Virus record (IMG/VR): IMGVR_UViG_3300020406_000804
Span: 26,462 to 90,461 of that record
Reading direction: 5' to 3' (one strand)
Length of the DNA: 64,000 bases
Source: a virus
Shown here in pieces: positions 1-64,000 of the stretch. Within the stretch, counting starts at the first letter, position 1. Each line of letters opens with the position of its first letter. The notes below the pieces were generated by a model. It had not been told where the DNA came from and searched no databases. It worked only from the letters and a program-made list of their open reading frames with translations. A program made the translations under genes and the position numbers.

Positions 1-132
1 TATACAGAAACAATAAGAGATTTAAATTTATTTAAAATACCTTATGAAGTATTTAGTGATTCAAATAACTGGTCTAAAATTTTATCTAAATACTTGCCAA
101 GACAAGAAAACAAGCATGAGGTTATAAAGTGA
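1..132 (+). CDS. C-terminal fragment of an unidentified protein
   Basis: An open frame enters from the left edge and reads 43 codons to a TGA at 130-132. Only the C-terminal tail is visible, ending in the residues NKHEVIK. The next gene starts at a GTG at 129 inside a GTGA overlap, which implies translational coupling and one transcript with the PIG-L-type deacetylase. The tail has no recognisable motif. By context it may belong to a sugar or small-molecule modification enzyme, but that rests only on its neighbours. Confidence 0.6.
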   Translation, partial: YTETIRDLNLFKIPYEVFSDSNNWSKILSKYLPRQENKHEVIK

Positions 133-779
133 AAAAAGTTTTAATGGTTATGGCACACCCAGATGATGAAATCATATTTGGTTGGCCTATTTTTCAAGAC
201 GAATCAATTGAAAAAAAATTACTTATTTGTTCTTCTGATGCCAACAACCCTACAAGGCAATGGTGCAAAGACCGAAAATTAGCATTAAAAAAAATTTGTG
301 ATAAGCACAACGTAAGTCTAACTTGTCTTGACTATGATTCTTCATTCTATAAAACTCAAACAAGAAGACCCACAGGGATCCCTAGGACGCCCATGGGCGA
401 CTCTGTGGCGCCTTTTAGATCTATGTGTAAAGATATAGAACAAAATATTAAAATTCTTGAGAGAGACTGCGATTTTATATTTACACATAATCCATACGGA
501 GAATATGGCCATTTGGACCACATTCTTTTATTTGATTTGGTTTTGAAGAACTCTAAAAAACCAATACTAATTACAGATATGAATTTGCCCTCAAATTGGG
601 CTAGGTCTTACGCGCCTAGTAAAATTATGAAAAAACTGTTCTATAACAAAGAGTTTAAAAAAGATTTAAATATAGATTATAATAAATATAGCTTTATCAA
701 AAAAGAATATGAAAAGGTCAACAGTTGGACCTGGGGAAGAGAAACACCGCAATCTTGTAATTTATTTATAATTGAGTAG
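129..779 (+). CDS. PIG-L family (GlcNAc-type) deacetylase
   Basis: Predicted zinc-dependent N-deacetylase of the PIG-L/LmbE superfamily, which removes acetyl groups from GlcNAc-containing substrates. The family's hallmark AHPDDE lies at residues 9-14, right after the first beta strand, and the second metal/catalytic motif HLDH at 128-131, preceded by a glycine-rich GEYG. The length of 216 residues is normal for a stand-alone member. The GTG start overlaps the previous stop. An SDR epimerase follows 30 nt downstream, so the pair may remodel a sugar on a virion glycan or a nucleotide sugar. The family is clear from the motifs; the substrate is not known. A mycothiol/bacillithiol-type substrate cannot be excluded but would be unusual in a phage. 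Confidence 0.85.
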   Translation: MKKVLMVMAHPDDEIIFGWPIFQDESIEKKLLICSSDANNPTRQWCKDRKLALKKICDKHNVSLTCLDYDSSFYKTQTRRPTGIPRTPMGDSVAPFRSMCKDIEQNIKILERDCDFIFTHNPYGEYGHLDHILLFDLVLKNSKKPILITDMNLPSNWARSYAPSKIMKKLFYNKEFKKDLNIDYNKYSFIKKEYEKVNSWTWGRETPQSCNLFIIE

Positions 780-809
780 TGTCCAAGAAAAGTAGGAAAG
801 TTTAAAAAA

Positions 810-1661
810 ATGTCAAAATGTTTAGTAACAGGTCACATGGGATTCATAGGATCTCAGCTGTTTAATAAATTAAAAACTTTAGGCCACGAAGTTTTAGGAA
901 TCGATTTAAAAGAAGGAAATGATATCCTAGAAGTTCTAAAAGATGGCTCAATAGAAGAAAAATATTTAGACTTTGCACCAGATTATATTTTTCATTTAGC
1001 ATGCATTCCTCGTGTTGCATACAGCGTGGAACAGCCTGTAGCAACAATGAAAAACAATGTTCTTGCTGGCAGCCTAACATTGAACTATGCAAAAGTTGTA
1101 GATGCAAAAAGAGTGATATATGCAGGCAGCTCTTCAGTTGTAGGAAACGGATCAGGTCCTGCATCACCATACGCACTTCAAAAGCTAGTAACAGAACAAG
1201 AATGTAAAATATATTCTCAATTATATGGTATAGACACAGTTACTTTAAGATATTTTAACGTTTATTCTGAAACAAAAATGGACGGTAACCCATACGCCAC
1301 CGCAGTAGCAAAATGGAGATATTGTTTAGAAAACAACACAAGCCCCTTCATTACAGGAGATGGTGAACAAAGAAGAGATATGGCATATTTAGAGGATGTG
1401 GTATCAGCGAACATCTTTGCTATGAACCATTCAGAAAAATTTTCAGGAGACTTTTTTGATATAGGTACCGGAGATAATATATCTTTAAATGAAATAAAAG
1501 AAATTATACTCAAGAACCATCCGGATGTTCAATTCGACTATATTGCTCCCCGTGAGGGGGACGTTCTATATACAAAAGCAAATATATCAAAAATACAAAA
1601 ACTAGGCTGGAACCCTTACATGAAAATTAAAGAAGGTATCGAATTGTGTTTTAAGAAGTAG
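810..1661 (+). CDS. NAD-dependent epimerase/dehydratase (extended SDR)
   Basis: Extended short-chain dehydrogenase of the nucleotide-sugar epimerase/dehydratase type. The N-terminus is a Rossmann strand-turn-helix with the GxxGxxG pattern (G8, G11, G14), followed by an acidic residue (D32) at the position that selects NAD over NADP. The catalytic YxxxK is Y121/K125, with the serines at 107-109 before it. The C-terminal half has the family's RYFNVYS and GDGEQRRD substrate-domain motifs. Its 283 residues are slightly short for UDP-glucose 4-epimerase (about 320-340) but normal for phage members. Together with the upstream deacetylase it suggests phage-directed sugar modification. The exact nucleotide-sugar substrate cannot be read from sequence. 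Confidence 0.88.
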   Translation: MSKCLVTGHMGFIGSQLFNKLKTLGHEVLGIDLKEGNDILEVLKDGSIEEKYLDFAPDYIFHLACIPRVAYSVEQPVATMKNNVLAGSLTLNYAKVVDAKRVIYAGSSSVVGNGSGPASPYALQKLVTEQECKIYSQLYGIDTVTLRYFNVYSETKMDGNPYATAVAKWRYCLENNTSPFITGDGEQRRDMAYLEDVVSANIFAMNHSEKFSGDFFDIGTGDNISLNEIKEIILKNHPDVQFDYIAPREGDVLYTKANISKIQKLGWNPYMKIKEGIELCFKK

Positions 1662-1671
1662 GTTTAGCCTT

Positions 1672-2001
1672 ATGTTATATGATTTAATTTTTAAAAAAAT
1701 ACTACAATTCCCTAAAAATACTAATTTTTATAGTGAAGGGGCAAAGGTAGTTTTAACGAGAGCGATAAAAAAACAACTAATAGAGGAGTTTAAAGTGAAG
1801 TTATCAGATCAAGCAATGGGAGCCATTATGATGGCCCTTCAAAAAAGTTTAATGGAGCAAAGTGATATTGTTCCTACTTTGAAAAATTTTGAGTTTTCGA
1901 TAGACATATCAGAAAATTTAGTGATTAATAATCCACCTACATTTAAGGTGCCCGAAACTGTTTTTAGTCCTGAAACTAAGAAGACTTCAGGCTCAGATTA
2001 A
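1672..2001 (+). CDS. hypothetical protein
   Basis: A 109-residue protein I do not recognise. It has a basic N-terminal half with alternating hydrophobic and lysine residues, then a central segment rich in Met and Gln (around residues 55-70) likely to form helices, and a polar proline-containing tail. There is no signal peptide or cysteine motif. The stop codon shares one A with the ATG of the next gene (TAATG), which implies translational coupling with the zinc-ribbon protein. Its place ahead of the sigma factor hints at a regulatory or morphogenesis role, but nothing in the sequence confirms this. Confidence 0.6.
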   Translation: MLYDLIFKKILQFPKNTNFYSEGAKVVLTRAIKKQLIEEFKVKLSDQAMGAIMMALQKSLMEQSDIVPTLKNFEFSIDISENLVINNPPTFKVPETVFSPETKKTSGSD

Positions 2002-2240
2002 TGCCGGCATACTGCTACAAGTGCAATATTTGCAAGCATGAATTTACAGTTCGACACTCTATGTTTTTCGAAGATCAACATTGTGTTGAATGCGGCACCA
2101 AAGATATATTTAAAGTGCCAAAAATTTTAGAAAAATTAAAAATAACATCTACTAAAAAGGTCGGTTCAATTGTAAATAAACACATAGAAGAGACCAGAGA
2201 AGAAGTTAAAAAACAAAAGTTGAAGTGTAAAGAGTTATAA
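2001..2240 (+). CDS. FmdB-like zinc-ribbon protein
   Basis: A 79-residue protein with an N-terminal zinc ribbon: C8-x2-C11 and C28-x2-C31 separated by a short beta hairpin. This is the layout of FmdB-type regulatory zinc ribbons, which usually begin MPxYxYxCxxC as here. The rest is a lysine- and glutamate-rich helical tail. Such small ribbons are common in phages, often near transcription or morphogenesis genes, and may bind nucleic acid or a partner protein. It is translationally coupled to the gene before it (TAATG) and lies two genes upstream of the late sigma factor. The zinc-binding motif is clear; the role is inferred. Confidence 0.7.
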   Translation: MPAYCYKCNICKHEFTVRHSMFFEDQHCVECGTKDIFKVPKILEKLKITSTKKVGSIVNKHIEETREEVKKQKLKCKEL

Positions 2241-2241
2241 T

Positions 2242-2565
2242 ATGTGGTTTTGGTTATTTTGGACAAACTTTATAATACTTATTTTTTTGCTGCTTTATAT
2301 CAGATGGATACTTAAGTTTATAGAATCATCTAAAGAAGAAATTGATAATATATCTAATATTATATTTGATTTTAAATCTCATCTTGATTCTGTTCACGAG
2401 CTTGAGATGTTTTATGGGGATCAAACGTTGCAGCAATTGATGGAGCATAGTAATCAAGTCATAGAAGATCTTAGCAATATAGATTTTATCATTAATGAAG
2501 GAGAAGAAGATAAAGGAGAAGACGCAAGAGAAGAGAAAGTAATTGAGAAAAAAGAAAAAGAATAA
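2242..2565 (+). CDS. small membrane-anchored acidic protein
   Basis: A 107-residue protein with one strong transmembrane helix at about residues 4-24 (aromatic and Leu/Ile rich, followed by RW), then an acidic helical region and a C-terminal run of alternating E and K. The topology is probably N-terminal anchor with a cytoplasmic charged tail. Its last 23 nt overlap the start of the sigma factor gene in another frame, so the two are likely co-translated. I recognise no family. The position could reflect a role in head or tail assembly at the membrane, but no motif shows that. Confidence 0.6.
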   Translation: MWFWLFWTNFIILIFLLLYIRWILKFIESSKEEIDNISNIIFDFKSHLDSVHELEMFYGDQTLQQLMEHSNQVIEDLSNIDFIINEGEEDKGEDAREEKVIEKKEKE

Positions 2566-3223
2566 TTATTTTACCAAAGTTCATGAGGACGCCATAGTAA
2601 GATATGCCTTATCTAGCTGTAGAAAAGAAAAAACCGAACTGTACGGAAAAATTATACAACCTGCTTTTAATGAAATGGTCGGAAAAATAATATTTACATA
2701 TAAGTTTAATAATTTGCCAAATATCGAAAGCTTGAGTGATGATTGCAAGATTTGGCTAACAACAATTTTAGATAAGTATGACCCTTCAAAGGGATCTAAG
2801 GCCTTTTCTTATTTTTCAGTTGTTACCAAGAATTGGTTTATTCATAAAGTTAAAAATAATTCTAAAATGTTAAAGAGGCAAGTATCTTATGAAAATTTAG
2901 TAGAAACAGGAGGACAAGATATACTAGGTACAGCTACAGGCATAGAAGAGTATTTAGATGAGAGAATCCAAAGAGAATTTTGGGAACAACTCTTAAAGCA
3001 AGTCGATAGTTGGGACACAGGTAACTTAAAACAAAATGAAAAAGCTGTGCTTGAAGCAGTAAAGGTACTTTTGCATAATATTGAAGATATAGAAATTTTT
3101 AATAAAAAAGCAGTCTACTTATACTTGAGAGAATTAACGGGACTTAACACTAAGCAAGTTGTTAATAACTTAAACAAGTTAAGAGAAAAATATAGACTTT
3201 TTAAAATTAAGTGGGATAAATAA
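2543..3223 (+). CDS. late-transcription sigma factor (T4 gp55-like)
   Basis: Predicted phage sigma factor that directs host RNA polymerase to late promoters. Residues about 2-115 form a compact helical region resembling sigma region 2. The sequence from the FDxxK-like KYDPSKGSKAFSYF stretch into VVTKNWFIHKVK matches the most conserved part of gp55-like proteins, with aromatic and basic residues that contact the -10 element. At 226 residues it is longer than T4 gp55 (185). The extra C-terminal part ends in a possible helix-turn-helix (TGLNTKQVVNNLNKLREKY). The start is a TTG at 2543, overlapping the upstream gene by 23 nt, and no better in-frame ATG precedes it. TATAAATA boxes elsewhere in the window fit its expected specificity. 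The family is fairly sure; the start is less so. Confidence 0.82.
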   Translation: MRKKKKNNYFTKVHEDAIVRYALSSCRKEKTELYGKIIQPAFNEMVGKIIFTYKFNNLPNIESLSDDCKIWLTTILDKYDPSKGSKAFSYFSVVTKNWFIHKVKNNSKMLKRQVSYENLVETGGQDILGTATGIEEYLDERIQREFWEQLLKQVDSWDTGNLKQNEKAVLEAVKVLLHNIEDIEIFNKKAVYLYLRELTGLNTKQVVNNLNKLREKYRLFKIKWDK

Positions 3224-3250
3224 TAAATTTGTTTCGATTCTAGTTATTAT

Positions 3251-3544
3251 ATGAAAAAAAAACAAGATTTAGAAAACTATGTCGATCAGGCAACAAAAAA
3301 TATTGTTGACGATAGAGCAGCAACACAAACATTATTAATAAATTTAATGAAATATATGCAATCGGCAGAAGATAAACACAGAGAGTTCGGCTTAATAGCA
3401 GCAAAATATTTAGAAACGCTGCAAAGGTCTAATGAGCAGTTGGTTAAATTAGCAACAATATTGCAAAAAAAAGAAACAAAACAAGATCAAATAAGCGACG
3501 AAGACAGACAAGAATTATTTGATCTAATCAAAGGCGAAAAGTAA
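3251..3544 (+). CDS. hypothetical helical protein
   Basis: A 97-residue, mostly helical protein rich in Gln, Lys and Asp, with no cysteine or hydrophobic membrane segment. It is likely a coiled coil or helical bundle. It follows the sigma factor by 27 nt and abuts the next gene exactly (stop at 3542-3544, ATG at 3545). By size and position it could be an accessory to late transcription, like the small T4 co-activator gp33, or a baseplate chaperone. I see no sequence motif that supports either, so no function is assigned. Confidence 0.55.
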   Translation: MKKKQDLENYVDQATKNIVDDRAATQTLLINLMKYMQSAEDKHREFGLIAAKYLETLQRSNEQLVKLATILQKKETKQDQISDEDRQELFDLIKGEK

Positions 3545-4171
3545 ATGGCCAGAAAAGATATTAATAATATAGACCTCTTAGCAGGCAAAATGTTTGATGA
3601 GGTTCTCAATAACGATCAACAAACATCATCTTATGATAAGTTAAATGCCATATTTAAAAAAGTTAAAAGCTCTCATGCATCGACTGATCCTGGAGAATAT
3701 TACGGGTATCTAATGTATACAATGAAAAGAAATATGGGGTATTTAATAGATAGGTTTGGAAAAGATTCAAAATTTTTAAATGAAGTTGTAACTCAGCATA
3801 ACGAATCAAAATTTGACAATGATTCTGTTCTTTACGAATGTAAGGTTCACATACCAGAGATTTCAGGAATATTGCCAATTCCGGATCTGAAAAAAATAAT
3901 AAGAGCAATGAGGAGACCAGATGATATTGATGTTGAAAAGCTATTAGCTAAAATTGAAGCACAATACTATATTGATGCCGCAGCCGGTACTATGGAAGTT
4001 TTTAAGCTTATAATGTTTCCTAGCTTTTTTTATTATAATCCTCAAAAAGGTGGGCCCCCGCCTTATCACATATGTAGGGTTAGATTTTCTGACTCTATAC
4101 CAACAAAAGGGTGTGGCATATACATGGATACATTAGCAGAAACGTTTTTTGGATTTGAGTACAAAGGTTAG
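3545..4171 (+). CDS. hypothetical baseplate-region protein
   Basis: A 208-residue protein at the head of the baseplate block. The N-terminal 125 residues are helical and charged; the C-terminal 80 are aromatic and beta-rich with a FFYYNPQKGGPPPY loop. I do not recognise the family. In T4 the genes just before gp5 encode the wedge protein gp53, and this gene is in a comparable position ahead of a spike-like gene. Its sequence, however, shows no visible similarity to gp53 as I know it. A virion or assembly role is inferred from context only. Confidence 0.6.
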   Translation: MARKDINNIDLLAGKMFDEVLNNDQQTSSYDKLNAIFKKVKSSHASTDPGEYYGYLMYTMKRNMGYLIDRFGKDSKFLNEVVTQHNESKFDNDSVLYECKVHIPEISGILPIPDLKKIIRAMRRPDDIDVEKLLAKIEAQYYIDAAAGTMEVFKLIMFPSFFYYNPQKGGPPPYHICRVRFSDSIPTKGCGIYMDTLAETFFGFEYKG

Positions 4172-4195
4172 TTTAAATTAAGGATTTTAATTATT

Positions 4196-5260
4196 ATGGC
4201 TCGTTTTAAGAAAAAAAAATATAAACGAATAAAGGCAACTGCAGACTTTGACTCAATGAACGGCAAAGGAGACAAAAGTCTAAAAGAAGACGTACCTGAA
4301 TATTTGGCTAGATCATCTGATCTTGTAATAACACCAAATCATGATAACAATACAATGATTGTGATGGGTAGAGATAGATTTTCACTTGAAAAAGAGACCT
4401 ACTTTAACGAAAAGGGACACAAGAGGAAAAGAACAAGAGAACAATTTACTAGAGACCCAACAACAACTTCCTTAGTATCTGGCTACTCTGACCACCAAGG
4501 CGCCGGCGCAATTGATATTGTTGTCGGTCGAGGTGCACCATACCCAACATCGAGACCAGGCGCACCAATGGTACCTCTTTTCCAAACAGTTAGAGATTCA
4601 AAAGGCACCGGTAAGGGAATTACACTTGCAGATGGTGAGAGTAAACACCCTGGAATATTTATGGATGCTGCAAGAATATATATTAGTCAGATGTCAGATA
4701 TTGATAGGTATTTTGATATCGGTCATCCGGTAACGCACCCCGTTGATAGAAGCCCCTCATCTGCAATAGTAGTAAAAGCTGATCGTGTTCGCATGCATGC
4801 AAGAAGAGATATTAAAATCGTCGCCGGCGGCGATGGATCTGTTAATATGGACTCAAATGGCTATTCTATAAGAGAGCGGCCTAAAATACACCTCATCGTA
4901 GGAAATGGTGAGTTTGGATATTCCAGACAGCAGCCGATCCCTTTGGGGTACAATTTACTAAATTGTATAGAGAGGATATACAAGTGTCAGCAAAATATTT
5001 TAGAAGTGGTAAACAACCTAATAACAAGCCAAATGGCATTAAATATTGTGGTTGCAAATAGCATTCGAGTAAGTCCCTCTGGTCCCACTACCACGGACCC
5101 AGTTTCACAAGCAATGAGCGTGGTGAAGAGTTTTCAAGACATGAATGATTTGTTCAATGTATACTTTTCTAAATTTTATAATATTCCAGCAGACGAGTTG
5201 GGCTATTTGAACCCTAGTAATAGAAACTATGTTTTAAGCAGGAATGTAACAACGAATTAA
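4196..5260 (+). CDS. baseplate spike-like structural protein
   Basis: A 354-residue protein. After a lysine-rich start, residues about 40-220 are beta-rich. The segment SSAIVVKADRVRMHARRDIK resembles the beta-helical needle of gp5/VgrG-type spikes, where hydrophobic and charged residues alternate. Residues about 245-320 (QPIPLGYNLLNCIERIY and the helical stretch after it, then a polar SPSGPTTTD loop) resemble the C-terminal region of spike-associated proteins in cyanophage-type myoviruses. No lysozyme domain is seen, unlike T4 gp5. It is followed after one base by the 2990-residue giant. A baseplate role is likely from position and composition; the exact T4 equivalent is uncertain. Confidence 0.5.
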   Translation: MARFKKKKYKRIKATADFDSMNGKGDKSLKEDVPEYLARSSDLVITPNHDNNTMIVMGRDRFSLEKETYFNEKGHKRKRTREQFTRDPTTTSLVSGYSDHQGAGAIDIVVGRGAPYPTSRPGAPMVPLFQTVRDSKGTGKGITLADGESKHPGIFMDAARIYISQMSDIDRYFDIGHPVTHPVDRSPSSAIVVKADRVRMHARRDIKIVAGGDGSVNMDSNGYSIRERPKIHLIVGNGEFGYSRQQPIPLGYNLLNCIERIYKCQQNILEVVNNLITSQMALNIVVANSIRVSPSGPTTTDPVSQAMSVVKSFQDMNDLFNVYFSKFYNIPADELGYLNPSNRNYVLSRNVTTN

Positions 5261-5261
5261 T

Positions 5262-8200
5262 ATGAGTTATAAATTATCCATAGACTTCCAATCCAACGGC
5301 TCTATAAATTTTGGGCCTCGAACACCAGGAGAGATAGGAAGAGATATACTTGCAATTAAAATAGCACTAGGCGTTATACTTCCGTATGACCAGCAGGGGA
5401 ACGTTGTGCAAAATTTTAATCAAAATAGTCCTCTCGCATTAGATAACCAACGCTGGTTTGATTGTAGCAATGGTGAGGGTACCGACCTGCTAAAGGCTTC
5501 TACTTTTGATGTACCGCTGCAGCAAGCACTTGGTAATTTTCAGATGAATAATCGCTATTTGATAACAATGTATTTGTTTGAAAAATATGGAATCCCAGAT
5601 ATTCTTGCAAACGGCGGAGAAAATTTTGAATTATCAAAAGAATTTGATATTTACAATAAATTAGTTGAAAAAAATTATTACAAGTTATCTTCACTTTTTG
5701 ATTTGGAGTTTGGATATTTAGGAGAAGCCACTTTAGCTGTGATGCATGGCTGGAACCCTGGTACTCAAGTTGGTATAAAATCTTATTTTCATTCACCAGA
5801 AGTTTATGCTTCGTCACCTCAGGCCGTTACTTTAATACCAAAAGTCATGTATACAGACTTGAACCAAGGTATATTGGGCCCACCGCTTGAGGAGCTAATC
5901 TCATCAGGTACTATTACCAATGCAACACTATCTTTAAATAAAGAGTTATTTCAAGAATATATTAAAACATCTTCTGATTTTAATAATTGGGTACGCGTCG
6001 ATGACATTTCTGATTTAGATGAGGGGATGGTAAGGTTTCTGTATCCTTTTGAATATGCTGTAATAACGCACCCAATTATAACAGAACCCGTTGCAGGTAG
6101 CAATTTGTATCAAGGAGCATCAACGGCGATCTCATCAGGAGACATAGAAGCATCAGCGGAACATGTTATTCCTGGGCAAATAAGGTCAGAAAATGTTAGA
6201 AGATTTTATGAACCAGACCCCTTCTCTAATCCTTCACCTTTCACAATAGACGATGATAGAGTGGGATATTTTTATGAGACAAATTTTTTCTTAAATCCTG
6301 ACGGAAGATTGCCGTCTACAGAAGAAGACGTAATCAAGGCTATAGAAGAGGAGGCCCTCGGCCAAGTCTTAAGTTTTTATAGAAAACCAAAAATTTGGAA
6401 TTTTTTACTAGCCGACGGACCAGAAAGAAGAGCGCTAAAAAGAGTTTATTTTCCTTTTAGTCAAATACCCGCACCACAACACAATGGCTCTTATCCAAAT
6501 GATAGTAATTCATTTTCTGATAGCAGAATTAATGCAGTTTCTCAAATTTCTTATCTAAAAGAAAGAATATCACTTGATGAATCTGAAATTAATAGAATGG
6601 AGGACGTTAAAGAACCTAGAGAAAATTATGCATACCCACCGGTGTCAAGCTACGATGAGGTAAATTGGAGAGCAATAATTAACAGTCGAATCCGTCAACG
6701 AAAAGCTTCCATAGCAGAATACGAGCAAAAAATAAGTGATTTTTTAAATAATCGAGATTTTAATTTTCACGTTCTCACCACTGAGCCTATTCTAGCACAA
6801 TTAGACGAAAATCAAGCTTCATCGTGGAGAAGTATCGAAGATGGCTCATCCGCACCATTAATAGAATTTAAGGAATATCGCACACCGTCACTGCGACCTG
6901 GCCAGGCATATAGAGCTTACCTAGTCCTTAACAGGCAAAAACTTGATTTAATAAAATACGGCCAATCTCAAATTCTCGGAGATACTAATGCATACAGCAG
7001 TCCTAGTACCAGAACTCAAGAAATTCCAGAGGTTTGTTATGACCATTCAACAGATCAATCGCTAAGGACATATGAAGAGTATAAGACTTATGCTCAAAAA
7101 AGAAGAAGAGAAATAGCTAGAGAACTAAAAGCAGAATTTCAGAGAAGATCAGTAAATTCTGATAGCGGAGGAAGAAAAGTAGAAATCGATCTTGGATCAG
7201 GAATCGGGCCATTTGATACAAGAGGCGCCTTTTCAGGCCTTGCAGGTTTCAACAATGTTGAATCCGAGAGAGAGTACACAAGAAAAATCCTTTCAGGCCT
7301 TTTTGAGGGAACCTCAGAAGTGTTTGACAGATTAGGAATCACAGATTCTGATGTTAAAAATTTTCAAGATGTGATTGACACTCAGAACTTTTTTGGGGGA
7401 TCAAATGCAAAGAAAAACAAAGAAAACGCGGAATTTAATAAACTGTTTATAAGTCTAGAGAAACTAGAGCAGAGAATAGATCTCGTAGAAAAAGATTTAA
7501 GAAAAGCGGGAGAAATCATAGCCCGTGAAGGTATTGAATTTGAAGCTGGTAGTAATTTCGATGCGAACAATGAAGGTCAGCAGCTCAAAAGATTTTATAC
7601 GCAAATTAAAGAATTTATAACAGACTCAATTAATGCTGATTCTGCATTAGCCGAGTCTTGGGCCGACACTGGTCTAGGCGCTAGCGGAGGTTATGTATCT
7701 GAGACAGATAAAGTTTTTGTTCAGTTTAATTTTTCAAATGTTCTTTCTCAAGGGCCTGCTCCACTTGGTCCCAATAATGGTAAAGCGATAGTAGCAGTAA
7801 AAATTGGCGTTGATAAAGCAGGTTCTTTTGAAGGAATATTTACAACAGATGTAGAAATGATACCGAATAATTTAAATAATATCACAAGAATAGACAGGTA
7901 TGAAGCTTTATCAAGACCAAGGACTGTAAACTATATAGCTCAAATTGTTAATATGACTAGTCCTTTTTCCGGAGGTTCTTATGGAACCTCACCAGGGGCA
8001 GTGACCAAAAATATATTAACTTCTTTCTTGCAAGATACTTTAAATATTTGCAAAGACTTGGGCTTTGACGCAGAGAAGCACTCGGCTATCTCTTTGGTCG
8101 GCACCTTTACATCTGGATTGAAAATCAAACATTCGGACGAAGAAGCAGTATTTGAAATATTTAAAGAGTGGGGATACACAAATTTTACAAAACCTGCAAC

Positions 8201-11200
8201 CGCCTGGGCTATGGCAACCAGAAAAAATGCAGAGGACTCTCTAAAAGATACCTTTGATGAGGATAAGGCTCTTCGGGCTTTTGGCAAGTTATGCACAATA
8301 GAGCAAATTTATGAAGAGTTTTTGGACGCTATAGACTTGCCAACCCTTCTGTGCAATTATTTAGAATGCATAAAACTGCCCGGCTTTTCCCTAAAATTAC
8401 CTAGTTTATATCTACCACCTTTGCCAAGAATTCCAATTCTTGGCTGGTATGGAGCTTTAGTCAATTTTTTAATTGATGAGGTAGTCCAAATTTTAACTAG
8501 AATTTTATGTTCCTTTGTTAGGACAATCATTGATAAATTAGCTTTTCCTTTTTGCGAAGAGCAGCTAAACGATTTTATTGCTGCCGGCTCATCAACGGGA
8601 ATACCATTAATGAGTCAAGCTTTAGCTGAGGCTCTGACGAACACTGGGATAACAGGAGTCCGAAACCCCGGAGAAGATAACGGAGTCCAAGCAGAAAATA
8701 CTAAAAACTTTTTTGAAGACGTCGCACAGATTGTAACAGGTCCAGAATTATGTTATTTATTAGAGGGAAATCCTTTAGATGACGCCGGCATGGAAATGGT
8801 AAGGCGTTTAGCTGAGAAAAATAACCTAGGAGATCAACTGGTCAGTAACGAATCAATGGCAAATTTTTTTGGAGTGCTTGGGGCCTACGTTCCTCTGGAA
8901 TTATGCAATCAACTTTCAGCCGTACAGCAGCCGCTAGGAGCTGTTTGTGAAGATATTGCAGATGAGTTAAGGTCGATAAGAAATAGAATGCAGACCGGTG
9001 ACCGATCACTTTCGGAGGAAGAAGTAGAAAAAGTCTTAGATATTGCGAAGAAAAATCTAGAAGACCAAAAAAAGTCCTTGCAAGCATTGTCAGGTTCTGA
9101 TTTAAATTCTTTATTACCTGCAAGTCTAAACCCAACAGAAGAAAACATAATTAATACAAACCTACCACTTCAAATGCGGAAACAGTTGAAAATGGGAGTA
9201 GAAGGTATTTTCACGCCAACAAAACTGGCATACATGAGGAGTCTCAGCTCATTTGTACCAGGAATGTCAACTATTCAGCCATCTATATTGCGCCCAGGAG
9301 ATCCTGATTTTGATGATATTTCTGCTTTGAGGCTTGAGTCTGCATTGGAGCAATTAAATAATTTCGCCTCAGCTGTTGAGAGGTCGAAAATCTCAAAAAT
9401 GTTTGAAACATCCAACATAAATGAAGCTATTGGAAAATACCTTCCAGCTCGAAATCCATTAATGGCCCCGCCTAAGTTCGGTCCACGTCAGATTGTAGAA
9501 CTTTTTAAGGTCTTTGAGACAGAGAGGGTTCCAATAAGAGGCGGAGCTACTGACTCATCAGGAAAAAATTATCACTTAGTATTTAAAAAATATAGTCCGT
9601 CTGTGGTTCAAGGGATTTTCGATCAATCTTTTGGTGATGGAAGAAACGCTCCGCTTGTCATGACTACAGCCCATGCCCGCCACCGTGAAGTCTCCCATCA
9701 AAAATTTATGGAAATAATGTCTCCGGATCCGATAAAGGATAATAGTGAAAACGCCAATCAGGCGCTTCTGGTTGGCATACCAGAGGGTGTGAGCGAAAGT
9801 CAAAACTCGTATGGGCATAGTTTGTTTTATCATGCTACCGGCCAGGTAGCTGAAGTACATAAAATATTTATGAACAAACCACTCCGCCTTATAAACCGCA
9901 TACCACATGGACCTCAAGTAAGAATAGACGGATGGTCGGCGGAAGAGGCCCTCCCTAGCGATTCGTTAAATCGCGCATCACCAGCACCACCTCGTGACGC
10001 TCTACGCGTTTCAGCTGTGGCGAGAATGATGCCAGATATTATTATGTGGGATTATGAAGAGAATACTTTTCCGGTATTATCAGAAGATTCTTTTTATTTT
10101 GATGATTTTGACGCGGTCAACGACCAGGCACTCTCGACTGATTTACTCACCCAAACTCAGGGAATTGTAGATAAACTTTTGTTAGATAGTGCCGGCCTTG
10201 GGTTGATTACTTTACCTATCGGCCCAAAACAATCTTCCAACAACCCAAGACAAAGAGATTATTCTTACGAGGCTGTGGAGGAAAGGTTTAATCAATTTTT
10301 AGAAGGAAATCAAAAACTATTAGAGATTGCAAGAGAAAGAATTCAACATCTATCTGGTGTGATATCTGAACAGATTGAAAAGCTCCCAACTGTTAATCTT
10401 GAGCAATATTTGCCACTAATAGATAATGTATTTCAAAAAATAACTAATTTAGACTCTAGATTAATAGGAGATATAAATTATAGTAATGTAAAAACAAACT
10501 CAAATTCTCCTTCTGCGAACTGGAAAAAAATGGAGCCTTTAGATTATTTAAATATAAATTTTAGAGCCGGCACGTATACCCCTTCTGTAAAAATGGTTGA
10601 AATTGCATCAGACCAAAAAAATCTCGATACTTATAACATTGTAATTGATCAAGACTTTTTTCTACGCCAGCCAAGTAAGACAAACGACCCTTATCGAGGA
10701 GATTCAGAAATTAGTAATGAATCAGCCTTTTCTCTAAATGGACCAGATACTGACACTAGAAAAATATTTAGATTTTGCGAAACCTTGCCTAATCGCCTAG
10801 TATCAAAAAATGTTCCAAACTCGCCTGGCATCATTGGTGGCAAACAATTTTCAAAAAGAGAAGCATACGCGCAATGGATGATAAGTAATATAGTAGATGT
10901 TCAAAACTTTAGTTGTGTATTCACTACTGGTGCAAGAGAATATTTAAAGACCTATGCATTTAAATCCGCAACAGAACACACAATGAGAGAAGTTATTAAA
11001 AATATACAACATTCTTCTTTTTTTAACCGAGATTATGCCACTGGTCTGCATGACAGACTCTCAGCTAAATCATATACCATTCCCGGCACCAGATGCAGAA
11101 AAAATAGATATGGATTAACTGAAAATTCTGTAATGACATTTCAAAAAGTTTTACTTAAAGATTCTGTATCAATGATCGAGAATGAAATGAGAAAGCCAAA

Positions 11201-14200
11201 ATTTTCTCCATTTAATAGAAGTTTCGGGACTCCTGGGCCTATGCCCTCAGCAATGAAAAAGATCGCACTTGCAGTTTTTATTAGAGCCTGTATGTTAGAT
11301 TTTATATTAAAATCAGGAATGGCCATATCTGTTTGGTCTTTGACCCCAGTCGTACAGTCACCAATTATATTCAAGTATTTGATGAATCACGTTTTGGTTG
11401 AGCTAAATAGGAATAGGTTATTTAAAAATATTTGGGGACAAATTATACAAGAAATAGTACGCTCAAATAACCGAAATCAATCTTTAGAATCTTATCTGCA
11501 GAAAGAGCTTTTATCTTTTCCTGATCTTGTTAGGCAAGTGTTTCTTCCTGGACTAGGAGATAGAGACTACTACAACTGGCACGTCCATGGCATGACGGTC
11601 TCTCGACCTAAAAATAGAACTAATAATGCTACAAGATATAAATCTGCTCTTAATCTATGGGAGAACAGGGAAGGCGTCTTTAAGAGATTCCCAGTACCAT
11701 CAAAGGTCTATAGAAACACTGAACAAGTTCCAGAGATAGGAGGCAAAGCCTATGATGTTGGTTATTGGATGATGGAACCTTATAAAGAATCGGATGATAA
11801 TTTTTCAAAACTCTCACTAAATGCTACAAAGCTTCAAGATGGATCCGCGCCTCAACCGGCAAGAAGAATACTAAATAACGAGTTTATATACGAAGACTAC
11901 GTTAGGGTGTCTGGGCCGATCACGAAAAAAGCAAATACTGATGCCGTTAGTCCAATGATGAAATATCGACCACCAGCTCTAAGGTCTGTTGCCTCAACAT
12001 ACGAAAATTTGCCTGTGCTCAACTTTGATGATCCGACCGTTTTTGAGCCGTGGCACTATAGACATACGGAAGACCAAGGTATGAATTTTAGTGATGAGTT
12101 CGACGCCCCAACAGGTAATTTATTAGAGTCTTATTTTAGAAATCAGCCGGCAGACTCTACTTGGGACGAGGAAAAAAAGCAAAGATTATATGCTGTCATC
12201 CGGCCAAGTTATTATTATTATGATTTTGCTTTGTCGATTACGGCATATCTTGATTGTTACAGAAATTATATAAGTATTAATAGAGATAATCCAAATCGCC
12301 AACCTTTTTCTCAAAATTTGGAAATTGACGCGTTATTGAATTTTATTAATGGACAAGGAATAAATTTTCACGGAGTTAATACAGCCGAAAGTTTTGGATT
12401 TAATCAAATAGATCCAAACAATATAAATTATAGAGAGCTTCAAGCCATGCTTGGCGCAGGAATATTAATATACGGCCAACGTGTTCAAATTTATTGCGAT
12501 TTATTGGGTATTGATCTTTCGACCAAACTGCCTACTGCAGGCTCGTCTCAATATGGATTTAATTATGAAAATTTATCAAGCGAGGTTAAGCAAGCTGTAC
12601 TAGAACGTGCACGACCATTTTTAAATAAAAAATACGGCAATGAAGATTCCATAATATTTACAAATCCAACGTTTAATTCAATGATATCGTTCTCTGAGCC
12701 CGCCACCATTTACCCATGGTATGACGAGCGCTCCGGCCCCCGAGCAGCGAATTCGCACGTCGACAGTTCACTGACTACTTTTAATCTGCCATTCAACATC
12801 GAACGCCGCGCTAAGATGAGCCCATGGGATCCTGATCAAGATTATTCGGATGCCATCTCGGCATTCGCCGGCCTAAACTTGGGTGTTGAATCTATGACCG
12901 ATGAAGGTGGCTTTGTGATACCATTAAAAGTGTTCGATGAACATATGAGTTCCCTAAGAATGCACTATCAGAATAAAGACTCTTTATCTACATTCAATAA
13001 CCTAGTTGCAAGTTCAAATTTTTATTTAGGGATAAGATTAGTTCAGTTATTCTTTGACACAAATCCGAATAGTTTTTTTGATGTCTTTTTGGGTTCAAAT
13101 AACCTCAATAAGGTTGAAACATTATCTAAGGCTGAAAGAACATATTTTGTAACTTTTGAGGATGCTAGTCAGAACTATGCGCAATTCGGCCTTGCAATTC
13201 CAATTGTTTCATACGAAAAGCCACTGACACTTGATACCTGTGAGAGCGCTTTTGTGGGATCTCTTTATAGGCCCGGATCAGAAGATTTTGCCTTTATGAT
13301 GAGACAAATGGAAATAGAATTATCACAAACGCAAGAATATAAAGATTTTATGGACACTTTTTTCCCAATTAGAAGATTCATGGCTATAGCGACAGTCCAC
13401 TCGACATCGGCAATTGCAGGATTTAACGACCTTCCAGGTTTATTTGATAATGTAAAATCTTTAGCGTCTTTTATTGCTATGACAGCGATGACTCCAGAGT
13501 CAGATCGTCTAGGAGATGGCACACTTATGACTGGAATTATTGATCAGGTAGACTTTCAAAAGAAGCTGGGAGATGAGTTTCCTGGTGATCCTAATGATCC
13601 AAAGTGTTTTGAATTTCCAAATCTTACTAAAGATTTTTGGGATAACTTTTTCAAAGAGTTGGCAAATTTAGCAAAGTATTTTCCGTCTATATTGTTTAGA
13701 GGTTTAGCCAATAATTTAGACCCTGCCTACAAAGAAATGAGAGCACATTATTTAAATTGCGATATAAATCAACTAAACTGGAGAGGCTTAGGAGTTTCAA
13801 GTCCCCCAACTAGGCTAATTAACGGCTTAAACTTAGCCGGCGGTGATCACAGAACCAGATCTGGTAAGTATAACTCAATACTTTCGCAGCTTCCAATCGA
13901 CTTGTTTAAATCCTTGCTACCATTTCCTAGTCCTTTTTTACTTTCGTGTACAGTTTCTAAAACAATTTCTTATGCTTTTACCGGCTTTTTGCCTTTTATT
14001 GATTTATCCATGTACTTTAAGATACCTTGTCTTGATAGGGACATAAACTGGCTTACAAATGCAAAATATGATTTTGGAGCAAGAGGTAGATATGGGCACC
14101 CCGTAAGTCCTTTAACCGCGTTTGCACTATCAACATTACAACTTCCAGCCGACATAAACAAGAGAAATGTTAATTGCGAACCAGCAGAATCAATTTTATC

Positions 14201-14234
14201 CACAGAAAATGAATGTGAAGATATTGAAGAGTAG
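5262..14234 (+). CDS. giant baseplate/tail structural protein (2990 aa)
   Basis: The largest gene in the window, uninterrupted over 9 kb. Residues about 20-165 look like a split peptidoglycan-binding-like domain: a DILAIKIALG helix, then ALGNFQMNN near 90 and FGYLGEATLAVMHGW near 150-165. A charged coiled coil lies near 726-765. A Cys-, Leu- and Pro-rich hydrophobic segment at about 1027-1107 (LPTLLCNYLECIKLPGFSL and onward) and a similar one near 2874-2937 could insert in a membrane or pack in a hub. The rest is beta-rich and Asn/Ser rich with no known domain. It sits between the spike-like gene and gp25, so it is likely a baseplate hub or tail-tip component. A tape-measure role is possible but it lacks the usual long uniform helices. 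Confidence 0.7.
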   Translation: MSYKLSIDFQSNGSINFGPRTPGEIGRDILAIKIALGVILPYDQQGNVVQNFNQNSPLALDNQRWFDCSNGEGTDLLKASTFDVPLQQALGNFQMNNRYLITMYLFEKYGIPDILANGGENFELSKEFDIYNKLVEKNYYKLSSLFDLEFGYLGEATLAVMHGWNPGTQVGIKSYFHSPEVYASSPQAVTLIPKVMYTDLNQGILGPPLEELISSGTITNATLSLNKELFQEYIKTSSDFNNWVRVDDISDLDEGMVRFLYPFEYAVITHPIITEPVAGSNLYQGASTAISSGDIEASAEHVIPGQIRSENVRRFYEPDPFSNPSPFTIDDDRVGYFYETNFFLNPDGRLPSTEEDVIKAIEEEALGQVLSFYRKPKIWNFLLADGPERRALKRVYFPFSQIPAPQHNGSYPNDSNSFSDSRINAVSQISYLKERISLDESEINRMEDVKEPRENYAYPPVSSYDEVNWRAIINSRIRQRKASIAEYEQKISDFLNNRDFNFHVLTTEPILAQLDENQASSWRSIEDGSSAPLIEFKEYRTPSLRPGQAYRAYLVLNRQKLDLIKYGQSQILGDTNAYSSPSTRTQEIPEVCYDHSTDQSLRTYEEYKTYAQKRRREIARELKAEFQRRSVNSDSGGRKVEIDLGSGIGPFDTRGAFSGLAGFNNVESEREYTRKILSGLFEGTSEVFDRLGITDSDVKNFQDVIDTQNFFGGSNAKKNKENAEFNKLFISLEKLEQRIDLVEKDLRKAGEIIAREGIEFEAGSNFDANNEGQQLKRFYTQIKEFITDSINADSALAESWADTGLGASGGYVSETDKVFVQFNFSNVLSQGPAPLGPNNGKAIVAVKIGVDKAGSFEGIFTTDVEMIPNNLNNITRIDRYEALSRPRTVNYIAQIVNMTSPFSGGSYGTSPGAVTKNILTSFLQDTLNICKDLGFDAEKHSAISLVGTFTSGLKIKHSDEEAVFEIFKEWGYTNFTKPATAWAMATRKNAEDSLKDTFDEDKALRAFGKLCTIEQIYEEFLDAIDLPTLLCNYLECIKLPGFSLKLPSLYLPPLPRIPILGWYGALVNFLIDEVVQILTRILCSFVRTIIDKLAFPFCEEQLNDFIAAGSSTGIPLMSQALAEALTNTGITGVRNPGEDNGVQAENTKNFFEDVAQIVTGPELCYLLEGNPLDDAGMEMVRRLAEKNNLGDQLVSNESMANFFGVLGAYVPLELCNQLSAVQQPLGAVCEDIADELRSIRNRMQTGDRSLSEEEVEKVLDIAKKNLEDQKKSLQALSGSDLNSLLPASLNPTEENIINTNLPLQMRKQLKMGVEGIFTPTKLAYMRSLSSFVPGMSTIQPSILRPGDPDFDDISALRLESALEQLNNFASAVERSKISKMFETSNINEAIGKYLPARNPLMAPPKFGPRQIVELFKVFETERVPIRGGATDSSGKNYHLVFKKYSPSVVQGIFDQSFGDGRNAPLVMTTAHARHREVSHQKFMEIMSPDPIKDNSENANQALLVGIPEGVSESQNSYGHSLFYHATGQVAEVHKIFMNKPLRLINRIPHGPQVRIDGWSAEEALPSDSLNRASPAPPRDALRVSAVARMMPDIIMWDYEENTFPVLSEDSFYFDDFDAVNDQALSTDLLTQTQGIVDKLLLDSAGLGLITLPIGPKQSSNNPRQRDYSYEAVEERFNQFLEGNQKLLEIARERIQHLSGVISEQIEKLPTVNLEQYLPLIDNVFQKITNLDSRLIGDINYSNVKTNSNSPSANWKKMEPLDYLNINFRAGTYTPSVKMVEIASDQKNLDTYNIVIDQDFFLRQPSKTNDPYRGDSEISNESAFSLNGPDTDTRKIFRFCETLPNRLVSKNVPNSPGIIGGKQFSKREAYAQWMISNIVDVQNFSCVFTTGAREYLKTYAFKSATEHTMREVIKNIQHSSFFNRDYATGLHDRLSAKSYTIPGTRCRKNRYGLTENSVMTFQKVLLKDSVSMIENEMRKPKFSPFNRSFGTPGPMPSAMKKIALAVFIRACMLDFILKSGMAISVWSLTPVVQSPIIFKYLMNHVLVELNRNRLFKNIWGQIIQEIVRSNNRNQSLESYLQKELLSFPDLVRQVFLPGLGDRDYYNWHVHGMTVSRPKNRTNNATRYKSALNLWENREGVFKRFPVPSKVYRNTEQVPEIGGKAYDVGYWMMEPYKESDDNFSKLSLNATKLQDGSAPQPARRILNNEFIYEDYVRVSGPITKKANTDAVSPMMKYRPPALRSVASTYENLPVLNFDDPTVFEPWHYRHTEDQGMNFSDEFDAPTGNLLESYFRNQPADSTWDEEKKQRLYAVIRPSYYYYDFALSITAYLDCYRNYISINRDNPNRQPFSQNLEIDALLNFINGQGINFHGVNTAESFGFNQIDPNNINYRELQAMLGAGILIYGQRVQIYCDLLGIDLSTKLPTAGSSQYGFNYENLSSEVKQAVLERARPFLNKKYGNEDSIIFTNPTFNSMISFSEPATIYPWYDERSGPRAANSHVDSSLTTFNLPFNIERRAKMSPWDPDQDYSDAISAFAGLNLGVESMTDEGGFVIPLKVFDEHMSSLRMHYQNKDSLSTFNNLVASSNFYLGIRLVQLFFDTNPNSFFDVFLGSNNLNKVETLSKAERTYFVTFEDASQNYAQFGLAIPIVSYEKPLTLDTCESAFVGSLYRPGSEDFAFMMRQMEIELSQTQEYKDFMDTFFPIRRFMAIATVHSTSAIAGFNDLPGLFDNVKSLASFIAMTAMTPESDRLGDGTLMTGIIDQVDFQKKLGDEFPGDPNDPKCFEFPNLTKDFWDNFFKELANLAKYFPSILFRGLANNLDPAYKEMRAHYLNCDINQLNWRGLGVSSPPTRLINGLNLAGGDHRTRSGKYNSILSQLPIDLFKSLLPFPSPFLLSCTVSKTISYAFTGFLPFIDLSMYFKIPCLDRDINWLTNAKYDFGARGRYGHPVSPLTAFALSTLQLPADINKRNVNCEPAESILSTENECEDIEE

Positions 14235-14261
14235 TCTATTTAATAGAGGTGAGGTAAAGTT

Positions 14262-14786
14262 ATGTCATATATAAATATTTTATCAAAAATTTCAAATAGT
14301 GTAACCACCCGGTCTCGGCCCATGCAGCCAAAGTATCCACTAAAGCAGGATTCAAGGTTTGGCTTTTACGGTGCAATAACCAGCACCGAAGAGTCCTTAA
14401 ATCAAGACTTTAAATTTTTGCTATTAACTGAGCCTGGATCTTGGCCAATGAATCCTGACTTGGGGATTGGTTTAAAAAAATATTTATTTGAAAACTACTC
14501 ATCAGAATCTTTATCAAATATAGGGTCAATAATACAAAATCAACTGACAGCTTTTTTGCCAAGAGTGAGATTGATCTCAGCTGAATTTAACGCGTCATCG
14601 GAGCAGAAAGAGCAAAATTCTCTCATTTTGAAGATAAGGTACTTAATTTCGGGAACTACGGAAGTAAATTCAGAGATACAATTAGATGAGAATGGCTATT
14701 TAAATATAGGAAAAGAAAGATTTAACAAAGTTTCTTCTAATTTTGGTGAATCGCTTGGGCTACAAAGTAAAGAAACCCGAATATAG
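14262..14786 (+). CDS. baseplate wedge protein gp25-like
   Basis: A 174-residue member of the gp25/W (lysozyme-like fold) baseplate family, the wedge subunit that links the baseplate core to the first sheath ring. The diagnostic middle is present: STEESLNQDFKFLLLTEPGS, the family's pattern of a helix then a loop before 'GxR.MxPxxG', here SWPMNPDLGIGLKKYLFE. A central helix with QNQLTAFLPRV and a C-terminal beta pair follow. The length is a little above T4 gp25 (132) owing to an N-terminal extension. A strong RBS (GAGGTGAGG) precedes the ATG. The gp6-like gene starts 11 nt after its stop, the usual gp25-gp6 partner order in contractile injection systems. Confidence 0.88.
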   Translation: MSYINILSKISNSVTTRSRPMQPKYPLKQDSRFGFYGAITSTEESLNQDFKFLLLTEPGSWPMNPDLGIGLKKYLFENYSSESLSNIGSIIQNQLTAFLPRVRLISAEFNASSEQKEQNSLILKIRYLISGTTEVNSEIQLDENGYLNIGKERFNKVSSNFGESLGLQSKETRI

Positions 14787-14797
14787 GATTTTAAAAA

Positions 14798-16600
14798 ATG
14801 AGTAATAAAAAAAGAGGAATTTCAAATACTAATTTTACTGAATCAACTTTTGATGAAATAAAAGAAAAATTAGTTAATCGAGCAAAAAATTATTATCCCG
14901 ATACATATCAAGACTTTAATAAGACTAGTTTTGGTTCCTTAATGATGGACACTGTAGCGATGATAGGGGAGCAACTTAATTTTTATAGTCAATTTGTCGC
15001 AAATGAAAATTTTTTAGAAACATCTAGGACAGCACAAGGAATTACCTCAGCTGCTAGAAATAACGGAATAGAAATATTTAATAAATACACAAGCGTTGGA
15101 CACTTAAAAGTGTTTTCAAGAATACCAGCAAAAAGTATACTTTCTGCACCAGATGAATCTTATAGGCACACTATTTTAAAAGGGATGATAGTGACAAGTG
15201 ACTCTGGTGCTCAATATACTACAACTGAAGATGTTATAATCGACGTTTCCTCCCGAAATCATATGGGAACAGAATTTTCAGACGATGGAAGCAGAGTAAC
15301 TTATTATGTCTACGAAACAGAGGTTCCAGTTGTTTCCGGTGAAAATAGAACTATAACTGTTGATGTTGGTTCATATCAGAAGTTTTTAAAAATAGAAATA
15401 AAAGATACCACAATCACTGAAATAATTAGTGTTGTAGATAGTAATCAAAATGAATATTTTGAAGTACAAAATCTTAGCCAAGACACAATATATAGAGAAA
15501 TTTCAGATAGAGTCACTAACAATCCTAATACAGTGTCAAGAATGGTTCCAGTTCATGCCCCCAGGAGATTTACCGTTCAGCATGTTGGTGAAAAAACATT
15601 TTTGGTTTTTGGTTTCGGATCAGAAAATAATTTAAAAGTTAAACCTATAGCAGATCCTTCAAATTTGGCTATCCAAGTTGATGGAAGGGAATACGTTAGC
15701 GATAATACATTTGACCCTTCAAAGATTACGAGTACTGATAAGTTTGGAATATCCCCAATAAACACAACGCTTACGATAACATATAGATCTAGCACAGCAG
15801 AGAATTCAAATGCATCCGCGCGCTCTTTAACAAATATAATATCTTCAGAATTTTTATTTAATGAGGAGGTTGGACTGGATTCCTCCGTTGTACAATACAT
15901 AAAAAATTCTTTAACCTGCGAGAATCAAGAGCCAATTAATGGTTCACTGACATTTTCTTCAACGCAAGAAGTTGTAGAAACAATAAAGGCTGCCCGCGGC
16001 TTTCGGGGCAGAGCTGTTACAATAGAAGATTATGTTGCTGCATGTTATGCTATGCCTTCAAAGTTCGGCTCCATAAAGAGAGCAGCAATATACAGAGACA
16101 AAAATGATTTTAAAAGAAATTTGAACCTTTATATTGTCTCTCAAGATAGTGCCGGCTTTCTTCAGACTCCAAGCACTGCATTAAAAAATAATTTAAAAAA
16201 ATGGCTAAATAGTGTCCGTATGGTTACCGATACTATTGATGTGTTTAGTGCAAAAATATTAAATTTAGGAATCTTTTTTGATGTTACCTTAGGCCAAAAA
16301 GCCGATCAGCTAACGATTCTTTCTCAAATTAGAAAAGAAGTTTACGAAGAATTGAATTTAAGCGCACCACAGATTGGTCAACATTTTTCAATTGGAGAAA
16401 TTGAAAGGGCCTTAACATCTATTTCTTCTATAGACAGGGTGAACTCCATTTCAATTGTCAACAGATCGGGCGCAGATTATTCAAGCATTCAATATGATAT
16501 TACATCTAATTTATCACCAGACGGCGGCATGCTTTATCTTCCAGAAAACTTTATTTATGAAATAAAAAAGGAAACTGATATTACGGGGATTATTCAATAA
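14798..16600 (+). CDS. baseplate wedge protein gp6-like (baseplate J family)
   Basis: A 600-residue wedge subunit of the gp6/baseplate-J family, which dimerises to form the iris of the inner baseplate. The N-terminal region has the family's helical dock: FDEIKEKLVNRAKNYYPDTY, then SFGSLMMDTVAMIGEQLNFY and ENFLETSRTAQGI. Residues about 400-440 contain the GFRGRAVTIEDYVAACYAMP motif typical of J-like proteins, followed by a ferredoxin-like C-terminal half. The length is close to T4 gp6 (660). The ATG of the next gene overlaps its stop by one base (TAATG). Together with gp25 upstream this identifies the baseplate wedge operon with high confidence. Confidence 0.9.
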   Translation: MSNKKRGISNTNFTESTFDEIKEKLVNRAKNYYPDTYQDFNKTSFGSLMMDTVAMIGEQLNFYSQFVANENFLETSRTAQGITSAARNNGIEIFNKYTSVGHLKVFSRIPAKSILSAPDESYRHTILKGMIVTSDSGAQYTTTEDVIIDVSSRNHMGTEFSDDGSRVTYYVYETEVPVVSGENRTITVDVGSYQKFLKIEIKDTTITEIISVVDSNQNEYFEVQNLSQDTIYREISDRVTNNPNTVSRMVPVHAPRRFTVQHVGEKTFLVFGFGSENNLKVKPIADPSNLAIQVDGREYVSDNTFDPSKITSTDKFGISPINTTLTITYRSSTAENSNASARSLTNIISSEFLFNEEVGLDSSVVQYIKNSLTCENQEPINGSLTFSSTQEVVETIKAARGFRGRAVTIEDYVAACYAMPSKFGSIKRAAIYRDKNDFKRNLNLYIVSQDSAGFLQTPSTALKNNLKKWLNSVRMVTDTIDVFSAKILNLGIFFDVTLGQKADQLTILSQIRKEVYEELNLSAPQIGQHFSIGEIERALTSISSIDRVNSISIVNRSGADYSSIQYDITSNLSPDGGMLYLPENFIYEIKKETDITGIIQ

Positions 16601-18426
16601 TGGCTATTGTAAAATTTTTTGCTTCGAAAGACAATACCATAACAAATGCATTTCTACCAGGCTTGAGAAGACGCGCTACAAGTTCAAACCAGGGGGCATC
16701 TGATATTATAGAGTTGCATTCTATCTATGGACAGTCAACCACTTCTTCCGTTGAGAAAACTAGGTTTTTGATACATTTCCCCACCAGTGACGTTCTTCAG
16801 TCTAGAACTGCTAATAATATTCCAGCATCTGGTTCTGTAGAATTTTTCTTGAGATTATTTAATGCTCGTCACAATACAACAACCCCAGAAGATTTTTCAG
16901 TATCAGTGACCCCATTACTGCAACCCTGGACAGAAGGCATTGGTTTGGATATGGAGACTTATTCTGACCTAGGTGCTTCAAACTGGCTTTCGTGCAGTAA
17001 AAATCTACCTTGGTCACACGAGGGTGGCACAGATTCTGAGTCTGTAAGGCCTAATCTGACTTCTGGATTGAAAGTTCACTCTTACTCACAATCATTAGCT
17101 TCCGGTCTAGAAGATTTAGAAATAGACCTTTCAGAATTAACTGAATTATGGCTAGAGCACGAATCAGGCGCTTCTATAGCTTCAACTAGTAGCCTAACGC
17201 TAACAGGCGTACCTAGCAACGAAGAAAAATTCAAACTACTCAGCACCAGCGGAGAATCGTTGGAGATTATATTTTCAACATCCTCCGCCACCACAGGGAG
17301 TACATCTTATGTTGAGAGGGCCGCTGGAAATATAACTAGCACAAGAAACAATCTTGTCACATCAATAAACAACTCCAGCTTGTTTTCGGCCGAGGCAGTG
17401 TCGACTAATGCCTTGAAAGTGACCCAAGCGGTAAAAGGGCATTATGGAAACACTAAAATTTCTTCTAGTGCCGGCATTCCAATTACAATTGTTGATTTCA
17501 ACGCTGGTTCGGGAATAGTCAACAACGGTGTTCTAGTAAAGCTTAGCGGATCCGCAGAGTCTGGAGATACACAGGTATCTTATTATACAAAAAAGTTTTT
17601 TGCAAGAAACAGCCAGTTCTTCTTTAAAAAGCCAGTTATAGAAGCAAGGTCTGCTTTATTAGTAAATGATGACCGCGGCGCCGTATTCAGATCCAGTTCT
17701 GTTGCACCGGCTGCTGATAATTTAAACAAAATCTATTTATATAACAACATCAACGGGGTCTATAGAGACCTGCCAACTACTGGCTCTGCTCTTTTGGTTA
17801 GATTCGTTCCAGATATAGCGCAAACACCAGTTTCCATGTCTGGAGGGTCGTTGGACGCATCAAAAACTTTTGTGACAGCTAGCAGGCATTCTACGGGAAT
17901 TTATGAAGTGGAGTTTGCATACAATGGGGCCGAAAATAAATTGAGAGATGTATGGCAGTATCAAAACTCAGGACAATACATTGAGCTTGTAACAGGATCA
18001 TCATTTAATATCAATAATTTTCCGTTATATAATTCTGATAGTAATTCTGAATATGTCTTCAATATAACAAATTTAAAATCAATTTACACTCAGGATGAAG
18101 ATGCAAAATTTAGAGTTCATACAAAAAAGAAAAATAGTGAATTAAACGTATACACTGTCGCAACTGGAAATTCAAAAGTTACAAATATTAAAGATGTTTT
18201 TTACAAAATAACACGAACAGCAGATGATGTAACAGTTATTAACTATTCAACCGGCAGTGGTGCAAAGTATAGTAAGTTGTCTTACGATATAAGTGGTTCG
18301 TATTTTGACTTTGATATGTCTATATTGGAGCCAAACTACCAATATGAAATATGCTTCTTGAGGCAAGAGGATACAAGATATATACAGCAAAAAGAAAAAT
18401 TTAGGTTTAGAGTAGAAAAGTATTAA
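16600..18426 (+). CDS. structural protein with DNRLRE-like domain and inserted beta module
   Basis: A 608-residue virion protein following gp6. Residues about 35-195 resemble a DNRLRE-type beta sandwich (KTRFLIHF, then VTPLLQPWTEG, GASNWLSC and DLSELTELWL). Residues about 198-307 are a beta-rich module (SSLTLTGVPSNEEKF to VTQAVKGHYGN) that recurs in the proteins encoded at 21966-27776 and 40218-41654, with a conserved VTQ...G..GN ending. The remaining C-terminal part resumes the host fold. It occupies the place of T4 gp7/gp8 wedge proteins but I see no direct similarity to them. The start codon overlaps the gp6 stop. Structural role likely; precise baseplate position unknown. Confidence 0.65.
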   Translation: MAIVKFFASKDNTITNAFLPGLRRRATSSNQGASDIIELHSIYGQSTTSSVEKTRFLIHFPTSDVLQSRTANNIPASGSVEFFLRLFNARHNTTTPEDFSVSVTPLLQPWTEGIGLDMETYSDLGASNWLSCSKNLPWSHEGGTDSESVRPNLTSGLKVHSYSQSLASGLEDLEIDLSELTELWLEHESGASIASTSSLTLTGVPSNEEKFKLLSTSGESLEIIFSTSSATTGSTSYVERAAGNITSTRNNLVTSINNSSLFSAEAVSTNALKVTQAVKGHYGNTKISSSAGIPITIVDFNAGSGIVNNGVLVKLSGSAESGDTQVSYYTKKFFARNSQFFFKKPVIEARSALLVNDDRGAVFRSSSVAPAADNLNKIYLYNNINGVYRDLPTTGSALLVRFVPDIAQTPVSMSGGSLDASKTFVTASRHSTGIYEVEFAYNGAENKLRDVWQYQNSGQYIELVTGSSFNINNFPLYNSDSNSEYVFNITNLKSIYTQDEDAKFRVHTKKKNSELNVYTVATGNSKVTNIKDVFYKITRTADDVTVINYSTGSGAKYSKLSYDISGSYFDFDMSILEPNYQYEICFLRQEDTRYIQQKEKFRFRVEKY

Positions 18427-18429
18427 AAA

Positions 18430-21400
18430 ATGACAGATTTTAATTTAAAAAACCCTACGGATATTAATAAAAATAAATCTTTTACGAAGAAGGATAACAT
18501 ACATCTTGTAAGCGAGAGAAACGAATTAGCATCAAAAAAGTTAGATAGTGATAAGATTTTACAAATTTACTCAGAATACGCTAACACGTTCAAGCCTCCA
18601 ATTCAGCCACTAGAGCCATCGACTTTTTCAAATTATGGAAAAGCCTCTCAATACTATGAAGATAGTATATATTCAATAATAAACTATTATCCTTTTGATG
18701 GTACCATGGAGGAAAATATTGCTTGGTTTATTTCTTCTTCGCATTTAGAGACATCCTTATTTCAGCAAGAATGGCCAACATCAGTGGGACATCTAAATTT
18801 TGATCATAGTCAATATCTTTCTTTCTACTCAGGCCCCCAAGCAATACAAGAATCAGAGTTTATTGGCCAGGCCAGAAATAATGAATCTGGATTGAAACTG
18901 GATCCCGATAAGGGAAACACAATAGAATTTTGGTTAAGAAAAGAAGCATTCGACGCGTCAAAACAAGATAGAGAAATATTGTTTGAAATTGGTTCATACC
19001 CCAATAAGCTGCCATCTTCAGCTAGTTCCACCTTGCAAGTTTATCTAACAACTTCGGCTGGAAACTGCTTTCGAATGAATTACAACTCAGGCTCTACATC
19101 TGTAAGTGACTTAGCAATAGGACCTTCCACCATGTCCTCCTCAGTTGTAGCAGATTCAAAGTGGCACCATTACGTTTTATCAATTTTTCAAAACGATAAA
19201 ATCTTAAATGTCAAAATGTACAAGGACGGCCAAGCTCTAAACACAGTAACCAACACTTTGTCAACTGCCATGGGTCCCATTGATTCTTACATGGCAGGAA
19301 CCATAGGGTCTTCGCTGTTAGCACAATCAGGCTCCCTCTCAGGATCTGTGGATTCGTTTAGATTCTGGAAGGGCTTAAGAAATTCAAGAGAAATAGAAAG
19401 ATACTATGACAAAAAAGTGCATGCGAGTGATCACACTGAAAAAGACTACACTAATCGCCTTGGAGCCAGCTTTAGGTTCAATCAGCCAACAATAGGATCA
19501 TCAACAGTAGATAGTTTGGTTCTCGATCATTCTGGCAATGACATAACAGCGCGAATAAAAAATTATACGACCTCTACCAGAGTTGCAACTTCGGCTATAG
19601 ATTTAAGTGATTCTGCTAATACCGAAATAAAAGATCCAATCTTAAAAGAAGCCCACAGTTCAGTGGAATCGTTACGACAAAGATTAGCAAAAATTGCCAA
19701 GTCTTATGATCTAGAAAATTTAAATAGTTTAGAAAGGATTTTGCCCTCCTGGGCCAGAAGCTCACTGTATGGCTTTGAGGACACTAAAGAGCTAGATCTG
19801 TTGTTGCATTTGATGGCAACTGTTTTTGATTCTGTAAAAATAAATCTTGATGCACTAAGGCTTAACACAAGACCAGAATACGCTGATTCTAGAAATCCTT
19901 TATATGAAACTTCGCAATCAAGTAATATTAGCTCCTCTTTGGAGAAGCCTGCCGATCTAGATTACGACATAGTCAATAATCAATTTTCTCAAAATAAAAT
20001 TGATTTTATGGCAAGAGTGATAGAAAATTACGGAATAGAGTTAAATAATTATTATCCCCTTTGGCACTCAGAAATAGAAGAGGTTGTGGAATCAATAGTT
20101 GGAAACATTAGATTAGAGAGAAGTATTTATGAAACACAAAATTTAATATATGATTGTTTAGCCAATGCAAGTGCTTATGTCCTCAGGAGGAAAGGGACTG
20201 AATCATCATTTAGATCAATATTGAATGCAGCAGGTCTCGGCAAGGATTTAATATCCACTAATATTATTGGTAAATATTCAAATATTTATTTGAATGACAG
20301 TAAATTTGACCTGGTCACTAGAAAGAAAAAAAGCATAAGCTTTATAGATAACGAAGAGGCGAATATTCACCTAACCTCGTTAAATTCAAATCAAAGAAGC
20401 TATATAGCTGCTGATACAAACGAGACTGAGTACACATTCGAGGGAAATTTTATTTTTCCCAAAAAAAAGAAAACATTTCACAACGTACAGGATTCAAGCG
20501 TTTTCGGAGTTCAATCAGTTTCAGCAATAAATAATAATTTAACTTTTGCAAGCCCAAATAATGCATCATTTGAAATTGTAGTATCTAAAGAATCTCTTTT
20601 ATCTAATACCGCAAAATTCAAATTAATGTCTTCTAATGTTGAGTTAGCCGGTATGACAAGTAGCTATTATAATGATATTTATGATTCTAGTGTTTGGAAC
20701 CTAGCATTAAAGATTACAAAAGATGTGGACAACAGTTTTATCCCCGTATCTTCTCCAAGCTATCTTGTTGAGTTTGTGGGAAAGAATTACATCTCAGATG
20801 AGTTAAGAAACTCCTTCCACCTAAGCAAGAGTTTAACAAATACAGAATATACAAATTTTAAAAATGCCAATAAAACAGTTTTTATTGGCGCAAACAGGAC
20901 AAACATTACCGGCTCTGTAATTATAAAATCTGATATCAAGGTGTTGGATTTTAACGGCTGGGGAACGTCACTTTCAGATGAAGAGCTATCCCATAGGGCT
21001 AAAACTTTAACAACTTTTGGCACTAATAGGCCATTTCTATTTGAAAATTTAAATAATGCCGAAAACATTCCAATATCAGATAGGTTGTATTTAAAGATGC
21101 AAACAGATAACTTAACATCGATTCCAGAAGATAATAGCTTGATAATACAGGACGAGATCTTTGGAGATCAAGAAAAAAGAGACTTTTTCTCTCATCTAGA
21201 TCCAAAAGCCGGCTTTAGTTATCCTTTTACTACATTTAATTTTACAAATAATCTTGATAATTCTATATCTTTAGAGTTTTTAAGTGCTGTTGAGAATATC
21301 CCGATAGGGAATATTCATGGTACCGATGGGATAGAAATAAAAGAAAACGACTCAAATAAATATGATTTAGATACAAAATCAGAATTAAAAATTATATCTT

Positions 21401-21939
21401 TTGAAAAAAGCATGTATAATATTATATCAAAGGATATGGTGCAATTTTTATCGGGCATAAAGTCTTTTAATAACTTAATAGGTGATCCTGTCAATAAATA
21501 TAGAAAAAATTATAAATTGTTATCTAATTTGAGGAGTAAATATTTCTTTAATTTAAAAAATGAAAATCAGTTTGAAAGATATGTGAATTATTATAAGTGG
21601 ATTGATAAAACAGTAGGCGTTTTTTTGAATCAGGTTGTACCAGCTGGCGTTCATTCAAACACGGGAATAGAAAACGTAGTTGAAAGTCATATTTTAGAGA
21701 GGAATAAAATTGACTATAAGCTTGCCTCTATAAAGCATTACGAACCAGAAGCCATTGAGGCCAGTTTGATAAATGGAAGAAAGTTTACTGAGACTGCAGA
21801 AGGCGGATGGACCACGCTTATAATCCCAGCCGACGCTGAGGAAGACCCACGCCAGGGCCCTGAAGGTCAAACATTGCTCCAGGTTTTTGAGACGTCCAAA
21901 AGTCAAAACTTTGATGGAAAAAATCACTTTCCTGATTAG
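18430..21939 (+). CDS. baseplate protein with LamG and P2-gpI-like regions
   Basis: A 1169-residue protein. Residues about 120-310 form a concanavalin-A/LamG-type lectin domain (SQYLSFYSG, NTIEFWLRKEAF, WHHYVLSIF, GSLSGSVDSFRFWKG), likely binding glycan. After it, residues about 432-480 (LERILPSWARSSLYGFED, then a helix) and 580-605 (YVLRRKGTESSFRSILNAAG) match the pattern of P2 gpI-type tail proteins, which form part of baseplate wedges. The last 500 residues are beta-rich and unrecognised. The gene starts four bases after the previous stop. The combination suggests a wedge protein that also carries a surface lectin, comparable in position to T4 gp7. Domain calls are moderate confidence. Confidence 0.7.
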   Translation: MTDFNLKNPTDINKNKSFTKKDNIHLVSERNELASKKLDSDKILQIYSEYANTFKPPIQPLEPSTFSNYGKASQYYEDSIYSIINYYPFDGTMEENIAWFISSSHLETSLFQQEWPTSVGHLNFDHSQYLSFYSGPQAIQESEFIGQARNNESGLKLDPDKGNTIEFWLRKEAFDASKQDREILFEIGSYPNKLPSSASSTLQVYLTTSAGNCFRMNYNSGSTSVSDLAIGPSTMSSSVVADSKWHHYVLSIFQNDKILNVKMYKDGQALNTVTNTLSTAMGPIDSYMAGTIGSSLLAQSGSLSGSVDSFRFWKGLRNSREIERYYDKKVHASDHTEKDYTNRLGASFRFNQPTIGSSTVDSLVLDHSGNDITARIKNYTTSTRVATSAIDLSDSANTEIKDPILKEAHSSVESLRQRLAKIAKSYDLENLNSLERILPSWARSSLYGFEDTKELDLLLHLMATVFDSVKINLDALRLNTRPEYADSRNPLYETSQSSNISSSLEKPADLDYDIVNNQFSQNKIDFMARVIENYGIELNNYYPLWHSEIEEVVESIVGNIRLERSIYETQNLIYDCLANASAYVLRRKGTESSFRSILNAAGLGKDLISTNIIGKYSNIYLNDSKFDLVTRKKKSISFIDNEEANIHLTSLNSNQRSYIAADTNETEYTFEGNFIFPKKKKTFHNVQDSSVFGVQSVSAINNNLTFASPNNASFEIVVSKESLLSNTAKFKLMSSNVELAGMTSSYYNDIYDSSVWNLALKITKDVDNSFIPVSSPSYLVEFVGKNYISDELRNSFHLSKSLTNTEYTNFKNANKTVFIGANRTNITGSVIIKSDIKVLDFNGWGTSLSDEELSHRAKTLTTFGTNRPFLFENLNNAENIPISDRLYLKMQTDNLTSIPEDNSLIIQDEIFGDQEKRDFFSHLDPKAGFSYPFTTFNFTNNLDNSISLEFLSAVENIPIGNIHGTDGIEIKENDSNKYDLDTKSELKIISFEKSMYNIISKDMVQFLSGIKSFNNLIGDPVNKYRKNYKLLSNLRSKYFFNLKNENQFERYVNYYKWIDKTVGVFLNQVVPAGVHSNTGIENVVESHILERNKIDYKLASIKHYEPEAIEASLINGRKFTETAEGGWTTLIIPADAEEDPRQGPEGQTLLQVFETSKSQNFDGKNHFPD

Positions 21940-21965
21940 AAATATAAGAAAAAGGATATTTAAAA

Positions 21966-24900
21966 GTGTCATTATATAGAACTCACATTTTAAGAATGAT
22001 CGAAGTAGAAAACTCCGCTTCACTTATGAGCCCCTTTATGGAGCTACCTCAACGCGAAACTGTCTTCAGGATTGGCCAAGGCGGCGTCCCATCAAACTCC
22101 GGCCCGTCTACTGGCGCCGAACCGGTGCCGTCTAATTTCGGCGCGGGGTTTTATAATATCATCAACATACGATCCGGCCGCGAGGGATCCGGAACCCAAG
22201 GTGCCTCTACTGGCGCCGAGAATAGCCCTCACGGCAACTATGATAGAGACTATGAAATTGTCCAAACTGCGGGCAGACTTACCAATAATAGATCTCTCGT
22301 TGCGACTGCATCTTCTTTCGGCACAGGCGCCGAGACTTACTTTGATTCAGAATACTTGACTGGGACTGTTGACTTTGTCAGAAGAGACAGGCAAAAAAAT
22401 AATCATATAATTGTTTCCACTTTTTATGGAATGCACGGACCAGAAACACATGGCATTTTTGCAACAGATAGAGATACAGAAGAATATAATCTTTACAATA
22501 CAATGAATTATAGAAACTCTATGGTCAGAGGAATTTTAAACGAGTTATCTGCAGAGCACTCTAGGCAGTTTGGTCTTTCGGGCAGAATAAGATCAGGTGT
22601 TTACATACCGTCGTTCCACAAAGTTCATAGAAATCCTAAAAGATTAGCTGGCGCTGGCCAAGACCAGCCAATTTATGATAACCTATTTGTACAAAATCAT
22701 ATGCCTCAAAATGATTTTGGGTACTGTTGGATATCTAAATCTTCAAGTGATACCGTTTATCAATTTTTAGAAAAAAATGCTAATTACGGACACCAACACT
22801 CTTTTTCAATATCTGGCTCGCTAGAATCATCGGAAACACTATCTTTTATTACATCATCTTCTTTAAATTCAAAGCTGGATTTCTTATATTTAAATACTCA
22901 TAATTCAAAAAGCCTTGATCTTCAATCGGGATTGATTACTAATTTTTCTAATTCTTTAAATTCTATATTATTAAATAATAACGGGCCCTATGGCTGGCCA
23001 AGTTGGAAGCAAATAAGAAATTCATATAATCCTTTGGTTAGAGCATATAGGAAAAACAATATTTTTACAACAGTTTTTAGAGATACTTCTCCAAATGTAT
23101 TTGCGCTCCCTGGTACAAAGTGGGACTATAAGAATACTAAAGAGGACCACCGGCCGAAAACAAAACCTAGAACAATAAAACAATACAAAGAAGTGCCGGT
23201 TACAAATAGATACTATCCGCTAGTATTTACCATTCAGCCAACATCCGACACTGAAATATTAAATATTATGATGTCCCAGGGAAAACGAGTTAACTCGCAA
23301 CAATATTCAAGCATGCTATGGAATATAGACTGGGCCGCAGCGTCAGAGGCTTTAAACTTTGAAATACCAGCGGTTCAAACAATAGTTCAGTCTTCAATAC
23401 AAAATAATTTAACTTCATATTCAAATGAAGAGTTTAGAGATGAAAAGGGATATTTCGAAACTGATTTTCTAGATTCTAAAGATTTGCATGATTTAAATAT
23501 GTTTATTAGAGAGGCGGTAAATAATCAATCGGGCCTAGACAATAGCTATCAGTTAAATTATACTGAGAAAATATATCCTTTAGAAGTAAATACGTATACT
23601 TCAGTTTCTAGAGACAGGGAAAGGTTTGTATTTTTTGGTTGGAACCCCGAAGCTTCACAGAGAACATTAAAAATGTCAGGAAATATTGAATATTCAAATT
23701 TTCTTTTTCCAAATATAAATATGTTTCCTGATATTGCAGCTGTAAAGGAGGAGAGCGAGTTTGACAAAAGCTATTATAATCGCTATGACTCTATAGATTT
23801 AAATAATTTTAATAATTCCGCTAGCTTTGATAAGCTAAATCACTTAACACAAAGTACCTGGGTTTTGGATTCTAGAGTGAACTTTGCTCAAAACCCAGTA
23901 AATATAACACAATCATTTTTCAACAATTCATCAAGTTTTATGGAAAGCAGATCACAAGGCACCCGAGGCGCAGGAATTTTACAAAATGATTTTAGTCTTT
24001 TTCCTCTTGGCATAAATGCTCTTCTAGGCGCACCACCAATAGCTCCGTTATATAGCAGAAGAGTTATTCAAAACTATAATTCTGACGCATATCTTGCTGG
24101 TGAGGCAAAGTGGGAAGCTGCCGACAATCATCCTGTAGGGCCATTTTACAAAGATTACGACACTTACTCTGAAGAAGTAAAACTAGTTGGCCAAGATTAC
24201 TCTCTAGTACCAGAATTTAGAATAAGTAAATATGTAGACGATATACTTACCACTTTAGACGAAGATAAGATTACAGAAAACATGCAGGATTTTTTAGAGG
24301 TCACAGGAGCGCTATATCACACCTCTTCAGAGGATGTACAGATAGGTAGGCAATTTTTTAAAACTTATTCAAATAGCGAATTTTTAAAATATTTCAAACC
24401 CTTACAAAAAAATAATGCATTGAATAATTTTAATCTTGAGCCAACTTCACTAACCTTAAAATGCAAAGCTGTCAAGAGATTTTTACCATACCGTGGTTTC
24501 TACCCAGCAGAAAGAGTCGTCCAATTATCTGAAATTTTTAATAAAAACTATATGCCAGAAGGTTCTTTTGAAACAGAAGTTATATCAACTCAAAGTTTAA
24601 TTTCCTCTTCAGCACAGGCAGACAGGGTGATTAGGGCTAGAATTGAAAACTCAAAGGCCATGGCCTTGAAGCCGCTCTTGGGCCCCGGGGTCTTAATGAA
24701 TTCAATCAAATCAGGTGTTGCAGTTGATTATCCAATGTTTTCTTCTTCTGTATCCCAATCTTTGGAAGCTATAAAAAATAATACAACTGGCAGTAATCTA
24801 GATATGCTAAACACCCATGCAGTGTTTGGCACTGGTGGCTTGTGTTTTACGGGGTCAGTACTAAACTCCTCAGCTGATGCTGGTATTCCAAGAATAACCG

Positions 24901-27776
24901 GGTCTATTTCTAGAAGAATAACTTTTGAAGATATTTTAGATCCTAGTCGCCTATACAACGAAGTTATATATGACAATGAGCCGCATCCAAGTTCTAGTTT
25001 GCTTTACGGATCTTCTTTCCACTTTTCTGTGCTTGAGAGACCTGCTAGATTTGGAACCTTGGATGTAGATCAAACCCGAACAAATACCGGTGTTGAATTT
25101 AAGAATACCGAACTGCAGTTCAGCGATAAAATTGCACCATTCAGATCAGCTGTACAAAATTTTTGTTCGGAAACAGTTAATTTTTTCTTAAACGAAGGAA
25201 AATTAACAACGATTTTATCTAATCCTGTTTCACCCAGGCTATTAAACGGAAAACAGTACAAGATGTTTGTATATCTAGAAAATACAGGCATCTCTACATA
25301 TGATAGACACTCATCTTTTGGTCCACCTGTCGATGCGGGAACAGTTCGCGTTCAGAGGTATGAGTTTGCAACAGCCTCAACGGGTGTACAGGCTAGTGGT
25401 TCGTTGAAGCTAACTGGCAGCTATTCAAATGCCAGTTCTCTGCACGGAGTTGACTTCACCTTAAAGGCAGTTAACTCGCTAGAGAGAACATATAAATTTT
25501 CTACGGGCTCATCCCCGGTAACTGGACAACTTGACTCTGGAAAATATATAATCAAAATTACAGGTATGAATACTTCTAATATTTTAAATGAAATAAATAC
25601 TGCAATAACAGACGTGCACAGTGGGTCTATAAATGTAACGGTAGTCGCACCAAGTAGCAGCGTTACATTTACTCAGGCTGAAACTGGAAGTGTTGGCAAT
25701 CACTCTATAAGCAAGTCAGGCGCGCAGGCTTCAAATGTATCTGTTTTAGGGTTCTTAGGAGGGCAGACCGGATCAATTACAACTTCCAAATTTCTATCAT
25801 CAACAAATGTTAACGAGAATAGCTCTCATGGATATTTGCCATATGTGCCACCATTTTTGGATCCAAAAACTACCCCATATGCTGAAGTCTCATTCACTCC
25901 AAGTAATACAGATAACTTTAGCATAAAAGAGATTATCGAGGGTAGCACAATAACTTATTATAATATGAAAGCACCCAGTAACCCAAATACGAATACAAAT
26001 TATATAAACTCAATGAATGTCGGAGCCAGCTTAAAATTAGATAAGTTTGTAAGATTAAAAGGTGACAATTTTAGTTTTGAAACGGTTGACGACCCTTCTG
26101 GAGCGACGGTCTCTGAATCTCCAATAGGAAATACTGACAAGTATCGGTGGGTCATACAGACTCGATGGGAAACCCCAGTTTTAAATTTTGAAAACGTATC
26201 CTCAAGTATTTTAGATATATCTAATAACTCAGTTGCAAAAGTTAATAATTCTCCATATAAGACGCGGTTTCAAGATAATTACTATATAGAAAGATCATCA
26301 TCCTTGACGCCTTATCTTACTGGATCTAGGGGTATGTGGCACCAGAAAGGAGAATTACTTGATCATAACTCTAATAAAGGGTATATTCTAGGTATTGCTG
26401 GGCCCCATGTTGAAAACGAAGATGCTGAAATACAAAATTTGGCAGTTGCTTTAGGTTTTGCACCCAAAGAGTCACAAAGATCTAATAACGCACAAGAAAT
26501 AAGGTATCGAAAAACTAAACTTGGAAAATTATCAAAAGACAAGAAAATTTGTGAAGCGGTCGTCGCGATACCGTATTATACTGATAATAAGGGAAAGATA
26601 ATACTTTTTTCGGTTTCCAAAAGTATGCTGACAAAAGCAAAGTCTTTCAACAAAAGAAGAAAAGATCAATTCAGGATAAATTATAGAAATAAGCAGAACG
26701 ACTATCAATCTTCGTTAAAGATGATACAGGAGTATGATGATTTTTACGGCGACACAGGCCGCTCTGCAGTGTCAAGTTTGGCGTACCAATTAAGAATGTT
26801 GGATAAGTATGTCTTACCCCCGCAATTTGACTTTGTAAGAAATGAAAATGTTGAAGCCCATGTGCAGTTTATTTTTCAATTTCAGGCTAACTTGAAAGAA
26901 TCAGATCTTGCAGAGATGTGGCAAAATTTGTACCCCTCTAGTGGCCAAGGGGCTTCAGTTGCTCAGCATTCACGAGTCTTTAAAAATAGAGAAGATGAAA
27001 ACAATAACAGAAAAGAATCAGAACTAGATACAGAGTATGTTACATGCAACATTAACATGCAAGATGCAATAAATAACCAATCGACATTTCAGAATCCAGA
27101 AATGTTTATGAAAGAAAAAGTCCGATGGCTAATATTTAAATCTAAATTTAGAGGGATGAGTAACTACAATAAGCTTGTAAACAAGTCAATCTCCTTGTTT
27201 GAAGAGGATATAATAAAAGAGGAGAAAGATCTTATTACAGATAACCTAGACCCAGGTTTTTTCTTTAACAACTATGGCTATAATTGGCCATATGATTATT
27301 TTTCAGTTGTAGAATTAGCAGAAGTTGAAGCAAAAATAGATTTTAATCCTAAAGGCCCGACACTAGAAGAACAAATTGAAATTGAAGAAGCCGTAGAAGA
27401 TTTAATTTTAGAGTTTACGGGGGCAGCAACAGTCACAACTCAAGTCCCAGAAGCAGTTTCAGCAGACCCGAAGCAGACAGATTTTGTTGCCAAAAACTTT
27501 ATAACGGCTGTAAACAGTGGATCAATTGACCAAATAACCTTAAGCAGAACCCTGAAGGAAGCAGGAACTTCACCACCATCTCCGGCAAACCAGATAACGA
27601 TAGATTTGCCAGATGGTTTTGCAGTAATTCCTGGAACTGAATCTATTTTTGTAAACGGTGTACTTCAAGTCCAAGGCGCTGGCAGTGATTATGTTTTATC
27701 TACCAATACAATAAACTTTACTTACGATTTGCAGACTATAGATATAGTAAAAGCTAATTATATAATGAATAATTGA
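21966..27776 (+). CDS. giant structural protein (1936 aa) with shared beta module
   Basis: GTG start preceded by an AAAGGAT ribosome-binding site. Residues about 36-125 are Gly/Ser/Thr rich, carry three STGAE or GTGAE tracts and use GC-rich codons unlike the flanks, as if inserted. Residues about 1142-1272 hold the beta module shared with the proteins at 16600 and 40218 (GSLKLTGSYSNASSL to VTFTQAETGSVGNHS). Near 1510-1620 there is a basic KTKLGKLSKDKK stretch and a helical region before QLRMLDKYVLPPQFDF. The last 130 residues are acidic then beta-rich and could be a separate domain. I recognise no whole-protein family. Its place in the baseplate block makes a large peripheral baseplate or tail-fibre-network component likely. 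Confidence 0.65.
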   Translation: MSLYRTHILRMIEVENSASLMSPFMELPQRETVFRIGQGGVPSNSGPSTGAEPVPSNFGAGFYNIINIRSGREGSGTQGASTGAENSPHGNYDRDYEIVQTAGRLTNNRSLVATASSFGTGAETYFDSEYLTGTVDFVRRDRQKNNHIIVSTFYGMHGPETHGIFATDRDTEEYNLYNTMNYRNSMVRGILNELSAEHSRQFGLSGRIRSGVYIPSFHKVHRNPKRLAGAGQDQPIYDNLFVQNHMPQNDFGYCWISKSSSDTVYQFLEKNANYGHQHSFSISGSLESSETLSFITSSSLNSKLDFLYLNTHNSKSLDLQSGLITNFSNSLNSILLNNNGPYGWPSWKQIRNSYNPLVRAYRKNNIFTTVFRDTSPNVFALPGTKWDYKNTKEDHRPKTKPRTIKQYKEVPVTNRYYPLVFTIQPTSDTEILNIMMSQGKRVNSQQYSSMLWNIDWAAASEALNFEIPAVQTIVQSSIQNNLTSYSNEEFRDEKGYFETDFLDSKDLHDLNMFIREAVNNQSGLDNSYQLNYTEKIYPLEVNTYTSVSRDRERFVFFGWNPEASQRTLKMSGNIEYSNFLFPNINMFPDIAAVKEESEFDKSYYNRYDSIDLNNFNNSASFDKLNHLTQSTWVLDSRVNFAQNPVNITQSFFNNSSSFMESRSQGTRGAGILQNDFSLFPLGINALLGAPPIAPLYSRRVIQNYNSDAYLAGEAKWEAADNHPVGPFYKDYDTYSEEVKLVGQDYSLVPEFRISKYVDDILTTLDEDKITENMQDFLEVTGALYHTSSEDVQIGRQFFKTYSNSEFLKYFKPLQKNNALNNFNLEPTSLTLKCKAVKRFLPYRGFYPAERVVQLSEIFNKNYMPEGSFETEVISTQSLISSSAQADRVIRARIENSKAMALKPLLGPGVLMNSIKSGVAVDYPMFSSSVSQSLEAIKNNTTGSNLDMLNTHAVFGTGGLCFTGSVLNSSADAGIPRITGSISRRITFEDILDPSRLYNEVIYDNEPHPSSSLLYGSSFHFSVLERPARFGTLDVDQTRTNTGVEFKNTELQFSDKIAPFRSAVQNFCSETVNFFLNEGKLTTILSNPVSPRLLNGKQYKMFVYLENTGISTYDRHSSFGPPVDAGTVRVQRYEFATASTGVQASGSLKLTGSYSNASSLHGVDFTLKAVNSLERTYKFSTGSSPVTGQLDSGKYIIKITGMNTSNILNEINTAITDVHSGSINVTVVAPSSSVTFTQAETGSVGNHSISKSGAQASNVSVLGFLGGQTGSITTSKFLSSTNVNENSSHGYLPYVPPFLDPKTTPYAEVSFTPSNTDNFSIKEIIEGSTITYYNMKAPSNPNTNTNYINSMNVGASLKLDKFVRLKGDNFSFETVDDPSGATVSESPIGNTDKYRWVIQTRWETPVLNFENVSSSILDISNNSVAKVNNSPYKTRFQDNYYIERSSSLTPYLTGSRGMWHQKGELLDHNSNKGYILGIAGPHVENEDAEIQNLAVALGFAPKESQRSNNAQEIRYRKTKLGKLSKDKKICEAVVAIPYYTDNKGKIILFSVSKSMLTKAKSFNKRRKDQFRINYRNKQNDYQSSLKMIQEYDDFYGDTGRSAVSSLAYQLRMLDKYVLPPQFDFVRNENVEAHVQFIFQFQANLKESDLAEMWQNLYPSSGQGASVAQHSRVFKNREDENNNRKESELDTEYVTCNINMQDAINNQSTFQNPEMFMKEKVRWLIFKSKFRGMSNYNKLVNKSISLFEEDIIKEEKDLITDNLDPGFFFNNYGYNWPYDYFSVVELAEVEAKIDFNPKGPTLEEQIEIEEAVEDLILEFTGAATVTTQVPEAVSADPKQTDFVAKNFITAVNSGSIDQITLSRTLKEAGTSPPSPANQITIDLPDGFAVIPGTESIFVNGVLQVQGAGSDYVLSTNTINFTYDLQTIDIVKANYIMNN

Positions 27777-27803
27777 TAAATTTTTTAGAAATGGTGTTTT
27801 AAT

Positions 27804-29357
27804 ATGGAATTTTTTGATAAAAAAGAAGAAGTAATAGATGTTAAATTAACAAGATATGGCAGGAACTTGCTATCTAAAGGCATGTTCCGCCCGCAATATT
27901 ATATGTTTTTTGACGATGACATACTATACAATTCACAAAAAGCTGGGTTCACAGAATCACAAAACTCTACAGAAGTAAGAATTTTAGAAGAAACTCCAAA
28001 GCTTAAAACACAATATACAGTTTTGCCAATAGAAGAGCCATTTGAATCACCCGTGCCAGACGCTGCAAGAGAGTCTGTAACAGCAGCGATGATGTCGGAT
28101 ACACCAACGCCGCATTTTTCTGAGATGAACTTTGAAGACCTTGTTAACCCGGGGCAGTATAACTTAATTAGCGAAGAACAGCGCCAAGAGCAGATGTTTA
28201 ATCAGTTCCAGAGAGGCGGCGGAAGCATGATGTCTTCGCTCGAAAGAGTTGAAGCGCAAAGAGCAGCCATGGAAGACCTGCGAGAGCGACTGCGCTCCGC
28301 TGGTTATTCGCCCGGAGGAGAGCCGTATGGCGAACGTCGCACTCGTGAAAATCAAGACCGCGCACGCCGCGAATGGGAGGAGGAATATGGCTATTTGTTT
28401 GAGGAACAAAATAACCAATCCTCTCAAATGCAACAATTCTTGATTGCAAACACCGGTAGAGACGATGTAGCCGCGGAAGATGTTGTTGCCGATAACATGA
28501 CTGAGGATACGAGACAAAGACTCGACCAATTGGCCTCCCTAGCCTCCGGCGCCGGGGGCATGGCTCGAATGGACCCGCGCCGCGACACGGAAACGGAAAC
28601 AGCCAGTCCACTGCAAAGCGCATTTTTAGGTAGAGGCATGGATATTACCTCTGAAACCATGAAGCAAACCTCTACCGGGCTCCCTGGGGGCATGGATCTT
28701 GCGGAACCGCTAGACGGCGAAAGGATGGTCGGTTTTCTTTTGGGAGGCGCTGGAATAAGTATTCTTGAGCGAACATCCCGTGCCCGCGGCGCTGTACCAA
28801 CAGGCGCCGGCGCTAGTTACAATCTGCAAGAAAGGGCCTTGCTGTATCCACTATACAATCAAGAAATACAAAGCAAAACAGCACCCGCCTTCGATGTTTT
28901 TAGTTTGGACACTAACTTCTCAGGTTCTGTAACTTATCAACATTTTACTAGTTCTGGGATATTAAAAAATGTACCTCAATTAACAATGTCGCCGCAATAT
29001 GAAATAATAAAGGACTCTTCCGCCTTGAGACCACCTACTACGATAACTTCTGAAACTCATTTCGATTTAACCGGAGACGAAATTATTTTTGCAGATAACT
29101 CAAAATTGACTTTGAGGAAAGAGGAAATTATATTAGACATAGAAGAAATTAGTACTTTTGTGGGCAGTGATAACTTTACATTAGAGGTGTTTGAAATGAA
29201 AAAAACAGCCTCAGGTAAAGACATTCTAGAAAAACTAGAAGATATAAATTCTATTAGACATTTTTTTCACATAAAAGCCGATGAATCAATTAATTTTTCG
29301 GGAGTTCAACATTTATCTAAAAAACAAAGAAATGACAAAAAGAGGTTTGATTTATAA
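27804..29357 (+). CDS. structural protein with low-complexity GC-rich middle
   Basis: A 517-residue protein. The N-terminal 45 residues (VIDVKLTRYGRNLLSKGMF, then YYMFFDDDILYNSQ) form a module found at the start of many myovirus structural proteins; a similar module starts the protein at 39177. Residues about 116-336 are Arg/Glu/Gln/Gly rich with GC-rich codons, contain REEWEEEYGYLFEEQ-like helical stretches and look disordered or coiled-coil. The C-terminal 180 residues return to AT-rich codons and beta structure. Its stop overlaps the next ATG by one base. A virion role is inferred from the N-terminal module and context. Confidence 0.6.
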   Translation: MEFFDKKEEVIDVKLTRYGRNLLSKGMFRPQYYMFFDDDILYNSQKAGFTESQNSTEVRILEETPKLKTQYTVLPIEEPFESPVPDAARESVTAAMMSDTPTPHFSEMNFEDLVNPGQYNLISEEQRQEQMFNQFQRGGGSMMSSLERVEAQRAAMEDLRERLRSAGYSPGGEPYGERRTRENQDRARREWEEEYGYLFEEQNNQSSQMQQFLIANTGRDDVAAEDVVADNMTEDTRQRLDQLASLASGAGGMARMDPRRDTETETASPLQSAFLGRGMDITSETMKQTSTGLPGGMDLAEPLDGERMVGFLLGGAGISILERTSRARGAVPTGAGASYNLQERALLYPLYNQEIQSKTAPAFDVFSLDTNFSGSVTYQHFTSSGILKNVPQLTMSPQYEIIKDSSALRPPTTITSETHFDLTGDEIIFADNSKLTLRKEEIILDIEEISTFVGSDNFTLEVFEMKKTASGKDILEKLEDINSIRHFFHIKADESINFSGVQHLSKKQRNDKKRFDL

Positions 29358-32300
29358 TGGTAGAACTTAGGAATTTAGACTTTCCAATACTGGAAACCAA
29401 AAAAATAACACTTTCAAAAGACAAAAATGATGAAGAAATCCTAAGGGTTGAAATTGATTACGCCTTAAGATCGAGATCCCCCCTCACTAGTTCAGGACTT
29501 AAAACTAGTCTTAGTTCTTTATATGTTTACTTTTTGGTTCTTGATAATATAGAGTTTGAGAAACTTTATTCATCTTTATCTTCACCTCAGCGCAAAATAG
29601 CTATTCAAAATATACTTAATCACAGTTATGGCAATATTCTTTTTAAGCATAGCAATTTAATTAGAGTTTCTTTAGCTGACGTCTTGAACACCTCATCATC
29701 ACCAACTTTGAGAGGCAGGGGAGAGCTTGGTACTGGTGCATTTAGTAGTATCGCCCCCAGCCCATCTAATACAAGAGAAATGATGTCAAAAATCACAATA
29801 AAATACTCCAACCGCGCGCTCTTCTCCACCGCCGGGTCCCCATTCCGACCAGGCACCGCGACAGGCTCGACACACTCTAGATCCGTTGGCGGCTTACATC
29901 TTCTGTGCTTTTTAGACTCTTCAGAAAATAACTCTAGTAGATCGGCAAGTACGGACTTAACTTATGATCACTTGCTTGAATACAATAGCCAGACAAGAAG
30001 ATTAGCAATTCCCAAAACAAGAAAATCATTTTTTATAAACGATCCCGAATATCCTGAAGTGCTTGGTCAGGCTTATCAGGGACCTGTGCATTACCACAGT
30101 ACCCTAAATCCTGGCGCCAACGGTTATGTTGGCTGGATGGCCGGATCCAATAAACCAGGGCACCCAATGGGCCCTCACTTGTCTGTAAAGGAAATAACCA
30201 ACTATAAAGTTCATTCTGACTCGTTTGTAGATATGGCACCAGAACTACAGATTCCGATTGTTTCTTTAAACTCAACTTCTGATACTGGTAGAAAACTTAT
30301 AAGTTTTTCAAATGTAGCCAACGGTGGCTCTGGCACTGGAGGCGCAACAACCGGACAAAGACCGGCAGGTCCCGGCGCCACAACTTCCTTGAGAGAAAGA
30401 AACGAGCTTTCAAATTCCATTCACGCCGGCTCGAAAAAAAATGAAACATTTGTAACAAAAGAGACAAAGCGCACCGCGCACTATAGGTCGATTTCTGCAA
30501 CAAACAATGGGCACATTGATTCAAATTATTGTGGATCTGTTATCGGGATTAATGTTTTAAAATTATTAAAAAACAATTCAATGCTTGGGACTTTTATAAA
30601 CTTGCACTTGAAAAAGAAAAATTCAGCAATAGTGAGAGAAATATTAAAATTTTTTGAAATTAAATATTTTTGTGTAAAGAGAGATAAAATAGAAGAAGAT
30701 TATAAAAATGTAAATACAAGGAGCACAAGGGTAGAAACAACCGATAAAGAAAAGTCCATAGACCTAATAACATCCAGAGATATTAATCCTGGAAAATTAG
30801 GGTCAGCACTCAATTCCAGGGCGAGTATTGAGCAGATAGACTTGGCTTTTTTTGATGGTACACTTCCACCTCCAAATATTAAAAACTACCTTCTAAAAGA
30901 TTATGATCTTTTTCATAATTATGACCATGGAAAATACACTTATTCTGTGGAGGTGCATTTTACAGACGCACCTATAAAATATGTACAGAATTTAGAAGCT
31001 GTTTTGAGTGTTGCAGTCTCATTTTTTTCTCAATATGTTTCCGTTGCAGAGGCGCCGGCGGTATATGATAGTACAGGGCAACATCTGTACGGTGCCTATG
31101 ATCCTGTAAAAAAGCGGCAAGTAAAGGCTTTTGCCAACGACGTTCGGCTCAACAAATATGTTAGCCTAGCGATTAAAGCATATTCCGAGTCGTATACGTT
31201 TTTCTCAGGAAGGCGAAAAAATTTAAATCAGTTGGCTAAGCAAATAATGACTTTTAATTATAATCAAAAAACCGCGAAAGACTTTTTAAGAAATTTGATT
31301 AAGATGCAAAAACATACAATAAAATTTTTAAAAAAATTTTCAAGTTATAGTAAGACAGATCAAGTAAATGGTAAAAGTGTACATGTTGAAAGTAAAACTG
31401 GTTCCATGGGCTCAGATCTTCTTCAATCATCTTCTAACACCAATATCGTACACGATGTTTCAAATCTAAACGAAGTTTTAATAGACAATGTCCCACCTAC
31501 TGGACTGAGCGAAGAGTTTCCTTCTAAAACAAACTTTTTGAGAGGATTGCAACTACATCGCCCCACGGCCGGCGCAAACAAAATTTTAGAATATGTACCA
31601 GGTAGATATGTTAATATCTCAAAAAGCAGATACGAGGTAGACCACAATACAACAAGTGTCTCAAACTCGATATCAAGCCCAAGTTCAATAATAAGTTTAA
31701 AAAGAGTGTCCCGTCGTCCTGGCGTAAAGGTGTTTATTAGTGGCAGAAACTCAACGTTTCTTCAAAAATCTAGATATGATAGGTTATCTTCTGACCAGAA
31801 GTTTGTTTTTGATACAAAATTAGCGGTTTTAAAATCTAACCGAGGCTCTAATTCGGATTTAAAATCAAAGCCAAACGAATTTTTTCCAGGTTTTTTACAA
31901 ACAAATAATTCTGCTTTATCAATTTCTGCTTCTGGTTTTGCTAAATTCAAAAATTCTAAAGATGAAGATAAAATTTTTGAAAAAGTATTGGGCAGAATTA
32001 TCCCTGATATGTCTAGTGAAATGCAAACAAACATACTAACTTCTGCTTTTAATGCTAAAGACTTTAAAGAGTTTGAAAAATCAATTAATGATACCTATAA
32101 GGAACAGATTTCTCTTAGGAAAACGCTTGGTGTTTTTTATCAAAATTTCCATAGATACTTAAGCTTTAATAGATTGCTAAATAAGCAGAGAATTAACAAA
32201 TTAGATTACAGACAAATATTTAATAGGGGAGAGGCCAGAGCAACATTACAAACAAATGAGACAATGACAAATCAAGATATATTTGAAACAGAAAAATTTA

Positions 32301-32476
32301 GAATAGTGTGCGTCACTCCAGGATTGGGAAATGCTTACATAGATGATACCGGATTTAGGCAGATGATGCAAGCAAATACAAGCAGAAATACTTCTAGGTT
32401 TACCCTATTTAAGCTAGAGTCTGATGACGAAAACAAGTCACCTTCTATCAATAACGGTGTCATAGTGAGGATATAA
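29357..32476 (+). CDS. large structural protein, family not recognised
   Basis: A 1039-residue protein overlapping the previous stop by one base. It is Ser/Asn/Thr rich and largely beta, with a Gly/Thr-rich low-complexity stretch at about residues 318-350 (NGGSGTGGATTGQRPAGPG) and another GC-rich patch near 155-172. A basic helical part near 610-665 (KNLNQLAKQIMTFNYNQKTA) and a C-terminal helical part near 900-960 may be assembly contacts. No catalytic motif is visible. It lies between two proteins with similar GC-rich inserts in the baseplate/tail-fibre block, so a peripheral virion protein is the best guess. Confidence 0.55.
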   Translation: MVELRNLDFPILETKKITLSKDKNDEEILRVEIDYALRSRSPLTSSGLKTSLSSLYVYFLVLDNIEFEKLYSSLSSPQRKIAIQNILNHSYGNILFKHSNLIRVSLADVLNTSSSPTLRGRGELGTGAFSSIAPSPSNTREMMSKITIKYSNRALFSTAGSPFRPGTATGSTHSRSVGGLHLLCFLDSSENNSSRSASTDLTYDHLLEYNSQTRRLAIPKTRKSFFINDPEYPEVLGQAYQGPVHYHSTLNPGANGYVGWMAGSNKPGHPMGPHLSVKEITNYKVHSDSFVDMAPELQIPIVSLNSTSDTGRKLISFSNVANGGSGTGGATTGQRPAGPGATTSLRERNELSNSIHAGSKKNETFVTKETKRTAHYRSISATNNGHIDSNYCGSVIGINVLKLLKNNSMLGTFINLHLKKKNSAIVREILKFFEIKYFCVKRDKIEEDYKNVNTRSTRVETTDKEKSIDLITSRDINPGKLGSALNSRASIEQIDLAFFDGTLPPPNIKNYLLKDYDLFHNYDHGKYTYSVEVHFTDAPIKYVQNLEAVLSVAVSFFSQYVSVAEAPAVYDSTGQHLYGAYDPVKKRQVKAFANDVRLNKYVSLAIKAYSESYTFFSGRRKNLNQLAKQIMTFNYNQKTAKDFLRNLIKMQKHTIKFLKKFSSYSKTDQVNGKSVHVESKTGSMGSDLLQSSSNTNIVHDVSNLNEVLIDNVPPTGLSEEFPSKTNFLRGLQLHRPTAGANKILEYVPGRYVNISKSRYEVDHNTTSVSNSISSPSSIISLKRVSRRPGVKVFISGRNSTFLQKSRYDRLSSDQKFVFDTKLAVLKSNRGSNSDLKSKPNEFFPGFLQTNNSALSISASGFAKFKNSKDEDKIFEKVLGRIIPDMSSEMQTNILTSAFNAKDFKEFEKSINDTYKEQISLRKTLGVFYQNFHRYLSFNRLLNKQRINKLDYRQIFNRGEARATLQTNETMTNQDIFETEKFRIVCVTPGLGNAYIDDTGFRQMMQANTSRNTSRFTLFKLESDDENKSPSINNGVIVRI

Positions 32477-32479
32477 GAT

Positions 32480-35400
32480 ATGCCATTTAATTCGCGTGCC
32501 CTGAGTCAAATTGCCCAAACAGTATCCACAACAGTCACACCAGCAGTCACACCAGCTCTAGCTCTACCTGGCCGACAGCAAGCTGCTAGCAGAACTACAG
32601 GCAATACCAATATGGTTGCGCAAGTCGCTGCAGCTGTCGCGCAGATGCCAGCACAAAATGCAAATGCCAATAGTATGGTAATACAACCTCAGTCTGTTCC
32701 AAAAGCTAATACGTCTCCCTTGTCCACCTCGGCGAATTTAAACTTCGCGGGCCTAGGCCTGCCATTTGCTGGCCAGACTCCTACCACAACCGACGACAGT
32801 GAAACTGAAACTTCCGAACGCGTCAATGCCAGCGGCATGGCGGCTATCGCAGGTATCGCAGCTGCAGTCGGCACCCCGGAGCCGGATGTGGGTATTGTTG
32901 TGCAACCTCAACAAGCAGACACTTCCACCATCAGGCAGGTGGCAAACGCCGTTATACCACCTGCAGATAACAATCAATTTCAAATCCTTGTTGATGCCCA
33001 GCAGGATGAAGCTTCCAGTGGAAACAACGACGGCATAGCTGCGGTTCGCAATGCCGCCATTGGCCAACTCGGTCCGGACATGTCCGCCTTTGAGGTGCTG
33101 CCGGAGATGCCTGGCACCGCAGCCGAAAGCGCCGACGATGTAGCTCAACAATCTCAAAACGCCTCTTCTATCCTCGGTGCGGTTATTCCACCAGACTTCA
33201 GCACCCTCCAGGCTGCAGCTGCCGCGGCAGCGGTGGTCGAAGAAGCTGAAGCTGCTGACCCGCTGCTGGATCCCGATATCCTACTCAGAGTCAACCGGCC
33301 AGACACCTTGGTTCTTCCTGATGAGGAAGAGCAAGGAGATGGTGAACAGATCCAGTTCAACCAAGGTATGAACCAAATAAGTTTTCAAGGTTTCGACGCA
33401 GCGGTCGATGCTGATGAAGCCTTCAAGGCCCAAGATGGTGCTGACCAGCTGCTGAATCCCGATGCTTTACTACTCAATTTCGGCTCCGGTGAAGGAGAAG
33501 CCGATACCGGCGCCGGCAGCCCCGATGACCCTTTTTACGGAAGTCAATGGAGGGGCGGGACTTTGGAAGATCTTCCAGTGCTGGACGTCGGCGGTGGCGA
33601 AGGCACGGCAACTGGCGGAGATAAGGCGGCCATTACATCAGGCACTGGCTATGCCGCCACAGGCACTAACACAGCTGCTACCGGTGTTGATTGGGCTGAT
33701 GGCGACGGCCAAGTATCAACAGGTGCTACGGGTGCAACTGGCGCCACCGGCGCGCAAAATGCTGCAACATATCGTGCAGGCTTTTCAGATAGTTTTTGTG
33801 ATGATAGAGACCCATCAGAACAATATGTTTCAAACGCCGGTGCTTCAGCGCCATCAACTGGGCTATTAGGCGTGAACACAGCGCCACTACCATCTGATTT
33901 TATATTTGAAAGGACTTCAATAATTCCAAGATTGCGCCGCCAAGGCCCTGGTGGCACGGGCGCAACTGGCGCAACCGGCGCTGGCTCTGGAGGATTTGCC
34001 GCTTCTTTTGGAAGAAAAAATTATATGATCCCACAGCAAAATTATTATAATGATTTTATAGGCCCAAATTTTGATTTTATAGCAAGACTTAAAGAAGAGG
34101 CACAGGTGCAAAATTATAACTTTTCTTCAGAAGCTTCAAATTTAGTCGACGACCTCAGATATGTAGTTGGTGGGGTTTTCGACCATCTTGCGACAAGGGA
34201 CGGAAAGCCAGAAGTTACACGTCAGCATATGCAAAAGGTCACCGGAGCTTCAACGGGGGCGACCGGAGCAACCGGAGCAACCGGTTCAGAGCCAGAAGAT
34301 CCTTCGAGAGGCATTCACGATCAAGCCGCACGGCGAGGCATGTCGTTGGTTATTCAGGGTGCGGCGGAAAGCGCGCCTAGGATTACCGACACATCAGATA
34401 TTGATGAAGCGTTCTCTGGAGACCAAGGAGAGTATAGAACCACTGTAGTTTTAAATGCAGATCGTCTTGCCAGTTCAAAAATAAGACTGCCCCCCGCATC
34501 CTCTCTTTCAAGCAGGCACAGTGTAGTTTACGGCTTGAATGTTGAGGAAGCAATTAGCAACGTTCCAGAATATATTGCTTACCATATAGGGGAAAACAGA
34601 TTTAAGTTTGACCACACCTTTGTAGCACCAGTAGGGTATACAGGATATATGGCTAGTTTAATGAATAATGATATAGCAGAGGCACAAGTTAGATCTAACT
34701 TGGTTAGTCTTGCAACATATAATATTAGGCCCGAAAGCCAAACTCTTGCAGGCTTGCAAAATGGTGAAATTAGCAAAAAAAGTGTTTATAGACAATATGT
34801 TACAGATTACGGGATAGGAGATATTCGTCCCCAGGCGTTTCGATTGTCAAATGCTAATGGCGATCCTGATGCCTGTGTCCAAGATATAATACAAAAATTT
34901 CCTGCAAGAAAAGTTGTGGAAATGGACGAGATAAACAAAGATATACGTAATGCGATAGAGCACCCTAATATGTTGTCGGATCAGGTTGAGAATCTCGGTG
35001 ATGATTCGCCCGTGGCTCCGACGCCGATGATGAATAGGTGGGTGCATGCAAATGTTAATGTTCTTAACCAAATAAAGTTTAAAATGTCCCACAGTTCTTT
35101 GATCGCAGATGTGTTTTCCAAGCACTCCATGGACTTTCTTCTTTTTGAAATGATTGACCAGCTGACCCCTGCTAATTCTACACATTATACACAAATTTTA
35201 GATAACTCCTTAAACAACCCAGAATTAAATTCCTATACCCTCAGTGCCCAAGCAGACCTTGCAGCTGTAAACTTGCGTCCAAATGAATATCAGTGCCCGA
35301 TTCAAACAATGAGAAAAATGATAGAAAACATTCCTTACTTGAACCAACCTCAATATAATTTTGATATTGATACGAATAGTTATCCTCTGGGATTTGAACA

Positions 35401-37750
35401 CTATGTAGAATATGCAGCTGCAGATCTTTTAGGAACTCAAGGCGCCACCACCCCGGGAGAAGTCTTAAGGGCCAAATTTTATGATTTATTTAACAACCAC
35501 AGCATTGATGCACTTGATGGCAGCGTCACGCTTGGGGGTTTTAAACAAAATTTGGGGACTGTCATTTTGTACGACCCCGCGTTCACCCCAGAGAATATAT
35601 TCAGAAAATCATATGAAATATTTAACGGAACACCTTGCGTCTCAGAGGTCCTTGCATATAGGGTGGAGAAAATTGATACAGCCAGCGGAATAAAGTTGCA
35701 AGATTTTTACTTTATGAACACCTCTAAAATAGATGAATTTACATTTTACGATTCTCAGGTTATATCTGGTAAAAGTTACACTTATAGGATATACACTATA
35801 AATATAGTCTTCGGCGCAAAATATTATTATAATTATGCGAACGCCAAAAGGTACGTATACGATGATAAATTTCGCCCGGGAGAATATCTCACCACGATTA
35901 ATTTCAATGGTGAGGCTATTATTCGGTCAATCGGCGCGCAATCTGGTGCTGCTACCGGTGCAACCGGCGCAGATGTGAGTGATATGTCCGAACCAGAGAA
36001 AAAGATTCGCAGGTGGGATTTAGACGAAAAAGTTACAATTGCGTTTGATATGGTTGTAACTCCAGAGATGAGAATTATAGAAGCTCCGTATTATGAAGAG
36101 ACTATAGTCACTTCAACTAATACGAGACCACCAATATACCCGACTGCCATGGCTACTAGGTCCAGAAGATATACTGATTCTTTTCCGGAGCCAGTTTATT
36201 TTCAAATGAGTCCATCTAGCGGAGATTTTAATGCCGTTCCTATTCCAATTTTAGAAAAAGATATAGAAATGATAAACGATACGGCAAGAAAGCAGCTTTC
36301 CTCAGATGCAGTCGAAGGAAATTCTGTTTTCCAAGGAGAATTAAATTTTTCTTCTTTTGAACGCCCATCATTATATCAAATGATATATATTATCCCAGAA
36401 GATCAAGATTATATGCCTTATAGTTATAATAATTTTTCAGTAGGCTCTGTTGTAGAGGTGGACGCAAATTCCCCTCTTTTCGATGTTAATTTACCAGTAA
36501 ATACTTGTGTGTATATAATTTTTAGAGCAATTAATTCTGGGGGAATATCAAACCCAAGTCCAGTGTATAAGTTTGTCCACAGTAATTATGGTGATGGATC
36601 TCACATATTTTTTGATATTGTTTCTTTATCACAAAGAAGAGTTGACGATTTAATTGCTTATGATAAATTTATACACATAGGCCTAGCAAGAGAACATACA
36701 AGATTCAATCTTGGCGCTCCCACAGGCGCCTCAGTCACCGCCGCAAGAGCGACTTTGAGCCGGGGGATGAACATTATTGCCAGAGCGGCCGGATCCGGAA
36801 CAGGAGCCACTGGCACTGAAAACGGCAATAACATTGATTTAACGACTGCACCAGGCGATATGCAAAATGTAAACCTTGGCCCTGCGAGTAATCGTATCTG
36901 GGGGCGACGTTTTAAATTTAGAATAAGATCTTTATCTTCTGGCAATGCTTTTGATATTAACACTACTTTCAACTACCGGAAATCTGTAATTGGTGCACCA
37001 GATGAGATAGACAACTATAATTTAGAGTGTGCTGACAACCTTAGTTTGGATAGGCTAGGACGTCGAGTCCAAAACGCTCAACGATCTGATGAGCTTTTGG
37101 CCATGGGCGAGAGAGGCTGTCACGGAGATGGAATTACGACCAGACCAGATATCGTCATAAATAACGAAGAAGATTCAAGTGACCTTGTATTTGACCTTTC
37201 AGTGGTTGCTGGCCAGAGTGCTTTCGGGTCCGAGACTATGACTCTCAGTAGTGACGAGACCGTCGATTTCGTACCCATGACCCCTTTTGCTGGGACACTT
37301 CCATTTATCTCAGACGCCGCTGTCGACGACGCGGTGCAAAATCAATTAAACAGAGTTCTCCCTGGGCAAGTCATCATCGATGTGAGAGGTTCCCTCGCCC
37401 AAGTAGATCCCGAGGGTTTGATGATCGGCAGCAGTACTCTAGACCCCCAAGAGGCACAACAGGGACAATCCACCGAGCCCACTGTAGAGGCAGTCGCCCA
37501 ATTCATAAATTTACAACGACAGTCCGGCGCCATACGACCCGCCTCAAGCACAACTTTGACACTGCCGGGGCAACAAGCGAGCACGAGCAATAGTAGCCAA
37601 ACGCAACCCGTCGGCGTCGTAATGCCAAGCGCAAACACACTGCAGCAGCTAGCTGCTGTTGCTGGGATACCCACCACCACCACGACGACTTCTCGAAGCG
37701 CAACATCGATGCTTATTCCGCGCCGGACGACAGGAAGGACAGGCTACTAA
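32480..37750 (+). CDS. giant fibre-like protein with collagen-like GAT tracts
   Basis: A 1756-residue protein. Residues 1-410 are Ala/Gln/Pro rich and probably disordered, with a near-duplicated phrase (ADPLLDPDILL and ADQLLNPDALL). Short Gly-Ala-Thr collagen-like tracts occur near 414-425, 490-502, 591-603, 1155-1165 and around 1440, each between folded parts. Residues about 1045-1125 and 1315-1370 look like fibronectin-III-type segments (DSQVISGKSYTYRIYTIN; FRAINSGGISNPSPVYKF). The last 130 residues are again Gln/Thr/Pro rich and echo the N-terminus (TLPGQQAS versus ALPGRQQAA). The N- and C-terminal low-complexity regions are GC-rich while the middle is AT-rich. It is likely an extended tail-tip or fibre protein; binding specificity is unknown. 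Confidence 0.6.
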   Translation: MPFNSRALSQIAQTVSTTVTPAVTPALALPGRQQAASRTTGNTNMVAQVAAAVAQMPAQNANANSMVIQPQSVPKANTSPLSTSANLNFAGLGLPFAGQTPTTTDDSETETSERVNASGMAAIAGIAAAVGTPEPDVGIVVQPQQADTSTIRQVANAVIPPADNNQFQILVDAQQDEASSGNNDGIAAVRNAAIGQLGPDMSAFEVLPEMPGTAAESADDVAQQSQNASSILGAVIPPDFSTLQAAAAAAAVVEEAEAADPLLDPDILLRVNRPDTLVLPDEEEQGDGEQIQFNQGMNQISFQGFDAAVDADEAFKAQDGADQLLNPDALLLNFGSGEGEADTGAGSPDDPFYGSQWRGGTLEDLPVLDVGGGEGTATGGDKAAITSGTGYAATGTNTAATGVDWADGDGQVSTGATGATGATGAQNAATYRAGFSDSFCDDRDPSEQYVSNAGASAPSTGLLGVNTAPLPSDFIFERTSIIPRLRRQGPGGTGATGATGAGSGGFAASFGRKNYMIPQQNYYNDFIGPNFDFIARLKEEAQVQNYNFSSEASNLVDDLRYVVGGVFDHLATRDGKPEVTRQHMQKVTGASTGATGATGATGSEPEDPSRGIHDQAARRGMSLVIQGAAESAPRITDTSDIDEAFSGDQGEYRTTVVLNADRLASSKIRLPPASSLSSRHSVVYGLNVEEAISNVPEYIAYHIGENRFKFDHTFVAPVGYTGYMASLMNNDIAEAQVRSNLVSLATYNIRPESQTLAGLQNGEISKKSVYRQYVTDYGIGDIRPQAFRLSNANGDPDACVQDIIQKFPARKVVEMDEINKDIRNAIEHPNMLSDQVENLGDDSPVAPTPMMNRWVHANVNVLNQIKFKMSHSSLIADVFSKHSMDFLLFEMIDQLTPANSTHYTQILDNSLNNPELNSYTLSAQADLAAVNLRPNEYQCPIQTMRKMIENIPYLNQPQYNFDIDTNSYPLGFEHYVEYAAADLLGTQGATTPGEVLRAKFYDLFNNHSIDALDGSVTLGGFKQNLGTVILYDPAFTPENIFRKSYEIFNGTPCVSEVLAYRVEKIDTASGIKLQDFYFMNTSKIDEFTFYDSQVISGKSYTYRIYTINIVFGAKYYYNYANAKRYVYDDKFRPGEYLTTINFNGEAIIRSIGAQSGAATGATGADVSDMSEPEKKIRRWDLDEKVTIAFDMVVTPEMRIIEAPYYEETIVTSTNTRPPIYPTAMATRSRRYTDSFPEPVYFQMSPSSGDFNAVPIPILEKDIEMINDTARKQLSSDAVEGNSVFQGELNFSSFERPSLYQMIYIIPEDQDYMPYSYNNFSVGSVVEVDANSPLFDVNLPVNTCVYIIFRAINSGGISNPSPVYKFVHSNYGDGSHIFFDIVSLSQRRVDDLIAYDKFIHIGLAREHTRFNLGAPTGASVTAARATLSRGMNIIARAAGSGTGATGTENGNNIDLTTAPGDMQNVNLGPASNRIWGRRFKFRIRSLSSGNAFDINTTFNYRKSVIGAPDEIDNYNLECADNLSLDRLGRRVQNAQRSDELLAMGERGCHGDGITTRPDIVINNEEDSSDLVFDLSVVAGQSAFGSETMTLSSDETVDFVPMTPFAGTLPFISDAAVDDAVQNQLNRVLPGQVIIDVRGSLAQVDPEGLMIGSSTLDPQEAQQGQSTEPTVEAVAQFINLQRQSGAIRPASSTTLTLPGQQASTSNSSQTQPVGVVMPSANTLQQLAAVAGIPTTTTTTSRSATSMLIPRRTTGRTGY
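33719..34288 (+). repeat. collagen-like (Gly-Ala-Thr)n coding tracts
   Basis: Three short runs of GAT triplets lie at 33719-33754, about 33949-33985 and 34250-34288, with further copies at 35944-35971 and near 36790-36815, all in one reading frame of the 1756-residue protein. The codons vary between copies (GGT/GGC/GGA, GCT/GCA/GCC, ACG/ACT/ACC), so this is not a simple nucleotide repeat but an amino-acid repeat kept by selection or built by recombination. Three to four triplets per tract is far too short for a stable collagen triple helix alone. Confidence 0.75.
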
Positions 37751-37767
37751 AATTTATTTAAATAAAA

Positions 37768-37775
37768 TATAAATA
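37768..37775 (+). promoter_or_regulatory. T4-like late promoter box (TATAAATA)
   Basis: An exact match to the T4 late -10 element lies in the 53-nt gap before the gene starting at 37804, 28 nt upstream of its ATG. The gap is AT-rich, so chance matches are possible. The position directly upstream of a gene and the presence of a gp55-like sigma gene at 2543 support function. No -35 element is expected for this promoter class. Confidence 0.5.
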
Positions 37776-37803
37776 AATTTAATTTTTGTGATATGATAAA
37801 ACT

Positions 37804-38469
37804 ATGTTAGTACCAGTTAAGGCAAAAAATTTTTACTATAAAGTGGGTAACATTCAAACAACGGTGCCCTGGTTTAGACCAGACCCCCAATATCTGAATT
37901 CTTGGAAAGAAGAGTTTTTCAGTCACAATGAAGTCACTCAGTTCAGATATTTTCTTCATGGATCTTCCCTCCAGAATGCAAGATGTTTTGATATAGATCT
38001 CATGATGGCTAATAAATACAGCAACCCAAAACAATTAGAAAGAGTCATGGAGATTGCACTCACTGCCGGCTTCAAAAACAGGCAATATATAGATTTACAT
38101 TGGGTTAGTCCCCCCGCCGATAGAATACTTGAAAAAAGCCCATGTAACCACTTTGAGATAGCCTGCAACAGTTATCTGCAAAATGGTTACTGTACTCTAA
38201 AATCTTGTGTCGACACCCATGCTATAGATAACATGGTTAAATACGGTAGAACAATTGTAAGAGGCAATAAAATTGTATTTAGCCATTTAAACGATAAATG
38301 GCATGACGCATCTAAAGATGCTATATTTGGAGGTACAGAATTGCTATATAAAAAATGCACCGTCATCGTACCCAGGATAATTAAAAAAATGCAAAATAAT
38401 TTTTATAAAAATCCAATAGTTGAAATAACTAAAGACACAAATTTTATGGAAATAATACAGTGGGCATAA
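37804..38469 (+). CDS. nucleotidyltransferase-fold protein with four conserved Cys (paralogue A)
   Basis: A 221-residue protein carrying the signature of the polymerase-beta-type nucleotidyltransferase superfamily, hG[GS]-x(8)-DhDh: G53-S54 then D63 and D65 in FLHGSSLQNARCFDIDLMM, with a candidate third catalytic acid D97 in a strand (YIDLHW). Before it is PWFRPDPQYLNSWKEE. After it are four cysteines, C114-x6-C121-x8-C130-x4-C135, which could bind zinc or an Fe-S cluster. All these features are kept in the next gene at the same spacing, so the two are tandem paralogues. It lies behind a TATAAATA box within the tail block, an odd place for an enzyme. The fold is inferred from motif only. Substrate unknown: nucleotide transfer to a protein, RNA or small molecule is possible. 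Confidence 0.6.
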   Translation: MLVPVKAKNFYYKVGNIQTTVPWFRPDPQYLNSWKEEFFSHNEVTQFRYFLHGSSLQNARCFDIDLMMANKYSNPKQLERVMEIALTAGFKNRQYIDLHWVSPPADRILEKSPCNHFEIACNSYLQNGYCTLKSCVDTHAIDNMVKYGRTIVRGNKIVFSHLNDKWHDASKDAIFGGTELLYKKCTVIVPRIIKKMQNNFYKNPIVEITKDTNFMEIIQWA

Positions 38470-39107
38470 ATTACTTTCATTACTGTAAGGGCCCTTGCGA
38501 AACTTCTATACCATGGCTCGCCCCTGATCCTATAAATTTGAACAACTGGAAAGAAGATTTATATTCAGAAATTGATGATTTTGGTAGCTATAAATTATGG
38601 CTCATGGGCGGCGCCATCGAAAGCCGTCAATCTTGGGATGTAGACATTCAAATTTCAGGGCCACTCAATGATAAAGATTTATTAGAAAATATAATGATAA
38701 CGGCAACTAATTTAGGGTTTAAGAATAGAACTCTTATAGACTGCTTATACACAGATTTGCCAGAAGAGTACTTATCGATGGGTAATCTCTGTAAGGGTAT
38801 GCAGATTGCTTGCGAAGAAACAGTTAGAACAGGGCAATGTACTGGAATGAACTGTGATAAAAATATAACCAAAGTTAAAAATACAATGGTAACTATATGC
38901 CGGGAAATATATAAAAATGGAGAAGAAATTTCTTGCTATAGAAGAGCAAAGCAGATACATAATAATTTATGGGCGACAGAAAATGTACCACACCCATGTC
39001 AATATTACAAGTGCGTGGAAAGGTACAGGAAACATAAAACTAATTTAACTTATCCGATTTTAATAAATCGAGATATTGATTTTAAAAATTATTTATCTTG
39101 GGCGTAA
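38460..39107 (+). CDS. nucleotidyltransferase-fold protein with four conserved Cys (paralogue B)
   Basis: A 215-residue paralogue of the gene before it. The signature is LWLMGGAIESRQSWDVDIQI with G50-G51, D60 and D62, and the candidate third acid is D94 (LIDCLY). The N-terminal IPWLAPDPINLNNWKED matches paralogue A, and the cysteines C111-x6-C118-x8-C127-x4-C132 have identical spacing. The GTG start at 38460 overlaps the end of paralogue A by 10 nt, suggesting coupling and equimolar expression, perhaps as a heterodimer. The C-terminal half differs more and has three more cysteines. Identity between the two is low outside the motifs, so the duplication is old. Fold from motif; function unknown. 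Confidence 0.6.
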   Translation: MGINYFHYCKGPCETSIPWLAPDPINLNNWKEDLYSEIDDFGSYKLWLMGGAIESRQSWDVDIQISGPLNDKDLLENIMITATNLGFKNRTLIDCLYTDLPEEYLSMGNLCKGMQIACEETVRTGQCTGMNCDKNITKVKNTMVTICREIYKNGEEISCYRRAKQIHNNLWATENVPHPCQYYKCVERYRKHKTNLTYPILINRDIDFKNYLSWA

Positions 39108-39115
39108 TATAAATA
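39108..39115 (+). promoter_or_regulatory. T4-like late promoter box (TATAAATA)
   Basis: An exact TATAAATA followed by C, matching the T4 late consensus TATAAATAC, lies right after the stop of the second nucleotidyltransferase-like gene (TAA 39105-39107) and 61 nt upstream of the ATG at 39177. A start about 7 nt downstream would give a leader of roughly 55 nt that contains the strong AAAGGAG ribosome-binding site. It could drive the structural genes 39177-44689. Confidence 0.55.
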
Positions 39116-39176
39116 CAAGATAAAATACAAGTAAATAACTATTTATTAGTGATTTTGATTTGAAAGGAGCAAATTA

Positions 39177-40190
39177 ATGGCGTTTTTAGATAATTCAGGA
39201 GACATCCTGTTGGATGCAGTTTTAACTGACTTGGGAAGAAAAAGATTAGCAGAGGGGGTTTTCAATGTAACTCAGTTTGCTCTTGGTGATGAAGAAATAA
39301 ATTATGGCCTATACAACACTAGTGATACCCGCGGGTCTCTGTTTTATGACTTGGAGATAATGCAGACACCTATTCTTGAAGCATTTACAAGTAACGAGTC
39401 CCTTATGAAAACAAGGCTTCTTACTTTCTCAAGAACAGATCTGCTGTACATGCCAATCTTAAAGATTAACGACAAAGTAGAAGAAGTCAAGCCATCATCA
39501 AGTAATAATGGATTTTTGCTTTTGGCAGACCGAGACACCGTAAAAGCGAATCCAACAGCAACCGCCCGGGCAGAAGCTGGATTTATTCCTGGAATGTTTA
39601 GGGCAGAAGACAACGCGCGATTTAGCACAAAATGTATAAATGTTGATCAAGGTATAGATAGCACTGAAGATGGAAGAACTGTTTTACATGAAATGGATAG
39701 ATCTCTATACGAGACAGCCTATTTGATCAAAGTAGATAATCGTCTCTTAAAGCTACAGTTACCCCGCGGCCTAAAAAATTACAACTCTTTTAGTCCAATT
39801 TTATCTGAACAGTACCTTGACGATGATTACGTGGCAACATACTACATTGTTACTGGGCTGCCCGGATCTCCGATAGTGGAGCCTAGGAATGGCGCCTTTA
39901 GATCAAGAAACCTAATAAACGACAACGCAACAGAAAACACGACAGAGATAGAAGAAAACGAAATGTTTCAGGGGCCCCTAGGAAGAGTTTTACAATTTGT
40001 CCCAAGAGTTACAGATGAGGTTCAATTTTCTAATTCGTTTTTTACAAAATTGGGCTCAACCGGATCCAACCTAACATATCGAGGACAAACAATTTCAAGC
40101 TACAAGTTCATTGATACGAGTATCAGTGTTCAGGGTATGACTACCGGATATTCAATTGATATCCCAATTAGAATTATAAAAAAGAGTTAA
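39177..40190 (+). CDS. myovirus structural protein
   Basis: A 337-residue protein with a strong AAAGGAG RBS. Its N-terminus (MAFLDNSGDILLDAVLTDLG, then RLAEGVF and ALGDEEINYGLYN) is a conserved start seen in structural proteins of many marine T4-like phages. The same pattern (LT..GR..L..G.F....f..D(D/E)I.Y) begins the 517-residue protein at 27804, so the two share a module that probably docks to a common partner. The remainder is beta-rich with no known domain. It is the first gene after the 39108 promoter box and is followed by two fibre-like genes. Function beyond virion structure is unknown. Confidence 0.65.
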   Translation: MAFLDNSGDILLDAVLTDLGRKRLAEGVFNVTQFALGDEEINYGLYNTSDTRGSLFYDLEIMQTPILEAFTSNESLMKTRLLTFSRTDLLYMPILKINDKVEEVKPSSSNNGFLLLADRDTVKANPTATARAEAGFIPGMFRAEDNARFSTKCINVDQGIDSTEDGRTVLHEMDRSLYETAYLIKVDNRLLKLQLPRGLKNYNSFSPILSEQYLDDDYVATYYIVTGLPGSPIVEPRNGAFRSRNLINDNATENTTEIEENEMFQGPLGRVLQFVPRVTDEVQFSNSFFTKLGSTGSNLTYRGQTISSYKFIDTSISVQGMTTGYSIDIPIRIIKKS

Positions 40191-40217
40191 TTTTTAGTTA
40201 AAGACCAGGAGAAAAAA

Positions 40218-41654
40218 ATGAGTCAAATTTCTTATAAATCGCTAACACAAGATGACATAGACATTTCAAGAACCATATTGCATGAATCAGTGCCAATTAC
40301 TGGAACTTTATTGTCAGGAACATACGCTACATCGTCTACATCAGGAAGAGAATTAAATATTAAAACATACACGCACGGTATGTTTCAATCTATTTACGAC
40401 TACCCTCACTTATCTTCCTCTTCAAACCATTTGCTGGATGTCACAGTGGGCCTTTCGACTACACCCACCGCGTCACTTTCCGCATCCAACGTAAACCAGG
40501 TTTCAAAAAAAGTGAACATCTATAACCAAATGGCTCAAGTGCTAGCTGGATACACAACTGCTAGCACTATCAGAAGATTTGACAATGACGGAAACTTGAC
40601 TGATGGAGTTGGAAAAATAGATAATGCAATATTTTTAAATTTTTCTAGGCTATTAACAAAAGATGAAATTAAAAAGGGATCTTTCTCCATGGTCATCGGC
40701 GCTGGCAGCGCGTATGCTAGCCCGTATGGGTCAACAATAACAGTCTCAGACTCTACTGCAACAACAAATTTCAGAACAAACTCTCCGGCTGGTGAGTATG
40801 GCTTTCTAAAGAATACAGCTGCAGCAGCATCTGTAAATATTGTTTTCACAGGTGCACCGAGTACTGGTAACGCAATAACAATTCGTGCAATTAAAGAAGA
40901 TGCAACATTCGCATCCGCGTCCTTTTCAGCGCATGGCTCAAACAACACTGGTCTAAACTTTGACAAAAGCGGCACCACAGCTGCTACAGTTGCAAATTTA
41001 AAAGCTGCAATCGAGCGAAATACTGATATCAAAGATCTTGTCACAGTCAGCGCTGTGCAGTCAGGTACAACAATAACGGTGACACAGGTAAACAAAGGTG
41101 CTGGAGGCAACACTACGGTTACGAGCAACTTGGCCAACGTTTCAGTTGGCGGAGCGACAGCAGGACAAAGTGGCGTTTTTATCGGTGGAGTTTCTAATAT
41201 CACAACAGGCTTGATCTATTACCAAGCTGGTATTGCCGTTCTCACTTCCTCTGTTTTCGGAGACTCTACTCAAATAATGAACAATGCGTCATCATCTCAC
41301 GATGATGTTCTGACAAATGCTACTATCGATGACTTTGCAGACGGTCTTCGGAGAAGAGTGCAAAATGTAACTTTTAACAACACAACAGAATTAAATTCAT
41401 CGATTTATTTTTGCAGGCTAAAAGCAAATGAATTTAATTATAGTTCAAATCCAACTTATTTGTCAGAAAGTAAAATTGTGGTGAAGACAAATCCTGGAGT
41501 TGTGAATGAATACTTGACTCCTCCAATTTCATATGTGACAACTGTTGGTCTATATTCTGCTAACAATGAATTGCTAGCAGTTTCAAAATTGTCTGAACCT
41601 TTAAAGAAGACCCCAACGAATGAACTGACACTGAGGGTCAGACTGGATTACTGA
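40218..41654 (+). CDS. tail-fibre-like structural protein with shared beta module
   Basis: A 478-residue protein, RBS AGGAGA. Residues 1-200 and 330-478 form a framework whose C-terminal part (FNYSSNPTYLSES, then TTVGLYSANNELLAVSKL and PLKKT) is clearly related to the C-terminus of the 1010-residue protein that follows. Between them, residues about 201-325 are an Ala/Thr-rich beta module (SVNIVFTGAPSTGNAITIRA to ITVTQVNKGAGGN) also found in the proteins at 16600 and 21966. This module region has higher GC than the framework, consistent with insertion. The two paralogues look like one scaffold carrying different inserts, as expected for variable receptor-facing proteins. Location in the virion is inferred. 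Confidence 0.65.
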   Translation: MSQISYKSLTQDDIDISRTILHESVPITGTLLSGTYATSSTSGRELNIKTYTHGMFQSIYDYPHLSSSSNHLLDVTVGLSTTPTASLSASNVNQVSKKVNIYNQMAQVLAGYTTASTIRRFDNDGNLTDGVGKIDNAIFLNFSRLLTKDEIKKGSFSMVIGAGSAYASPYGSTITVSDSTATTNFRTNSPAGEYGFLKNTAAAASVNIVFTGAPSTGNAITIRAIKEDATFASASFSAHGSNNTGLNFDKSGTTAATVANLKAAIERNTDIKDLVTVSAVQSGTTITVTQVNKGAGGNTTVTSNLANVSVGGATAGQSGVFIGGVSNITTGLIYYQAGIAVLTSSVFGDSTQIMNNASSSHDDVLTNATIDDFADGLRRRVQNVTFNNTTELNSSIYFCRLKANEFNYSSNPTYLSESKIVVKTNPGVVNEYLTPPISYVTTVGLYSANNELLAVSKLSEPLKKTPTNELTLRVRLDY

Positions 41655-41656
41655 AA

Positions 41657-44600
41657 ATGGGTTTCAAAAAATTTGATTCTAAAGATTTGATTTACAATCA
41701 AATTATAACAAACCCTAAATTTAAATTTTTAATCCACACCGGTAGTGTATACTTACAAAACGAAAAATCTAAAGACGGAGATTTTTCTAATAAAATAAAG
41801 CATGTATCCCAAGGTCATGTAAATTTGCATGAGCTTAATATTAATAGACCAAGTGACAAGATAATATTTCCTTTTGTCCATAAGTCTAGTGAGCGCTTGG
41901 CGTTTAACGGCAGCTCTATAACTTCAATTAGTGATTTTGATAATACTGAAATTTCTGAACTTGGGGACCAGATAGCGGGTTCTTACCCCATGTCTGCTTC
42001 TGTAAGCAGGATTTTCATTCCAGCCGGATTTGAAATAAACGAATACGACGCTACTGGCCAAATCGCAAATCAAGCCCATGCTAACAAAAAATATATAAGA
42101 TCTTTAAGAAATGTGATAGAAACCCAAGCACATATAGGATATAATAATAAATACAATTCTCTGGGTACAGAGAAGGTCAATATGGTCTGCGTTCCAGGAA
42201 TTTTTTATGGCTCAAAAATAAATAGAGGCAGCGTAAAATTAAGCACTTATGTAACCGGTACTCTTGTAGCCACTGCTACCGATCAATATCAAGACGGCCG
42301 CTTGATAGAAACTTATAATATAACAAACGTATCAACAGTAACTGAAGAGACCAGTCAAGAGGTGGAAGTTTTAGATTCAGTAGATTTTACCAACGCTACT
42401 GGATCTGTTTCCTCGTCAGGTTCGCCCACGCAATATCGATATGATAATATAATTTTTGCCTCACAATCTGCAGTGACAAGTTTTTCAGATAGATTATTTA
42501 CGCATCCGAAACTCGGCCGCGCCGATGGAAATAATACGCTTCGAGAAGGTACTTTTGGCGGCGCCGCAGTGGTTAGCGGCAATATCATGGCTATAACACA
42601 CAAGGGAAATCTTACCAACACCCCCCAAGATCTTTATAGGGGTAATCAAGGCATATTCTTTTTTAAAAGTGGTTCTTCTGGTTGGCAATTTTCAAATTCC
42701 ATATTTCCCGACGCATCTATCTACCCCAAAACTCGACGAAGTGATAGTGAAGTTTCTAGCTATATGGTCGGCAAGTCTTTTGACTTTGAAGGCGACCTTG
42801 CGGTTCTCGGCGGCTTAGTTGATGGAGGCATGGGCGGAGAACATGATAATGATAAACTTTATATATATAGAACCGGAGCAGCTGGCTGGAACCTCGAAGC
42901 AACGCTGACAACAGCTTCTTTCGTGCCGGCTCAATGGCAATACGACGGTGATAATCCAATGAACAACTATTATCAACGCGACAATACACATGGCATCTTT
43001 AGTAGTTGTAAAATTTATAACAATAGGATTGTTGTGGGTGGTTTTGATTTTGTAAAACGCCGCGTAGGCGGTGGAGATTCGTTTGCCGGAGTAGCCACAT
43101 TTACCAGTTCTTCTGATGCCGGCTGGGCTTTTGAACAATTTTTAACCTCCAGTCACACTCACAGCGCCAATACAAACGTTGATGACGATCACCGCAAAGG
43201 AATCGGCACCAATGGCGCCGGCGGAAACCAAAACCTTGATATGCATGGCAATCGCATCATCGCTGGCGGCAGAGGTGGATATGACAATATCGTAAACATT
43301 GTTGACAATGGCAGAATTAGTGTGTGGCAATCTGGAAGTGAAGGTTGGGAAGAAGAGACTCAGATAGATTTATTTAGTGCAGGGTTGACCTCTTCAGTTC
43401 CTTTTGGAGAAGGCGCAAATGAGTATCATATCTCGAATCTTGACAATGGCTCAGGTCAGTGGTACGCGGGCACGCAAGAGTTCAAAATGTATACATTTTT
43501 TGGCTACTGGTCATGTGCAATTAGCGGTAGTTATATCGCAGCTTCAGCACTTGGCTATGGAAGTCCCAATAACAGATCATTTGTAAAAAATAGAATTTTT
43601 ATGTTTAGAAGCTCATCTGAATCAGGCTGGGACTTAGAAGCCAGTCTTAGATCCCCAAATCCATTTACTGGTGGTACCGGCTCTCGTGGGACTACTAGTT
43701 ATAAAGACAGTTTTGGATATAATTTAGCTTTCAACAACTCAGTCCCAGGTATGTTGGTTACGCGCGCACTCGATTACTCGCCCACTGCCAAGGATCCTTA
43801 CGATCCACATGGCCGCGTCCATATTTACAAATCCTCCTCGGCATCTGGATGGGCTCTTGCCCAAAATATTGATAACCCTTACCTTGGAACACCAGTAACT
43901 TCTAGAAATTTTTATAAAAAGTATGGCGAGCACCCCAACCCTCACGGTTCTCTTAGGCAAACAGATTCAATTGGATTTGACGGTACAAATATAGTTGTGC
44001 CCTTTAGCCAAATTATAGAGTCTGAAAATGATACTGGAACTACAGTAGAGCAATATCGATTCGGTGCGGTCCAGGTACTTCAAGGATCAGCATCCTACAG
44101 AACAGAAACGCAAACAACAGAGTCTACAAAAACAGTACATGTAGGCGACAATAAGCAAGTTGGTTTGGCAATTTATAACCAAGGTATTTTTATTTTAACA
44201 TCATCAGCCGGATTCGCAACGGGCAGCTTAGAGAAATATGAGTCTACTCTATTAACGACAAGCTCAGCTTGGGCAAACTTTGGTACAGGACTCCGGCAAG
44301 TTGGGGAACAGTTAAATCACGGCACCTGCCCAAATACTTCTTATACTATAGATTTTGAGGGCGTGAATAAAGTTCCAACACTAACTATGTATGCTTATTC
44401 TGAGATAGGAGAAAACAACTACTCTCACAACCCAACCTTTTTGACAGAATCCCGTATATCAAACACAAACTATAGTAAGGATTCATTTTTACAAAACTCA
44501 ATAGAAATAAAGAGCGTAAATAAATCAGAATACAGTGATTTTACCGAAGATCATAAAAATACGACTTACATTTCTAAGATTGGAATATATGACAAGTATA

Positions 44601-44689
44601 AAAATTTAATCGCCATTGCCTCTCTTGCAAATCCTGTCAAAAAGACTGAAAAGAGAGATTTTATGTTTAAAATAGGAATTGATTTTTAG
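41657..44689 (+). CDS. fibre-like protein with FG-GAP-type beta-propeller insert
   Basis: A 1010-residue protein starting three bases after its neighbour's stop. Residues about 308-742 contain five to seven repeats of the form 'hxGxxhhVGG....(G)xVxIYxxxxxGWxxExxL' (for example LAVLGGLVDGG then KLYIYRTGAAGWNLEATL; RIFMFRSSSESGWDLEASL; RVHIYKSSSASGWALAQN), the pattern of FG-GAP/integrin-alpha-like beta-propeller blades. The flanks match the 478-residue protein, most clearly residues 920-1010 (NNYSHNPTFLTES, ISKIGIYDKYKNLIAIASL). The propeller therefore sits where the neighbour has a different module. It is likely a host- or glycan-recognition device. Propeller assignment is by repeat pattern; blade count is approximate. 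Confidence 0.65.
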   Translation: MGFKKFDSKDLIYNQIITNPKFKFLIHTGSVYLQNEKSKDGDFSNKIKHVSQGHVNLHELNINRPSDKIIFPFVHKSSERLAFNGSSITSISDFDNTEISELGDQIAGSYPMSASVSRIFIPAGFEINEYDATGQIANQAHANKKYIRSLRNVIETQAHIGYNNKYNSLGTEKVNMVCVPGIFYGSKINRGSVKLSTYVTGTLVATATDQYQDGRLIETYNITNVSTVTEETSQEVEVLDSVDFTNATGSVSSSGSPTQYRYDNIIFASQSAVTSFSDRLFTHPKLGRADGNNTLREGTFGGAAVVSGNIMAITHKGNLTNTPQDLYRGNQGIFFFKSGSSGWQFSNSIFPDASIYPKTRRSDSEVSSYMVGKSFDFEGDLAVLGGLVDGGMGGEHDNDKLYIYRTGAAGWNLEATLTTASFVPAQWQYDGDNPMNNYYQRDNTHGIFSSCKIYNNRIVVGGFDFVKRRVGGGDSFAGVATFTSSSDAGWAFEQFLTSSHTHSANTNVDDDHRKGIGTNGAGGNQNLDMHGNRIIAGGRGGYDNIVNIVDNGRISVWQSGSEGWEEETQIDLFSAGLTSSVPFGEGANEYHISNLDNGSGQWYAGTQEFKMYTFFGYWSCAISGSYIAASALGYGSPNNRSFVKNRIFMFRSSSESGWDLEASLRSPNPFTGGTGSRGTTSYKDSFGYNLAFNNSVPGMLVTRALDYSPTAKDPYDPHGRVHIYKSSSASGWALAQNIDNPYLGTPVTSRNFYKKYGEHPNPHGSLRQTDSIGFDGTNIVVPFSQIIESENDTGTTVEQYRFGAVQVLQGSASYRTETQTTESTKTVHVGDNKQVGLAIYNQGIFILTSSAGFATGSLEKYESTLLTTSSAWANFGTGLRQVGEQLNHGTCPNTSYTIDFEGVNKVPTLTMYAYSEIGENNYSHNPTFLTESRISNTNYSKDSFLQNSIEIKSVNKSEYSDFTEDHKNTTYISKIGIYDKYKNLIAIASLANPVKKTEKRDFMFKIGIDF

Positions 44690-44778
44690 CAAATGATAAA
44701 TTTTAATAAAAAAAAAATAAGTTTTTAGCTAAAAAAATAACAACCTTAAGAGAAGAGCTAATTTCTGCAAAAGAAATA

Positions 44779-45294
44779 TTGCAATCGGCCTCAACACAAA
44801 TAAACGAATTATATAAACAGCAAAAAATACAAGATACTAAACAAGTAGATCAAGAAAGCTCAGGCCTGGCCTCTCCGAATGATGCGGCCACACTAAGACA
44901 TCCTGATGTGCCTAAAAGTCACGATAAGGTAGGCACTGCTGAGGGGAGAAAACTTTTTAAGAAAATAGCAACCAAAATCCATCCAGATAAGCTTCATCAC
45001 AAACAGGATGATCACCAAAAACAAAAAGAATTAGAAATGTATTCTGCCGCCTCTAGTGCATTAGAAAATAATGATTTGGTAATATTGTTCGAAATTGCAA
45101 ATGATCTGGGCTTAAAATTTGAAATGACAGAAGATGTAATTAAACAAACAGAAGAAAAAATAAAAAATATAAAAAAAGAAATAGAAGATATCGAAAAAAC
45201 ATTTGCATGGAAATGGTTTTTCAGCGATAATGAATTAACAAGACAAAGAATTTTAAATAAATTGTTTAGGATATTAGATGAACAAAAAAAATGA
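44779..45294 (+). CDS. J-domain-like (DnaJ-related) protein
   Basis: A 171-residue protein with a J-domain core: helix II ending in KKIATKIHPDKLHH carries the invariant HPD tripeptide that stimulates Hsp70/DnaK, and a following helix MYSAASSALENND resembles helix III. The N-terminal 35 and C-terminal 60 residues are coiled coil (EKIKNIKKEIEDIEKTF). It may recruit host DnaK for virion or replication-complex assembly. The only start in this frame near the domain is a weak TTG at 44779 without a clear RBS. An ATG at 44693 reads MINFNKKK into an A10 run (44708-44717) and would join this frame after a -1 shift. The true N-terminus is therefore uncertain and could begin at 44693. Confidence 0.7.
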   Translation: MQSASTQINELYKQQKIQDTKQVDQESSGLASPNDAATLRHPDVPKSHDKVGTAEGRKLFKKIATKIHPDKLHHKQDDHQKQKELEMYSAASSALENNDLVILFEIANDLGLKFEMTEDVIKQTEEKIKNIKKEIEDIEKTFAWKWFFSDNELTRQRILNKLFRILDEQKK

Positions 45295-45829
45295 GATAGT
45301 ATTAGGCTTAGATATATCAACATCAATTACAGGCGCGACACTAATGAGTAACGGGGAAATAATTGAAACCTTATACTGGGATACCAGGAACAAAAGATTA
45401 TTTCCATCACTTTATGAAAAAGCAGCCTTTATAAGAAGAAATTTTATATATTTGGAAGAAAAATATAAAATTGATTCAATCTTTATAGAACAATCCTTGC
45501 AGTCGTTTAGGAGTGGTTTTTCCTCTGCTAAGACACTTTCAACGTTATCAAGATTCAACGGAATGGTCTCTTTGTTAAGTTATCAAATGTTTAACAAAAA
45601 GCCAGAAATGGTAGCGGCGAGTACTGCTCGCAAGCTCGCAGGGATTGAAATAAAAAGGGGCGAAAATGCAAAAGAGAAAGTTTTAAAACATGTTGTTGAC
45701 AAACACCCGCAAATCGTGATAGAGTATACAAAACATGGAAATCCAAAACCTGGAATGTATGATATGTGTGACAGTATAATTATCGCACATGCGGGAGAAA
45801 AAATTGTCAGAGAAGCTCAATCTGCTTAA
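45278..45829 (+). CDS. RuvC-like Holliday-junction resolvase
   Basis: A 183-residue RNase-H-fold nuclease of the RuvC type. Catalytic acids appear in the expected order: D12 in the first strand (VLGLDISTSITGA), E71 (SIFIEQSLQSF) and D162/D165 near the C-terminus (MYDMCDSIIIAHAG). The SAKTLSTLSRFNGMV helix matches phage RuvC relatives. It probably resolves branched DNA from recombination-dependent replication before packaging, the job done in T4 by gp49. The start overlaps the J-domain gene by 17 nt, and its end overlaps the primase by 41 nt, so it is tightly packed with replication genes. Confidence 0.82.
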   Translation: MNKKNEIVLGLDISTSITGATLMSNGEIIETLYWDTRNKRLFPSLYEKAAFIRRNFIYLEEKYKIDSIFIEQSLQSFRSGFSSAKTLSTLSRFNGMVSLLSYQMFNKKPEMVAASTARKLAGIEIKRGENAKEKVLKHVVDKHPQIVIEYTKHGNPKPGMYDMCDSIIIAHAGEKIVREAQSA

Positions 45830-46727
45830 AAACGCGCTAGGTAAATGTTGGCACAATGGTCCGGAACATTTATTTCGGTGCCCAAGATGCAATCATCATA
45901 AACTAAAACTATCAGTAAATATCGAAAAAAACGCTTTTAAGTGTTGGATTTGTGATTACTCAGGGACAAAGATATCGAGCTTGATCCGTAGTCATGCTCC
46001 TTCTTATTTTCCTGAATGGACCCAGCTTGATGGTGAAGTTGATATTTCTAAATATGATTTTATTTTTGAGGAAAAACAAATAGAGTTAACTCAGACGCAG
46101 GTTATTCCCCTACCAGAAAATTTTCAAACTTTAACGGGAGAAAAGGCTCCTGTTAAGAAAAAACCATTGAAATATCTTTATTCAAGGGGTTTTACAGATA
46201 GAGACATCCTACTTTGGAAAATAGGATTTTGCAACTATGGAGAATACCAAAATAGAATCATAGTGCCTAGTTTTTCTAAGCGCGGCGAGGTAAATTTTTT
46301 TATTGCAAGAACGTATACAGAAGAATGGATGAAATATAAGAACCCTAAAGTTAGTAAAGATATTATATTCAATGACTTAAATATTGACTGGGACGAGGAC
46401 ATAATTTTAGTCGAAGGTGTTTTTGACGCTATGAAGTGTATGAACGGAATACCTATGCTTGGCTCAAGTCTTAGAGAAAATTCAAAATTATTTCAGAAAA
46501 TATGCAGAGAAAAGCCAAATGTGTATTTGGCTCTTGATGCCGATGCAAAGTCAAAAGAATTTAAGATAGCAAAAAAGCTAGCAGAATATGGAATTAAAGT
46601 TATGTCTATTGATGTTAGCGGTTATCTAGACATTGGGGAGATGCCACAAGAGGTGGTAGAGCAGAGAAAAAGAAATGCGGATATTGTATCCGATTTAGAC
46701 TATTTACATTATAAACTTGATTTTTGA
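45789..46727 (+). CDS. DNA primase (DnaG/T4 gp61-like)
   Basis: A 312-residue primase. The N-terminal zinc ribbon has C31-x2-C34 and C52-x2-C55 (FRCPRCNHH, FKCWICDYSG), which reads the template trinucleotide. The central region has the LKYLYSRGFTDRDI motif of DnaG-type proteins. The TOPRIM domain carries its glutamate in ILVEGVFDAMKC (near residue 208) and its acidic pair in YLALDADAKSKE (near 250). The length is close to T4 gp61 (342). The ATG at 45789 lies inside the resolvase gene. No replicative helicase is in this window, so the partner must be encoded elsewhere. Confidence 0.88.
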   Translation: MREKKLSEKLNLLKNALGKCWHNGPEHLFRCPRCNHHKLKLSVNIEKNAFKCWICDYSGTKISSLIRSHAPSYFPEWTQLDGEVDISKYDFIFEEKQIELTQTQVIPLPENFQTLTGEKAPVKKKPLKYLYSRGFTDRDILLWKIGFCNYGEYQNRIIVPSFSKRGEVNFFIARTYTEEWMKYKNPKVSKDIIFNDLNIDWDEDIILVEGVFDAMKCMNGIPMLGSSLRENSKLFQKICREKPNVYLALDADAKSKEFKIAKKLAEYGIKVMSIDVSGYLDIGEMPQEVVEQRKRNADIVSDLDYLHYKLDF

Positions 46728-46737
46728 GGATTAAAAC

Positions 46738-46908
46738 ATGGAACTTACAAAAAGAAGACTAAAAGAAATAATCGCAGAAGAGATGAGCCACTTAGCAGAA
46801 ACAGGTGACCTCAACATGATCACCGAAGCAGAAAAGAAGGCTTTCGCAATCATCCTCGAAAAGCTTACACCAAATCAACTAAAAGACTTAGGGCTCAAAA
46901 AAATTTAG
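46738..46908 (+). CDS. 56-residue protein with KRRLKEIIAEE motif
   Basis: A short gene with a good GAGGA ribosome-binding site seven bases before the ATG. The protein starts MELTKRRLKEIIAEEM and ends LKDLGLKKI. The basic-amphipathic start is similar to that of the 135-residue protein at 58067 (MKKSELKKIIKECVKEV), a start often seen in small myovirus proteins. The rest is helical, with a MITEAEKKAFAIILEKLTP stretch. It lies right after the primase and its stop touches the -35 box of the promoter at 46909. Function unknown. Confidence 0.6.
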   Translation: MELTKRRLKEIIAEEMSHLAETGDLNMITEAEKKAFAIILEKLTPNQLKDLGLKKI

Positions 46909-46937
46909 TTGACACTCCCCGTTAACTTTGGTATAAT
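46909..46937 (+). promoter_or_regulatory. consensus sigma70-type promoter
   Basis: TTGACA at 46909-46914 and TATAAT at 46932-46937 are separated by exactly 17 nt, a perfect match to the housekeeping promoter consensus in both boxes and spacing. The predicted start, about 46944, gives a short leader with a GGAG RBS before the ATG at 46968. It reads into the recombination fusion gene and would let host polymerase transcribe it before the phage late sigma factor is made. Confidence 0.85.
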
Positions 46938-46967
46938 AAGTATACTATAACCATTTACGGAGAATAA

Positions 46968-49900
46968 ATGAGATTTGCTCATATCGCGGATACCCACATC
47001 CGGAATTTAAAATACCATTTTGAATACAAAGAAGTATTCAAACAACTTTACAAATCACTAAAAAAAGAAAACGTAGACTATATTATCCATTGCGGAGATA
47101 TAGCCCATACTAAAACACAGATATCACCAGAGTTTGTAGATTTGTGTCGTGATTTCTTTGAAAACTTAGCAGCCATTGCACCCACTTACATTATATTGGG
47201 CAATCACGATGGTAACCTGAGAAATGATTCTAGGCAAGATGCCTTGTCGCCAATTGTAAAAGCCATCAACTCGCCAAACCTTACTCTACTTAAAAGCGCG
47301 GGAGAGACAAAATTAAACGATCATTTTTGTTTAAATGTTCTTTCGGTGTTTGACGAAGAGAATTGGGTCGCCCCGACAAATCCAGAAGCAGTTAACATCG
47401 CCTTATATCACGGTGCAATTGACAGATCAAAGACAGATCAAAACTGGACCCTCGGCGGAGATCATAATGTTGAAATTTTTGATGAGTTTGACTTTGCCTT
47501 CTTGGGAGATATTCATAAAACTCAGCAGCTAGATAAGGAAGGCCGTATTTGGTATGCTGGTTCAACAGTTCAGCAAAATTTCGGAGAGTCGCTAGACAAG
47601 GGTTATTTACTTTGGGATATTGAAAATAAAAATAAATTTACCAACAGACTTATCACATTTGATAACCCAAAACCATTCGTCACCGTAAAATTAACAGAGA
47701 AAGGAAATCTTCCAAGAGCACCAATACGAATCGGCGCCAGAGTGAGAATAGTATCAGAATCAAACGTTTCTTTAGACAGGGTTAGAAAAGCAATCGAAGC
47801 AGTAAAATACAAGCACTCGCCAGAATCTGTGACTTATTTAAACAGGGCAGCAAATCAAAAAATAAACGTTTCCGCACCAGAAGGTTTAAAAAAGCAGGAT
47901 CTTAGAGATTTAAAAACTCAAGAAAAGTTGATGGCCGAATATTTGAACGAGTTTGAAGCAACAGACGAGGTCTTAGAAAGAGTTTATAGCCTGAACAAAA
48001 AATATAATAAACAAATAGAAGATAACGAAGAGGTGCTTAGAAACATAAATTGGTCTCTGCAGAGTCTAGAGTGGGATAACCTCTTTAATTATGGCGAAGG
48101 TAATTTTATTGATTTTACTAAGCTTGAGGGTATTGTAGGAATATTCGGAAAAAATTATTCTGGCAAATCTTCTATTGTTGACAGCCTACTATATACAATG
48201 TATAACTCAACTTCAAAATCAATCCGAAAAAATCTTAACATTATCAATCAAAATAGAGATTCTTGCTTGGGCCGAGCTAAAATTAAAGTAAACGGCCAGG
48301 ATTTTATCATTGAAAGAACATCTAAAAAGTATGTCAAAAGATTAAAGGGGGTAGAGACGCAGGAAGCCAGTACTGATTTGGAATTTTATAAAGAAGACCT
48401 ATCAGGAGAGGTCACTGGGTTGAACGGTACATCAAGACAAGATACGGACTACAATATACGAAAGAACTTTGGGACTGTTCAAGATTTTCTCATGACTTCC
48501 ATGGCGTCTCAACTGGATTCTCTTTCGTTTATTAACGAAGGATCAACAAAGAGAAAGGAATATTTAGCAAAATTTCTCGATTTACAAATTTTTGATAAAA
48601 AATTTAAAATGGCAAAAGAAGAGTCAGCAGCTACAAAAATAGCACTTAGAAAATTAGATGATGTTGATTTCGATGAACAGATAAAATCAATAAGCAAAGA
48701 TATCACAAAAAGTGAACTATCTATTGAATCCAACAAGGCGCAGTGTAAATCAATGAGAGCTGAGCTTCAAGAATTAAATTCTCAAGTAGTAGCCTTATCA
48801 GCAAAAATAGATTCAGTACCAGCGGAGATAATAGACCCAGTACTAACGCACCAAGAGATCTCTAGAAGAGAGAGGTTAATATTAAAAACCTCCGCGGATA
48901 AACTCAAGACAATTCAAGCCTTAGAAGAAAATCAGAAGAAGTTTGAAAAAATAAATGATTTCTTGAACACATTTAATGTAGATTCCTATAGAGTTAAAAA
49001 AGAAGAAATTGATCAAAAAAAGAAGAGTCTAGAAAGTTTATTATCTGAAATGAGTAGCCTTTCGGAAGAAAAGGTTAGAGGCACTAAAAAGCAAGACCTT
49101 TTGTCTGAAGTCCCGTGTGGCAACCAATATCCATCTTGTAAGTTTATTAGTGACGCGCATACTGCAGCTGCTCTAGTTCAGATTACTGAATCAAAAATGA
49201 ACGCCAATTCGTTAAAGATAAATAATTTAGGAAAAGAAATACATGAAAGCAACCCTTCTCAAGTTGAAGACCATTTAAGAAAACATGATCTCCTTCTCGA
49301 AAAAAAAGTAAATTTAGCAACATCCATTGCAACGGGTAAAATCAAGATTGAAAGATCTGAGGCCCTATTATATAGGGAACAAGTTGAGTTAGAAAATTTA
49401 AAAATTAAAAGCAAAGAGTATGATGAAAATAAGGATGCAATAGAGAATTTAAAGCAATTGCTTAGTGATTTGAGAAATCTTCAATCTCTTGAAAGAGAAA
49501 AGGAATCAGAAATAGAAAGCTGTGAGACAAGAGTCATGAAGCTACATCAAAAGCATGGGTCTTTAGAGCAAAAGCTCAAATCAGTAAACGCGCAATTAGA
49601 AGAAAAGCTTGAACTAGAACAGGACTTTGCCGCCTACCACCTACTTATGACATGTTGTCACCCAAATGGCGTCTCTTATGAAATTATTAAAAATAGACTG
49701 CCTTTTATAAACGAAGAAATAGCAAAAATATTAGCTAATATTGTAGAGTTTGAAGTTTTTATTACAAATAATGAAGATAAGCTAGACATTTTTATCAAGC
49801 ACCCAAGGCACGATCCGCGGCCATTAGAGATGGGATCTGGAGCAGAAAAGACTATTGCGAGCATGGCAATCAGGCTTGCATTTCTAACGGTGTCTAGTTT

Positions 49901-50105
49901 ACCAAAGTCAGATCTATTTATATTAGATGAGCCTGGCACTGCCCTCGATGAGGAGAATATGGAAGGCTTTGTAAGAATCTTAGACATGATAAAGGGATAC
50001 TTTAAAACAGTTATACTTGTTTCTCATTTAGACAGTTTAAAAGATTGTGTAGACATGCAGATAAACATAGAAAAAAAGTCAGGTTATGCACACGTTAACA
50101 TATAA
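46968..50105 (+). CDS. fused Mre11-Rad50 nuclease (gp47-gp46 / SbcD-SbcC fusion)
   Basis: A 1045-residue protein combining the two subunits of the recombination nuclease in one chain. Residues 1-330 are the SbcD/Mre11 phosphoesterase with its metal motifs (IADTHIR, D8/H10; HCGDIAH; LGNHDGN; LYHGAID; FLGDIHK). From about 365 it is SbcC/Rad50: Walker A GKNYSGKSS at 394-402, long coiled coils, a hook region with CGNQYPSC near 717-724 in place of the usual CxxC, then the ABC signature MGSGAEKTIASM near 955 and Walker B LFILDEPGTALDEEN near 984. It resects DNA ends for recombination-dependent replication. T4 encodes the two parts as separate genes. A consensus sigma70 promoter sits 31 nt upstream. 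Confidence 0.92.
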   Translation: MRFAHIADTHIRNLKYHFEYKEVFKQLYKSLKKENVDYIIHCGDIAHTKTQISPEFVDLCRDFFENLAAIAPTYIILGNHDGNLRNDSRQDALSPIVKAINSPNLTLLKSAGETKLNDHFCLNVLSVFDEENWVAPTNPEAVNIALYHGAIDRSKTDQNWTLGGDHNVEIFDEFDFAFLGDIHKTQQLDKEGRIWYAGSTVQQNFGESLDKGYLLWDIENKNKFTNRLITFDNPKPFVTVKLTEKGNLPRAPIRIGARVRIVSESNVSLDRVRKAIEAVKYKHSPESVTYLNRAANQKINVSAPEGLKKQDLRDLKTQEKLMAEYLNEFEATDEVLERVYSLNKKYNKQIEDNEEVLRNINWSLQSLEWDNLFNYGEGNFIDFTKLEGIVGIFGKNYSGKSSIVDSLLYTMYNSTSKSIRKNLNIINQNRDSCLGRAKIKVNGQDFIIERTSKKYVKRLKGVETQEASTDLEFYKEDLSGEVTGLNGTSRQDTDYNIRKNFGTVQDFLMTSMASQLDSLSFINEGSTKRKEYLAKFLDLQIFDKKFKMAKEESAATKIALRKLDDVDFDEQIKSISKDITKSELSIESNKAQCKSMRAELQELNSQVVALSAKIDSVPAEIIDPVLTHQEISRRERLILKTSADKLKTIQALEENQKKFEKINDFLNTFNVDSYRVKKEEIDQKKKSLESLLSEMSSLSEEKVRGTKKQDLLSEVPCGNQYPSCKFISDAHTAAALVQITESKMNANSLKINNLGKEIHESNPSQVEDHLRKHDLLLEKKVNLATSIATGKIKIERSEALLYREQVELENLKIKSKEYDENKDAIENLKQLLSDLRNLQSLEREKESEIESCETRVMKLHQKHGSLEQKLKSVNAQLEEKLELEQDFAAYHLLMTCCHPNGVSYEIIKNRLPFINEEIAKILANIVEFEVFITNNEDKLDIFIKHPRHDPRPLEMGSGAEKTIASMAIRLAFLTVSSLPKSDLFILDEPGTALDEENMEGFVRILDMIKGYFKTVILVSHLDSLKDCVDMQINIEKKSGYAHVNI

Positions 50106-50120
50106 TACACAGGAGGGTTT

Positions 50121-50324
50121 ATGGTGGCAAGATTAAAGGCATTTGCGGATAAGTATGTAGAAAGGTTTATATCAAGAAAATTTTTGGCATGGATTACAGC
50201 AACAGCGCTTTGTACCTATGGCACAGTAACAAGTTCAGATTGGGTAGCTGTTACACTGGCGTATATAGGGTCACAAGCTCTAGTAGACTTAGCAACTCAG
50301 TGGAAACATGGGCCTGCCGAATGA
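50121..50324 (+). CDS. small membrane protein, holin candidate
   Basis: A 67-residue protein with an AGGAGGG RBS. A charged amphipathic N-terminus (RLKAFADKYVERFISRK) precedes two hydrophobic stretches, about residues 21-36 and 40-58, separated by a short SSDW turn. This is the size and layout of a small two-helix holin. It overlaps the next gene by ATGA, and the two following genes also encode membrane-anchored coiled-coil proteins, as expected for a lysis cassette. No endolysin is visible beside it, so the holin call is inference from topology and context. Confidence 0.45.
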   Translation: MVARLKAFADKYVERFISRKFLAWITATALCTYGTVTSSDWVAVTLAYIGSQALVDLATQWKHGPAE

Positions 50325-50719
50325 CGCTTCTAGCAATTAAGAAATTTTTACAACATTCTTGGTCGTGGTTAAAAAATAACTGGAAAATACCACTTTTACT
50401 ATTGTGGACTTTGTTTGTGTATGTGACCTCACGGCGAAATACGCAGGCAATGAAAGATGTCATAGAGTCTAACAAAAATGCGTACAAAAAAGAAATAGAA
50501 GCGATTAATGAAGCACACACCGACAAAGTTTTAAAATTGAAGAATCTTCACGAAGAGTTTCAGAAAACTCTTTCCGATGTTGAGGAAAATTTTTCACAGC
50601 GAAAAAAAGACCTTACTAAAAAACAAGCTGAAGAAATTAAAAAGATTGTGATAAAATCTAAAGGGCAGCCAGAGATTATAAAAAAACAAATTCAAGAGGA
50701 GTTCGGCATTGAATTTTAA
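50321..50719 (+). CDS. membrane-anchored coiled-coil protein, i-spanin-like candidate
   Basis: A 132-residue protein if started at the ATG at 50321, which overlaps the holin-candidate stop (ATGA); the frame is also open further upstream, but this start is better placed. One transmembrane helix lies at about residues 22-40 (WKIPLLLLWTLFVYV), followed by a long charged coiled coil and a KQIQEEFGIEF end. The N-in anchor plus periplasmic coiled coil is the architecture of inner-membrane spanins (Rz-type) that fuse host membranes at lysis. No sequence family is recognised. A structural anchor role is the alternative. Confidence 0.45.
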   Translation: MTLLAIKKFLQHSWSWLKNNWKIPLLLLWTLFVYVTSRRNTQAMKDVIESNKNAYKKEIEAINEAHTDKVLKLKNLHEEFQKTLSDVEENFSQRKKDLTKKQAEEIKKIVIKSKGQPEIIKKQIQEEFGIEF

Positions 50720-51191
50720 AATTATTGCAATTATTTATTTCGTTATTGTTTCTTTCTTGTGCAGTACTTTTACAGGTATGGGCACAGTCTATGCCCAAAC
50801 TCCACGCGGCAAACACGTAACTGACCTAAACATTCTTAAAATTCTCGATTTGAGCGCGCCTGATTATGACCCTGTTTGGTGTTATAATTCAGAAGCCAAT
50901 TCAGTTCTAATCTCAAAACCAAATCAAGTCAGGCAAGAGTGCGAAATCACCCTGCAGAATGAACTGACAAAGCAAAAGGTTAGACACGACTTTCAGATCG
51001 ACACCTTAAAAATAGAGCTAGATTCACTGAAAATTAAGAGCCAGAGTGTAATTTCAATAAAAGAAAAGCAAATAGAAGAACTTACCGAGGCTGCCTTAAA
51101 TAGTTCTAATAATAATTACCTTTGGTGGGCGTCCGGCGGCTTCATCTTAGGCGCAACTTCAGTGATAGGAATATTTCTTATAGTAAAATGA
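50709..51191 (+). CDS. secreted coiled-coil protein with C-terminal membrane anchor
   Basis: A 160-residue protein starting at a TTG that overlaps the previous gene by 11 nt. It has an N-terminal signal-like helix (residues 4-28) with a possible cleavage after VYA, then a middle coiled coil (FQIDTLKIELDSLKIK and beyond), and a C-terminal transmembrane helix (about 137-160). Mature topology would be periplasmic with an inner-membrane anchor at the C-terminus. A cysteine at 18 lacks a proper lipobox. Together with its two neighbours it may complete a lysis or spanin module, though the order of domains is not that of a standard o-spanin. Confidence 0.5.
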   Translation: MNFKIIAIIYFVIVSFLCSTFTGMGTVYAQTPRGKHVTDLNILKILDLSAPDYDPVWCYNSEANSVLISKPNQVRQECEITLQNELTKQKVRHDFQIDTLKIELDSLKIKSQSVISIKEKQIEELTEAALNSSNNNYLWWASGGFILGATSVIGIFLIVK

Positions 51192-51562
51192 GTGAAGATA
51201 ACTTAAACAAAATTGCTAGCTTAGAAAAAGCAATAAGTAAAAAATATGGTGTTGAAGCGATTCAAAACCCGAAAAGCTTTTGGGATCCCGAAAAAGAGAA
51301 AAAATATTTAAAAGAATTAGAAAAATTTTATGAATATAGGGACAAGAAGACAACAAGAAAAAAAACTGGAAATATAACAATTACTGTTAGTACTGCTAAA
51401 AAAGAGGGAGATCCAAGGGTCTGCCCAGTTTGTGGCACCTATTCATTGACACCAAGGGACGACCTTTATATGACAAAATTTGAAACATGTTATAAATGTT
51501 ATATCCAACATATTGAAGGTAGAGAAGAACGTTGGAAATCGGGCTGGAGACCAAACAACTAA
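51188..51562 (+). CDS. zinc-ribbon protein
   Basis: A 124-residue protein when started at the ATG at 51188, which overlaps the previous stop (ATGA). The N-terminal 70 residues are a charged helix. The C-terminal part has CPVCG and CYKC (four cysteines spaced as a zinc ribbon) and ends ERWKSGWRPN. It sits just upstream of the packaging genes; small zinc proteins in this place could act in packaging or transcription, but I recognise no family and none is claimed. Confidence 0.65.
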   Translation: MSEDNLNKIASLEKAISKKYGVEAIQNPKSFWDPEKEKKYLKELEKFYEYRDKKTTRKKTGNITITVSTAKKEGDPRVCPVCGTYSLTPRDDLYMTKFETCYKCYIQHIEGREERWKSGWRPNN

Positions 51563-51608
51563 CTATTTATTATTAGCAAACTATTTATTGCAAGAGGGTT
51601 ATAGACAA

Positions 51609-52091
51609 ATGGCAACAACTTTAGAAATTATAAATGGTATCTCGCAAGTGCTCGCTAATACATATGATGGCGCCCACAACGAGTCAGGAGAGCCAGTAAA
51701 GATTGGATTAAGAAGAGAGGAAGGCAACCCGTTAGTTGACCACCGCATAATGGATGGCTTCAGCGCGCAGATCGCTGCCGGCCGTCTACATATCAAATAT
51801 CATACTGAGATACCACTTAAAGAAGTTCACTCAAATGGCTTCGAAGGAGAAATGGAGTCAATGGTAGAGAAAATTAAGTCTTTTCTGCAGAAGGAATTTA
51901 AGAAAGTGACAAAATCTTCTCTTTCTCTTTCGGACCCAAGCGAGGTTGACGTCCTAGTCGAGTACGTCTCGCGCATCCGATGTAGTGTAAAAGTTCATAA
52001 GTGTTATGCGATCGGTAGCATTCCGGTTGAAGCAGAGAAAGAAGTAGATCCAGAATTCGAAAAATTTACTCAACTCAGCGGCCTGAAATAA
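51609..52091 (+). CDS. hypothetical protein preceding terminase
   Basis: A 160-residue protein starting at the ATG at 51609 after an AAGAGGG RBS; the frame stays open upstream but the ATG is better placed. It has an N-terminal helix (TTLEIINGISQVLANTYDGA), a conserved-looking KIGLRREEGNPLVDHRIMDG segment, and a mixed alpha/beta C-terminal half. In T4 the gene before the large terminase encodes the small terminase gp16; this protein is of about that size (gp16 is 164 residues). It lacks an obvious long central coiled coil, and I see no clear similarity. A small-terminase role is possible but unproven. Terminase begins 10 nt downstream. Confidence 0.55.
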   Translation: MATTLEIINGISQVLANTYDGAHNESGEPVKIGLRREEGNPLVDHRIMDGFSAQIAAGRLHIKYHTEIPLKEVHSNGFEGEMESMVEKIKSFLQKEFKKVTKSSLSLSDPSEVDVLVEYVSRIRCSVKVHKCYAIGSIPVEAEKEVDPEFEKFTQLSGLK

Positions 52092-52101
52092 GAAGGGCCA
52101 C

Positions 52102-53688
52102 ATGGCAATAAAACTCACTAAACAAGAAATAATGAAAGAAATTGTCCGCTGTGGCAAGAAGCCTGGGTACTTTATAAATACCTATGCAAAAATTACCCAC
52201 CCGATGAAGGGCTTGATTCCATTTAAGCTTTACCCTTTTCAAGAAGATCTTTTGGATGATTTTGAAGATAACCGTTTTAACATAATTTTAAAAGCTAGAC
52301 AACTTGGCATTTCTACGATTACAGCTGCATATGTAGCCTGGATGATGATGTTTCATAGAGAAAAAAATGTTCTAGTAATCGCAACAAAATTTAACACAGC
52401 TGCAAACTTAGTAAAAAAAGTAAAAGCAATAATTAAGCATCTACCCGATTGGCTAAAGATATCGAACGTTTCAATCGACAACAGAACATCTTTTGTTTTA
52501 ACAAATGGCTCACAGATAAAAGCATCTTCAACATCTGGAGACGCCGGCCGTTCTGAGGCATTGTCCTTGTTGGTTGTTGATGAGGCCGCCCATGTTGACG
52601 GCCTTGACGAGTTGTGGATGGGCTTGTACCCTACTCTTTCAACTGGTGGTCGTTGTATCTCCCTATCTACACCTAATGGTGTCGGAAATTGGTTTCATAA
52701 AAATTATGTTGAAGCAGAAAACAAAACTAACGATTTCCATCCAACAAAATTAACATGGGACGTGCACCCAGAGAGAGATATTGAATGGTTTGAAAAAGAA
52801 ACTAGAAACATGTCAAGAAGAGAGATTGCCCAAGAGTTAGAGTGTAATTTCAATATGTCTGGAGAAACTGTTTTCGCATCAGAAGATCTAGAAGTTTACA
52901 GTAAAAATATAAAAGATCCCAAATATAGGACTGGATTTGACAGAAATCTTTGGATTTGGGAAGGCTTTGAGGCTGGCAGCTCTTACTTGTTAACAGCAGA
53001 CGTTGCAAGGGGTGATGGAAAAGATTATTCTGTCTGTCATGTGTTAAAACTTGAAACAATGGAGATCGTGGCAGAATATCAAGGAAAGTGTACACCCGAT
53101 ATATTTTCAAGGGTTCTTTTCGATCTTGGGGTAGAATATGGCAAATCTTTACTAGTTGTAGAAAATAATTCCGTTGGCTATGCAGTTCTGGAAAAATTAA
53201 AAGACCTAAAATATCCAAATTTATATTATTCTATTAAGTCTACTCATGAATTTGTTGAAGAATACCAAGCAGAACAAATGTCAAATGCTGTAATTGGGTT
53301 CTCAATGACCTCTAAAACTAGGCCTTTAATAATTGCCAAACTAGAAGAATTCATAAGAAATAACCTAATTAAAATATATTCATCAAGGCTTTTGGCCGAA
53401 ATGAGAACTTTTGTTTGGAATAATGGCAAACCAGAAGCTATGAGATCTTACAACGATGACTTGATTATTGCTTGTGCTATTGGCTGCTGGGTTCGCGATA
53501 CTGCTTTAAATTCTAGTCAAAAAGATATAGAATATGTTAAGGCTTTTATTGGATCAATAACTAAAACATCCAATAACTTAGATACTAGAATAAATGGCAT
53601 GGTTGACCACGGAAAAATTAAAATGACAAATAACATAAAATCCCATGCTAAAAACGTTGTTGATTTTCCGTGGCTATTTAAGGGTTGA
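52102..53688 (+). CDS. terminase large subunit (gp17-like)
   Basis: A 528-residue DNA-packaging motor. The ATPase has a Walker-A-like KARQLGIST at 64-72, Walker B LLVVDEAAH with D160/E161, and the coupling LSTPNGVGNW motif near 190. The C-terminal nuclease begins with LTADVARGDGKDYS (catalytic D300) and ends with the NDDLIIACAIG acid near residue 452. The chain is somewhat shorter than T4 gp17 (610). Motif spacing is normal and no truncation is seen. The portal gene follows directly, while the sheath and tube genes that separate them in T4 are absent here. Confidence 0.95.
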   Translation: MAIKLTKQEIMKEIVRCGKKPGYFINTYAKITHPMKGLIPFKLYPFQEDLLDDFEDNRFNIILKARQLGISTITAAYVAWMMMFHREKNVLVIATKFNTAANLVKKVKAIIKHLPDWLKISNVSIDNRTSFVLTNGSQIKASSTSGDAGRSEALSLLVVDEAAHVDGLDELWMGLYPTLSTGGRCISLSTPNGVGNWFHKNYVEAENKTNDFHPTKLTWDVHPERDIEWFEKETRNMSRREIAQELECNFNMSGETVFASEDLEVYSKNIKDPKYRTGFDRNLWIWEGFEAGSSYLLTADVARGDGKDYSVCHVLKLETMEIVAEYQGKCTPDIFSRVLFDLGVEYGKSLLVVENNSVGYAVLEKLKDLKYPNLYYSIKSTHEFVEEYQAEQMSNAVIGFSMTSKTRPLIIAKLEEFIRNNLIKIYSSRLLAEMRTFVWNNGKPEAMRSYNDDLIIACAIGCWVRDTALNSSQKDIEYVKAFIGSITKTSNNLDTRINGMVDHGKIKMTNNIKSHAKNVVDFPWLFKG

Positions 53689-53694
53689 TGAAAA

Positions 53695-55689
53695 ATGGCA
53701 AAGAAAAATAAGAATAATACTAGAAATCCACAAAGTGTTCTGTTCAGAAGGTTAACAAAATTATTATCAGGGCCCCTAACCCAATATCGAACCCAAAATA
53801 ACCACCGCCTCAGAAGATTAGACCTAGATAGGTACGCTTCAAAGTTTACTTCAGCTAGCGGCCGAGATTTTAAAAAGACAGCCTACAACCCATATGATAA
53901 TTTACAAGCAGGATACATGGCCTCTCAGCAGCGAACAGAGAGATATGTAGACTTTGATCAAATGGAATATACTCCTGAAATTGCATCATCTTTAGATATA
54001 TACGCTGATGAAATGACAACCTATTCGTCACTTAGCCCTATGTTGTCGATAGATTGCGATAACGAAGAAATAAAAACAATATTACATTCTTTGTATTTAG
54101 ACGTGTTAAATATAGAGCATAATCTTTTTTGCTGGTGCAGGACAATGTGCAAGTATGGAGATTACTTTTTGTATTTAGATATCGATGATTCTCTGGGCGT
54201 GACTTCCGTTATTGGCTTGCCGACAACAGAAATCGAGCGCTTAGAAGGTGAAGATAAAACAAATCCTAATTATGTCCAATATCAATGGAATTCTGCCGGC
54301 TTAACACTTGAAAATTGGCAGGTTGCTCATTTTAGAATTTTAGGACAAGATAAGTATAATCCATATGGAACCTCTGTTCTGGAACCCTCAAGAAGAATTT
54401 GGAGACAGCTAACGCTTCTCGAAGACGCGATGATGGCATATCGCATAGTGCGGTCCCCCGAACGTAGGGCTTTTTATATAGATGTTGGAAATATACCACC
54501 TCAAGATGTTGAGCAATATATGCAAAAAGTTATGTCCACTATGAAAAGAAACCAAGTTGTAGATTCCGAAACTGGAAGGGTAGACTTAAGGTACAACCCT
54601 CTTTCTATAGAAGAAGATTATTTTATACCTGTGCGAGGAGGTACTAGCGCTACAAAGATAGAGCCTGTTGCAGGTGGCAAGTACACGGGAGATATAGAGG
54701 ACGTAAAGTATTTAAGAGATAAGCTATTTTCAGCGTTGAAAATTCCAGCAGCTTACATATCTTCTGATGGAGAGAAAGCAGTTGAAGATAAAACAACTCT
54801 GGCACAAAAGGACATAAGATTCGCAAGAACAATTCAAAGACTTCAAAGATCAATAATCTCAGAGTTAGAAAAAATTGGGATCATACATTTATATACTCTC
54901 GGCTACAGAGACGAAGATTTAGTTTCTTTTAAGTGCCATTTAAACAACCCTTCAAAAATCGCAGAAATGCAAGAGCTAGAACATTGGAAAACAAAATTTG
55001 ATATTGTGGGTACCGCAACTGAAGGATTTTTCTCTAAGCAGTGGCTATCCAAGAGACTTTTTGGCATGTCTGATGAAGAGTTTGTTAGAAATAGAAGAGA
55101 GATGTTCTATGATAAGCGCTATGAGGCAGCACTAGAAACAGTTGGCGAAGCAGAGCAGGCCGCAATGACAGCCGGCCTTGATGCTGGGCCCGACGCACTA
55201 GGGGGAGATCTCGGAGAGCCAGGTGGAACAGGGGTCGTAGGCCAAGAGCCTGAACTTGGAGCAGCAGCCCCCGCTACCCCTGACATCACCGCAGCGGCTG
55301 ACGCTCCTGCCGGCGCCGCACCCGCGGAAGGGGACCTTTTAGCAACACCTCCCGGCAAGAGAGAAGACGACTCAGGAAGAACCACTACAGAAAAGTCTCA
55401 CGGATGGTATTCACCACGAAGCTTATCTCCTGGTGGAGATAGAAGAAAAACGTCTGGCCCTAGAAAGAAAAACATGTCAAGAGCAGCAAGTCCAGAGACC
55501 GGAACTACAAGAAAACTGTATCCCGGCTACAGCGATCTCACCGGCCTGGCAAAAGGCACCAGTATTTACGAATCTAAAGGCACTAATTATAAAGTAGAGG
55601 AATTAAAAATTCTTAAAGAACAGAGAGAATTAGATACACTCTTTGAAAGCCTAAAGGAGAAGGATAAGAAAAATGAGACTAAAACATAA
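53695..55689 (+). CDS. portal protein (gp20-like)
   Basis: A 664-residue portal that forms the dodecameric gate for DNA at the head vertex. Clear gp20-family stretches include MEYTPEIASSLDIYADEMTT, LENWQVAHFRILGQDKYNPY, GTSVLEPSRRIWRQLTLLED and RIVRSPERRAFYIDVGNIP, followed by the DIEDVKYLRDKLFSALKIP stem region. Residues about 490-565 are an Ala/Gly/Pro low-complexity insert with GC-rich codons, and the last 60 are charged. It is longer than T4 gp20 (524), mainly through this C-terminal extension. The next gene overlaps its end by 17 nt. Confidence 0.93.
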   Translation: MAKKNKNNTRNPQSVLFRRLTKLLSGPLTQYRTQNNHRLRRLDLDRYASKFTSASGRDFKKTAYNPYDNLQAGYMASQQRTERYVDFDQMEYTPEIASSLDIYADEMTTYSSLSPMLSIDCDNEEIKTILHSLYLDVLNIEHNLFCWCRTMCKYGDYFLYLDIDDSLGVTSVIGLPTTEIERLEGEDKTNPNYVQYQWNSAGLTLENWQVAHFRILGQDKYNPYGTSVLEPSRRIWRQLTLLEDAMMAYRIVRSPERRAFYIDVGNIPPQDVEQYMQKVMSTMKRNQVVDSETGRVDLRYNPLSIEEDYFIPVRGGTSATKIEPVAGGKYTGDIEDVKYLRDKLFSALKIPAAYISSDGEKAVEDKTTLAQKDIRFARTIQRLQRSIISELEKIGIIHLYTLGYRDEDLVSFKCHLNNPSKIAEMQELEHWKTKFDIVGTATEGFFSKQWLSKRLFGMSDEEFVRNRREMFYDKRYEAALETVGEAEQAAMTAGLDAGPDALGGDLGEPGGTGVVGQEPELGAAAPATPDITAAADAPAGAAPAEGDLLATPPGKREDDSGRTTTEKSHGWYSPRSLSPGGDRRKTSGPRKKNMSRAASPETGTTRKLYPGYSDLTGLAKGTSIYESKGTNYKVEELKILKEQRELDTLFESLKEKDKKNETKT

Positions 55690-56506
55690 TAAAAAAAGAA
55701 ACACTGCTTTTGTTTACGAAGCTTTGGTGCGCGAATTAACAGAATCTGTTGTCAAAAACAATAAAAACAAACAAAATAAGATTGTTTCAATATTAAAGGA
55801 TCATTTTACAGCCAATTCTGTGTTGAAAGAGGAATTAGATCTTTACAAATCAATTTATGAAACCAGGCATATAGAAAAGTCAACAGCTGAAAAGATAGTC
55901 TACCACGTAAAAGAGAAGCATGATTCGCTTGATAAAAAAAAGTTGTTTCAAGAACAGAGTGCTTTAATTAATAAAATTAACAGAATTTTATCCAATAAGG
56001 TTTACAATAAGTTTGTGCCAAATTATAAAACAATAGCCTCCGTTTACTCGATATTCCAAGACGCCCTCCCAGTTAAGGACAGGGTCCTACTAGAAGAAAA
56101 TATAGTCCAACACATGTCAGCTTCCATAGAAGAAAGAAAAACAAGCCTCCATCAGCCGATAGATTCACTTGTATACAAAACATTTGTTAACAACTTTAAC
56201 GAGGAATATTCGGATTCTTTAAATGAAGGTCAAAAAAAATTACTTGGCCAATATATTTCTTCGTTTGCCGATAACGGGTCTGAGTTTAAGCTTTATCTGA
56301 ATGAAGAGATAGGAGACCTCAAAAGTAGAATTAAAAAAGCTGCAAATTTAAAAGACATAAAATCAGATTTCCCTCTTAAAGAAAAGCTTGATAAGATTTA
56401 TAATATCTTAGATGAAACAAAAAATAGAGTGATAGATACTAAAACTATCGAAATAGTACTCAGTACCCAGGATTTGCTAGAAGAGCTAGAAAAAGATGAC
56501 GATTAA
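55673..56506 (+). CDS. conserved head-cluster protein of unknown function
   Basis: A 277-residue, basic, all-helical protein. The start MRLKHNKKRNTAFVYEALVR followed by ELTESV resembles a protein found next to the portal gene in several marine T4-like phages. It occupies the place of the T4 core genes 67/68. No catalytic motif is visible. Overlap with the portal at its start (17 nt) and with the next gene at its end (11 nt) implies coordinated expression. A prohead-core or portal-assembly role is likely from position only. Confidence 0.65.
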   Translation: MRLKHNKKRNTAFVYEALVRELTESVVKNNKNKQNKIVSILKDHFTANSVLKEELDLYKSIYETRHIEKSTAEKIVYHVKEKHDSLDKKKLFQEQSALINKINRILSNKVYNKFVPNYKTIASVYSIFQDALPVKDRVLLEENIVQHMSASIEERKTSLHQPIDSLVYKTFVNNFNEEYSDSLNEGQKKLLGQYISSFADNGSEFKLYLNEEIGDLKSRIKKAANLKDIKSDFPLKEKLDKIYNILDETKNRVIDTKTIEIVLSTQDLLEELEKDDD

Positions 56507-57038
56507 AGCAGAAATAAATTTCGATCCCAGAGTAAAGCTCAAGGCAAAGCGAACACTTGATGGAAATATAATAATTTTTGATCACGAAGATATTGATATA
56601 GTCTTAATTCCTGAAAAAAGAAAGTGTTTAACTTTTCCGAAAAAAAGCATGAGCGACAAAGTTTATTCTGCTCAAGACCGAATGTTTAATTTTATGTTTA
56701 AAAAAGGAATAGTAGACAATTCTACCATTAGAGGCGGAAATATATTCGGATCCATGGAAGCTGAAATTTTAGAATCAAAAGTTTCAGGAGTTGATTCTAT
56801 TCAAGCATTTTTGTTTGTTTTAAACGAATATATAGATCAAGAGCGCCCATACTTCCGCAGAGACGATGTTTATGACGATGCGAGATTAGATAACCTCTTG
56901 AGGCCAAGCGATGAAGAATCCACAGAGCTTGGCGATGTGCCGCAAGCTACTAATAAGGGATCTCACGACCCGTCAGTGAGACCTTACGGCTTTCAATATA
57001 ACTATTCTCTAGTTCGAGAGAGTGAAAGTGAAGATTAA
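56496..57038 (+). CDS. conserved head-cluster protein
   Basis: A 180-residue protein. It is beta-rich at the N-terminus (VKLKAKRTLDGNIIIFDHED, then VLIPEKRKCLTFPKK), helical in the middle with IRGGNIFGSMEAEILESK and FVLNEYIDQERPYFR, and acidic with a SDEESTELGD tail. Proteins with this pattern accompany the portal and protease in marine T4-like phages, but no function is known to me. The stop shares a base with the next ATG (TAATG). A head-assembly role is inferred. Confidence 0.65.
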   Translation: MTIKAEINFDPRVKLKAKRTLDGNIIIFDHEDIDIVLIPEKRKCLTFPKKSMSDKVYSAQDRMFNFMFKKGIVDNSTIRGGNIFGSMEAEILESKVSGVDSIQAFLFVLNEYIDQERPYFRRDDVYDDARLDNLLRPSDEESTELGDVPQATNKGSHDPSVRPYGFQYNYSLVRESESED

Positions 57039-57355
57039 TGACATTTATTTGGTTTTGCCTTATTTCGTATGGCCTCACACAAATATTAATATACGGAAAA
57101 ATATTCGACCCAATAAGGCCAAAGTCAGGAAAGTTAGGGCAATTGCTTAGTTGCCCAATGTGCACAGGCTTTTGGGTTGGCATATTTTTATGGTCCGTAA
57201 AAGACTACACTCAACTAATTAATTTTGATAATTCTTACATAACTTGCTTCCTATTGGGATGCGCCTCATCGGCTGCCTCATTTCTTGGAAGCATGTTTAT
57301 GGGGGATGACGGAATCAACATAAATCATAGAGTTTATGTAGAAAGGAACGATTAA
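57038..57355 (+). CDS. small membrane protein (DUF1360-like pattern)
   Basis: A 105-residue protein with two or three hydrophobic segments (residues about 3-19, 43-55 and 66-90). Between the first two lies GKLGQLLSCPMCTGFWVG, a C-P-x-C motif in a loop followed by a membrane helix, which resembles the DUF1360 family of small membrane proteins. Its place among head genes is unusual. It could tether prohead assembly to the membrane, as T4 proheads are membrane-associated, but that is speculation. The start is coupled to the previous gene. Confidence 0.55.
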   Translation: MTFIWFCLISYGLTQILIYGKIFDPIRPKSGKLGQLLSCPMCTGFWVGIFLWSVKDYTQLINFDNSYITCFLLGCASSAASFLGSMFMGDDGININHRVYVERND

Positions 57356-57357
57356 TA

Positions 57358-57423
57358 TGAGAATCAGAGGAATGAAAAGGTGGAGTTTGCAGCCTGTTCG
57401 TCGTTGTTGTACGGGCAAATAGC
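57358..57423 (+). CDS. possible 21-residue basic peptide
   Basis: An ATG two bases after the previous stop opens 21 codons, ending CCTGK before TAG. The peptide is strongly basic (MRIRGMKRWSLQPVRR). There is no clear RBS of its own beyond the AAAGGAACG before it, so translation would rely on coupling. It could equally be leader sequence of the protease gene; codon evidence is too short to decide. Confidence 0.2.
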
Positions 57424-57427
57424 TGAC

Positions 57428-57442
57428 GCGGGTGATCCCCGC
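57428..57442 (+). other. small GC-rich hairpin before the protease gene
   Basis: GCGGG-TGATC-CCCGC is a perfect 5-bp stem with a 5-nt loop in an AT-rich spacer, 22 nt before the protease ATG. No U-run follows, so it is not a typical terminator. It could control access to the RBS (GAGG) or mark a processing site. Confidence 0.3.
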
Positions 57443-57464
57443 ATTTACAAATTGAGGTAAAAAA

Positions 57465-58070
57465 ATGAAATTATTACGAGAGTATTACGAACTTTGCGAC
57501 GGTGGCATATGCCAAGACCTATTAACTGAGGATGAAAAAGCCCGAGTTGCCAAAGGTGCTATAATTTTGTCTGGAGTTATGCAGATGTCTGAAACTCAAA
57601 ACGGCAACGGCCGAGTTTATCCACATGCTATCTTAGAAAGAGAGATTTCTAGTTATGTAAAAATGGTTAAAGAACGCCGAGCCTTAGGGGAATTAGACCA
57701 CCCAGATTCAAGTGTCATAAATTTATCTAATGCATCACATTTGGTAACCGATATCTGGATGGATGGAAAGAAGTGTATGGGCAAAATAGAAGTTCTGAAT
57801 ACGCCATCTGGAAATGTTTTAAAAGAACTAGTTAACGCTGGAGTTAAGCTTGGAATATCTTCTAGGGGTATGGGCTCCGTCTCTGAAAGAAACGGAGTCA
57901 CTATGGTAGAAGATGACTTTCAGCTAATTTGTTTTGACATGGTCTCTGATCCCTCAACGCCGGGAGCATTTATGATGTCCGAAGCAAAAGGTGTTCCAAA
58001 TATTTTTAACAAATCAGATAAAATTAATAGAGCCCTTAACGGGTTCTTGTACAAGTTTGAGGAAAAATGA
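57465..58070 (+). CDS. prohead core protease (gp21-like)
   Basis: A 201-residue serine protease of the T4 gp21 / herpes assemblin type that cleaves scaffold and capsid precursors during maturation. The catalytic histidine is H79 in GELDHPDSSVI and the serine is S132 or S133 in LGISSRGMGSV, with the typical NGNGRVYP segment at 47-53 and the FDMVSDPSTPGAFM motif near 160-172. The length is close to T4 gp21 (212). The next gene overlaps its end by 4 nt (ATGA). Confident. Confidence 0.93.
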   Translation: MKLLREYYELCDGGICQDLLTEDEKARVAKGAIILSGVMQMSETQNGNGRVYPHAILEREISSYVKMVKERRALGELDHPDSSVINLSNASHLVTDIWMDGKKCMGKIEVLNTPSGNVLKELVNAGVKLGISSRGMGSVSERNGVTMVEDDFQLICFDMVSDPSTPGAFMMSEAKGVPNIFNKSDKINRALNGFLYKFEEK

Positions 58071-58474
58071 AAAAATCAGAACTAAAAAAAATCATCAAAG
58101 AGTGCGTTAAAGAGGTTTTGTTCGAAGAGGGAATATTATCTTCTTTGGTGGCAGAAGTTGCATTTGGAATTTCTAAAGCTCAAAATCAAATTTTAGAACA
58201 AAATAGCACACCACCTCAGCAAGACAGCCAACTAAACATTACAGCAGCTAAAGAGGAAAAGCGAAAGAAACTTTTAGAAACAAAAAGAAAAATGATAGAC
58301 GCAATGGGCAACAAAAATTTTAACTCAGTTTTTGAGGGTACTGAACCATTAGCACAGCCTTCTGCTACAGTTCCGGCACATTCTCCTCTTTCTGGAAAGG
58401 ATCCTAATGATGCGGGTGTAGACATTTCAGGGCTTTTTAGTCTTGCAGGTAATAAGTGGAATCAATTAAAATGA
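58067..58474 (+). CDS. small head-cluster protein
   Basis: A 135-residue protein starting MKKSELKKIIKECVKEVLFE, an amphipathic basic-acidic helix similar to the start of the 56-residue protein at 46738. A Gln-rich linker and a charged helix (KEEKRKKLLETKRKMIDAMG) follow, then a Pro/Ser/Ala tail with DAGVDISGLFSLAGNKW. It lies between the protease and a bS21-like gene. It may be a minor prohead-core component cleaved by the protease; no family is recognised. Confidence 0.6.
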   Translation: MKKSELKKIIKECVKEVLFEEGILSSLVAEVAFGISKAQNQILEQNSTPPQQDSQLNITAAKEEKRKKLLETKRKMIDAMGNKNFNSVFEGTEPLAQPSATVPAHSPLSGKDPNDAGVDISGLFSLAGNKWNQLK

Positions 58475-58501
58475 GAAATAAGGACAACAAAGGAATTAAC
58501 A

Positions 58502-58738
58502 ATGGGTAGAAGAACGCCAGTTCATATAGAAGTTACGATTAAAGACCAATCTCAAGTTGAAAGAATGATTAAAAAATTTACTAGAAAATGTAAAAAATCA
58601 GGTCTTTTTGACGAACTTAAGAGAAGAAGGTATTATACAAAAAAGTCAGTGAAACTAAAAGAAAAACGCGAGAGAAAGAAAAAGCTTTCGCAAAAGTCAA
58701 CACAAGATTATAAAGATAAGTTTGATAAACTAAAGTAA
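58502..58738 (+). CDS. bS21-like ribosomal protein
   Basis: A 78-residue basic protein with the bS21 pattern. After an eight-residue start, residues 19-45 (VERMIKKFTRKCKKSGLFDE, then LKRRRYY) match the bS21 core in which E. coli has ALRRFKRSCEKAG and an RRREFYEKP stretch, followed by a lysine/arginine-rich helix. E. coli bS21 is 71 residues. In the ribosome bS21 sits on the 30S platform near the 16S 3' end and aids initiation. Phage-encoded bS21 has been reported in aquatic and very large phages and is thought to bias initiation to phage mRNA. Here it lies inside the head-gene cluster with its own AAAGGAA RBS, so it is probably made late. Confidence 0.8.
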   Translation: MGRRTPVHIEVTIKDQSQVERMIKKFTRKCKKSGLFDELKRRRYYTKKSVKLKEKRERKKKLSQKSTQDYKDKFDKLK

Positions 58739-58753
58739 GCAGGAGCAGTTTAG

Positions 58754-60112
58754 ATGTATCGAAGAGAAGCAGCTATAAATTCAAGATCAATTTATTTTGA
58801 CGGCAGGTCCGGCGCCGTTGACCGCGCGGACTGCGTTGTTGTCGGGGACCACGATGTTTTTAGTTTTGGCGACGGTTCGGGCAATGATAAGCCTTTCACC
58901 TTTACCGCTTGGGTTTATGTAGAAGCGCCTGGTTCTGACAACGGACCTTTTATAACAAAAGGAAACTCTGGCGGAGCCACTACTATAGAGTACATATTCA
59001 AACATGAATCTGGCGTGTTAAAGGCTTTTTTGTACAATGGTAAAGCAGGAGAGGGTACATTTAACAGGCTCGCGGTGACAGCCACCTCGGCCACCATCCC
59101 AGCTTCCACATGGGCACATGTTGCTTTGACATACGATGGAAGTATGAACCATGCTGGTCTAAAGCTTTACACAAATGGAGCACTAACTGCATCAAATACG
59201 GTAGAAAATGGAGACTATAGCACAGACGGAGGAACAAGAAACACAAGTGAGCCACTTATAATTGGAAAAACAAATAATAACTCTCCATTGGGGGCCCAAG
59301 CGTTCGAAGACAGAATGGCTGACATTTGCATTTTCAGTAAAGAGTTGTCAGCAACTGAAATAGCAGAAATTTATAATGGAGGTGCAGTTAAGAATATGGC
59401 CAAAGCTTCCACTTATAGTGATTTAACATCTTGGTGGAAAATGGGAGATGACAGAGATGGCCCTCTTTCAGGAGGAATTATAGATTATGTGGGTGGCTAC
59501 AACGGGACACTAACCAATGGTGCCACGATAGCTTTAGAGGTAGATTTAGCGTCTGACTTAGATCCTGAAAATTTTCAAATGTTCACGCAAACTAGTCACG
59601 GAAAAACAAGGCAACTAAAATTTATTACACCACCTGGCCCACGACCAGATTATGATAATATTTTAATGCCACTAGGTCCAAGTCAAATCGAATCGGGTGA
59701 AGCTAAGGATACAGTAGATACAGCCACATATCCAGAGTTGGCAAATGCAATACCTAGTTTTCGCACTGATCCAGATATAAAATTAAATGGAGTTCCCTGT
59801 TCGTTTAGCACTGAAAATCAAAGATATTTAATAATATTTCAAGACTGTCTTCCTACACTTTCAAATGTTGTTGTTCAGGTTTGGGGCTTCTCATACGCTA
59901 TGCCAAGGTGGTCGCCGCTATACGATTTATATGGAATTGAAGTAAAACAATCACAAAACAATGCAGTTCAGTTAGGTAAAATTTATGAGATTGCTGGAGT
60001 AGACAAAGTCTGTCTTGTTAATTTTTCGCAAGCAAACCCAGGCGGACAAGCGGTAAATAGAACATTTGATAAAAACACTGATCACATTTCGTTGGCAGTT
60101 TGCACTTTCTGA
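58754..60112 (+). CDS. LamG-domain surface protein (head cluster, copy 1)
   Basis: A 452-residue protein, RBS AGGAG. Residues about 10-205 are a LamG/concanavalin-A-like lectin (SIYFDGRSGAVDRADC, KPFTFTAWVYV, STWAHVALTYDG, FEDRMADICIFSKELSATE). After a linker with MAKASTYSDLTSWWKMGDD, the C-terminal 110 residues (STENQRYLIIFQD to AGVDKVCLVNFS and SLAVCTF) form a domain shared with the two next genes. No signal peptide is seen, so it should be assembled in the cytoplasm, probably as a head decoration or head fibre that binds glycans. Its neighbours on either side are head-morphogenesis genes, but the head role is inferred. Confidence 0.75.
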   Translation: MYRREAAINSRSIYFDGRSGAVDRADCVVVGDHDVFSFGDGSGNDKPFTFTAWVYVEAPGSDNGPFITKGNSGGATTIEYIFKHESGVLKAFLYNGKAGEGTFNRLAVTATSATIPASTWAHVALTYDGSMNHAGLKLYTNGALTASNTVENGDYSTDGGTRNTSEPLIIGKTNNNSPLGAQAFEDRMADICIFSKELSATEIAEIYNGGAVKNMAKASTYSDLTSWWKMGDDRDGPLSGGIIDYVGGYNGTLTNGATIALEVDLASDLDPENFQMFTQTSHGKTRQLKFITPPGPRPDYDNILMPLGPSQIESGEAKDTVDTATYPELANAIPSFRTDPDIKLNGVPCSFSTENQRYLIIFQDCLPTLSNVVVQVWGFSYAMPRWSPLYDLYGIEVKQSQNNAVQLGKIYEIAGVDKVCLVNFSQANPGGQAVNRTFDKNTDHISLAVCTF

Positions 60113-60117
60113 CTATT

Positions 60118-60125
60118 TATAAATA
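60118..60125 (+). promoter_or_regulatory. possible late promoter box (TATAAATA)
   Basis: An exact TATAAATA lies in the 26-nt gap before the ATG at 60139. Transcription starting about 7 nt downstream would leave almost no leader and cut off the GGAG RBS at 60128-60131, so it might serve the gene after next (60559) rather than 60139, or be a chance match in AT-rich DNA. Confidence 0.3.
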
Positions 60126-60138
60126 ATGGAGATTAAAA

Positions 60139-60543
60139 ATGTCACAATTTAAACATACTAGCTGGGGGAGGACACGCCGACCAAAAAGTGTTCATGGCGC
60201 TTCCGGTACAGCAGAAGCAGCCACATCAACCAGCGATCCTACAAATAACGCCGCAGACAACAGTGGCCAAGGATACTCAACAGAAAACCAAAGATTTTTA
60301 CATATGTTGTTGGACACATCGGTTCAGAACGAAGACCGAACAGTAACTGTTTATGGCTATTCTTACGTAACTAACCGATGGGCGCCAATTCGAGATGTTA
60401 GAGGCAATTTAGTAGATTTAGTATGCGACCAAGAATCTAAATACCAGATATTTGAGATATCTGGCGTAGATAAGGTCTACTTTAAGATTAATGGCGCTCT
60501 TCACGCAAATAATTTTTTCTATGCAGCATTTTCAACATTCTAA
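60139..60543 (+). CDS. short paralogue lacking the LamG domain (copy 2)
   Basis: A 134-residue protein made only of the linker and C-terminal domain of its neighbours. FKHTSWGRTRRPK at the start matches TSHGKTRQ in copy 1 and TSFGRTRTPKG in copy 3, and STENQRFLHMLLD to ISGVDKVYFKIN and AAFSTF matches their C-termini. It could be a trimmed duplicate or the conserved anchor that copies 1 and 3 elaborate with lectin domains. The retained domain probably attaches to the capsid or another virion part. Function inferred from paralogy. Confidence 0.65.
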   Translation: MSQFKHTSWGRTRRPKSVHGASGTAEAATSTSDPTNNAADNSGQGYSTENQRFLHMLLDTSVQNEDRTVTVYGYSYVTNRWAPIRDVRGNLVDLVCDQESKYQIFEISGVDKVYFKINGALHANNFFYAAFSTF

Positions 60544-60558
60544 TTTAAGGCAAAAAGT

Positions 60559-61986
60559 ATGAGACGCAAAAAAGTAAATACTAATTCAATAAAATTCGAT
60601 GGGGCTAATGATAGAATAGTGATTCCAATTTCTGCTGACCGATCAAAGCTAAGCTTTGTCGAAGGCACTCCCGCAGAGATCGCAGCCGGAACAGCTAAAG
60701 ATAAACCATTTTCTCTTGCTGCTTGGATTTTTGTTGAAGACGTAACAACTGGTCTCGCCACCGTCGGGACCATAGGAGATGGTTCAATCCTCAGCATTCT
60801 CGATCAAGACACCGGCACAAACAAGCACGAATATCTTTTTACTAGAACAAACACTACTCACGACCAGGACGCAGACGGTGCTGATAACTTGTTGTTGTGG
60901 CTATATGATTCCGGCGATCATCTCGGTCGCCGCTTGATGGTTAGAACAACGTCAAACCCCTTGCAGAGTGCAACTTGGCATTTGATTGTTGCGACTTATG
61001 ATGGTTCTGCTCACCAAAACGGAATAAATTTTTATGTCGATGGTGTACTACAAACAGTTCACCGCAATCAAACTGGAAACCCTTACACTCATATGCGGCC
61101 CAATGCAGCGCTGCGGGCTGCAATTGGAGGCTACCCCGTTGAGCGAGGAGATTTCGAAGATAGGATGGCAGACGTATATGTGTTTGACAAAGAATTGACA
61201 TTAGCAGAAGCTAAAGAACTCTACAACGGCGGAAAAGTCAAAGATATGACTAAAGCTTCCACTTATAATAATTTGCTTTCCTGGTGGAAAATGGGGGATG
61301 ATCAAGATGGCCCGGGCGCACTAGGAATAAAAGATTATGTTAGTAGCAATCATGGCACCTTGACCAATGGCCCGTTTATAAAGTACTCTCCGGATTTAGG
61401 AACAGATTTTATCACTTTAACTGACAACCATATTTACACTAGTTTTGGAAGAACGCGAACTCCCAAGGGAATAAATAAAGATGGAACAAGATTATCACAA
61501 GTTACTTGGGCTGAATATAATGATATAGTAAAGCGCAATGATATGGACAGAGCATTCCCTAATTCAACTTACTATGTTGACGGCAATGTTTATAAAACAA
61601 TAAACGGAGTTGATACCTTAATTTCATATAACGTAGAAAATCAAAGATATTTGCACTTAACAGCAGACCTTACAAATTATTCCCGCACCAATATTCTTGT
61701 AGTACCATGGTATTGGTATTCTGGAAATCAAATTTTTATTCGTTTTGCTGCACTAGAAAATCCCCTGACGTCCCCGGGTATAGTCTCTAAATCAAACATA
61801 AACTATACAAATGACCTACAGGTACTTGCAGCCACCAAACAACAAGTCTCTTCAAAGGTTTTGCAGCTTTACGGAGCAGATAAGGTTTTCTTCCAAGTTT
61901 TCTCGGCATCTGGCACTTCTCTTAATTCAGGTGGAGGAAGCGAATCAGATGATATTTTAATTTTTGCAGGTGTTAGTACTTTTTAG
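60559..61986 (+). CDS. LamG-domain surface protein (head cluster, copy 3)
   Basis: A 475-residue paralogue of copy 1. The LamG domain spans about residues 5-220 (SIKFDGANDRIVIPIS, KPFSLAAWIFV, ATWHLIVATYDGSAHQNG, FEDRMADVYVFDKELTLAEA), then DMTKASTYNNLLSWWKMGDD, a block almost identical in copy 1, and the shared C-terminal domain ending LIFAGVSTF. Copy 3 has a longer inserted segment in the C-terminal domain. It is followed by the scaffold gene after a 111-nt gap. Likely a glycan-binding head-surface protein; whether it is on the head or tail needs proof. Confidence 0.75.
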   Translation: MRRKKVNTNSIKFDGANDRIVIPISADRSKLSFVEGTPAEIAAGTAKDKPFSLAAWIFVEDVTTGLATVGTIGDGSILSILDQDTGTNKHEYLFTRTNTTHDQDADGADNLLLWLYDSGDHLGRRLMVRTTSNPLQSATWHLIVATYDGSAHQNGINFYVDGVLQTVHRNQTGNPYTHMRPNAALRAAIGGYPVERGDFEDRMADVYVFDKELTLAEAKELYNGGKVKDMTKASTYNNLLSWWKMGDDQDGPGALGIKDYVSSNHGTLTNGPFIKYSPDLGTDFITLTDNHIYTSFGRTRTPKGINKDGTRLSQVTWAEYNDIVKRNDMDRAFPNSTYYVDGNVYKTINGVDTLISYNVENQRYLHLTADLTNYSRTNILVVPWYWYSGNQIFIRFAALENPLTSPGIVSKSNINYTNDLQVLAATKQQVSSKVLQLYGADKVFFQVFSASGTSLNSGGGSESDDILIFAGVSTF

Positions 61987-62097
61987 TATTTTAGCGTTAA
62001 AAATTTTTCCTTCCCTTTAAAACATTAAAACACTATTTAATAAAGACAAGTTTATTTGTTTACGCGTAAATATATCATTTGTTAGGAGTCGAAAAGG
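61987..62097 (+). promoter_or_regulatory. leader region of scaffold-capsid genes
   Basis: A 111-nt AT-rich gap with no open frame of note. It contains GCGTAAATATATC near 62065, a partial match to the late box, and ends with a TAGGAG RBS before the scaffold ATG. It is the natural place for a promoter of the highly expressed scaffold and capsid genes, but no exact TATAAATA or sigma70 match is present. Confidence 0.35.
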
Positions 62098-63291
62098 ATG
62101 TCAAATTTATTAGAGAAAGCTATAATTGACGCTGAGGCGTTAAAAGAAGCAGCTTTAAAGAATGCTGAGCAGCTTGTAGTGGAAAAGTATTCAAAAGAAG
62201 TCAAAGAAGCGGTTAATAAAATTTTAAATGAAGCTCCTGAGGATGAAATCGGAGGCTTGGCCCCAGAAGACTTAGGGATGTCAGACGTGAATCAGGCCCA
62301 AGATGAATTTGATTCACTTACCGGCGATACAGAAGAAATGGGAGAAACAGAAGATTCTCCTGAGCAAAAAATGGATCCTGAATCCCTGGTAGGCGGCTTG
62401 CCAGATTCCTTCAGCAGCGAAGAAGACGAGCTAATAACAATTAAGCTTGATTCGTTGGAAGCGGACTATGAAGAAGAAGATGAAGTCGATGGCCCATTCG
62501 CCAGCGGCGAAGAAATGTCAGATGATGAGATAGGAATAGATATATTTGACGACGAAGAAGCAGATATTCAAGCAGATGATTTCGACACATCCCCAGATCA
62601 AGATTTTACAACTGACTCTACCCCCGCGGGCATCGATATAGGAATAACTGAGCAGATGGTAGAAGAAATTCTTAGTGAACTCGGCGCTTCTGGTGAAGAT
62701 ATAGACATCGATGAACTAGCAGAAAGAGTTAGAGTTGATATAAATCCGCAAAAGTCTGGATGGGCTGGCACTCCAGAATCAATAATGCAAGAATATGAAG
62801 CAATGCTTCTCGCCAGAGAGCAAGACGAAGAAGTTAAAGAAGAAAATGAAGAGCTTAGAAAAGCAGTAGCGGATCTTAAGCAAGAAAATAAAATTCTCAG
62901 CTCTGCGGCTAAAAAGCTGCAAGCTCAAAATGATAAGTATGAAACAGCTTTTAACACTTTGCAAGAAAAGTTGGAGACCATGAATGTCTCAAACGCGAAG
63001 TTGCTGTACATAAACCAGGCTCTAGAAAATGCCTCCTTGAATGAGCGACAAAGAAGAAAAATTGTCGAAGCCATTTCAAAAGCCGGAACTGTACAAGAAG
63101 CAAAGATAGTCTTTGAAACTATGAATGACACAGTTACAACTACTTCAGACGTGAAGAAAGATGCAACTTTAAATGAAATGGTTTCAAGAAGGTCGTCGCT
63201 ACTTGTCGCGGCTCGTAATGAGCAACCAAACAAGGATGCTAATCCTTTGTATTCAAGAATGCAAAAATTAGCAGGTATAAAGACAAAATAA
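62098..63291 (+). CDS. prohead core scaffolding protein (gp22-like)
   Basis: A 397-residue, highly acidic protein directly upstream of the capsid gene, the gp22 position. Residues 1-45 are an amphipathic helix (LLEKAIIDAEALKEAALKNA), 45-205 are Asp/Glu-rich and probably extended, and about 225-320 form a coiled coil (EENEELRKAVADLKQENKIL). The end has QKLAGIKTK. Scaffolds of this type fill the prohead and are removed by the gp21-like protease, here encoded 4 kb upstream. At 397 residues it is longer than T4 gp22 (269), mostly in the acidic part. Assignment rests on composition, coiled coil and position. Confidence 0.82.
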   Translation: MSNLLEKAIIDAEALKEAALKNAEQLVVEKYSKEVKEAVNKILNEAPEDEIGGLAPEDLGMSDVNQAQDEFDSLTGDTEEMGETEDSPEQKMDPESLVGGLPDSFSSEEDELITIKLDSLEADYEEEDEVDGPFASGEEMSDDEIGIDIFDDEEADIQADDFDTSPDQDFTTDSTPAGIDIGITEQMVEEILSELGASGEDIDIDELAERVRVDINPQKSGWAGTPESIMQEYEAMLLAREQDEEVKEENEELRKAVADLKQENKILSSAAKKLQAQNDKYETAFNTLQEKLETMNVSNAKLLYINQALENASLNERQRRKIVEAISKAGTVQEAKIVFETMNDTVTTTSDVKKDATLNEMVSRRSSLLVAARNEQPNKDANPLYSRMQKLAGIKTK

Positions 63292-63303
63292 AATTTTTTA
63301 GAA

Positions 63304-63314
63304 AAGGAGGTGAT
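63304..63314 (+). promoter_or_regulatory. near-perfect ribosome-binding site of the capsid gene
   Basis: AAGGAGGTGAT, an 11-nt match to the complement of a standard bacterial 16S 3' end, ends 5 nt before the capsid ATG. It is the strongest RBS I see in the window and fits very high expression. Confidence 0.85.
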
Positions 63315-63319
63315 TTTTA

Positions 63320-64000
63320 ATGTCTGTTTTACAAAAACTAACAGAGGGCGTCCAGTCTCGCGATATGCAAGCTGAAGGCGCAGCTCTACTTAACAAGTGG
63401 GAAGCTACTGGCTTGCTTGAGGGTCTTAACGAAGGCCAGCAAAAGCAGGGAATGGCAGTACTTCTCGAAAACCAGGCGAAGGAACTTCTTCGAGAAGCTT
63501 CGTCTATGGCTGCAGGTGATGTCGAAGGCTTCGCTGCAGTTGCATTCCCAATCGTTCGTCGTGTATTCGGTGGACTAATCGCTAATGATCTTATTTCAGT
63601 TCAGCCAATGAGTCTTCCAAGTGGATTGATTTTCTTCTTGGATTTCACTCATGAATCTACCGGAGAGTCACTCTACGGTGGTCGCAAGGTTGGTCGTGAA
63701 ATCCTCGACGGTATTGAAGTCGCTGGTGGATTTTATAACCTAAATCTTAGTGCTAAGGCAGGAGCCAGAGTAAAGAGCGCAACACCAGGTTCAACAAACG
63801 GCAAAATGACCGCTCGCGCAACTACTGTTGATGTTGACAGGGACAACGAAGATTTCGACCCAGATTTGGTTGGTGTAGAAAGATTAGTTCTACGAAATCT
63901 TCCAGTTGCTGGTGCCCGGGCTGCCCAATTGGACCCAGGAGCCGCCGCCGCGGCTATTCTCCACCAGAGAGGCCATGACATCACCAACGTCACAGCTGGT
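63320..64000 (+). CDS. major capsid protein (gp23-like), N-terminal part
   Basis: The first 227 codons of the major head protein; the frame runs off the right edge. After a helical prohead-targeting segment (residues 1-65, likely removed by the protease, possibly after LREASS or nearby) comes AAVAFPIVRRVFGGLIANDL and ISVQPMSLPSGLIFFLDF, hallmarks of gp23-like capsids with the HK97 fold. The gene order scaffold then capsid and the exceptional RBS support the call. Part of the E-loop and the whole C-terminal half are outside the window. Confidence 0.93.
   Translation, partial: MSVLQKLTEGVQSRDMQAEGAALLNKWEATGLLEGLNEGQQKQGMAVLLENQAKELLREASSMAAGDVEGFAAVAFPIVRRVFGGLIANDLISVQPMSLPSGLIFFLDFTHESTGESLYGGRKVGREILDGIEVAGGFYNLNLSAKAGARVKSATPGSTNGKMTARATTVDVDRDNEDFDPDLVGVERLVLRNLPVAGARAAQLDPGAAAAAILHQRGHDITNVTAG

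What the first reader, a model, noticed from the sequence alone, without database searches (positions are those of the whole stretch)
37804..39107. Tandem nucleotidyltransferase-like paralogues with four invariant cysteines inside a tail gene block
Two overlapping genes both carry hG[GS]-x8-DhDh (G53S54...D63,D65 and G50G51...D60,D62), a third strand acid (D97; D94), a shared PW..PDP..LN.WKE start, and four cysteines with identical spacing C-x6-C-x8-C-x4-C. The signature is that of polymerase-beta-fold nucleotidyltransferases; the Cys4 part suggests a metal site. Two enzymes made from their own late-type promoter, between baseplate and fibre genes, are unexplained. They could modify a virion or host protein or an RNA, act as a phage defence/anti-defence pair, or be catalytic virion cargo. 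This is my main candidate for an undescribed system.
Basis: partly seen in the sequence, partly recalled or inferred. Interest (0 to 1): 0.8.

Follow-up and report, generated by a model that had tools for sequence, protein, structure and literature searches.

The report
Duplicated phage nucleotidyltransferase with cysteine insert
Two neighbouring genes of an uncultivated T4-like phage encode sister enzymes of the kind that transfers a nucleotide onto another molecule; they belong to a widespread but unnamed phage family whose catalytic acids are always kept, while their four-cysteine insert was found in no other member, and what they modify is not known.

Summary
A (37804-38469) and B (38460-39107) are full-length paralogues (29% identity, E 8e-27) with hG[GS]-x8-DhDh, a third strand acid and four aligned cysteines. 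The NTase reading holds. AlphaFold2 gives the expected core, and of the 50 listed PDB matches 44 (B) and 47 (A) are polymerase-beta-type NTases, though each E-value is only marginal (at best 5e-3 and 8e-3). The pair belongs to a phage family absent as such from Pfam, PHROGs, INPHARED, PLSDB and (two pattern scans) GTDB genomes, but present in about 50 IMG/VR loci (31 non-redundant members, about 15 gene contexts). A profile built without the pair finds B at 102 and A at 84 bits; the next window ORF scores 4. Seven of 25 members touch Pfam NTP_transf_2, one above its cut-off. The three acids are invariant in 31 of 31; the Cys4 array occurs in A and B only. The tandem pair is also unique: the other 22 records searched have one copy. 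Late-type TATAAATA boxes bracket the pair. About half of the gene contexts place the gene after a tail, fibre or collagen-like gene. Substrate unknown; best guess is a virion or host-surface component. New variant of a known superfamily, not a two-gene system.

The parts
37768..37775 (+). TATAAATA, T4-late-type promoter box, 36 bases before the start of gene A
37804..38469 (+). gene A: 221-aa nucleotidyltransferase-family protein
   Evidence: found at 83.6 bits by a family profile built without it; AF2 pLDDT 68, residues 11-100 mostly above 78
37960..37998 (+). A: catalytic motif G53-S54-x8-D63-x-D65
38092..38094 (+). A: third catalytic acid D97
   Evidence: strand 95-101 in the model
38143..38208 (+). 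A: four-cysteine insert C114-C121-C130-C135
   Evidence: absent from all 29 other non-redundant members; low-confidence region of the model
38460..39107 (+). gene B (GTG start): 215-aa nucleotidyltransferase-family protein
   Evidence: found at 101.7 bits by a family profile built without it; AF2 pLDDT 80, pTM 0.80
38607..38645 (+). B: catalytic motif G50-G51-x8-D60-x-D62
38739..38741 (+). B: third catalytic acid D94
   Evidence: strand 92-98 in the model
38790..38855 (+). B: four-cysteine insert C111-C118-C127-C132
   Evidence: model pLDDT about 57-69 over most of it
39108..39115 (+). TATAAATA box that appears to open the next transcription unit (tail gene 39177-40190)

Best explanation
A and B are two probably active, single-domain polymerase-beta-fold nucleotidyltransferases. 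They arose by tandem duplication of one member of a widespread, unnamed phage NTase family, and the pair (or its single ancestor) gained a cysteine-rich insert that may hold a metal. Shown here: the family, the predicted core fold, the invariant acids, the duplication and the restriction of the cysteines to this pair. Inferred: with metal ions held by the three acids they transfer an NMP from an NTP to an acceptor hydroxyl or phosphate, late in infection. The most likely acceptor is a virion fibre component or a host-surface molecule of the host-recognition module, with the two paralogues specialised for different acceptors; this last step is a guess.
For: Core topology H24-37, E45-49 ending in G50-G51, E60-66 with D60/D62, H72-88, E92-98 with D94, most of it above 90 pLDDT. 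Of the 50 listed PDB matches, 44 (B) and 47 (A) are Pol-beta NTases: TdT, Pol mu/beta, AAD(9), ANT(3'')(9), MNT, cGAS, DncV. A full-length viral structural relative, A0A516ML51, E 1.7e-7, probability 1.00. NTP_transf_2 is matched by 7 of 25 family members, L042 at 27.0 bits against a cut-off of 21. Three acids 31/31. Family membership of A and B is unambiguous. A and B are sisters (92/80), the only tandem case in 23 records. Late-type boxes bracket the pair. In 8-9 of about 15 gene contexts the gene lies directly after a long tail or fibre gene or a collagen-like gene; in others it lies near glycosyltransferases or 2OG-Fe(II) oxygenases, and in L015 next to an MptE-like gene. In T4-like pelagimyophages the equivalent host-recognition cluster carries tail fibres and glycosyltransferases (PMC7029224).
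Against: Single Foldseek E-values are marginal (at best 5e-3 and 8e-3), and neither A nor B matches NTP_transf_2 or a PDB chain by sequence on its own. In several contexts (L012, L021, L025, L045) the gene is not in a tail block but near clamp-loader, recombination or unassigned genes, so a virion substrate is not a family-wide necessity. The features of upstream fibre genes were only modestly more common than in other neighbours, and lineages were not independent. No activity, metal or virion data exist.
Confidence: 0.55

Rival explanations
1. RNA-directed NTases: they add or restore nucleotides at RNA (tRNA) 3' ends, as a repair enzyme or as a translation-blocking toxin.
For: Poly(A) polymerase and mitochondrial poly(A) polymerase models appear among weak matches. 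Phages do use Pol-beta NTases (RlaP, CCA-adding) for RNA repair (PMC7824862), and a 182-aa NTase-like protein of Klebsiella phage fHe-Kpn01, Gp22, is toxic in E. coli (PMC7291057).
Against: No match to RlaP, CCA-adding or AbiEii models. No T4-type RNA ligase found in the 90-kb record, although that search had no positive control. Only one tRNA plus a tmRNA in the upstream 26 kb, none in the window. No C-terminal helical RNA-binding domain in the model; no RNA-repair neighbours seen.
Confidence: 0.2
2. MNT-like AMPylating antitoxin or defence/counter-defence proteins.
For: MNT antitoxins are among the best structural matches of A (8xeo_B, probability 0.95; 8xeh_E, 0.94).
Against: No small partner gene is shared next to the family across about 15 gene contexts; the proteins are about twice the size of MNT; the pair is in a late tail block. 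No PADLOC search was run.
Confidence: 0.1
3. Non-catalytic structural or assembly role (for example a fibre chaperone) that reuses the NTase fold.
For: Tight placement directly after long tail or fibre genes (gaps of 2-18 bases in several lineages), as for T4 gene 38 after gene 37 (own knowledge).
Against: The three acids are invariant in 31/31 members while almost every other column varies, which a chaperone role would not require.
Confidence: 0.1
4. Small-molecule nucleotidyltransferases, like aminoglycoside/spectinomycin adenylyltransferases.
For: AAD(9), ANT(3'')(9) and AadA are among the top PDB matches.
Against: The similarity is confined to about 80-120 alignment columns (TM-scores near 0.25); the C-terminal part is predicted beta-rich, not the ANT helical domain; a late tail location makes little sense for this.
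Confidence: 0.05

Closest known systems
Pfam NTP_transf_2 (PF01909), the general Pol-beta nucleotidyltransferase domain
   Same: hG[GS]...DhDh...hD motif and core topology; 7 of 25 family members match, one above the cut-off
   Different: A and B themselves do not match; the family has its own N-terminal F-x-Y-K-x-G-x-[IV]-E-T-x2-PW-x2-P segment and its own C-terminal beta-rich part
MNT antitoxin of HEPN-MNT modules (PDB 8xeh, 8xeo, 7ae9)
   Same: minimal NTase core; among the best structural matches of A
   Different: MNT is about 100-140 aa and has a HEPN partner gene; none seen here
Spectinomycin/streptomycin adenylyltransferases AAD(9), ANT(3'')(9), AadA (PDB 6xz0, 6sxj, 7uy4, 5lpa)
   Same: NTase core, matched over about 80-120 alignment columns
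   Different: only the core aligns; TM-scores about 0.25 of the whole protein
Gp22 of Klebsiella phage fHe-Kpn01 (PMC7291057)
   Same: small (182 aa) phage protein with hG[GS], [DE]h[DE]h and h[DE]h patterns, predicted NTase
   Different: the authors place it near CCA-adding enzymes with other motif spacing; INPHARED tblastn with members of this family and a consensus found no convincing match in any named phage
A0A516ML51 (BFVD, unnamed in the tables at hand)
   Same: full-length structural match to B, 192 aa, E 1.7e-7, TM 0.58/0.64
   Different: 20% identity; organism and function not known here

Membership tests
Polymerase-beta nucleotidyltransferase superfamily | hG[GS] turn followed by DhDh on the next strand | tested here: met
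   A G53S54/D63,D65; B G50G51/D60,D62; both Asp in 31/31 members, first Gly in 30/31
Polymerase-beta nucleotidyltransferase superfamily | third acid on a further core strand | tested here: met
   A D97, B D94; 31/31; strand in both models
Polymerase-beta nucleotidyltransferase superfamily | NTase core fold | tested here: met
   predicted only: core topology and 44/50 and 47/50 NTases among listed PDB matches, marginal E-values
Polymerase-beta nucleotidyltransferase superfamily | metal-dependent NMP transfer | not testable with these tools
   needs enzyme assays
Pfam NTP_transf_2 (PF01909) | score above the curated cut-off | tested here: not met
   A and B: no match; relative L042: 27.0 bits against 21
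Unnamed phage NTase family (L003...L065) | score with a profile built without A and B | tested here: met
   B 101.7 bits, A 83.6 bits, next window ORF 3.8 bits
Zinc-binding Cys4 domain | Cys4 array conserved in relatives | tested here: not met
   present in A and B only, 2 of 31 members; it is not a feature of the family
Zinc-binding Cys4 domain | bound metal and clustered cysteines | not testable with these tools
   low-confidence part of both models; coordinates not available here
HEPN-MNT toxin-antitoxin | adjacent HEPN partner gene | tested here: not met
   neighbours of A/B are tail-type genes; no shared small partner across relatives' contexts; HEPN models were searched only for the neighbours listed
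RlaP / CCA-adding RNA-repair NTases | match to the family models | tested here: not met
   no such Pfam match for A, B or relatives
RlaP / CCA-adding RNA-repair NTases | RNA ligase in the same genome | tested here: inconclusive
   PF09511 not found, but the control found nothing either and the record may be a fragment

The most novel reading that the evidence does not exclude
A widespread phage enzyme family nucleotidylates fibre proteins or host-surface glycans as part of host recognition or superinfection exclusion; in this phage it was doubled and given a metal-binding Cys4 module so that two different acceptors are modified.
Probability: 0.2. Interest if true: 0.75.

Novelty: new variant of a known kind. 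Interest (0 to 1): 0.42.

Why it matters
The family is present in diverse uncultivated phages, including T4-like and jumbo-sized ones, keeps its three catalytic acids without exception, and has no Pfam or PHROG model of its own. If active, it would add a nucleotide-transfer step to late phage biology, possibly on virions or host surfaces, which to my knowledge no phage tail module is known to carry. The pair here offers a natural test of how a duplicated NTase gains a new (perhaps metal-dependent) acceptor.

Tried and rejected
Direct searches with A or B: Pfam, PHROGs, PDB sequences and INPHARED tblastn gave only chance-level matches. Single-protein pattern scans were too strict. Profile search of PDB sequences stayed at chance level, with MNT and poly(A) polymerase only at E about 1.5. 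A collagen-like substrate for the window pair is not supported: the upstream protein has only three short GATGATG linkers and no Pfam Collagen match. A 2OG-Fe(II) oxygenase (prolyl-hydroxylase-type) partner is frequent next to the L045-L064 group but was not found in the window's own record. Literature: no paper found on phage NTases in tail modules.

Full report
Observation. Every sequence motif described is present, and the proteins are full-length paralogues: 29% identity, E 8e-27. The box TATAAATA stands 36 bases before A and again just behind B. Such boxes are only mildly above chance in the window as a whole but concentrate in intergenic DNA (3 of 7 plus-strand hits in 3.7% of the sequence). 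The pair is therefore best read as its own late transcription unit.

The phage. The window is part of a 90,461-base IMG/VR record. It is T4-like: gp25/gp6-type baseplate wedge genes, a weak late sigma factor match, T4-type terminase, portal gp20 and prohead protease. RuvC-like, primase and SbcCD-type genes follow the tail block. The long tail-type genes around the pair have no PHROG match.

Relatives. A and B alone match nothing. Iterated alignment scans of IMG/VR gave two, then seven, then fifty loci. After removal of near-copies 31 proteins remain, including A and B. A profile built from the other 29 finds B at 101.7 and A at 83.6 bits among 209 window ORFs; the third best scores 3.8 bits. 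The family was not found in INPHARED, PLSDB or GTDB genomes by the searches possible here. BFVD holds one full-length structural relative, A0A516ML51.

Fold and catalysis. AlphaFold2 with the family alignment gives B a pLDDT of 80 with a core mostly above 90, and A 68 with a good core. The core has the NTase order helix, strand, Gly-Gly/Gly-Ser turn, strand with two Asp, helix, strand with the third Asp. Foldseek against the PDB returns almost only Pol-beta-type enzymes for both models. Single E-values are marginal (at best 5e-3 and 8e-3) because mostly the core aligns, so the weight lies in the agreement of many matches. Independent support comes from Pfam: NTP_transf_2 is matched by 7 of 25 members, one above its cut-off, and it is the only family matched by more than one. 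The three acids are the same in 31 of 31 members at about 20-30% identity. I take the NTase assignment as established at the level of prediction, and catalytic activity as likely but unshown.

Cysteines and duplication. None of the 29 other members has the Cys4 array, and most have none to two cysteines. The insert lies between the third acid and the C-terminal part, and both models are of low confidence there. A tree puts A and B together (92/80). Of 23 records searched, only this one has two copies. The pair is thus a local duplication of a normally single gene, and the cysteines mark this lineage. A metal site is possible but untested. This removes the idea that two enzymes plus Cys4 define a conserved system.

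Context across phages. Sorting loci by neighbours gives about 15 different contexts. In eight or nine the gene follows directly on a long tail or fibre gene (or a collagen-like gene, L015), mostly with gaps of a few bases. Five of these share downstream tail-protein relatives and, in several, RuvC-like and primase genes, so the site is probably ancestral in that group. In the other contexts it is near clamp-loader, recombination or unassigned genes. Sugar- and protein-modifying genes occur nearby in some: glycosyltransferase family 25 (L033), 2OG-Fe(II) oxygenases (L046 group) and an MptE-like gene (L015). In T4-like pelagimyophages the variable host-recognition cluster with tail fibres also carries glycosyltransferases, thought to alter surfaces and prevent coinfection (PMC7029224).

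Mechanism. Best supported: metal-dependent transfer of an NMP from an NTP, late in infection. My best guess for the acceptor is a virion fibre component or host-surface molecule; this rests on neighbourhood alone. An RNA substrate is the main rival. It is weakened by the lack of RNA-repair models and neighbours, but the RNA-ligase search lacked a positive control and the record may be a fragment.

Verdict. A true and moderately interesting find: a new, widespread, uncharacterised phage family within a known superfamily, with a lineage-specific duplication and cysteine insert. It is not an undescribed multi-gene system on present evidence.

Noticed in passing
L005:4125-4429 (own record, upstream of the window): A complete tmRNA gene in the phage record (tag ANNDIEVEDFALAA; Rfam RF00023, 125 bits) together with a single tRNA-Met at 11478-11554.
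   Followed up: partly
L046:7135-11671 and relatives L045, L050, L057-L064: Next to the NTase gene stand a protein with intein/Hint domains (754 aa in L046) and up to four tandem paralogues, one of which matches the 2OG-Fe(II) oxygenase (prolyl-hydroxylase-type) model.
   Followed up: partly
L014:6354-10536: Four tandem paralogues with a repeated F-C-x2-PW-x-H and PCC pattern, reminiscent of SPASM-type radical SAM proteins, lie downstream of the NTase gene; not tested with a model.
   Followed up: no
window 39177-44689; also L003, L036, L038, L039: Tail-type proteins that share sequence (cluster 24), some with a C-terminal V-T-T-V-G-L-Y...L-A-V-x-K motif and without a PHROG name, recur beside the NTase gene, often followed by RuvC-like and primase genes.
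   Followed up: partly
window 33722-34290: Three short GATGATG linkers, coded by varied codons, inside the 1756-aa protein upstream of the pair.
   Followed up: partly
window 810-1661: A nucleotide-sugar epimerase (phrog_540, E 2e-58) before the baseplate genes.
   Followed up: no
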